The notes beneath the pieces are model-generated. The model was not told the DNA's origin and ran no database searches. It saw nothing but the letters and a program-made list of their open reading frames with translations. A program made the position numbers and the translations under genes. This document shows, piece after piece, positions 1-32,018 of a stretch of DNA of 32,018 nt; positions within the stretch are counted from its first letter, which is position 1, and the number at the start of each line of letters is the position of its first letter. Source of the stretch: Ignavibacteriales bacterium (GTDB lineage: Bacteria > Bacteroidota > Ignavibacteria > UBA10030); the NCBI GenBank assembly GCA_016193365.1, contig JACPSI010000019.1, positions 1-32,018 on the forward strand. The letters are read 5' to 3'.

Positions 1-293
1 ACATACGTGGTATCCGTCGTGTTGAGCCGCAAGCCAAAGAGACTGTCGTTCTTCGGCGTGAACGTCCAGCTTGTGCTGTCAAAGGAAAATACGAAGCCTA
101 TGACGAAACCGTCCGGGTCTACTCCCCACCAACGAAGATGTTGTTGGCTCGTCGTCCGTCGAAGCGTACTATCAGGGAACAGGGAAAGAAACGTATCAGG
201 CGCCTGATTACCAATCGGCTGGCTTGGAAATCGTTCTGAACAACCCAAAACAATCAGGATTGCCAGGGGCATATGTTGAACAAAATTTCTCAC
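1..293 (-). CDS. Secreted lipoprotein with a fibronectin-III-like domain (3' part outside window)
   Basis: This is a minus-strand gene running off the left edge; about 97 codons are visible with no stop. The N-terminus is a lipoprotein signal with hydrophobic core LAILIVLGC, the Cys being residue 18 if translation starts at the GTG at 293. An ATG at 272 is in frame, but it would leave almost no charged n-region, so GTG is preferred; neither has a good ribosome binding site. The mature part reads APDTFLSLFPDS, then HLRWWGVDPDGFVIGF and SWTFTPKNDSLFGL. This Trp/DPDG-centred pattern is that of the FnIII-like strands common in exported Bacteroidota/Ignavibacteria proteins. It follows the T9SS cargo gene by 55 nt, with a strong hairpin between. 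The coding frame is clear; the function is unknown. Confidence 0.72.
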   Translation of the reverse strand, partial: MRNFVQHMPLAILIVLGCSERFPSQPIGNQAPDTFLSLFPDSTLRRTTSQQHLRWWGVDPDGFVIGFVFSFDSTSWTFTPKNDSLFGLRLNTTDTTY

Positions 294-301
294 CGGATAA
301 G

Positions 302-335
302 AGCCCGGGGGAGCTTACGCTCCCCCGGCTTTTTT
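302..335 (+). terminator. GC-rich hairpin with T-run, oriented for plus-strand transcripts
   Basis: An 11-bp perfect stem (304-314 with 319-329, one bulged C) with a TTAC loop is followed by six T at 330-335. This has classic intrinsic-terminator form for plus-strand transcription, yet both neighbouring genes are on the minus strand. Read on the minus strand, the T-run becomes an A-run before the stem and only CTCTTATC follows. It may be bidirectional, or it may end antisense transcription. Confidence 0.55.
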
Positions 336-348
336 GGGAACATGCCCT

Positions 349-2607
349 TTATTTCAGAAACATCATCTTCTTCACCGCCGCATAGCCGTCTGTCTGGAGC
401 CTGTAGAAGTAAACTCCGGAGGCCAGACGGGATGCATCAAAACGAGTGACATATGTTCCAGCAACCTGTTCCTGATTGACCAGTGTTGCCACAACCTGCC
501 CAAGCAGATTATAGATTTTCAACGTAACCTTGCCGGCCGTCGGAACCGAATAGCGTATCTGTGTTGCAGGATTGAACGGATTCGGATAGTTCTGACTGAG
601 GTCGAAACCGCTTGGCGTCAGATCGACGATTTCCACGCCCGTTATTGTTCCGAAATCGTCGTCTTTTCGGGGTTCGAGTTTGTAGAAGCTGAACGAATAA
701 TCAAGAATGCCCCTTATGGTGGAAATCCTCGACCCCAACGGTATCAGCACCGCGTTCGACGGCTTTGCCGTGTACGAAGCCGAAGTGTCAGCATAATACC
801 TGTTGGTTCCATTGTCATTCACGCGAAGCCCGAAATTGGAAAACGAGGCCCCAAAGGCGTTAGCGCTGATAAAATACTCTCCAAAATTGCTGCCGCTCCC
901 GTCATTGGGATTGTCGGCATTTCGCCGCACGACATAGGGATTGGTGATCTGAACAAGACTGCCCTCCCACTGTTCGAACGTTAAGTTGCCATTCACAGGA
1001 GGATTGCTCAAATCGTAGCTCACCGATCCGGATCCAGAAATGGATATCGACGAAGGTGCCGGCACGGTTACTCCTCTTTGCCTAAACACTTTGGACAACA
1101 CTTGAATGTTCGTGCGGCCATTTGCCTCACTCACAATGCCAGTCACTTGCAGGCTGTCACCCCGCTGGAGAGTGTCAACTCCAACACTTGCTGTGCTTCC
1201 CCAAATGGCAACACCGTTCCATGCACCTGATTGAGTGGCCATAAAGATTCGGGGCCTGCCTCCTGATATCTCTACATAATCTGAGGTATCCGCTGTGATA
1301 ACTCCACTCACTGTGACAGTGTCTCCGACAAAGCCAGATTGCCCATTGACGAATGGAGTAAACTGCACATCAAAGATTCTCAACCCCGCGTCGCGAACTT
1401 TATAGAAAAACGGGACCGTCGCATCCGGGAACGTTCCAGATGTCCCGTCGGAGCCGTACGCTGCCGTATAGTAGCTGACAATACTGTCATTCGGAGAGGC
1501 GGGGATCGTGGCACGATACAATGTGTCGCTTGGGGCAAGTGTAAGTATTTGTTGGACATAACTTCCACTCAAACCTACACGATAGTATAATGCTGCACTA
1601 TCGATTGCGGCTCCTGAATTTAAGTTTGCTGCCGCAAACGTTACGCTGACAGCATTTGAGGACGTGGGAACTCCCGGAGTCCTTCTCAAATTCGTTATTT
1701 GCGGTGCAAACTTGTCGATTTTGATGTCGCCAGGATATGAAGAACCTTGAAGCTCATTCGGACCAGGATACATGGGCATTATGGCATACTCGCCGCCTGT
1801 ACCCGTTCGAGGTTGCGGTAATATGACACCACGTATATATTCCAATTTCGTCCCAACTGGAGGCGGAGAATATCTTGAGTTTGTATAACGGTGTCCCCGC
1901 AACGTGTAGTATCCAGATCCGTCGTACATCAGCATCTGATTTCCATTCGCATCAACAAATGTGAAACGGCCTGATCCGAGGTCGACAGAATTTACTGTTA
2001 CGTTCCGAACAATAACGTACATTCCCTCGTACTTCTCTCCCCGCGATGGTCTCGGACTTGTGCCTACTGAAAAACTGTCAACTGTTGCTTCCCTCGGAGC
2101 GGGGCGCGAACCACTGCTCAGTATTTCAACTGCAACCGGGCTTGTAAACACGGGAGCGCCTGTAGTATACATGAACATCTCCGTAAGGCTGTTTGGTTGG
2201 TTACCAAACTCCAATGCACGGCCAACGACTTTCACAACCATTCCGCTGTCAACGGCGGTAATCAGCGTGCTTTGAGCCTGTGACGAGGTATCATTGGTCA
2301 GCACATTTAGCCCAGCAAATATTTCACCGCTCGCCGTATCTTGAATGAAAATATTATACCGCGCAAGCGTATACGTAAGGATGCGCGGCCTGACAAGAAC
2401 CACGCCGACGACCCTTACAGTATCATTACGTCGTACTGGATCTGTGTCGTCCAGGTTGGTTCGGGCACTCGATTGTTGAGTATCAATCAAGAGCAGTGAA
2501 TCCAACGGAACTTCGTTCAGCTGGCGGATTGAATAGTCCGTTTGCGACCAAGCAATCGAACCCAATCCAACTAGACAAACAATGAGAAAAAGTAGTTGAT
2601 TTCTCAT
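349..2607 (-). CDS. Secreted T9SS cargo protein with OB-fold-like domains and C-terminal type A sorting domain
   Basis: The product has 752 residues. The ATG at 2607 is chosen because a strong AGGAGG sits 7 nt upstream and a signal peptide (LLFLIVCLVGLGSIAWS) follows directly; an in-frame upstream extension to 2682 would bury it. Residues about 63-160 and 410-515 each read as five-strand OB-like modules (DTVRVVGVVLV; DTVTVSGVITAD ... GDSLQVTGIV), of the type found in exported nucleic-acid-binding or nuclease-associated proteins. Residues about 300-405 look Ig/FnIII-like. Residues 667-752 form the T9SS type A sorting domain: FDLSQNYPNPFNPATQI, then LKIYNLLGQVV, then SGVYFYRLQTDG and a basic KKMMFLK end. 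It lies 37 nt downstream of another exported protein gene and is probably co-transcribed. Export by T9SS is a confident family-based inference; the ligand is unknown. Confidence 0.88.
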   Translation of the reverse strand: MRNQLLFLIVCLVGLGSIAWSQTDYSIRQLNEVPLDSLLLIDTQQSSARTNLDDTDPVRRNDTVRVVGVVLVRPRILTYTLARYNIFIQDTASGEIFAGLNVLTNDTSSQAQSTLITAVDSGMVVKVVGRALEFGNQPNSLTEMFMYTTGAPVFTSPVAVEILSSGSRPAPREATVDSFSVGTSPRPSRGEKYEGMYVIVRNVTVNSVDLGSGRFTFVDANGNQMLMYDGSGYYTLRGHRYTNSRYSPPPVGTKLEYIRGVILPQPRTGTGGEYAIMPMYPGPNELQGSSYPGDIKIDKFAPQITNLRRTPGVPTSSNAVSVTFAAANLNSGAAIDSAALYYRVGLSGSYVQQILTLAPSDTLYRATIPASPNDSIVSYYTAAYGSDGTSGTFPDATVPFFYKVRDAGLRIFDVQFTPFVNGQSGFVGDTVTVSGVITADTSDYVEISGGRPRIFMATQSGAWNGVAIWGSTASVGVDTLQRGDSLQVTGIVSEANGRTNIQVLSKVFRQRGVTVPAPSSISISGSGSVSYDLSNPPVNGNLTFEQWEGSLVQITNPYVVRRNADNPNDGSGSNFGEYFISANAFGASFSNFGLRVNDNGTNRYYADTSASYTAKPSNAVLIPLGSRISTIRGILDYSFSFYKLEPRKDDDFGTITGVEIVDLTPSGFDLSQNYPNPFNPATQIRYSVPTAGKVTLKIYNLLGQVVATLVNQEQVAGTYVTRFDASRLASGVYFYRLQTDGYAAVKKMMFLK

Positions 2608-2644
2608 GGTAGCCTCCTGCAATAGATGGGAGTATTTAGTGGAT

Positions 2645-4672
2645 TTATTTGATGACCAAAAACTTACCGCGTTTGATTTCACCGGAATCCTTATTCCTCA
2701 CAGTAAAAAGATACAAACCAGTTGCAACAGCCTGGTCTCTTTGAGTGATCAAATCCCATGCGTGTTCTCCTCCCGCCAGCATCTGTGTGCCGTCGGAAAA
2801 ACGCTGGAACCAGTTTAAGTCGCTCGCGTTGTAGAGTGAAGCATCGTGTTCAAAATCATCGACGATATCGCCTGCCAGAGTGTAAATGCGGATTTCCGCT
2901 CGCGGCGGGAGATTGTAAAAGTATAGTTTCCTGTCGCGTTCGCCGCTTCCATCCCAATAGGCCCGCGCATAATAAGGGTTTGGATACACCCCGACAGTCG
3001 CAGAACCCGCTTGGTCCGGTGGTGTGCCCGGAACAACCCTGCGGAGGGTTTGAATTCTGCTGCTCTCAAGGCTTTGCAGCTGAGTGTTCGAATCGCCCGA
3101 ATCAAATGCTGTAACCGCAAAGCCATATTGCCATCCATTGAGTACGCCCGGTACAGTGAACTTGTAAGAGTACTTCGTTGTCTCAGGAGGAAAGGTGACG
3201 GGCGAAACAAGCCGAATCGCATTGAATCCCGTGTTGTATCCGATGTCATTCTGCGGCGTATCGAACTCGCCGAGTAGTTTCAAACTTCCCAGCAAATCCT
3301 GGGATAGAGTGAGGTCAAACCCCACGTTTGGGCCATACACGCGATATCCTTCAAAATCCATCTGGTTCGAGATGGGGTCGATGGAAGCTTCCGAAGAATT
3401 GTCCCAGTAAATCTCCACGACCTTGTCGGCCGGCACGACCTTTATCCTCGGCGCAGAAGGAGGCGAAGGCAGGAAGTATCTCCTCGGCTTTCCATTATCC
3501 GACCAGTTCTCTTCAGGGTCCTCTATGCCGTTTCCGTTTCGGTCTTCGCCGTTGTACGTTCGTTGTGCCCACTCCGCGGTCTGGACCAGGATTGATTTTT
3601 GCCCCGGTGAATCGTCTGTGGTTGGTGAGGGAGTTCTTTTCTTCGCCGCCATGACAGAGAATACGACATTAATGGAATCCCCTGCGTTGACACGGCTGAA
3701 CGGCCCTGCTGTAATCATCGTCATGAAATTGCTCGGGCGCGGGATCCCTGCAATTTGTTGCGGTGTCAACCCACCGGCCATCTTGTTAAACTTGTTGTTA
3801 TCGTCTGTCGGAGAAAAATATGTGGGGTCGGTTGTATTCCGAAACTGCCACGACTGATAACCCGTCGTGTTGAGGTACGGAGTTGACCCAAGGAATTTCA
3901 TTGCACCGTAGCTGTCCGCCAGCCCCGCGTCTCCATTATAGTCAAACGCATACGCGAGGTTCAACGTATCAATGTATCCCAGCCCGCCTTTGTCATAGAA
4001 AGGTGTTCCAGCTGTCGGTGGCGTCAGATTTGTATTCCTCACGACAAGGTCAGCCCAGAGCGCGACGTACACGCTGTCGATGACCGAGCTCCCAACATTC
4101 TTGATCCAATAGTTGAACACCACAAAGTTGTCCGCAAACGAGAAATTGAACGCATAGGTCTCCAAATGCACGTTGATCCCCAGAGGTTGATGGTTGGGAA
4201 TCGGCTCGTTATTTTGATTCGGATTCGTGGTGTTCACGTCCGTGAAGTCGGCGATGAAATCCTGGTGGCTGATTGCGTCTGGGGAAAAAAACCTGCTGTC
4301 TGGAAGGGATGACCGCTCTATGACGCGCGAATCAGTCCCCGTTGTAAACTCAAAACCTTCGGCAACATTACGGAGGGAAGGGACGTCGACAGCTCCCGTT
4401 GTGACCCGGATGCCGTTCGGAGTCGAGGCGCCCACCCATAGCCCACCAACAAAACAGTGTTCAATTCCCGAGCCCCGCGGATACTGGATTGAGGGCTGTT
4501 GAGGCCAGAGGCGAAAACCATGTCCGAACACACCGTAATTTGAAACTGTAATGGCAATGTTCCCGACATTGGTAAACTTGGAATTGTCATCAACCGTAGT
4601 TTTGGAAAGGCCTTGAGCTTCCGCGATGGATGCAGAAAAAACAATAAGTAGAAGGCAGAAAAACGATTTCAT
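2645..4672 (-). CDS. Large secreted protein with FnIII-like region and sorting-domain-like C-terminus
   Basis: The product has 675 residues. A signal peptide (FFCLLLIVFSASIAEAQ) begins at the ATG at 4672. The N-terminal 350 residues are beta-rich with no family I recognise. An acidic loop DRNGNGIEDPEE at 377-388 resembles an EF-hand/dockerin calcium loop. Residues about 405-545 look FnIII-like (PSAPRIKVVPADKVVEIYWD ... GYRVYG ... YGFAVTAFD). The last 115 residues hold a PNPYY motif, an IRIYTLAGDIV strand and a GLYLFTVRN...KRGKFLVIK end, matching the layout of T9SS C-terminal domains in a divergent form. It is first in a group of three exported-protein genes, with a possible promoter upstream. 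Secretion is likely; the molecular role is unknown. Confidence 0.85.
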   Translation of the reverse strand: MKSFFCLLLIVFSASIAEAQGLSKTTVDDNSKFTNVGNIAITVSNYGVFGHGFRLWPQQPSIQYPRGSGIEHCFVGGLWVGASTPNGIRVTTGAVDVPSLRNVAEGFEFTTGTDSRVIERSSLPDSRFFSPDAISHQDFIADFTDVNTTNPNQNNEPIPNHQPLGINVHLETYAFNFSFADNFVVFNYWIKNVGSSVIDSVYVALWADLVVRNTNLTPPTAGTPFYDKGGLGYIDTLNLAYAFDYNGDAGLADSYGAMKFLGSTPYLNTTGYQSWQFRNTTDPTYFSPTDDNNKFNKMAGGLTPQQIAGIPRPSNFMTMITAGPFSRVNAGDSINVVFSVMAAKKRTPSPTTDDSPGQKSILVQTAEWAQRTYNGEDRNGNGIEDPEENWSDNGKPRRYFLPSPPSAPRIKVVPADKVVEIYWDNSSEASIDPISNQMDFEGYRVYGPNVGFDLTLSQDLLGSLKLLGEFDTPQNDIGYNTGFNAIRLVSPVTFPPETTKYSYKFTVPGVLNGWQYGFAVTAFDSGDSNTQLQSLESSRIQTLRRVVPGTPPDQAGSATVGVYPNPYYARAYWDGSGERDRKLYFYNLPPRAEIRIYTLAGDIVDDFEHDASLYNASDLNWFQRFSDGTQMLAGGEHAWDLITQRDQAVATGLYLFTVRNKDSGEIKRGKFLVIK

Positions 4673-4714
4673 GAAACGTGCAAAATTCGGGGGTTAACGG
4701 ACTTTGGGAATGAA

Positions 4715-4748
4715 ACTCTCAGAATGTCGAACAAAAAACGCTGAGAGT
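4715..4748. repeat. 8-bp inverted repeat upstream of the secreted-protein cluster
   Basis: ACTCTCAG at 4715-4722 pairs perfectly with CTGAGAGT at 4741-4748, separated by 18 nt. It lies 43 nt upstream of the 4672 start codon and overlaps a candidate promoter, so it may be an operator or a leader hairpin. An isolated 8-bp repeat can also arise by chance. Confidence 0.35.
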
Positions 4749-4751
4749 CAA
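4723..4751 (-). promoter_or_regulatory. Candidate sigma70-type promoter for the secreted-protein cluster
   Basis: On the minus strand, TTGACT (4746-4751) is followed after exactly 17 nt by GACATT (4723-4728). The -35 is strong and the -10 weak. It is in the right place and direction for the gene starting at 4672 and overlaps the inverted repeat 4715-4748. Confidence 0.3.
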
Positions 4752-4798
4752 TTAAGAAATTATTAAAACGCCTCGAAGAAAGGAGCTTTTGCTAGCTT

Positions 4799-7279
4799 CT
4801 ACTTGACGGGAATGACGAGACGATCTCCCGGATGTATTCCGCTCGAAGTATCGTTTCGTTCTTCAATCTCTCGCACACTCACGCCGTACTTTTTTGAGAT
4901 CTTCCATAGATTCTCGCCTGGCCGAACTTCGTGGTAAAGAACGTTGTCCGAGATACTTTTCTCCACTGGAATTCGTAACTCCTGGCCAACAGCCAACACG
5001 GTTGTTCCAAGATTATTATGAGATTTTAGGCTCGCGACGTTCACGCCGTACTTTCGCGAGATCTCGTACAGTGTCTCTCCCCTCTTGACACGATGAAGGA
5101 TTTCCGCAACCTTCGACCCCTGAAGGTCGGCTGGCAAACGGGGACCAATCATCGGCTCCGCGGGCGAAGAGATGATTTTGACGCGTTCCTCAGGCGTCGA
5201 GTACACCGAGAGCGTTTGCCCCGGAAGGATTTTGCTGTTGCGCAGGTTATTCCATGCCTTCAGCTCCATAACGCTGACACCATACTTTTGCGAAATTCTC
5301 TCCAGGCTCTCTCCCCGTTGAACAACGTGCTCCTTCCAACCGTTCCCTTCGTTCCTCAACGTCATGCGTGCCTCGTTTCCCGCAGTATTCTGAGGTACTT
5401 CGCGATTCTCAAGTGCCTGTTTTTCGGAAAACGTGAAGCGATCGATTTTCTCTAATGACGCGTATTTTGATGGCTCCACCCACACGCTAATCGCTTGCCC
5501 GCCGTAGATATGGTTGCCGTAAGGGATGTTATTCCAATTCCGAATTGCACTTGCCCTGACGCCGTACCATTCAGCAATGTGTCCTATGGTGTCGCCCCTT
5601 TTGACATGATAGACAAGTTTTTGCTTTCCTGCCGGGGCTTTGATCGGTGCAGATGGCGCGTACGTTCTCGTCCTGTCTCTTCTTTCCACATATGCCCGGA
5701 CTTTGCCGAAGTCGACACGTTTTCCATCCGTATCATATGCAAACGGTTGTTTCGATCGTGTGCTCGTGAATTCGGACGGTACAGGAATTGCAAGGTTCTT
5801 TCCTATGGAGAGCCGTCGCTCGCTCGGGAGATTATTCACCTCTTTCAGCAGAGAAGCCGTAAGACCGTAGCGACGCGCGATTGTTGAAAGCGTTTCGCCT
5901 TTTTTTACAATGTGGATGGCCCAATCCCGTTTCTGATGATCGGGAATTTTGGCAAAGTTCTCTGCAAACGTGTCCTTGGAACCCAAAGGAACCCGCAATC
6001 GATAGCCGGTCACCCCCGGTGGTGTACACCATTGTAAGAGCTCCGGGTTCAACTCCCGCAACGTCTCAACATCTGTGGACGCGCACTCGGCAAGAAGTTT
6101 CAGGTCCACACAATCACTTATCTCTACGACATCCCACATAAGCGAATCAGCCACCTCGATGTCCGTAAACCCATATTTGTGCGGCTCCATTGCCATGCGC
6201 GTTACCGCGATATACTGAGGAATATAATTCCTCGTCTGGCGTGGGAGAAATTTTCGCATTTCCCAAAAGTCTGTCGTTCCGCTTCTGCGGATTGCCCGAA
6301 AGATTCTTCCCGCGCCGGCATTGTAGGCCCCCAACACAAGATACCAGTCGCCAAATTCTGAATGCAAGTCCTTAAGATGTCGCGCCGCCGCCTGTGTGGA
6401 TTTTTCAAAATCGCGTCTTTCGTCGTACCACCAGTTGCTCCTCATGCCGTACAACGTCCCCGTCCCTTTCATAAACTGCCACAACCCAACCGCGCGCACC
6501 CAGGATCGGGCATCCGTGCGAAGGCCGCTCTCCGGCATCGAGACATACACCAGCTCCTCGGGCACTCCCTCCTCCCGGAAAATTCGCTTCATCATCGGAA
6601 AATACTTTCCTGAAAGGTAGAGCCACCGTTCCATGTGGCTGCGACCCTTCCCCAGGAAAAACGAGATGTTGCGTTCAACGTATTCGTTAACAGGGAGTGC
6701 GATTGTCGTGCCTTTGATCTCGTCCCTGGGAATCTTCACTTCACCGGTATCGATCAACTCTACGTCCTGGCTCAGTTTTTCCCGAATGGCAAAAATGGAC
6801 GCGTACGGACCTAACCGGTCGATAACGGTAATGTGCTTCTCATAATCTTCGACAACGCTCTTAAACAAATCCGTGAAGTCTTTGTTCGATTCGATGTCCG
6901 GGAAATCACTTAATTCATTGAGAATCTGTATTGCTTCCTCAAATTCAACCTCCGAGAGGCTTGTGTCTTTTGCCTCCTGGGCAGTCAGTGCCGAGACATA
7001 ATGTTGTCTTGCCACTTCGAGCTTTTGTGCTATTGTCTCTGATTCGTCCAGAAGAGAATCGGATGTTACAAATTCTGGTTTTTGCTCGCCTTTGGAATGC
7101 TCAAGCGAGTCTTCCAACACGACAGGTTGTGCCGGAGCAACGCTAGACGGTCGCGCGGATGTGCCTTCTTTGACGGAAACAGCAGAAGTTTTTGAAACGG
7201 GTTCTGAGGGACGGGTGGATTGTTGAGATGAACAACTAAGAAAGAACGGGCAGAAAACTATCACAAGAACTCGAACCAT
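4799..7279 (-). CDS. mltD: Membrane-bound lytic murein transglycosylase (MltD-like) lipoprotein with five LysM repeats
   Basis: The product has 826 residues. A lipobox FFLSC places the lipidated Cys at residue 16. Residues about 236-365 form an SLT family 1 domain: [14 protein letters not shown] contains the catalytic Glu250, followed by AVGLWQFM and [10 protein letters not shown], then [13 protein letters not shown]. Five LysM modules follow, starting near residues 455, 556, 650, 728 and 782 (e.g. [15 protein letters not shown]). A degenerate sixth may lie at 385-430. The enzyme should cleave the MurNAc-GlcNAc bond of peptidoglycan from an outer-membrane anchor, the LysMs gripping the glycan. 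Five LysMs exceed the two or three usual in E. coli MltD. Upstream are a GGAGG ribosome site close to the ATG and a good sigma70-like promoter, so it is probably monocistronic. Confidence 0.93.
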
Positions 7280-7317
7280 CAGCCTCCAGTTCTGATTATT
7301 GAATCATTCACCGAACT

Positions 7318-7346
7318 AAGATAATCAAGAAGGAGGGGAAAATCAA
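7318..7346 (-). promoter_or_regulatory. Candidate sigma70-type promoter of the mltD-like gene
   Basis: Minus strand: TTGATT (7341-7346), 17-nt spacer, TATCTT (7318-7323). The predicted transcript start would lie about 30 nt upstream of the ATG at 7279, leaving room for the visible GGAGG. Confidence 0.42.
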
Positions 7347-7353
7347 GGAGAAC

Positions 7354-7370
7354 CGAACGCTCAGCGCTCG
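7354..7370 (-). terminator. Weak hairpin after the carboxyltransferase gene
   Basis: CGAACGC (7354-7360) pairs with GCGCTCG (7364-7370) as a 7-bp stem with one G-T pair and a 3-nt loop. It lies 15 nt past the stop of the carboxyltransferase gene. Only a moderately T-rich tract follows, so termination strength is uncertain. Confidence 0.3.
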
Positions 7371-7384
7371 AAGAGTGTGACAAA

Positions 7385-8932
7385 TCACAAAGGAATATTC
7401 CCGTGTTTCTTCCGGGGGTTTGTATCCACTTTGTTTTCCAGGAACTTCAAGGCACGAATCAGTTTGGACCGCGTTTCATGCGGCATGATGACTTCATCGA
7501 TGTAGCCGCGTTCCGCGGCAATATAGGGGTTCGCAAATTTTTGCCGGTATTCGTCGACTTTTTCCTCCAACGCTTTCTCTTTGTCAGTCGATTTCTCAAT
7601 CTCTTTGCGGAAAATAATCTCCACGGCTCCCTTCGGACCCATAACAGCAATTTCAGCGGTGGGCCAGGCATAGTTGACATCGCCCCGGATATGCTTCGAG
7701 TTCATGACATCATATGCTCCTCCGTAGGCTTTTCTTGTAATGACCGTAATCCGCGGAACTGTTGCCTCACAGAATGCATACAACAACTTTGCGCCATGTT
7801 TGATGATCCCTCGCCATTCCTGATCACTTCCCGGCAGGAATCCCGGGACATCTTCAAGGACGACAAGCGGGATATTGAATGCATCGCAGAAACGGACAAA
7901 CCTCGCTCCTTTCAGTGAAGATTCAATGTCAAGCACGCCCGCCAAAACAGATGGTTGATTTGCAATGATGCCCACGGATTCTCCTCCGAGCCGCGCAAAA
8001 CCGACTATGAGATTCGGTGCGTAGAGTTCATGGACTTCAAGGAAATCACCTCGGTCACAAACCTTTCGGATAATGTCCTTCATGTCGTACGGTTTATTCG
8101 GATTCTCCGGCACGAGTGCGTCGAGCTCCATGTCTTTTCTGTTGGCGTCGTCGTCCGTGGCAATCGCAGGGACATCGTCCACGTTGTTTTGAGGAATAAA
8201 GCTCAGGATCCTTTTGATTCCGTCGAGGCACTCGACCTCATTCTCCATCGCAAAGTGGGCCACGCCGCTCTTCGTGGCATGTGTGAGAGCGCCGCCGAGA
8301 TCCTCAAAACTGATATCCTCGTGCGTGACAGTTTTAACGACATTCGGGCCTGTCACAAACATATGACTTGTGTGTTTGACCATAAAAACGAAATCGGTGA
8401 TCGCCGGCGAGTAAACTGCCCCACCTGCACATGGACCCAAGACCGCCGAAATCTGAGGGACAACGCCCGAGGCGAGCGTGTTGCGAAGAAATATTTCCGC
8501 ATACCCGCCCAGACTCACAACTCCTTCCTGAATCCTTGCTCCTCCGGAATCATTAAGCCCGATAATCGGCACGCCGAGTTTTAATGCCAGATCCATGACA
8601 CGGCAAATCTTTTCCGCATGTGCCTCGGACAAAGACCCGCCGAAGACGGTAAAATCCTGGCTAAAAATCACCACCGGCCTGCCATGAATCGACCCGCGAC
8701 CCGTAATAACGCCGTCACCGAGGTACTTCTGTTTATCGAGCCCAAAATCCGCCGTACGATGCTGGACGAACATGCCGATCTCTTCGAAGCTCCCGTCGTC
8801 CAGTAATAAATCGATCCTCTCACGTGCAGTGAGCTTTCCTTTTTTGTGTTGATCCTCTATTCGTTTTTCGCCGCCACCGAGTAGCGCTTTCCTTCGAAGT
8901 TCGTCTAGCACCTGGATTTTTGTCTTCTTCAT
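7385..8932 (-). CDS. pccB: Acyl-CoA (propionyl-CoA) carboxylase, carboxyltransferase subunit
   Basis: The product has 515 residues, the normal length for the family. Two crotonase-fold halves are visible. The first has [13 protein letters not shown] (about 127-139) and [17 protein letters not shown] (165-181), which builds the oxyanion hole for acyl-CoA. The second has [20 protein letters not shown] (361-380), [17 protein letters not shown] and the typical end RKKHGNIPL. Asp408 in YGGAYDV matches the residue linked in actinobacterial PccB to a preference for propionyl-CoA over acetyl-CoA. It would move carboxyl from carboxybiotin to propionyl-CoA, giving methylmalonyl-CoA, or run the reverse decarboxylase reaction. 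Neither biotin carboxylase nor a biotin carrier protein is encoded in the window, so partners must lie elsewhere. No Shine-Dalgarno is seen before the ATG; a good promoter is. Confidence 0.93.
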
Positions 8933-8983
8933 GGGATTTTCAATGCGGATTGGTCTGATTCGCGGTGATTGAGAACTGGAGAA

Positions 8984-9012
8984 AATATAGGAAACCGAAG
9001 CTGTTTTCGCAA
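8984..9012 (-). promoter_or_regulatory. Candidate sigma70-type promoter of pccB
   Basis: Minus strand: TTGCGA (9007-9012), 17-nt spacer, TATATT (8984-8989). It is among the best-scoring promoters seen in the window. The predicted leader is about 45 nt before the ATG at 8932. Confidence 0.48.
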
Positions 9013-9029
9013 GGAACAGCGATCGGAAG

Positions 9030-9047
9030 GAGCTGTCTTCACAGCTC
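9030..9047 (-). terminator. Hairpin downstream of the RND efflux gene
   Basis: A perfect 7-bp stem (GAGCTGT/ACAGCTC) closes a 4-nt loop, 64 nt past the end of the efflux operon. On the minus strand it is followed by CTTCCGATC, which is not a real T-run. It is a possible weak or factor-dependent terminator, or an RNA-stabilising hairpin. Confidence 0.32.
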
Positions 9048-9111
9048 GGTAGTTTGCGCTAATGAGAACTTACGCCCGGGTCAACAAGGAAAAATCAATA
9101 CATCGGGAGGA

Positions 9112-12100
9112 CTACTTCGCCATTGCCTCAACATTTTCAGCAGTTGTCGCCAGGATCGGTCTCTTGGAGACACTCTTCTTGCCTGCAAGCTTGAGGGCGA
9201 GAAATTCCTTTGCCGAGTGAAAGATGAGATAGATATTAGGAATGATAAGCAATGAGATGACGGTTGCCACAATGAGCCCGCCAATGGTCGATACAGCAAG
9301 CGGTTGAAGTACTTCAGATCCCTCTCCGATGCCCAAAGCGAGAGGCGACATTCCTACGGTTGTGGTCAACGTGGTCATAAGTATGGGACGTAAACGGACA
9401 GGGCCTGCCGCACGCACAGCATCCTCCATGGACATCCCCTTTTCCTTTCTCATGATTTCAATAAACTCCACGAGGACAATAGAGTTATTGACCACTATTC
9501 CCGCAAGCAATATGACACCGAGCATGACGGTGGCGCCCACAGGTATGTTTGTCACAAACAAAGAGAGAACCACTCCAATGAGCGCAAAAGGAATTGTCGT
9601 GAGAATTACGAATGGGTTGAGCAATGATTCGTACTGGACAGCCATCACGACGTAGACAAGGAAAACAGCGAGTAAGATGATCGTCAGAAGGACGCGGTTG
9701 TTTTCTTTTACCGTTTCCTCTTGTCCCCCATACAGCAGTGAAAATCCTTCCGGCAGTTTCATTTGGTCAAGAGTGGCATGAACATCTTCCATGACTTCGC
9801 CAAGTGTCCTTGAACTTCCGGCTATATCACCGCTAACCTCCACGATCCTATTCTGATTCTCCCTCGTGATTGTCACCGGTCCTAAACCCTCTTTCACTTT
9901 CGCCACGCTGCGTAACGTTGTTGGCGGACCCACCGTCGGGTATATAATAAGGTCCTCGACATCCCGCAGGTTCGCAATCTCGGACCTTGCCAACAAGACA
10001 CGGATATCATACTCTCGGTCGCCCTCCGTGTATTTCGAGGCAATCGTGCCATCGATTGCAGTCCGTACTGTCTCTCCTACATCCCGAATGGAAATCCCCA
10101 GTTCCGCGGCACGCTCGCGGTCAACCTGGATACGTAACTCCGGTTTGGCCTCATCCAACGATTTGTTCAAATTCGAAAGCCCGTCAACGCCCCGCAGACG
10201 AGCCATGACTTCATTCGCCAGCACGATGAGCGTGTTTAAATCCTGCCCCTGCACTTTCACTCCAACGTCGTTGTTGCTGCTCGATGTTCGAATCCCCCTA
10301 ATTTGCGACTTCGAGACAAGAATGCGGGCTTCAGGGATCTGCGCCTCATTTATTTTATTCCTGACCTGGGCGATCCATTCATTACTGGAAATGTTTCGTT
10401 CGTTCAATGGAACAAGCTGGACATCGATTCCGCCTCTATTGGCAAACTCCGCCGTTCCCCTTCCAAAGATAAATCCCCCCACCGTCGAGAACACCGATGC
10501 TTTTGCCGGCATTTCTTTAACGATCTCTTTGAGGCGGTCCGCCACTTTGTTTGTCTCCGATACTCCTGTACTGGGTGGCATCTCGATTCTTATACTGATT
10601 CTTCCGTCATCCATGTACGGAAGAAACTCTGACCCCAATCTTTGAAACAGAAGTATTGAGCCGATAAAAATAAGAATGGAGCTGCCTACGACGAGTATCT
10701 TGTGAGAAATCGTCCATGCGAGCGTATTGCTGTACCATCCCGTCAGCTTTCTGATGAATTCTTCAACCGCCGAAAACATTTTCGTCGTTTTTCTTTTGTG
10801 TGTTTCTTCATATCTGAACAATAAGGCTGAAAGCATCGGGACAAGAGTGATAGCCACCAGCAAAGACCCGATGATTGCAAACGAGATCGTGAGGATCAAT
10901 TCATTGAAAAACAGGGCAGCCAGCCCCACCACCAGCAAAAATGGCAGGACGGATGCGAGATTCGTCGTTGTCGATGCAATGACTGCTGAAATGACTTCAT
11001 TGCTTCCGTAATGAGCGGCTTCCACAGGATCCGGATGCTGCTTCTGATGGCGCGAAATATTTTCCAGCATGACAATCGAATTATCAACCAACATTCCTAT
11101 GCCAAGCGCAAGACCGCCAAGGGATATAATGTTCAGGGTGAGATTCCCCATGCCCATCATCACAAAAGTTGCCAGAATTGCTATAGGAATAGACGTAGCG
11201 ATAATGAATGTCCGACGCCAACTCCCCAGGAAAAGGCCGACAAGAATCATTGCAAGCAGTCCGCCGATGAGCGCGGCGTCCGAAACGCTCGAAAGAGAAT
11301 TCTTTATGTAATATGACTGGTCGTTCACAACCTTGAACTCAATCCCCGCCGGTATAAGGCCGCTCTTCTCCAGATAAGCCATTTTCTTTCTTATTCCATC
11401 GTTGACCTCGACGGTGTTCGCGTTCGGCTGTTTCTGAATGCTCACTTTGACGCTTGGAATATCGTTCAGATGGACAAAGATCCTCTGTTCGCGATGCGAA
11501 TCCTCGACCCGAGCAACGTCCTTCAGCTTGATACGCTGCATGCTTCCTTGAGATCGGACAGGAACAGGAACTTCACGAATGGCTTCAACGCTTGAAAATT
11601 TTCCCTCTGTGCGGCTGAGATATTCCCGTCGGCCGGTAATCACCCGCCCCCCCGTCTGGTCGAGGTTGGCATCGCGGATGGCTCGCAGAATTTCTGTCAC
11701 GGACAACCCGTACCCCTGAATTCTTTTCTGGTCGATGATGACCTGAATTTCACGCTCGAGACCACCGGCAACATCAACAGAAGCGATACCGGCAACTGTC
11801 ATGAAATAAATGGACAAATACTCCTGGCACCAACGTCGAAGCGATACGAGGTCCGTCGTCGAAGAAGACACGGCAATCTCAAAGATGGGAATCTGCGATG
11901 GGTCCGCTTTCCAGATTGTCGGCGGGTCCACTTCACGCGGCAACCCTGCTCTCGCCTGGTCGAGCTTTGTGCTCGCGTCGCGCAGAGCAACATCGATGTC
12001 CTTCCCGTAATCGAAGCTTAAGGTGACATTTGAGCGGCCCTCGGATGTCTGAGACTCGACACGCGTCACGTCTTCTGTTGTGGCAAGTCGTGATTCTAGC

Positions 12101-12339
12101 AAGCGCGTCACGGTTTCTTCCATGACAAGAGGGTCGACGCCGCGGTTGGCCACGTTCACTCGAATTTGCGGATAGATTATCTTGGGAAGGAGGTCGACCT
12201 GGAGATTTGAAAGAAAGTACGATCCAAGGACAATCACCACGGACACAAGCATCGTCGTGCCAATGGGGTGTTTGATCGCCCAATCCGACAACGATTTCTT
12301 TTGTGAAAGGCGGTACTCGTGTGCGTCTGTAGAGCTCAT
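9112..12339 (-). CDS. RND (AcrB/HAE1-type) efflux transporter permease
   Basis: The product has 1075 residues, normal for RND pumps. It shows the two-fold repeat: TM1 about 28-45 (TTMLVSVVIVLGSYFL), a periplasmic porter region, TM2-6 about 355-510, a second large loop, and TM8-12 at the end. The TM4 relay segment reads GMLVDNSIVMLEN with a single Asp419 followed by Asn, where AcrB has two Asp. The TM10 segment GIVVNNSIVLVEF has Asn where AcrB has the relay Lys. This pattern occurs in a large branch of HAE1 pumps, so activity is expected, but coupling differs from AcrB. The start ATG overlaps the stop of the upstream adaptor by 4 nt (ATGA), implying translational coupling. No TolC-like outer-membrane channel is encoded nearby. 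The substrate cannot be read from sequence. Confidence 0.93.
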   Translation of the reverse strand: MSSTDAHEYRLSQKKSLSDWAIKHPIGTTMLVSVVIVLGSYFLSNLQVDLLPKIIYPQIRVNVANRGVDPLVMEETVTRLLESRLATTEDVTRVESQTSEGRSNVTLSFDYGKDIDVALRDASTKLDQARAGLPREVDPPTIWKADPSQIPIFEIAVSSSTTDLVSLRRWCQEYLSIYFMTVAGIASVDVAGGLEREIQVIIDQKRIQGYGLSVTEILRAIRDANLDQTGGRVITGRREYLSRTEGKFSSVEAIREVPVPVRSQGSMQRIKLKDVARVEDSHREQRIFVHLNDIPSVKVSIQKQPNANTVEVNDGIRKKMAYLEKSGLIPAGIEFKVVNDQSYYIKNSLSSVSDAALIGGLLAMILVGLFLGSWRRTFIIATSIPIAILATFVMMGMGNLTLNIISLGGLALGIGMLVDNSIVMLENISRHQKQHPDPVEAAHYGSNEVISAVIASTTTNLASVLPFLLVVGLAALFFNELILTISFAIIGSLLVAITLVPMLSALLFRYEETHKRKTTKMFSAVEEFIRKLTGWYSNTLAWTISHKILVVGSSILIFIGSILLFQRLGSEFLPYMDDGRISIRIEMPPSTGVSETNKVADRLKEIVKEMPAKASVFSTVGGFIFGRGTAEFANRGGIDVQLVPLNERNISSNEWIAQVRNKINEAQIPEARILVSKSQIRGIRTSSSNNDVGVKVQGQDLNTLIVLANEVMARLRGVDGLSNLNKSLDEAKPELRIQVDRERAAELGISIRDVGETVRTAIDGTIASKYTEGDREYDIRVLLARSEIANLRDVEDLIIYPTVGPPTTLRSVAKVKEGLGPVTITRENQNRIVEVSGDIAGSSRTLGEVMEDVHATLDQMKLPEGFSLLYGGQEETVKENNRVLLTIILLAVFLVYVVMAVQYESLLNPFVILTTIPFALIGVVLSLFVTNIPVGATVMLGVILLAGIVVNNSIVLVEFIEIMRKEKGMSMEDAVRAAGPVRLRPILMTTLTTTVGMSPLALGIGEGSEVLQPLAVSTIGGLIVATVISLLIIPNIYLIFHSAKEFLALKLAGKKSVSKRPILATTAENVEAMAK

Positions 12340-13376
12340 GACCTCTCCTTTGTTATCCGCACAGCCATTTTATCGTTGAGGGCACTCTGACCTACAACGA
12401 CAACTTTGTCGCCTTCTTTTACTCCTCGCAATACTTCGGCCCGTGTTCCGTCCTTGATGCCGAGTGTTAACTCACGCTTGAAAACCAGGGAGTCTTCAAC
12501 GACAAATGCGGTCGTTTGTCCTGTCGACGATGTTACGATTGCATCGTTGCTCAAGACCACGGCATCCGGCTTTGAGGATGTCGTAAGCTCAGCCCTTGCA
12601 AACAGCCCCGGAAACAGTCTTTCGTCTCTTTCGGTAAGTTCAACTTCGACCTTTACGAGGCGCGTGACAGGATCGCTCGCCGGGAATATGCGTCGGACCT
12701 TTCCTTTAAAAGCGCATTGCGGATATGCATCGACCGTAATCTTGACGGCATCTCCCAGCTTGATTTTCGGGATTTCAAGTTCTGACACGGTGACTTCGAT
12801 GACGAGCGTTGTCGGGTCGCTGACGGTCAGGAGGACCGTCCGGGGAACCGCAATGTCTCCTTCCCGAACCCCCCGGAATGTAATGACACCTGAGATAGGA
12901 GCCGTAATGGTCGTGTAGTCGAGGAGAGCTTTCTGATATTTGAATCGAGCCTTGGCCACATTGTAGCGGGTTTTGGACTGGTCATAATCTTGCTGAGATA
13001 TCAGTTTTGAATTGAACAGGGTCCCTGCTCTTTCGAACACCGACCGGGCATCTTCCATATTCGCCTCAGCCTCAGCTGCCTGTGCAGCCAGTATGGAATC
13101 ATCAAGCTTCACAAGGACCTCGCCTTTTTTCACCTTATCCCCTTCTTCAACATTGAGCTTAACGATTTTTCCCTCTGTCTGGGCGATGATTTTCACCTCG
13201 CTTTTCGATGTTATCGTCCCCGTCGCACTGGTGGTGGCAACAATAGGAGCTTTTTTTGCTCTTTCAACCTCCACGTACACAACTGGCTTGCCTTGTTGCG
13301 CGTCCGGCGTGGGAGCATTACCGCACCCCGACAAAAAAAGAACCAAAAGGAGGAGAACCGGCAGGCTTCTATTCAT
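12336..13376 (-). CDS. RND-associated periplasmic adaptor (membrane fusion) lipoprotein
   Basis: The product has 346 residues from the ATG at 13376. Earlier in-frame starts would lie inside the preceding gene and hide the signal. The lipobox VLFLSGC puts the lipidated Cys at residue 18. The AcrA/HlyD layout follows: a lipoyl half (GTITSKSEVKIIAQTEGKIV ... VEEGDKVKKGEVLVKLDD), a short coiled-coil hairpin rich in Ala/Glu, the second lipoyl half (TTITAPISGVITFRGVREGD), a beta-barrel (VKITVDAYPQCAFKGKVRRI) and a membrane-proximal domain ending VVVVGQSALNDKMAVRI. It overlaps the ABC permease gene upstream by 8 nt and the RND gene downstream by 4 nt, so it is almost surely the adaptor for that RND pump. 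It links the inner-membrane pump to an outer-membrane channel not encoded here. Confidence 0.92.
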   Translation of the reverse strand: MNRSLPVLLLLVLFLSGCGNAPTPDAQQGKPVVYVEVERAKKAPIVATTSATGTITSKSEVKIIAQTEGKIVKLNVEEGDKVKKGEVLVKLDDSILAAQAAEAEANMEDARSVFERAGTLFNSKLISQQDYDQSKTRYNVAKARFKYQKALLDYTTITAPISGVITFRGVREGDIAVPRTVLLTVSDPTTLVIEVTVSELEIPKIKLGDAVKITVDAYPQCAFKGKVRRIFPASDPVTRLVKVEVELTERDERLFPGLFARAELTTSSKPDAVVLSNDAIVTSSTGQTTAFVVEDSLVFKRELTLGIKDGTRAEVLRGVKEGDKVVVVGQSALNDKMAVRITKERS

Positions 13377-14586
13377 ACCGTAAAGCGTCGATGACATTAG
13401 ATTCGGCAGCCTTCCAGGCAGGATAAATCCCGAAAAAAATTCCAACAAAGGAAGAAAAAATGAAGCTGACAAAGACAGAATTCAACGAAATGATTGGGCT
13501 GAGATTTCCATAGCTTGTGATAAGATACGAAGCTACAACACCAAGAACAATGCCGAGGCAGCCTCCGGAGATACTCAGGACGACAGATTCAATCAGGAAT
13601 TGCGACATGATGTCCTGTTTCCTTGCGCCAATCGCTTTCCGGATCCCAATTTCTTTTGTTCTTTCCGTTACGGAGACAATCATGATATTCATAATGCCAA
13701 TCCCTCCGACAACGAGAGATACGGCTGCGATTCCTGCGAGGAGAAACGTAAATGTCTGCTGTGTTTCAGTCAAGGTAGTGATAATATCGGCCTGGTTCCT
13801 GATACTAAAATCGTTGTCCTGGTCCTCACGCAGTTTGTGCGACTTTCTTAAGACTCGTTCAATATCGTAAAACGCTTCGTCGTTGCGCGTCTGGGCTACG
13901 ACCTTTGCCGTTATCTGCGACAGGTAGTCAACGCCAAAGATTCTCCGTTGCGCTGTGCTCAGCGGTACAATGATTTGGTCGTCCGGATTCTGGAAACCGC
14001 TCTGGCCCTTCGTTTCAAGCAAGCCGATGATCTCAAATGATTGCCCCGAAATGCGGATCGTCTTGCCAATCGGGTCCACTCCTTGAAAAATATTCTCGGC
14101 AACAGTGGAGCCAATGACCGCGACCTTCGCAGCAGCCCTCTCTTCCTGATTGTTAAAGTAACGCCCGTCGACAACGTAGAAGTTCCTTACCCACTCGTAA
14201 TCCGGAATCGTTCCGATGATCCGCGTACTCCAGTTGCGGTTTTCATATTTGACCTGTGCGTTTCTGTTGAACTCCGGAACCACAGCCTCAATGGCATTGG
14301 ATGATCGCTTGATCGCATGCGCATCTTCGTTCCTTAATCGTACACTCGTACCGAATTGAATAACAAAAGTCCCGCCGCCACGTTGCGCCCCCGGGCTGAT
14401 GAACAGTAAATTTGAACCCAGAGCCTGGATCCGCTCTGTAACGGCTTTTTGCGAACCTTCACCGATGGCAATCATGGTAATCACCGCCGCGACACCGATG
14501 ATGATGCCCAGCATCGTCAAGAGCGCGCGTAACTTGTTGGCAACGAGCGCGGCGAGCGCGGTAAGAAAACTCTCCTTGACGTTCAT
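13369..14586 (-). CDS. MacB/FtsX-type ABC transporter permease lacking an ATPase domain
   Basis: The product has 405 residues from the ATG at 14586, chosen for GAGGAA 7 nt upstream and the family-typical start MNVKESFLTALAALVANKLR. TM1 is about 21-42 (ALLTMLGIIIGVAAVITMIA). A MacB periplasmic core domain spans about 45-265. Three C-terminal helices (about 281-304, 331-357, 371-389) form the FtsX domain, with VTERTKEIGIRKAIGARKQDI between the first two, and the end WKAAESNVIDALRYE. Full-length MacB carries an N-terminal ABC ATPase; here it is absent and no Walker A/ABC signature gene occurs anywhere in the window. The ATPase must be supplied from elsewhere, or the permease acts without one. 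It lies between two adaptor genes, 13 nt after the first and overlapping the second. Confidence 0.92.
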   Translation of the reverse strand: MNVKESFLTALAALVANKLRALLTMLGIIIGVAAVITMIAIGEGSQKAVTERIQALGSNLLFISPGAQRGGGTFVIQFGTSVRLRNEDAHAIKRSSNAIEAVVPEFNRNAQVKYENRNWSTRIIGTIPDYEWVRNFYVVDGRYFNNQEERAAAKVAVIGSTVAENIFQGVDPIGKTIRISGQSFEIIGLLETKGQSGFQNPDDQIIVPLSTAQRRIFGVDYLSQITAKVVAQTRNDEAFYDIERVLRKSHKLREDQDNDFSIRNQADIITTLTETQQTFTFLLAGIAAVSLVVGGIGIMNIMIVSVTERTKEIGIRKAIGARKQDIMSQFLIESVVLSISGGCLGIVLGVVASYLITSYGNLSPIISLNSVFVSFIFSSFVGIFFGIYPAWKAAESNVIDALRYE

Positions 14587-14599
14587 TGATCGTTCCTCG

Positions 14600-16180
14600 T
14601 TACCTCGTCCCTGGAACTCGTGTACCACCGCCAAGGCCGCCGACGCCGCTCATGTTCCTCATTCTTTCATTGAACTGTTCGCTTGCTAACTTTGCGCGTG
14701 AAATTGTCGTTATCTGGATTTCTTCCCCCTCTTTCAGGCCTTCGAGCACTTCGGAATTGTCAAAATTACTCGGTCCAACCTTGACCAATCTGGGTTTGAA
14801 CACCGCGCCTTCTTTCGCTACAACCACGCGCCAACGAACGTCGGTTTCGTTGCTTACCTGTGACTGTCGACGTACACGTGGGCTCGAGACATCCGATGCG
14901 CCGCCCGTTGCGCCATCTCCTCGAAACATCGTCGTGCCGCCCATCTGACCTTGACTCGCTCCCAACTGCCCGCCCTGCCCCCCGTCGCGTTGAAATCGGC
15001 CTCCCATCTGAGACCGCATCTTCTCGCGTTCTTCGGGTGACATCTTTTCAAACCGTTGCCGCATTTCGGCAAACATTTTTTGGCGCTCCTCGGGAGAAGC
15101 GTTCTGCATACGCTCACGGAACTTCGCGGGGTCAAATTGCTCCGAACTTGTCCCCTTTTTTCCTTCAACAGTCTTCTTCTCTTTTGAAGGTTCCTGTTTT
15201 TCTTCAGGGACTGACAGGTTTGCCGATGCCAACAACGCTTTTCCTTGTTCGCTTCGTGGGTCTTTCAGCGCTTCATTTGGAACGAGCACAACGTTTTTCC
15301 GGTTAAACACTTCGACATCAACTGAGGCGCTCATGCCGGCTTTCAGTTTCCCACCGAGATTCCTCACAAGAATGATCACATTAAACGTCGTCACGTTTTG
15401 AAGAGTCTTTCCCAGCGGCGAAATGCGGATGACTTCACCTCGAAAAGTGTCTTCCGGATACGCATCGGCCACAATCTTCGCGCTCTGTCCAACTTTTACT
15501 TTTCCGATGTCGACCTCGTCGACATTTGTTTCCACATGTACCATATCCATATCCGCAATCGTTGCAAGCAACGTTCCGCCGCCAACGTTCGAGACAGCCG
15601 AAGCTATGATTTGTCCGAGTTCAACACTCCTTGATAAAATCACGCCGGTAATCGGAGCCAGGATCCGCGTGTCTCGCAAGCGGTCGTCGGCGGACGACAG
15701 TGATGCTTTTGCTTTGACATGTTGGGACTGTGCACGTACGTAATCCACGCCGGATTGATCGCGCTCCTGCTCGGAAATGAGCTTTTTCTCGAAAAGTTCT
15801 TTTGCACGCTTGTGGTTATTCTCCGCCTGCGCCATGGCAGCTTCTGCAAGCGCGAGGTCGGCTTTTGCCTGGTCGTAATCGTTTCGTGTCTGGGTTTGGT
15901 CAATCCCTGTGAGCAGGTCTCCCTTGCTCACCGCCTGGCCTTCCTCAAACGTCAGTTCAACGATCTGCCCGCTCGCTTTCGATCTGATCTCAACTTTATT
16001 GATCGGCTGAACTACTCCGTTTGCGGAAACAATGAGGTTGAGGTCGCCCCTTTCAGCTTTTATGACGCGTTGCACCTGGCCCGCGGGAGTTTGTTCCTTT
16101 GTTTTGTTATTTCCCAAAAAGTAGTATCCTACTCCCCCGACAACAATGACAACAACAGCCAGAATTACATATTTTTTCAT
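14600..16180 (-). CDS. MacA-like periplasmic adaptor with a long charged/Gly-rich insertion
   Basis: The product has 526 residues from the ATG at 16180, with GGAGGA 7 nt upstream and an immediate membrane anchor (VILAVVVIVVGGVGYYF). HlyD/MacA architecture: lipoyl halves (EIRSKASGQIVELTFEEGQ; TRILAPITGVILSRSVELGQ), a coiled-coil of about 60 residues, a beta-barrel (AKIVADAYPEDTFRGEVIRI) and a membrane-proximal domain (about 446-495). Residues about 306-445 are an insertion: first Lys/Glu-rich, then two copies of SPEER(Q/E)KM at about 362 and 381, then a Gln/Gly/Ser-rich linker. This makes it about 130 residues longer than ordinary MacA proteins. It should be the partner of the ABC permease encoded 13 nt downstream. 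The insert resembles the charged helices of the small protein encoded just upstream. Confidence 0.9.
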   Translation of the reverse strand: MKKYVILAVVVIVVGGVGYYFLGNNKTKEQTPAGQVQRVIKAERGDLNLIVSANGVVQPINKVEIRSKASGQIVELTFEEGQAVSKGDLLTGIDQTQTRNDYDQAKADLALAEAAMAQAENNHKRAKELFEKKLISEQERDQSGVDYVRAQSQHVKAKASLSSADDRLRDTRILAPITGVILSRSVELGQIIASAVSNVGGGTLLATIADMDMVHVETNVDEVDIGKVKVGQSAKIVADAYPEDTFRGEVIRISPLGKTLQNVTTFNVIILVRNLGGKLKAGMSASVDVEVFNRKNVVLVPNEALKDPRSEQGKALLASANLSVPEEKQEPSKEKKTVEGKKGTSSEQFDPAKFRERMQNASPEERQKMFAEMRQRFEKMSPEEREKMRSQMGGRFQRDGGQGGQLGASQGQMGGTTMFRGDGATGGASDVSSPRVRRQSQVSNETDVRWRVVVAKEGAVFKPRLVKVGPSNFDNSEVLEGLKEGEEIQITTISRAKLASEQFNERMRNMSGVGGLGGGTRVPGTR

Positions 16181-16232
16181 TCTACGATCCTCCGTTAATC
16201 TTTCTAAAGACGAAAGCGAAACGCTTTTGTTC

Positions 16233-16616
16233 CTAATCCCTGTTGCGCCGTCCGCGTTCCCTGCCTTCACGCTCATCCATTTCTCTAATGAATTCATCGT
16301 ACAACTTATTCTGCTCAGGAAACAACACCTTTCTCGTATCCCAGCGCAATGTGTCGCGCTGAGCTTTGAATCGCTCAGAATATCGCTTTCTCATCTCTCC
16401 AAACTTGCTTCGATGGAATTCCAGAAGGGAGTCGACTGCTGCGCGTTGTCGAGCGTCCAGTTGCAGTCGTTCCGAGAACTCTTTGCGGATATCCTCCCGT
16501 GAGGGCCGTGGCTTGTTGGTGCGTCCATAGTACGTTTTGCCCACGACCAAGCCTCCGACAGCTCCCAGAAGAAAGCTGAAGAGAATAAATAGCAAAGTTT
16601 TTGAGCGGGGTTGCAT
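16233..16616 (-). CDS. Small membrane-anchored Spy/CpxP-like (periplasmic sensor-type) protein
   Basis: The product has 127 residues. One N-terminal transmembrane helix or uncleaved signal anchor (LLFILFSFLLGAVGGLVVG, about 8-26) is followed by about 95 highly charged helical residues. The pattern RLQLDARQRAAVDSLLEFHR ... YSERFKAQRDTLRWDTRKVL ... LYDEFIREMDERE resembles the LTxxQ-type helices of Spy/CpxP and the 'periplasmic heavy metal sensor' families, which bind misfolded proteins or tune stress sensors. No exact LTPEQ motif is present, so the match is loose. It lies 12 nt after the anti-sigma factor gene, with AAGGA upstream, and before the adaptor gene. This suggests a role in sensing or damping the envelope signal that controls this operon. 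Confidence 0.72.
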   Translation of the reverse strand: MQPRSKTLLFILFSFLLGAVGGLVVGKTYYGRTNKPRPSREDIRKEFSERLQLDARQRAAVDSLLEFHRSKFGEMRKRYSERFKAQRDTLRWDTRKVLFPEQNKLYDEFIREMDEREGRERGRRNRD

Positions 16617-16628
16617 ATCATTCCATCC

Positions 16629-17087
16629 TTACTGTTTGGACACCGCTGCCATCAAAACATCGTCCTTAGAAATTTCGTCTCCGTTAAAGAGTATCTGCGA
16701 TTCTGCTGAATCTGACGCCTCGCCTCGCAGATAGCGCTCGACTGAAATCTCCTCCTCCTGGAAATTGAAACTCGTCAAACCTACGAGCAACAGCACAACA
16801 ATCGAAAGCGCCAGGACGGTCCTCCGCGCAATGAACTCGGCGGGAGTCCAATTCCCGGATTCGTCAATTTGCAGCCTGATTGACCTCAACGCATTCGCCG
16901 AAAACGACCCTGATAATTCAACATCTGCTCTCTCCTTGATCCCCGCGCGGATATTTCTGAACTGGCTCACGATGCCCACACATTCTGAGCACGTTGAGAG
17001 ATGCGCTTCCACTGCAGAGAGCACAGGCCCGGCGAGCTCTCCGTCAATGTATTCCGATAACCGATTCTGAATATCCTGATGTTTCAT
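16629..17087 (-). CDS. Anti-sigma factor with zinc-finger (zf-HC2) domain and one membrane helix
   Basis: The product has 152 residues. The N-terminal zinc-finger anti-sigma signature is intact: AHLSTCSECVG gives His29, Cys33 and Cys36, after the usual RLSEYIDGELAG helix. A single membrane segment lies at about 89-107 (RTVLALSIVVLLLVGLTSF), putting the zf-HC2 domain in the cytoplasm and about 45 acidic residues in the periplasm. Its ATG overlaps the sigma factor stop by 4 nt (ATGA), the standard arrangement for a cognate pair. It should bind and hold the ECF sigma factor until an envelope signal releases it. A periplasmic tail this short suggests sensing through a partner, perhaps the Spy-like protein encoded next. 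Confidence 0.9.
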   Translation of the reverse strand: MKHQDIQNRLSEYIDGELAGPVLSAVEAHLSTCSECVGIVSQFRNIRAGIKERADVELSGSFSANALRSIRLQIDESGNWTPAEFIARRTVLALSIVVLLLVGLTSFNFQEEEISVERYLRGEASDSAESQILFNGDEISKDDVLMAAVSKQ

Positions 17088-17668
17088 GTGCGTTCCTGAA
17101 AATATTCCTTCAATAAGGTTCTCATTTCTTCCCGGGCGCGAAAAATCCGGGATTTCACTGCCTGGACGGAAATTCTCAATGTCTGTGCGATTTCTTCGTA
17201 GGTCAGATCTTCATACTCGCGTAGAATCAGAACGCTCCTGTGTGGAGGTCGGAGTTTCTGTAATGCGCTCGCCACAATGTCTTTTTTTTCGCTCTCCAAC
17301 AAAGCGTCCGCCGGCGTAGGGATTTTTTTTGACGGCTTCTCTCCTTCACTCATCCGCTCTTCGGAGAAAAACTCAAGCGAGAATGTCCGCTTAATCCTTC
17401 GACGGCGGATCTCGTCAATGCAGAGGTTAACAGTAATTCGGTATAACCACGAATAGAATGACGCGTCAAATTCAAACCTTAAAAGCGAACGAAACGCACG
17501 GATAAATACTTCCTGTGTCAGATCTTCGACGGCATGCCTGTTTCCCAGCGTTAGGTAGATTATGTTTGCGACCTGACGTTGATATCGCTTGATGAGTTCT
17601 TCAAATGCCTTCTCATCGCCGGACTGAAAGGCGCGAACAAGCTGAAAGTCATCTGGGGATTGTTTCAC
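17084..17668 (-). CDS. ECF-type RNA polymerase sigma factor (RpoE-like)
   Basis: The product has 194 residues, starting at a GTG (17668). Region 2 covers about 25-92: FEELIKRYQRQVANIIYLTL, then AVEDLTQEVFIRAFRSL and FYSWLYRITVNLCIDEIRRR. Region 4 covers about 128-184: LRPPHRSVLILREYEDLTYE, then IAQTLRISVQAVKSRIFRAR. There is no region 3, as expected for group IV (ECF) factors. It heads a seven-gene unit with its anti-sigma factor, a small periplasmic protein and two export machines, so the operon is probably both its target and its source (autoregulation). A candidate ECF-type promoter lies just upstream. Upstream mnmA is insulated by a strong terminator. Confidence 0.94.
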   Translation of the reverse strand: MKQSPDDFQLVRAFQSGDEKAFEELIKRYQRQVANIIYLTLGNRHAVEDLTQEVFIRAFRSLLRFEFDASFYSWLYRITVNLCIDEIRRRRIKRTFSLEFFSEERMSEGEKPSKKIPTPADALLESEKKDIVASALQKLRPPHRSVLILREYEDLTYEEIAQTLRISVQAVKSRIFRAREEMRTLLKEYFQERT

Positions 17669-17685
17669 GTCTTTCTAGCGTAAAA

Positions 17686-17711
17686 AACGAACAAGAGAGA
17701 GAAAAGTTTCC
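17686..17711 (-). promoter_or_regulatory. Candidate ECF-sigma autoregulatory promoter
   Basis: Minus strand: GGAAAC (17706-17711), 16-nt spacer, CGTT (17686-17689), the general form of ECF promoters (a GGAAC-like -35 and a CGT-type -10). It lies between the mnmA terminator and the sigma factor GTG start at 17668. It implies positive autoregulation, but the motif is short and unverified. Confidence 0.36.
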
Positions 17712-17735
17712 GTTACATCATCGATATCACACAAG

Positions 17736-17768
17736 AAAGCCCAATTCTCATGAACAGAATTGGGCTTT
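17736..17768 (-). terminator. Intrinsic terminator of mnmA
   Basis: A perfect 13-bp stem (AAAGCCCAATTCT with AGAATTGGGCTTT) closes a 7-nt loop 21 nt past the mnmA stop, and its 3' arm ends TTT then CTTGT on the minus strand. The stem is nearly symmetrical, but no plus-strand gene exists here, so it serves mnmA. Confidence 0.72.
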
Positions 17769-17789
17769 GGCTGAAGTTACGAAAGGCTG

Positions 17790-18896
17790 CTACTCCGCCA
17801 AGTCGTCAATAATACCTCCTCCCAGGAGATCATCTCCATCGTAGAAAACAACGGATTGCCCTGGAGTAATGGCTCTTTTGGGAGCATCAAAAACGACGCG
17901 GATTGTCCCCTCATGGGAATAAATCGTTGCCGGTTCGGGCTTGTCCTTGTATCTCACCATCACCGAAGCGCGCAATTCCTCAGGAGCTTTTGCTATGCTT
18001 ACCCAGTTCACCTGGCGACTCACCAACCTGGAATTGTAAAGATCCCCGTCTTCTCCAATCTGAAGTGTATTCGAAGCGGCGTCGACTCCCGTGACGTACA
18101 TTTTTCGGCCAAACGCTCCGATGCCCTTGCGCTGTCCGATTGTGTAGAACGGGTATCCTTGATGCTTTCCCACAATTTTGCCGTCCCAAACGATATCACC
18201 GCCCTGTATCTCCACGCCGAGACGATCCACGCGTTCCTTCAAGAACCGGGTGTAATCGTTGTCAGCCACAAAACAAATCTCAAAACTTTCTTGCTTGTCG
18301 GCGGTACGAAGGCCCAGGCGTTGAGCGATACCCCTGACATCCGGCTTCGTCATTTCGCCTAGAGGAAACAAGGTCTTGCTCAACGCTTCCTGTGAAAGCG
18401 CCCAGAGTGCGTATGATTGATCTTTTTGTGCAAACAATGCGCGCGAGATGACATAACGGTTTTTGTCTCCGTCATACCGGACGCGGGCATAGTGCCCCGT
18501 CGCAATGCAGTCGGCTCCAAGAGCCTGAGCTTTCTTTAGAAGTTCTCCCCATTTGATATCCCGGTTACACATCACACAGGGGTTCGGAGTTCGTCCCCGC
18601 AGGTATTCCTCAACAAAGTAGTCGACAACGCGATTCCCAAACTCGTCGCGGAAGTCCGTGACATAATGGGGAATTCCCAACTTGGCGGCAACAAGTCTCG
18701 CATCGTAGACTGCACCCAACCCGCAGCAGCTCGACTCATTGTCGATATTGCCCCCGACCTCATCGAAGTCGTAGGTCTTCATCGTCACCCCGATCACGTG
18801 GTAACCCTGCTCAAGCAACAACGCCGCGGCAACCGATGAATCCACGCCGCCGCTCATTGCAACCAGGACGGTTCCCTTTTTTCCGTTGGTATGCAT
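17790..18896 (-). CDS. mnmA: tRNA-specific 2-thiouridylase MnmA
   Basis: The product has 368 residues, the usual length. The PP-loop SGGVDSS (15-21) binds ATP. PNPCVMCN carries catalytic Cys107 and FEICFV carries Cys208, the pair that accepts and transfers persulfide sulfur. Other signatures are SSCCGLGAVYDARLVA, IATGHYARV, KDQSYALWALSQ and GQRKGIG. MnmA makes 2-thiouridine at wobble position 34 of tRNAs for Lys, Glu and Gln in the cytoplasm, using a cysteine desulfurase sulfur source not encoded here. It is a single gene with its own terminator. A TATCTT -10-like hexamer ends only 6 nt before the ATG, so the message could be leaderless. Confidence 0.96.
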   Translation of the reverse strand: MHTNGKKGTVLVAMSGGVDSSVAAALLLEQGYHVIGVTMKTYDFDEVGGNIDNESSCCGLGAVYDARLVAAKLGIPHYVTDFRDEFGNRVVDYFVEEYLRGRTPNPCVMCNRDIKWGELLKKAQALGADCIATGHYARVRYDGDKNRYVISRALFAQKDQSYALWALSQEALSKTLFPLGEMTKPDVRGIAQRLGLRTADKQESFEICFVADNDYTRFLKERVDRLGVEIQGGDIVWDGKIVGKHQGYPFYTIGQRKGIGAFGRKMYVTGVDAASNTLQIGEDGDLYNSRLVSRQVNWVSIAKAPEELRASVMVRYKDKPEPATIYSHEGTIRVVFDAPKRAITPGQSVVFYDGDDLLGGGIIDDLAE

Positions 18897-18902
18897 AGTG
18901 TT

Positions 18903-18908
18903 AAGATA
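18903..18908 (-). promoter_or_regulatory. Possible -10 element for a leaderless mnmA transcript
   Basis: On the minus strand TATCTT stands 6 nt before the mnmA ATG, so transcription from it would begin at about the start codon. There is no convincing -35 at 16-18 nt, only a T-rich tract. No Shine-Dalgarno is visible. Weak evidence. Confidence 0.22.
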
Positions 18909-18978
18909 CGGAAAAAACGCGAGTGAAAAAAGAAGTCACCACCGTGAGCCTTTTTATTCCAACGTCGTGAATCCTCCA

Positions 18979-21378
18979 TCACCTCGCACCGATCTGAACC
19001 TTGTTCTTGACATATTTATCGGCCCATTCCAACATTTCAGCCAGGACATGGAGGTTTGACTCTCGCGATGCATACCCATGAGATTCAAACGGCAGGAGCA
19101 CAAGCCGCGCCGTTCCGCCGTTTCCTTTGATTGCCTCGAAAAGCCGCTGCGATTGTATCGGATACGTCCCTGAATTGTTGTCAGCTTCACCGTGAATCAA
19201 CAGAATAGGCTCGTTGATCTTGTGGGCATATGTGAATGGAGAGACCTTCATGTATGTGTCCGTGGCTTCCCAAAATGTCCTCCGTTCGCTCTGAAACCCG
19301 AACGGCGTTAATGAACGATTGTACGCACCGCTTCGCGCTAGACCGGCAGAAAACAAATCCGAATGCGCAAGTAAGTTGGCTGTCATGAACGCACCATAAC
19401 TGTGTCCCGCCACAGCGACGCGATTCCTGTCGATGACACCCATTTCGTCCAGCTTATCGATCGCGGCCTTCGCGGACGACACGATCTGTTCGACAAATGT
19501 ATTGTTCATTGTTTCGGGATCTCCAATCACGGGCATGGTTGCGTCCATAAGGACTGCGTATCCCTGCGTGACAAAGAAAATAGGCGACGACCCACGCAGG
19601 AAGGTAAAAGCATTCGGCGAACCGCGTACCTGGCCCGCGGTTCCCGGGTCGGAGTATTCCAGTGGATATGCCCAGAGCAAACAGGGTAACCTCGTTCCTT
19701 CACGGTATCCAGGCGGTAGGTAAAGCGTTCCCGAGAGGTCAACTCCGTCGGCTCGTTTGTATTTGATCAATTCTTTCCTCATGCCCGTGAGTTGGGGCGC
19801 AGGATCTTTAAAATCCGTTAGAACAGTTCGTTTGTTGTTCGGGATATCGACGACAACATAATTAGGAGGTTCGGCCTTGCTTTCGTACCGGGTAATTATC
19901 TCCGACCGGGAATTCTTGATAAAGGAAGTAAATTGCTCAACCGACGTGTCCCCGCTTCGAAAGAGGCGCTCCGATCGTAACGTCTCGAGGTTAAACTTGT
20001 CCAAAAAGGGCCTGTCACCCTGATCCGTGGCGCCCCGGCCTGCGAGGTAAATCCAGTCCCCCTCTTGCGCAACCACTCTCTCTCCTCCCTGATTCATTTC
20101 ATACACCGGCCTTCCCGGATCCTTGTAGGAATCCCGGGCGCTCAAATCAAAAATCTTCTTCGCTTCGGCAGGTTTGTTAATATTCATGGAGGTGGTTGTC
20201 CTCCACCTGCGATCCCTGTCGTATTCATCATACAACACTCCATCACGCGTTGCCGTCCAATCGAAGCCGGCAAACCGATGTTGTATTTTCAGGGCTTCCC
20301 GCGGTTGGTCGTTGAACGGCGCTTCCCAACTCATCACCTTGTCACGATGTGGGACCTTTTTCAGAGGATCCCCTCCGTCGAGGGCTTCAACCCAGACAAG
20401 TTTTGCGTTGTGCAGCGGCTGCCACTGAACAGCACGCGGTCCCACATATGTTCCCTGTTGAGGTATTTCGTCGGAGATAGGCAACTCGGCAATTGTTTTC
20501 ACAAGTGACCCCTTTGCGTTCCATACCTCATTGGACCTTGTGAAATAGAAGTACGGCACTCGATAAGAAAAAGGCCTGCGCAACTTCGTCAGAAGAAAAT
20601 ACTTCTCGTCGGGTGAGGAGCTCACGGCGGTAAACAAGCCGGGTTTGCCAAGTTTTGTGACAGAACCATCGCTGATGTGAACAATCGCAAGCTGACTAGT
20701 GGCATAGTGCTCAAAGACGTTTTCGTCGTACGGATTCTTCAAGAGGTCTTGAAATGTGGCCATGCGCGACACTTTGCCGGCAGTTTCATCGATAATGGGG
20801 CCTTGTGGCACCATCGACGGCTCCGGAGTCTTTCCACGGCCTTCAGGTACCAGGTGAACAAGGAGCCTGGCGTTGTCTTTCATCCATTCAAAGGGAGTAT
20901 CAAGAATATCCGTCAACCGGATGCCTTTGATTGCGGTTGCTTTGCCCGTCATTGCATCAGCGATCCATAATTCCACTCCGTCTGCCAGGTCCCTGGTAAA
21001 TGCAATCTTGCTTCCATCGTTGGACCAAACAGGAAACCCAATGTCCGAATTTAGAGGCACGTTGACCTTAACTGCGATTTTTTCCGTGATTCGCCGAATT
21101 GTCATCCCTGTGTATTGCGTTAATCTCTGACGCGTCCCGAGTTCGGTGTTGATTCTCAGTCCGGCGAGCCGAATGAAGGGGCGGCTAATAAAATCGATGG
21201 AGGGATGGGGCTTGAAATCAACAAAGAGGATTGCATCGCGTTGCGGGCTTACGACAACAAACGGCGTCGGCGTGGCGTCCAAAATCTCAACAACTTCTTT
21301 GGGCGGCAGTTTATATTTCGTTTGTGCCGAAACCACGAACGGCAAAACGACAGCAATCATCGTAAAAAGTTTCTTCAT
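18979..21378 (-). CDS. Secreted S9-family prolyl-oligopeptidase-type peptidase (glutamyl-endopeptidase-like)
   Basis: The product has 799 residues with a signal peptide (KLFTMIAVVLPFVVSAQ); AAGGAG lies 9 nt before the ATG. The N-terminal two thirds form a beta-propeller. The C-terminal alpha/beta-hydrolase domain holds the nucleophile in AVAGHSYGAFMTANLLAHSD (Ser660), the acid in LLIHGEADNNSGT (Asp733) and the base in PFESHGYASRE (His767). The run ARSGAYNRSLTPFGFQSE and the DNNSGTYPIQSQRLF segment match the S9D subfamily of plant chloroplast glutamyl endopeptidase and its bacterial relatives, so cleavage after Glu is plausible. It is probably periplasmic or exported. It stands alone between mnmA and the beta-barrel genes; no clear sigma70 promoter was seen upstream. 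Confidence 0.93.
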   Translation of the reverse strand: MKKLFTMIAVVLPFVVSAQTKYKLPPKEVVEILDATPTPFVVVSPQRDAILFVDFKPHPSIDFISRPFIRLAGLRINTELGTRQRLTQYTGMTIRRITEKIAVKVNVPLNSDIGFPVWSNDGSKIAFTRDLADGVELWIADAMTGKATAIKGIRLTDILDTPFEWMKDNARLLVHLVPEGRGKTPEPSMVPQGPIIDETAGKVSRMATFQDLLKNPYDENVFEHYATSQLAIVHISDGSVTKLGKPGLFTAVSSSPDEKYFLLTKLRRPFSYRVPYFYFTRSNEVWNAKGSLVKTIAELPISDEIPQQGTYVGPRAVQWQPLHNAKLVWVEALDGGDPLKKVPHRDKVMSWEAPFNDQPREALKIQHRFAGFDWTATRDGVLYDEYDRDRRWRTTTSMNINKPAEAKKIFDLSARDSYKDPGRPVYEMNQGGERVVAQEGDWIYLAGRGATDQGDRPFLDKFNLETLRSERLFRSGDTSVEQFTSFIKNSRSEIITRYESKAEPPNYVVVDIPNNKRTVLTDFKDPAPQLTGMRKELIKYKRADGVDLSGTLYLPPGYREGTRLPCLLWAYPLEYSDPGTAGQVRGSPNAFTFLRGSSPIFFVTQGYAVLMDATMPVIGDPETMNNTFVEQIVSSAKAAIDKLDEMGVIDRNRVAVAGHSYGAFMTANLLAHSDLFSAGLARSGAYNRSLTPFGFQSERRTFWEATDTYMKVSPFTYAHKINEPILLIHGEADNNSGTYPIQSQRLFEAIKGNGGTARLVLLPFESHGYASRESNLHVLAEMLEWADKYVKNKVQIGAR

Positions 21379-21474
21379 GATTGGTTCTCCTTATGATAGT
21401 GACGAAGCGATGGAGCGTCCGGAAGCAAAAAGGTTTGTTTCACAAAAATTGGCTCAAGAAAATTCGTCCCTACA

Positions 21475-22995
21475 CTAGAAAATAACGTCAACTTGAAAAC
21501 TCAGCTGGCCATCGGAGTCTCCGATAATCTCGCTTAAACCGGAGCTGAGCGTCTTCACACCGTCCTTTATGGTGCGGCTGTATTTTGCTGAAGCCTCGAA
21601 GTTTCCAGACAGGCGATGGCGCGTGAGAATGTACCAGCGAATACCCTTGCCGAAAAGAGCCGGGTTCGAGAAAGTTCCGCGAACGTCGCTCTCAAACTCA
21701 TACACCCTCGAATCAAATGAATCTGTTTGAAAAATAATCACCCGCGCGTCGACAGTCAAGTTCATTCCAGGCCGTAATCTCGCATCTTGCATCCACAGGA
21801 GTCCTCTCTCGCAACGCGTTGACCTTGGATAAAACACGTCAACCATCTCAAACCGGCTTTTCCATTCTGCAACTGCAGAGGAGATAAAGCGAAGCGTAGC
21901 CCTATAGTTTCTCTGGTTCCTTTCCCTGATAACATCTTTTAATCTCCCATAAGGATCCGTTTCACTCATAGAAAATGGTTTATGCCTGTTTTTGTAGAGT
22001 ATTTGCAGGTCGATGTTTCGTGCGACGCTCATGTCGCTTAAGAGAAGGAAATCATTTCCTGAAGCCGGCAGCTCAAGAGATGAAGTTCTCCAGGGGAAAC
22101 GAAACTGGTCATAGTAGGCCGCTAACCGGATGGATTTTGTTATGAGAAATCTCGCGCCGAAATAAATACCTGATTCATTCTGGGTCAGGCTTCCACTCTC
22201 TCTGAAGCCAAAGGCATGAATGTTGGCAAACCCTCTTGGATAGTAGCGCGCCACCAGGGCTACGTTCACTCGTCGATCCGGTTCAAAAACTACGCCCGCA
22301 ACGCTCGCAAGCGAATTGCTCTTCGTTTTTGCCACCTCCGAAAAGATGCTTACGCGCTTGTCCGTATACGAGAAATCCAACCCGCCCGCAGACACACGAT
22401 CGCCCAGGTAACCGGATGCTTCATTCAAAAATAAACCATGAGCAAATTGTGCCTGATATGCCGTCGCTCCAAGTTTGACCCTGTCGATCGGCATCAGGTC
22501 GACCCTGAAACCGGAGGTCTTTTCCCGTGAGTTGTTTTTCTTCGCGAGTTCTCCGGCTGTTCTGTGATATCCGTCTGAAAAGAGGCTCGTGATATCCCCC
22601 TCCGCGTTTATCGACGCGGTTATTGGTTTGTTCGAATGGAACACGGTGAGAGCCATCTTTTCAGCCCTCCATTCCATTGCCGCGCCTCTAAAAAAGAGAT
22701 TCTCATCTGTTGAAAGGTAGGGCTTCATTCCGGTGCCGCGTTTCTGCAATGGCGATATCACCTCGCTCCCTTTCGAGAAGCCCACGGAACGCCACAGCAC
22801 CAGTCCCTCTCCGGACTCTACAACAAAGTCTCCCACAATGATTTTGCCCGCCATGGATGGTACATTGGCCATGAAATAACCCGCCACAAAGTCATTCAGC
22901 GCCCTTTCGCCCGGGTCTTTTTCCGTGAGCAAACCGAATTCAACTCTGTGCTGCGAGCGCTTTACGAAAGGCCCACCTTCGCTATAATGTGCCAC
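21475..22995 (-). CDS. Beta-barrel portion of a frameshifted HhH/outer-membrane-barrel gene
   Basis: About 506 residues are read if translation begins at a GTG, but the open frame continues upstream through GSPIKSYNKIVAHYSEGGPF. This is conserved-looking coding sequence in a different frame from the upstream HhH piece. The content is typical of a 16-plus-strand outer-membrane barrel: alternating aromatic strands such as FLITKSIRLAAYYDQFRF, the early motif HRVEFGLLTEKDPGE, GYFMANV and VVGDFVVESGEGLVLW, and a C-terminal beta-signal ending QLSFQVDVIF. There is no signal peptide of its own, so without the upstream part it could not reach the outer membrane. In related organisms the HhH segment and this barrel form one protein of about 650-700 residues. 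It is best treated as the 3' part of a broken or mis-sequenced gene. Confidence 0.8.
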   Translation of the reverse strand: MAHYSEGGPFVKRSQHRVEFGLLTEKDPGERALNDFVAGYFMANVPSMAGKIIVGDFVVESGEGLVLWRSVGFSKGSEVISPLQKRGTGMKPYLSTDENLFFRGAAMEWRAEKMALTVFHSNKPITASINAEGDITSLFSDGYHRTAGELAKKNNSREKTSGFRVDLMPIDRVKLGATAYQAQFAHGLFLNEASGYLGDRVSAGGLDFSYTDKRVSIFSEVAKTKSNSLASVAGVVFEPDRRVNVALVARYYPRGFANIHAFGFRESGSLTQNESGIYFGARFLITKSIRLAAYYDQFRFPWRTSSLELPASGNDFLLLSDMSVARNIDLQILYKNRHKPFSMSETDPYGRLKDVIRERNQRNYRATLRFISSAVAEWKSRFEMVDVFYPRSTRCERGLLWMQDARLRPGMNLTVDARVIIFQTDSFDSRVYEFESDVRGTFSNPALFGKGIRWYILTRHRLSGNFEASAKYSRTIKDGVKTLSSGLSEIIGDSDGQLSFQVDVIF

Positions 22996-23012
22996 AATCT
23001 TGTTGTAGGATT

Positions 23013-23432
23013 TTATTGGAGATCCCGGAGGCCAAAAACAGCCGGCGCACCTTCCTCCGTAAGTCGAACAACGGTTAAATATTTCCTAATGCGTGCAAAC
23101 AAATCATTGGTCATACCCTCGACGCCTATCAGTTCGTTCACGCTCGTAAACCATTTCCGTTCTCTGAACAACACAATACGGAGCGCCAGCATCGGCGTTA
23201 TGCCGGGAATTTGTTGAAGTTCCGACTCCGTTGACATGTTAAGGTCGAGCGGCCTCTCTTCCAGCTGAGCCAGGATGTCGGCAAGCTGCGAATCCGTCGC
23301 ATCTTGCGTAATCTCTTCAAGAATTTCTTCGAGCGTTTCACTCTTTCCCAAAACCGTGTCCGGAACTTCCTGTTCCTGGGACTGTGCAGTTGTCCAAAAG
23401 AAAGCAACAGTCAGGAGAACAAATGACCTCAT
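23013..23432 (-). CDS. Signal peptide plus helix-hairpin-helix portion of the same frameshifted gene
   Basis: The product has 139 residues. A signal peptide (RSFVLLTVAFFWTTAQS) is followed by an acidic stretch, then a ComEA-like double HhH unit at about 62-120: LDLNMSTESELQQIPGITPM, ALRIVLFRERKWFTSVNELI and GVEGMTNDLFARIRKYL. The frame ends at TAA just after FGLRDLQ, exactly where the other frame begins to read GSPIKSYNK. Restoring one base in the short G-run opposite 23024-23026 would join them as ...FGLRGSPIKSYNK..., a protein of about 652 residues. A base added to the T-run just upstream would also do it. The ATG overlaps the stop of the PorV-like gene by 4 nt. HhH modules usually bind DNA; in exported members the role is unproven. 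Confidence 0.85.
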   Translation of the reverse strand: MRSFVLLTVAFFWTTAQSQEQEVPDTVLGKSETLEEILEEITQDATDSQLADILAQLEERPLDLNMSTESELQQIPGITPMLALRIVLFRERKWFTSVNELIGVEGMTNDLFARIRKYLTVVRLTEEGAPAVFGLRDLQ

Positions 23433-24271
23433 TCTCCACCCAAGCTGAATGACAAATCAACCTGATGAGTCCAACCTAAATCGATGTGGCTGTAACCTGC
23501 ATAACCAAATTCGACATTGCCATACCTCAAGCCGATTCCCGCAGAAAACTTGTCAGGGTTATTGGAAATACCCGCTCGGACCATCATGAAGTCAAAGAGC
23601 GTTTTCTCCAGACCACCTTTGAACATTGTCGGGAAACGCACGTCCTTTTCCATCTCGATAATGAACATCAAGTCTGTGAGTAATGCGTAGGAAGCGCCGA
23701 GAAAGAATACTTGAGGTAATCGTTCGCCTGTCGAACCAATGCGAGCCCCAAAAATATTGTGAGCAGAAAAGCCGATACGAATATCTTCCCGCACATTCGC
23801 CAGCAATCCAACGTTAAAAGTCGTTGCTTGCGTGGCACCGTAGTTGCCCAGACTCAATCTGCTCAGGTTCATCGTGAGGCCGCCAAAAAGGCGATTGTCG
23901 ATTTCCATGGCCGCTGCCAGGCGTACAACAGATTCCTTATACTTGTCAAAACCAAATTGTTCGACTTCAAAACCCACTACTGGACCACCAAGTGGAACAG
24001 CAGCTGCAGCCGAAACTGTCCTCAGTTCCGGGAGTCCAAATTGGTGAGGTACAATGAATGTCGAAATCTCGATGGATCTCAGTTGCAATAATCCCGCCGA
24101 ATTGTACGCGATAGCCCACGGGTTATCGGCGATTGCCACAAACGAGTTCCCAAGGCTCACCGCTTTTGTTCCCCTTCCGTTTTGATCGCCGGCCGACAAT
24201 GAACTTTCCGTGAAACACAATTGACATACCATCAGATAAACAAATGGAAGCTTTCTTAATTGAACGAACAT
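23429..24271 (-). CDS. PorV/PorQ-like outer-membrane beta-barrel protein
   Basis: The product has 280 residues from the ATG at 24271; upstream in-frame codons fall in the divergent gene. A signal peptide (LPFVYLMVCQLCFTESSLSA) is followed by the family hallmark RGTKAVSLGNSFVAIADNPW and AIAYNSAGL, as in FadL-type PorV/PorQ proteins. Amphipathic strands then run to the end (VEFGYAGYSHIDLGWTHQVDLSFSLGG). PorV and PorQ are T9SS outer-membrane factors that shuttle or retain cargo at the cell surface, but many paralogues in this phylum have no assigned role. It is transcribed with the HhH/barrel gene (4-nt overlap) and divergently from the PorD-like gene, with only 34 nt between start codons. The family is fairly sure; the exact T9SS role is inferred. 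Confidence 0.82.
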   Translation of the reverse strand: MFVQLRKLPFVYLMVCQLCFTESSLSAGDQNGRGTKAVSLGNSFVAIADNPWAIAYNSAGLLQLRSIEISTFIVPHQFGLPELRTVSAAAAVPLGGPVVGFEVEQFGFDKYKESVVRLAAAMEIDNRLFGGLTMNLSRLSLGNYGATQATTFNVGLLANVREDIRIGFSAHNIFGARIGSTGERLPQVFFLGASYALLTDLMFIIEMEKDVRFPTMFKGGLEKTLFDFMMVRAGISNNPDKFSAGIGLRYGNVEFGYAGYSHIDLGWTHQVDLSFSLGGE

Positions 24272-24288
24272 GGGAAAATGATTATATT
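24260..24288 (+). promoter_or_regulatory. Sigma70-type promoter of the DUF4835/PorD-like gene
   Basis: TTGAAC (24260-24265), 17-nt spacer, TATATT (24283-24288) on the plus strand. The -35 lies inside the start of the divergent PorV-like coding sequence. The predicted transcript begins about 11 nt before the ATG at 24306, with no Shine-Dalgarno. Confidence 0.5.
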
Positions 24289-24310
24289 GTCCTGAGTTGA
24301 GTAATATGAA
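24281..24310 (-). promoter_or_regulatory. Sigma70-type promoter of the PorV-like gene, sharing its -10 core with the opposite promoter
   Basis: Minus strand: TTCATA (24305-24310), 18-nt spacer, perfect TATAAT (24281-24286). The -10 overlaps the plus-strand -10 (24283-24288), so the two promoters could not be occupied together. The predicted leader is about 3 nt, i.e. nearly leaderless. Confidence 0.45.
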
Positions 24311-25211
24311 AAACTGCATCGTCTTTTTGTTTGCTGTGTGTCTTGCGTCTTCACTGGGCATCGGCCAGGAACTCCAGTGCGACGTGAAGGTGAACACGGA
24401 GAACATTACGTCGGCGCAACGCGATTTCCTCCGCAACTTTGAGTCCGACCTGGAGAGGTATTTGAATAACACAAGGTTCACGAGCGAAGACCTCGACGGT
24501 GAAAAGATACAGTGCAGCATGGATATTTTCTTCAGGACGGTGGTCGGCGAGAATCGCTATCAGGCACAGGTGTTCGTCGGTAGTCAGCGTCCCATCTACG
24601 TCGGGAATGATCCATCCGACAAGGTCACACCGATTCTTCGCATACTCGACGACCGGTGGGAGTTTACGTACGTGCCCAATCAAAGGATGATTCAAGACGA
24701 CTTTACGTTCGACCCTCTTACAGACCTTTTGGATTTTTACGCCTACCTGATTATCGGATTTGACCTTGAAACGTACACAGAATACTCAGGTTCACGGTAC
24801 TTTCAGAAAGCACTGCAGATATGGACTCAGGCAAATGGAGCAGGTGCGAAAGACTGGCCGCAATCTTCCGCAGGCTACAGTCGTTTCGGCTTCGTGGATG
24901 AGCTCAATAGCACGAAATTCCAACCTGTCATTACAGCGTTTCATACGTACCATTTCGAAGGCATTGACCTCCTGGCTACAGACCCTGCTAAAGGTTTGGA
25001 GAAAATGCTCAGCGCAATTGAATCAATCTACCTCGTTCGCCAACGCCAGAATCAGACAAGCGTCTTCGTAAAGCAGTTTTTTGACGCCAAGTACATGGAA
25101 ATTGCCGAAGCATTCATGCAACATCCCGACAGGTCAGTGTACGACAGACTCATTGCCGCAGACCCCGAACACAGGAGCGCTTACGACGACAGTCGATCCC
25201 GCAATCAGTGA
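24306..25211 (+). CDS. DUF4835 family protein (PorD-like, T9SS-associated)
   Basis: The product has 301 residues from the ATG at 24306; a TTG three codons earlier is less likely. A signal peptide (NCIVFLFAVCLASSLGIGQ) is followed by the family opening LQCDVKVNTENITSAQRDFL and a typical block IQCSMDIFFRTVVGENRYQA. Later blocks are LLDFYAYLIIGFDLETYTEY and GSRYFQKALQIWTQANGAGA, ending FFDAKYMEIAEAF and a short charged tail. DUF4835 proteins are found across Bacteroidota and are named PorD in some annotations for their link with type IX secretion; the mechanism is not established. It is the only plus-strand gene here, divergent from the PorV-like gene and ending 3 nt from the convergent HEAT/cyclophilin gene. 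Family assignment is firm, PorD naming less so. Confidence 0.85.
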   Translation: MKNCIVFLFAVCLASSLGIGQELQCDVKVNTENITSAQRDFLRNFESDLERYLNNTRFTSEDLDGEKIQCSMDIFFRTVVGENRYQAQVFVGSQRPIYVGNDPSDKVTPILRILDDRWEFTYVPNQRMIQDDFTFDPLTDLLDFYAYLIIGFDLETYTEYSGSRYFQKALQIWTQANGAGAKDWPQSSAGYSRFGFVDELNSTKFQPVITAFHTYHFEGIDLLATDPAKGLEKMLSAIESIYLVRQRQNQTSVFVKQFFDAKYMEIAEAFMQHPDRSVYDRLIAADPEHRSAYDDSRSRNQ

Positions 25212-25214
25212 GGA

Positions 25215-27320
25215 TCATTCGCTGAGCCTGATGGCGAGGATCTTATCGCCAACTTGAAGTTTATCCACCACCTCCATCCCCGCTTCAACAGTTCCAAAAA
25301 CAGTGTATCGTCCGTCCAAGTGCGGCTGCGGAGAGTGTGTGATGAAAAATTGACAACCCTCGGTGTCCTTTCCCGCACTCGCCACGCCGACCGTCCCGCG
25401 GTCATAACCTATCAACGAAAACTCCGACCGAATGGAATAACCGGGTCCTCCCCAGCCATCTCCCCTGGGGTCGCCGCCCTGCACAACAAAGTTTGGCACA
25501 ACACGATGGAATATCAGGCCGACAAAAAAACCTCGTTTGATCAATTTCGTAAAACTTAAAACAGTGAACGGCGCATGTTTCTTGAGGAATTGAAAAGTGA
25601 CGTCCCCGCGACTTGTTGTCATGATGACTTTCTGCTTCTCAGAAATCGAATCGAGGGCCTGCCAATCATAGTCGGCATACTTTGGCGCCGTAGGCCTAGG
25701 AACCTGACCTGAATAATCCCTCCCCGTGATTCTTTCCAGGGCCTTGGCGGCCTCAACTGAAACTGTCCTGTCAGGATCTTTTATTGCCTTCTCCAGTAGC
25801 TGACAGGCGCTTGTGTCTCGTAGCGTGCCTAAAGAGACAAGAATGGCTTGCATGGCTTCAACATCGTCCGGAGTCGAAAAGTGTTCATACGCCGTCATGA
25901 GTTCGCGAACTAGCTTGCGTTGAATCTCCCGATTCTTGAACACCGAACGAAATGAAGAGTCCGACACTGCGCCGGCGACGAGTGTGCTTACACCCATGTC
26001 TTGGCGAGATAATGATCTTCGTATCCATTCATACAGAATATTCTCGATGTCGAACCACCGAGCATATTCGGATTGAAGAATGTTGATAGAAGACGGAGAA
26101 AACATTCTCTTGATGAAATCCCAGGCAGCCATGCTGACGCGGGGAGATTCGTCTGCTGTGTGCGCGAGCATCGTATCAAGATTCTTTGCCGAGGTTTTAT
26201 GCGAAATTGCCTCAAGAAACTTTGCCTTTACACGCGGAGACGCATCCTTTGAATTGAGAATTGAAGACAATTTTTCCAGCTCTTCGGGGAAATGTTTGCC
26301 AAGGGCAACGAGGGCCTCACCCTGAACACTCTCCTCACTCTTCGACGACCCTCCCACAAGGGCTATGAGCTTTTGCCTCACTTGCTGAGAAAAGGTCGGG
26401 CTTTGCACATTGTCCTTCATGAGATTTGTTAAAGACTGAAGTGCTGCAAGCATTACATGAGGAGAAGGAGAATCGAGTAAATGAAGTATTCGGCCGATGA
26501 GTTCAGGCTCTCTTTGAACAAGAGCTCCGAAACTTCGAACCAACTGCACCTGGACCTTCCAATCTTTTCCGGACATTTGGAATTCATCGAGTGCCTTCAA
26601 CAAATCGATAGCATCTGAGGATTTTGTCCTTCCCAGCAGCGTCACCAGATGCAAGCGAACATCTGAATTTAATGAAGTAGCCAGCATAGAGAGACGTTCC
26701 CTTCTTTTGGATATCTCCACATCGATAACACCCTGAGGGGCTGACCGCCAGAGGGCATAAAGAGCCTTCCATTGAGTCTCGTAATCTTCGCCCTGGAGCA
26801 AATCGAAACAAAACCATACCGAACGCTCTGATTTCACGTTTCTGAGGGCGAAACGAGCCACGGCTATGGCTTGATCTCTTTTGAGAGTTTGGTCCTTCGG
26901 CATGTAGTCTATGACAGAGTCGAGAGCAGCAATGTCTCCCAACCGTCCCAAAGCCTCCAACACTCGTGAAATGACAGTGGCCTCTCGCTCTTCATGCAAC
27001 GCTTTGAGGAGATATTCCTGTGAGCCCTTCGCTCCTATTTCACCTAACGCAAACGAAACCGCTGCTCGAACTGATTCATCCGAATCTTTGAGTAAAGGAA
27101 TCAACGAACTCACCGTCAGTGAATCCTGAATATTCGCACACGCAATTGCGGCCCGATAACGAATTTCGGGCTTAGAATCACTGAGGTATAACAAGAGCTT
27201 CCCATCTCCCAATGACCTTTGGTCCTGAAGTCTCAGAATCTCTTTCTCAACACTTGAAAGCCGTTGCGAATGGGTTTCAACCGACAAAATCACAAACGCG
27301 AGGAGGAAAAGCTTATTCAT
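25215..27320 (-). CDS. Secreted HEAT-repeat protein fused to a cyclophilin-type peptidyl-prolyl isomerase
   Basis: The product has 701 residues from the ATG at 27320, which opens a signal peptide (KLFLLAFVILSVETHS); an in-frame extension to 27407 would overlap the upstream gene and mask it. Residues about 30-550 are HEAT/PBS-lyase-like alpha repeats (DSDESVRAAVSFALGEIGAK; DPDRTVSVEAAKALERITG). Residues about 561-701 are a cyclophilin: IFHRVVPNFVVQGGDPRGDG, GTVGVASAGKDTEGCQFFIT and PHLDGRYTVFG. The catalytic Arg of FHR and the Gln of VQGGDP are kept; His replaces the Trp that gives human CypA its cyclosporin affinity. It probably assists folding of exported proteins, the HEAT solenoid serving as client or partner scaffold. 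The upstream serine dehydratase gene ends 22 nt before this start, so it is last in that operon. Confidence 0.92.
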   Translation of the reverse strand: MNKLFLLAFVILSVETHSQRLSSVEKEILRLQDQRSLGDGKLLLYLSDSKPEIRYRAAIACANIQDSLTVSSLIPLLKDSDESVRAAVSFALGEIGAKGSQEYLLKALHEEREATVISRVLEALGRLGDIAALDSVIDYMPKDQTLKRDQAIAVARFALRNVKSERSVWFCFDLLQGEDYETQWKALYALWRSAPQGVIDVEISKRRERLSMLATSLNSDVRLHLVTLLGRTKSSDAIDLLKALDEFQMSGKDWKVQVQLVRSFGALVQREPELIGRILHLLDSPSPHVMLAALQSLTNLMKDNVQSPTFSQQVRQKLIALVGGSSKSEESVQGEALVALGKHFPEELEKLSSILNSKDASPRVKAKFLEAISHKTSAKNLDTMLAHTADESPRVSMAAWDFIKRMFSPSSINILQSEYARWFDIENILYEWIRRSLSRQDMGVSTLVAGAVSDSSFRSVFKNREIQRKLVRELMTAYEHFSTPDDVEAMQAILVSLGTLRDTSACQLLEKAIKDPDRTVSVEAAKALERITGRDYSGQVPRPTAPKYADYDWQALDSISEKQKVIMTTSRGDVTFQFLKKHAPFTVLSFTKLIKRGFFVGLIFHRVVPNFVVQGGDPRGDGWGGPGYSIRSEFSLIGYDRGTVGVASAGKDTEGCQFFITHSPQPHLDGRYTVFGTVEAGMEVVDKLQVGDKILAIRLSE

Positions 27321-27342
27321 ACGCGAACCGACCCTATCAAAA

Positions 27343-28215
27343 TTACGATGTAGGTTTGAAAACTCTCTTCTGTATTTCTCTGCCCGTCTTCGTATTTGCC
27401 AGGCCACCCTGAGCCGATTCCTTGAGTCTTGGAGACATTAAGTCGCCGACTTCCTTTGTTGCGTCGATGACCTCATCAGCAGGAATGAGGCTCTTGATTC
27501 CCGCTAATGCCAATTGGGACGATACAAATGCATTCGCAACGCCAACAGCGTTTCGTGTTGTGCAGGGCTCTTCCACGAGGCCTCCGACAGGATCACAGAC
27601 GAGGCCCATAGAGGCCTTCAACGCAAAGCCGACGGCTTCAAGTATTTGGTCGTTGTTTCCGCCTAAAAGATAAACGATTGTTGCAGCGCCCATGGCCGCG
27701 GCGCTTCCTGTTTCTCCCATGCACCCTGCCTCTGAACCCGCAAAGGATGAATTCTTTGCAAAGATGAGGCCCACCGCCGAACTGACGAGGAGACCGTCGA
27801 GGATTCGCTCACGGGGCATGTTATGTTCTTCCATCATTGTCACAAGAACTGCAGGCATAATTCCTGCAGAGCCGGCAGTTGGCGCTGCGGCAATTTTTCC
27901 CATACAGGCATTGACTTCTCCCACAGCAATCGCCCGCGCAGCAGCTTTCTTGAGTGAGGATCCTAATGTTTCAACCTTTGCAACAAAAACTGTTTTGGCC
28001 CAATTGTTTAACATACCACTGGGACTTATCACCATCTGCGTTAACCCCTGCTCAACGGAATCTTCCATTACCAAGAGCACGCGTTTCAAACCGTCATACA
28101 CCTGTTCCTTCGTCAGACGCTTGTTGCGCATTTCATAGTCGAGCATTGCCTGGGCCATGTCTTTTTTTTCCGCCGTGCAATACTGGACAATATCCGAAAG
28201 TCGATTGAATTCCAT
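27343..28215 (-). CDS. sdaAA: L-serine dehydratase, iron-sulfur-dependent, alpha subunit
   Basis: The product has 290 residues. It carries the [4Fe-4S] cysteine pattern of bacterial L-serine dehydratases: Cys165 (GSEAGCMGETGSAAAMGAA), 41 residues, Cys207 (LVCDPVGGLVEEPC), 10 residues, Cys218. Further family blocks are VGEVNACMGKIAAAPTAGSA and CTTRNAVGVANAF. Together with the beta subunit it converts L-serine to pyruvate and ammonia in the cytoplasm; the cluster binds serine directly and is oxygen-sensitive, which fits an anaerobic or microaerobic life. The beta subunit gene is 9 nt upstream, and the HEAT/cyclophilin gene follows 22 nt downstream. The two-gene form (as in Bacillus-type SdaAA/SdaAB) is used rather than the fused E. 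coli type. Confidence 0.95.
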   Translation of the reverse strand: MEFNRLSDIVQYCTAEKKDMAQAMLDYEMRNKRLTKEQVYDGLKRVLLVMEDSVEQGLTQMVISPSGMLNNWAKTVFVAKVETLGSSLKKAAARAIAVGEVNACMGKIAAAPTAGSAGIMPAVLVTMMEEHNMPRERILDGLLVSSAVGLIFAKNSSFAGSEAGCMGETGSAAAMGAATIVYLLGGNNDQILEAVGFALKASMGLVCDPVGGLVEEPCTTRNAVGVANAFVSSQLALAGIKSLIPADEVIDATKEVGDLMSPRLKESAQGGLANTKTGREIQKRVFKPTS

Positions 28216-28224
28216 GAGTTCCTC

Positions 28225-28920
28225 CTATTTCTCGTATCGTGAGCTGTGCTGCATCATCGGCTGAACCGACCTGACAAATTTTACCCAAGGAAACGAACTC
28301 ACTTTCCTGAACGTCACCTCATCCACTGGCTGGTCGAGCTCAATCACCATGTTTGCCAGTGTTTCACTGCGGGAGACGAACATATTCGCTATGTTGACGC
28401 CTTTTTCCGCAATGGCGCCGCTGATGTGTTGAATGCTTCCCGGTACATCATCAGCGATGATGACGAGGGTGTGTGCCTGCGCGTTGAAATCCACAGAAAA
28501 GCCTTCGATCTCCTGGATCTTGATCCTTCCTCCTCCCAGTGAAGCTCCAACTATTTCAACTGCTCCGCCGTTCTTCCCAACAAGTTTAACGCGGGCAGCG
28601 TTGGAGTGAAATCTTACGGTATCGCCGCGAAATTTGAATTCCCATTCCAGGCCTTGCTTCCTCGCAATTTCGTGCGAGTCGCGGATGCGTTCATCGTCGG
28701 GACCAAAGCCCAGGATTCCGCCGATGATAGCCTTGTCCGTCCCGTGCCCTTTGTGAGTCTTTGCAAACGAGTTGTACAGCGTAATTACTGCCTTCTTTGG
28801 CTCGTCATGAAGAAGTTGCCTGGCAACGTAACCGATGCGGCTTGCGCCCGCCGTGTGGGAACTGCTTGGCCCGATCATAATGGGCCCAAGAATATCAAAT
28901 ATGGAGGGTTGTTCGGACAT
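28225..28920 (-). CDS. sdaAB: L-serine dehydratase, iron-sulfur-dependent, beta subunit (with ACT domain)
   Basis: The product has 231 residues. The ATG at 28920 is chosen over a TTG one codon upstream; it overlaps the stop of the methyltransferase gene in the sequence TGATG. The N-terminal half shows SIFDILGPIMIGPSSSHTAG and KTHKGHGTDKAIIGGILGFG, the beta-domain signatures. The C-terminal half is an ACT domain (HTLVIIADDVPGSIQHISGA, EKGVNIANMFVSR), which in this family is the dimerisation and possible serine-sensing module. It forms the active enzyme with the alpha subunit encoded 9 nt downstream. Co-transcription with a methyltransferase and TatD looks like operon packing rather than a shared pathway. 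Confidence 0.94.
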   Translation of the reverse strand: MSEQPSIFDILGPIMIGPSSSHTAGASRIGYVARQLLHDEPKKAVITLYNSFAKTHKGHGTDKAIIGGILGFGPDDERIRDSHEIARKQGLEWEFKFRGDTVRFHSNAARVKLVGKNGGAVEIVGASLGGGRIKIQEIEGFSVDFNAQAHTLVIIADDVPGSIQHISGAIAEKGVNIANMFVSRSETLANMVIELDQPVDEVTFRKVSSFPWVKFVRSVQPMMQHSSRYEK

Positions 28921-29783
28921 CAATCTTTCCTGGCGACGATCAGCAATCCGTTTCCATCCGTCTTTCGCACAAAATAATCGATTGCCATTAAAATCATTTG
29001 GATTGGAAAAAGCAGCAGCCCATACAAAGGCACGAGAACGAAAAGCAGAAAGGATGGACAGCGCTTGAGTATTATGAGAAACAAAGAATACAACTCAAAT
29101 GCGATCGCACCGCACACTCCGTGAGAAAACGATTTGTGTTCAATCGTCAAACCCGTGGTTTGGACTTTCGTTATCACGTCCTGAGCCGAATATCGATGGT
29201 GGCTGAACCCATTGTTGTAACTGTAGAAAAAGCGGTCGAGATATGCATCTTCGAGCTCCGCAAAAAAAGGCAGAAATCGCTTGTAACGAATGGGCGTGTA
29301 GAGCAACAAATAACCGCCGGTTTTAAGAGCCCCCGAGATACTCCGCAAAGCTTGACGATCGTCCTCAATGGATTGAAGCACGGCACTGCAAAGAATTGTG
29401 TCGAATTTTGGTTCCGGTCGATAATGAAGGAGATCCGCCCTTTCAAATCTGACGTTATCGAGACGAACTCGCTTGCGCAGACTCTCGGCCAATTGTACGT
29501 TGAACAGTGAGGAATCAATTCCGACCACAGACAACGCCGGGTAGCTTTTCGCACAGTACAAGGCGAAATCCCCCAAACCGCACCCGGCATCCAGCATTGA
29601 AGCGTCTTTTTTTATTGGTTCAAGAACATTGTGCAATGCTTTCCTCACATACCAATTGCGAAGAATGATAACTGTGTTGAACCATTGAATCAGAAGAACC
29701 AGAAATGGATATCTGTAAAAAAGAGATGGGTATTCGTGCGAATCAAGGTACTGCGAAATTCTGGTTGCGACTGCGGTCTTCAT
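28920..29783 (-). CDS. Class I SAM-dependent methyltransferase with C-terminal membrane segments
   Basis: The product has 287 residues. The Rossmann-fold SAM site reads SMLDAGCGLGDFALYCAKS (motif I), with VVGIDSS (acidic residue for the ribose), FERADLLHY and FDTILCSAVLQSIEDD, GALKTGGYLLLYTP. The methyltransferase core is about 30-200. The last 80 residues hold two strongly hydrophobic stretches (LYSLFLIILKRCPSFLLFVL; VPLYGLLLFPIQMILMAIDYF), implying membrane association and perhaps a lipid or quinone substrate. The start ATG overlaps the TatD stop by 4 nt and its stop overlaps the sdaAB start. The substrate is unknown. Confidence 0.85.
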   Translation of the reverse strand: MKTAVATRISQYLDSHEYPSLFYRYPFLVLLIQWFNTVIILRNWYVRKALHNVLEPIKKDASMLDAGCGLGDFALYCAKSYPALSVVGIDSSLFNVQLAESLRKRVRLDNVRFERADLLHYRPEPKFDTILCSAVLQSIEDDRQALRSISGALKTGGYLLLYTPIRYKRFLPFFAELEDAYLDRFFYSYNNGFSHHRYSAQDVITKVQTTGLTIEHKSFSHGVCGAIAFELYSLFLIILKRCPSFLLFVLVPLYGLLLFPIQMILMAIDYFVRKTDGNGLLIVARKD

Positions 29784-30595
29784 GCAAGACCGCCTGAGTT
29801 CTCTCTCAATCTCCCCAAATTGAAGAGCGAAATGGCGTTCCCCGACGTGACTCTCGCTAGTTCGTCAAGGTCAACATTCAGGACTTCGGCGATTTTTTTA
29901 GCCGTGAAGACAATATGGGCGGGTTCATTCCTCTTTCCCCTCATCGGCTCAGGGGCTAAATAGGGGGAATCCGTTTCAAGGAGAATTCTTGCATATCCGA
30001 TGGACTTCAGCGTTTGAAGAACGGGGGAGTTTTTGAACGTAACGATTCCCGGATATGAAACAAAAAACCCCATATCAAAAAGCTCTCTTGCTTCTTTGGC
30101 GCTTCCAGTGAAACAGTGAAACACACCACGCTTAGGCTCCGTTCCTTCCGATCTCCAGTTGCCGTTCATCTCCCTGACTGTTTCCAACGCATCTACCATG
30201 GACTCGCGCGTGTGCACAACAATTGGGAGGCTCCGTCGGATTGCGATCTGAATTTGTGCCTTAAAAACATCCATCTGTCGAGCCCTTGGCGAAAAATCAT
30301 AGTGATAATCCAGTCCTATCTCGCCAATGCCAACCACTCTCTGCTCCCGACTGAGGCTCTCAATCTCAGCAAGGTCTTTGTCAGAGGCTTTTGAAGACTC
30401 ATGAGGATGGACACCAACGCATGCAAATACAGCCGGATGTTTTTCCGCAAGTTCAACCGCGGCCTTGCTCGTTTCAAGCGTCGTGCCGGGGACAATGATT
30501 TTTTCAATCCCTGCATCGGCGGCCCGTCGAAGCACGTCCGGCAACTCGTTACCAAAATCTTCATAGAACAAATGGGCATGCGAATCAATAAACAT
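29780..30595 (-). CDS. tatD: TatD-family metal-dependent hydrolase (DNase)
   Basis: The product has 271 residues. Metal ligands of the TatD amidohydrolase barrel are all present: DSHAH (His6, His8), GEIGLDYHYDFS (Glu92), PIVVHTRES (His128), GVFHCFTGS (His160) and LLETDSPYLAP (Asp209). Members are Mg-dependent 3'-5' exonucleases on DNA/RNA, involved in repair and DNA clearance; some act as D-aminoacyl-tRNA deacylases. It starts 26 nt after the TonB-receptor stop and overlaps the methyltransferase by 4 nt, so these genes look co-transcribed. It is cytoplasmic; no signal peptide is visible. Confidence 0.94.
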   Translation of the reverse strand: MFIDSHAHLFYEDFGNELPDVLRRAADAGIEKIIVPGTTLETSKAAVELAEKHPAVFACVGVHPHESSKASDKDLAEIESLSREQRVVGIGEIGLDYHYDFSPRARQMDVFKAQIQIAIRRSLPIVVHTRESMVDALETVREMNGNWRSEGTEPKRGVFHCFTGSAKEARELFDMGFFVSYPGIVTFKNSPVLQTLKSIGYARILLETDSPYLAPEPMRGKRNEPAHIVFTAKKIAEVLNVDLDELARVTSGNAISLFNLGRLRENSGGLA

Positions 30596-30621
30596 GAATC
30601 AAGCTACGTAATTATTGCTTC

Positions 30622-32018
30622 CTAGAAAACTCCCTCCATCGTGATGAAGAATGTCCGCACAGGCGCAAGATTACCGATGAGCTCAACGTAATGATAGTTA
30701 AGCACGTTCTTGACTTTGAGGCTCACGCGAACCGGAATGCCAGCCTCAAGCAGGTCATAGGACATCCCTGCATCAACGACTTTAATGGGAACGCGCTGGT
30801 TTCCGTTGACGATGGGTGCATATCGAACCAGCAGGTCGTCTATTCTTTCTACACGGCTGATATATCGGAAATCGAATGATGCTCGAACATTATCGTGATG
30901 AAACTGGAGAGATGAGTACACTAAATGCCTCGGCCGAAACTTCAACGTTTCATTGCGCAACGGATCCGAAATATCTTGTGGGTCCGTGTAGGTATAATTG
31001 ATGTTGCCAGAGACTTGCTTCTGAAAAAGCTCAACTTTTAGACCCGCTTCCACACCTCGAATCCTCGCCTGCGTGACATTATCGAATTGAATGAAAACAC
31101 TATCTTGATTCTCGGTCACTTTTACGCTCGGTTCAATCAATTGCCTGTAATCATTCTGGAAAACGGCCATCTCCAGGAGCACATCATCTCCAAGAAGTTG
31201 CGTTGCCCCAATCTCGTATGACGTGCTTCGTTCTTCCCGCAGATTTCGATTCGGCAGTATCTCAAGAGAGCTCACGCCCGTGGAAATGTCGGTGTTGAGT
31301 TCACTGATCGACGGGTAGCGAAAACCCCGGCCAAAAGATGCTCTGATTGTTGTTTCTTTGTCCGGAGCATAGACTAATCCAATCTTCGGGCTGAGCTGTG
31401 AGGCGGCAGGCAGGACGGAGACCCTTTGCCAGTCAAAGCGCACACCGAAGGACCATTTCCATTCCTCTGTCGACCTCACCTCATCCTGGAAGTAGACCGC
31501 CGCTCCCGCGCCAGGATGATCTCCAAAAATATTGGAATTGACCTGATCGTAATTGGCGGCAAGTCCAAAGGTCATGGTATTCCAGCTTGTCGTTTGATAC
31601 GTGCCTTGGCCCTCAGCATAAAACACATGTGAGGCTGACACATTGTTCACGCGTCCTGCGCTGTCGTCACGCCAGAAATTGCCAAAATACATTCCCTTCA
31701 TTGAATAAAAGAAGTCCTGCGAGACGAATTCCTTGTATGCAAAACTCAAATTTCCTCGCTTGGAGTCAACGTTTCCGTTGAGCTGTGACGCAGCAGGGCG
31801 AGTCGCCTCGCTGAGGCTTTTCCACCAGAAATAATTCCCATGAGAACGGGAAAGCACATTTCCCGTTAATGTAATATTTTGGGTCGGTGACAGAAAGAAT
31901 TTCAACTTTGTAAAACCATTCCAGCGATGATAGACGTCGTTCTCTCTGTAGCTTTCGTCGACCGAACGGGAAACGCTCGCAAGAAAACCGACTGACCCCG
32001 AAGACCTCGCAATACTTA
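30622..32018 (-). CDS. TonB-dependent outer-membrane receptor, C-terminal part (5' end outside window)
   Basis: 464 codons are visible and the frame stays open to the right edge, so the start, TonB box and plug domain lie outside. The visible part is the 22-strand barrel: SFGVRFDWQRVSVLPAASQL, LSPKIGLVYAPDKETTIRAS and FGRGFRYPSISELNT (the conserved FGRGFR-P motif), LREERSTSYEIGATQLLGDD, ARIRGVEAGLKVELFQKQVS and GNINYTYTDPQD, RPRHLVYSSLQFH, and a final strand VRTFFITMEGVF with a terminal aromatic for BAM recognition. It resembles vitamin B12/siderophore or colicin-I-type receptors of Bacteroidota, but the substrate cannot be read from the barrel. Its stop is 26 nt before tatD. Confidence 0.9.
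   Translation of the reverse strand, partial: SIARSSGSVGFLASVSRSVDESYRENDVYHRWNGFTKLKFFLSPTQNITLTGNVLSRSHGNYFWWKSLSEATRPAASQLNGNVDSKRGNLSFAYKEFVSQDFFYSMKGMYFGNFWRDDSAGRVNNVSASHVFYAEGQGTYQTTSWNTMTFGLAANYDQVNSNIFGDHPGAGAAVYFQDEVRSTEEWKWSFGVRFDWQRVSVLPAASQLSPKIGLVYAPDKETTIRASFGRGFRYPSISELNTDISTGVSSLEILPNRNLREERSTSYEIGATQLLGDDVLLEMAVFQNDYRQLIEPSVKVTENQDSVFIQFDNVTQARIRGVEAGLKVELFQKQVSGNINYTYTDPQDISDPLRNETLKFRPRHLVYSSLQFHHDNVRASFDFRYISRVERIDDLLVRYAPIVNGNQRVPIKVVDAGMSYDLLEAGIPVRVSLKVKNVLNYHYVELIGNLAPVRTFFITMEGVF

Follow-up and report, generated by a model that had tools for sequence, protein, structure and literature searches.

An ECF sigma factor operon with an exchangeable export cassette and a MacB-type permease lacking its own ATPase in Ignavibacteriales

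A seven-gene operon and its promoter

We examined the window (the whole 32,018-nucleotide stretch of DNA analyzed here) using ORF and domain searches, which confirm the seven tightly packed, overlapping genes reported in the initial annotation and place them on the minus strand. The first gene encodes an ECF sigma factor (17084-17668, GTG start; Sigma70_r2 E 2.9e-18, r4_2 E 3.7e-16), followed by a zinc-type membrane-bound anti-sigma factor (16629-17087; zf-HC2 E 2.1e-10) and a small, membrane-anchored periplasmic protein that resembles Spy and CnrX (16233-16616; LTxxQ-like motifs, weak domain matches). Further downstream are a MacA-like periplasmic adaptor (14600-16180; RND_mfp 192.6 bits, MacA model E 1.3e-33) and a MacB-like permease without an ATP-binding domain (13369-14586). 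The last two genes form an RND module, which domain searches identify as a periplasmic adaptor and an ACR_tran-type pump. The adaptor is a lipoprotein (12336-13376, ATG at 13376; lipobox LSGC, MNRSLPVLLLLVLFLSGC, RND_mfp 235 bits), and the pump (9112-12339; ACR_tran E 5.7e-265) belongs, according to tree and identities, to subfamily A of the three that occupy this slot. We place the start of MacA at the ATG at 16180, since a longer ORF from 16297 would overlap the gene for the Spy-like protein. Overlaps measure 4 nt (17084-17087), 8 nt (13369-13376) and 4 nt (12336-12339), and the remaining gaps measure 12, 52 and 13 nt. As the initial annotation noted, the operon contains no TolC gene.

The initial annotation considered whether terminators might split this unit. 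Sites resembling terminators show no enrichment relative to shuffled sequences (15 vs 11.7 +/- 3.8), and thus nothing in the sequence clearly divides it. Sigma-70 promoter-like sites are over-represented on both strands (21 vs 7.8), for a consensus that is not known to apply in this lineage, and no Rfam elements are present in 8500-18200. A literature search of partial coverage, which makes it weak evidence, returned no description of the operon. The C-terminal part of the MacA-like adaptor (within 14600-16180) contains a low-complexity insertion, first of SPEER/EKM repeats and then glycine-rich, reminiscent of the helices of Spy-like proteins. Elsewhere in the window, a large lytic transglycosylase (SLT) with five LysM repeats is encoded at 4799-7279 on the minus strand.

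An ECF-type promoter, GAAACTTT-N13-CGTTT, lies 16 nt upstream of the sigma start codon (17685-17710, minus strand), and the window contains no other exact copy of it. The element GAAACTTT-N13-CGTYT is found upstream of sigma at the same place and with the same spacing in 15/15 species aligned, with weaker agreement at the -35 in one of the loci (L101), while in genomes with the RND pair only, it keeps GAAAC and CGTTT, often without TTT. We also examined 17 further sigma genes in this genome; the regions upstream of them differ from the element by at least three mismatches. The initial view that both transporter modules lie under one ECF pair is borne out: they follow one sigma/anti-sigma/Spy-like head with one conserved ECF-type promoter. 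A possible ECF-like site, GGAAC-N16-CGTC, is also located in the gap between the Spy-like and MacA-like genes (16233-16209, minus strand); it occurs in two congeners only, with a spacer of 17 in the second, and was not seen in the other genomes.

The sigma factor, anti-sigma factor and Spy-like protein form a fixed head in family f1 (32 genomes), wherever the contig permits the check. The sigma orthologue is clear of its paralogues in every genome of the family except G022, which is 55% complete, and G031, where the contig begins within the locus; in nearly every member it scores 167-406 bits, with paralogues reaching at most 138, and none of the order's other families has it at that score level. 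In one genome (G002; L242 12547-15798), a second ECF sigma factor with a 414-aa partner is found directly upstream of the mnmA-sigma locus. The anti-sigma factor has an invariant H29-C33-C36 (Hx3Cx2C), the zinc signature that defines class I anti-sigma factors (PMC7406223), together with one hydrophobic segment and a short tail in which ISK-D is conserved. The Spy-like orthologues (n=27) share a hydrophobic N-terminal anchor and two LTxxQ-like motifs with invariant L53-Q57 and L98-Q102, and show weak matches to Metal_resist (17/27) and LTXXQ (15/27). Matches of the window's protein to known structures are also weak (Spy E 0.06, CnrX 3zg1 E 0.44). CnrX binds metal through histidine ligands, whereas no conserved histidine column exists among the 27 Spy-like orthologues. 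The predicted model is all-helical, with a pLDDT of 84.7 and a pTM of only 0.50, and a fold search with it gives no significant match, probably owing to the simplicity of a helical hairpin. Judging from CnrYX (PMC4803752), the tail of the anti-sigma factor and the Spy-like protein likely make the contact that transmits the signal.

A MacB-type permease without an ATPase

The permease consists of MacB_PCD (E 2.4e-51) and FtsX (E 1.3e-21) with no ABC_tran match, and aligns to residues 271-663 of MacB 5lil_A, the portion that follows its ATPase domain. Searching 60 relatives as well as GTDB contigs (record titles Ignavibacteria, Ignavibacteriales or Bacteroidetes), we found orthologues 74-94% identical to the window's permease in another 18 f1 genomes, giving 19/32 in total, and outside f1 only once, in a genome of another family (G054, 68%). 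Across the 19 permease-bearing f1 genomes, neither the operon nor the flanks examined contain an ATPase gene. The initial annotation was right in calling this protein an ABC permease of the MacB type; it overlooked that both the ATP-binding domain and an operon ATPase are missing, so the MacA-permease pair is not a self-sufficient MacAB pair. The likeness to MacAB-TolC (PMC5985334) extends to the MacA-like adaptor, the MacB periplasmic core, the FtsX-type membrane domain and the conserved coupling helix. Unlike in that system, the ATP-binding domain is neither fused to the permease nor encoded nearby, and the operon is without TolC. A comparison of strong ABC_tran matches with MacB-type ATPases, carried out across the genome, did not reveal a stand-alone orphan gene of the MacB type.

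The permease is intact in 19 species, at about 405 aa and with no internal stops. It is also the most conserved of six operon proteins compared with those of a congener (93.6% identity vs 60-87%, the RND pump not included), and with a dN of 0.041 and a saturated dS, this pattern indicates that it is under strong purifying selection. In MacB, the major coupling helix lies between TM2 and TM3 (PMC5985334). The predicted equivalent, a segment of 23 residues, is near-invariant in ATPase-less copies just as it is in ATPase-paired ones. From this helix and the conservation of the permease, the simplest inference is that the protein docks an ATPase encoded elsewhere.

An alternative explanation is that the permease needs no ATPase at all and is, for instance, a scaffold on which MacA docks, a valve that is passive or coupled to force, or a sensor belonging to the sigma system. 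The lack of a neighboring ATPase gene in all 19 genomes fits this explanation, as does the occurrence of related ATPase-less MacA-permease pairs at other loci in other families of the order. A named family of orphan MacB-type proteins also exists: ADOP (TIGR03434), which comprises MacB/FtsX-type permeases named for their lack of neighboring ATPases. The permease is a sub-threshold relative of this family (141 bits, cut-off 622) and differs from it in being single, whereas an ADOP protein is a duplicated permease roughly 800 aa long. However, a near-invariant predicted docking helix is unexpected if no ATPase docks, and ATPase-carrying clades fall inside the same permease tree as the ATPase-less copies. 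We therefore regard this explanation as unlikely, and its strict form, in which a true ATPase-free MacB-type protein beside MacA, retained family-wide, works without ATP hydrolysis, for example in a mechanical or sensory role within the sigma system, as a little less likely again.

In family f5, two loci without an ATPase gene (L109, L110) and one with an ATPase gene between MacA and permease (L116) have equivalent neighborhoods, which suggests gain or loss of that gene. The window's genome also contains a second MacA-permease-permease set (G000:C158; L198 6349-9974) with no ATPase gene on its contig, whose permeases are only 27-30% identical to the one in the operon.

An exchangeable cassette behind the sigma factor

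The operon order, with a permease at 74-94% identity, recurs in many genera of the family, indicating that the arrangement is beyond chance. The initial annotation asked whether this order is kept in relatives; it is conserved in the family, as modules, and the cassette behind the head varies across the 32 genomes. MacA, permease and RND together follow the head in 14/32, in combination with RND subfamily A (G000, G001, G003, G006, G012, G018), B (G010, G011, G015, G017, G023, G027) or C (G016 and, from a partial gene, G014). The MacA-permease pair is found without RND in four genomes (G004, G019, G029, G031) and runs to the contig end in another (G021). In seven, the RND module directly follows the Spy-like gene, either as a pair of subfamily C (G005, G008, G013, G020, G024, G028) or as an adaptor up to the contig end (G026), and three contain neither transporter module (G002, G009, G025). 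These counts leave out G007, G022 and G030, owing to contig ends or poor assembly, and some loci (those of G018, G019 and G023) are split over two contigs. Based on tree and identities, the RND pumps fall into three groups that are 58-97% identical within and 25-35% between, and all three alternate in one slot with the same MacA-permease pair.

These patterns bear on the proposal, made in the initial annotation, of a dedicated composite export machine in which the MacA-permease and RND pairs have evolved to cooperate through shared adaptors or substrate hand-over. Its genes are adjacent and overlapping behind one upstream promoter, and both modules keep the same order in those 14 genomes. Yet each module also occurs alone behind the same head, and RND pumps as divergent as the three subfamilies replace one another beside an unchanged MacA-permease pair. 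Thus, the head is fixed, the cassette is exchangeable, and neither transporter needs the other for its retention. The two machines are separable, which argues against an obligate composite, and we consider the cooperative proposal quite improbable. This family of uncultured bacteria can instead serve as a natural experiment in how a stress switch acquires efflux pumps, with the same head followed by an RND pump (from one of three unrelated subfamilies), a motor-less permease, both or neither. Finally, the locus could be an ordinary multidrug or envelope efflux operon, controlled by an ECF factor, in which the MacB homologue is decaying. This would be in keeping with component families that are all common and with fragmented MAG assemblies, but is very improbable for a permease that is intact in 19 species, more conserved than its neighbors and under strong purifying selection.

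A TolC operon with a matching promoter

The only MacB-like ATPase in the window's genome is encoded in an unlinked TolC-MacA-ATPase-permease-permease operon (G000:C77). When we scanned the 32 genomes for the promoter element, there were few exact sites per genome, and the recurring target besides the sigma genes is the start of this operon. Starting from TolC orthologues, we found the element ahead of TolC with no more than one mismatch in every f1 genome tested (19/19), a level that shuffles reach in 0/200 cases each. In the window's genome and its congener, the site reads GCAACTTT, with its one mismatch in the -35 (GCAAC).

Taken with the missing ATPase, these sites are consistent with an envelope-stress regulon resembling CnrYXH, in which an exchangeable export cassette is controlled by the sigma factor and the MacA-permease pair borrows its ATPase and TolC in trans. 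We hold this interpretation with moderate confidence. The zinc-type anti-sigma factor and the Spy/CnrX-like protein with its inner-membrane anchor would keep the ECF sigma factor inactive until an envelope signal frees it. The freed sigma factor would then transcribe its own operon from the element, producing in the window's genome the MacA-like adaptor and MacB-like permease as well as the RND adaptor and pump. The TolC operon, having the same element, would be switched on together with the sigma operon and would supply the motor and the outer-membrane channel for the permease. Precedent for such sharing comes from MceG, one ATPase that serves the unlinked Mce1 and Mce4 transporters (PMC9947336). 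Transporter operons without an ATPase that rely on a distant one are our working model here as well, although Mce proteins are unrelated import systems and the sharing proposed here is one that we infer.

Identity between the ATPase-less permease and those encoded in the TolC operon is only about 34%, so the ATPase of that operon need not be compatible, and a LolD-type ATPase could act instead. The TolC operon keeps its promoter element in genomes with the RND pair alone or with no cassette, indicating that it does not exist for the ATPase-less permease only. Two operons joined by matching promoter elements make a testable case that the ATPase from one locus can power a MacB-type permease from another. 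If this holds, annotating a MacA-permease pair as a complete pump would be wrong unless its motor has been located.

Among the closest known counterparts is CnrYXH-CnrCBAT of Cupriavidus metallidurans, where the sigma factor transcribes its own unit and the efflux genes (PMC4803752). Both systems place an ECF sigma factor, a membrane anti-sigma factor and a small membrane-anchored protein, of the Spy superfamily in Cupriavidus and putatively so here, beside an RND adaptor and pump (PMC4803752). However, the anti-sigma factor described here is of the zinc type (class I, Hx3Cx2C), whereas CnrY belongs to class II, and the Spy-like protein is without conserved histidines. The operon in the window also differs in that sigma comes first, a MacA-permease pair is added, three alternative RND pumps are in use across the family, and a gene for an outer-membrane channel is lacking.

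Outside f1, the element precedes the TolC operon with 0-1 mismatch in 6/11 genomes, where the sigma orthologue is missing, which makes it probable that the TolC-operon promoter is recognized by at least one additional ECF factor. We considered the next most similar ECF factor (G000:C145 type) as its driver; this candidate is disfavored because its own promoter is spaced differently, with 17-18 nt from AAC to CGT vs 16 nt.
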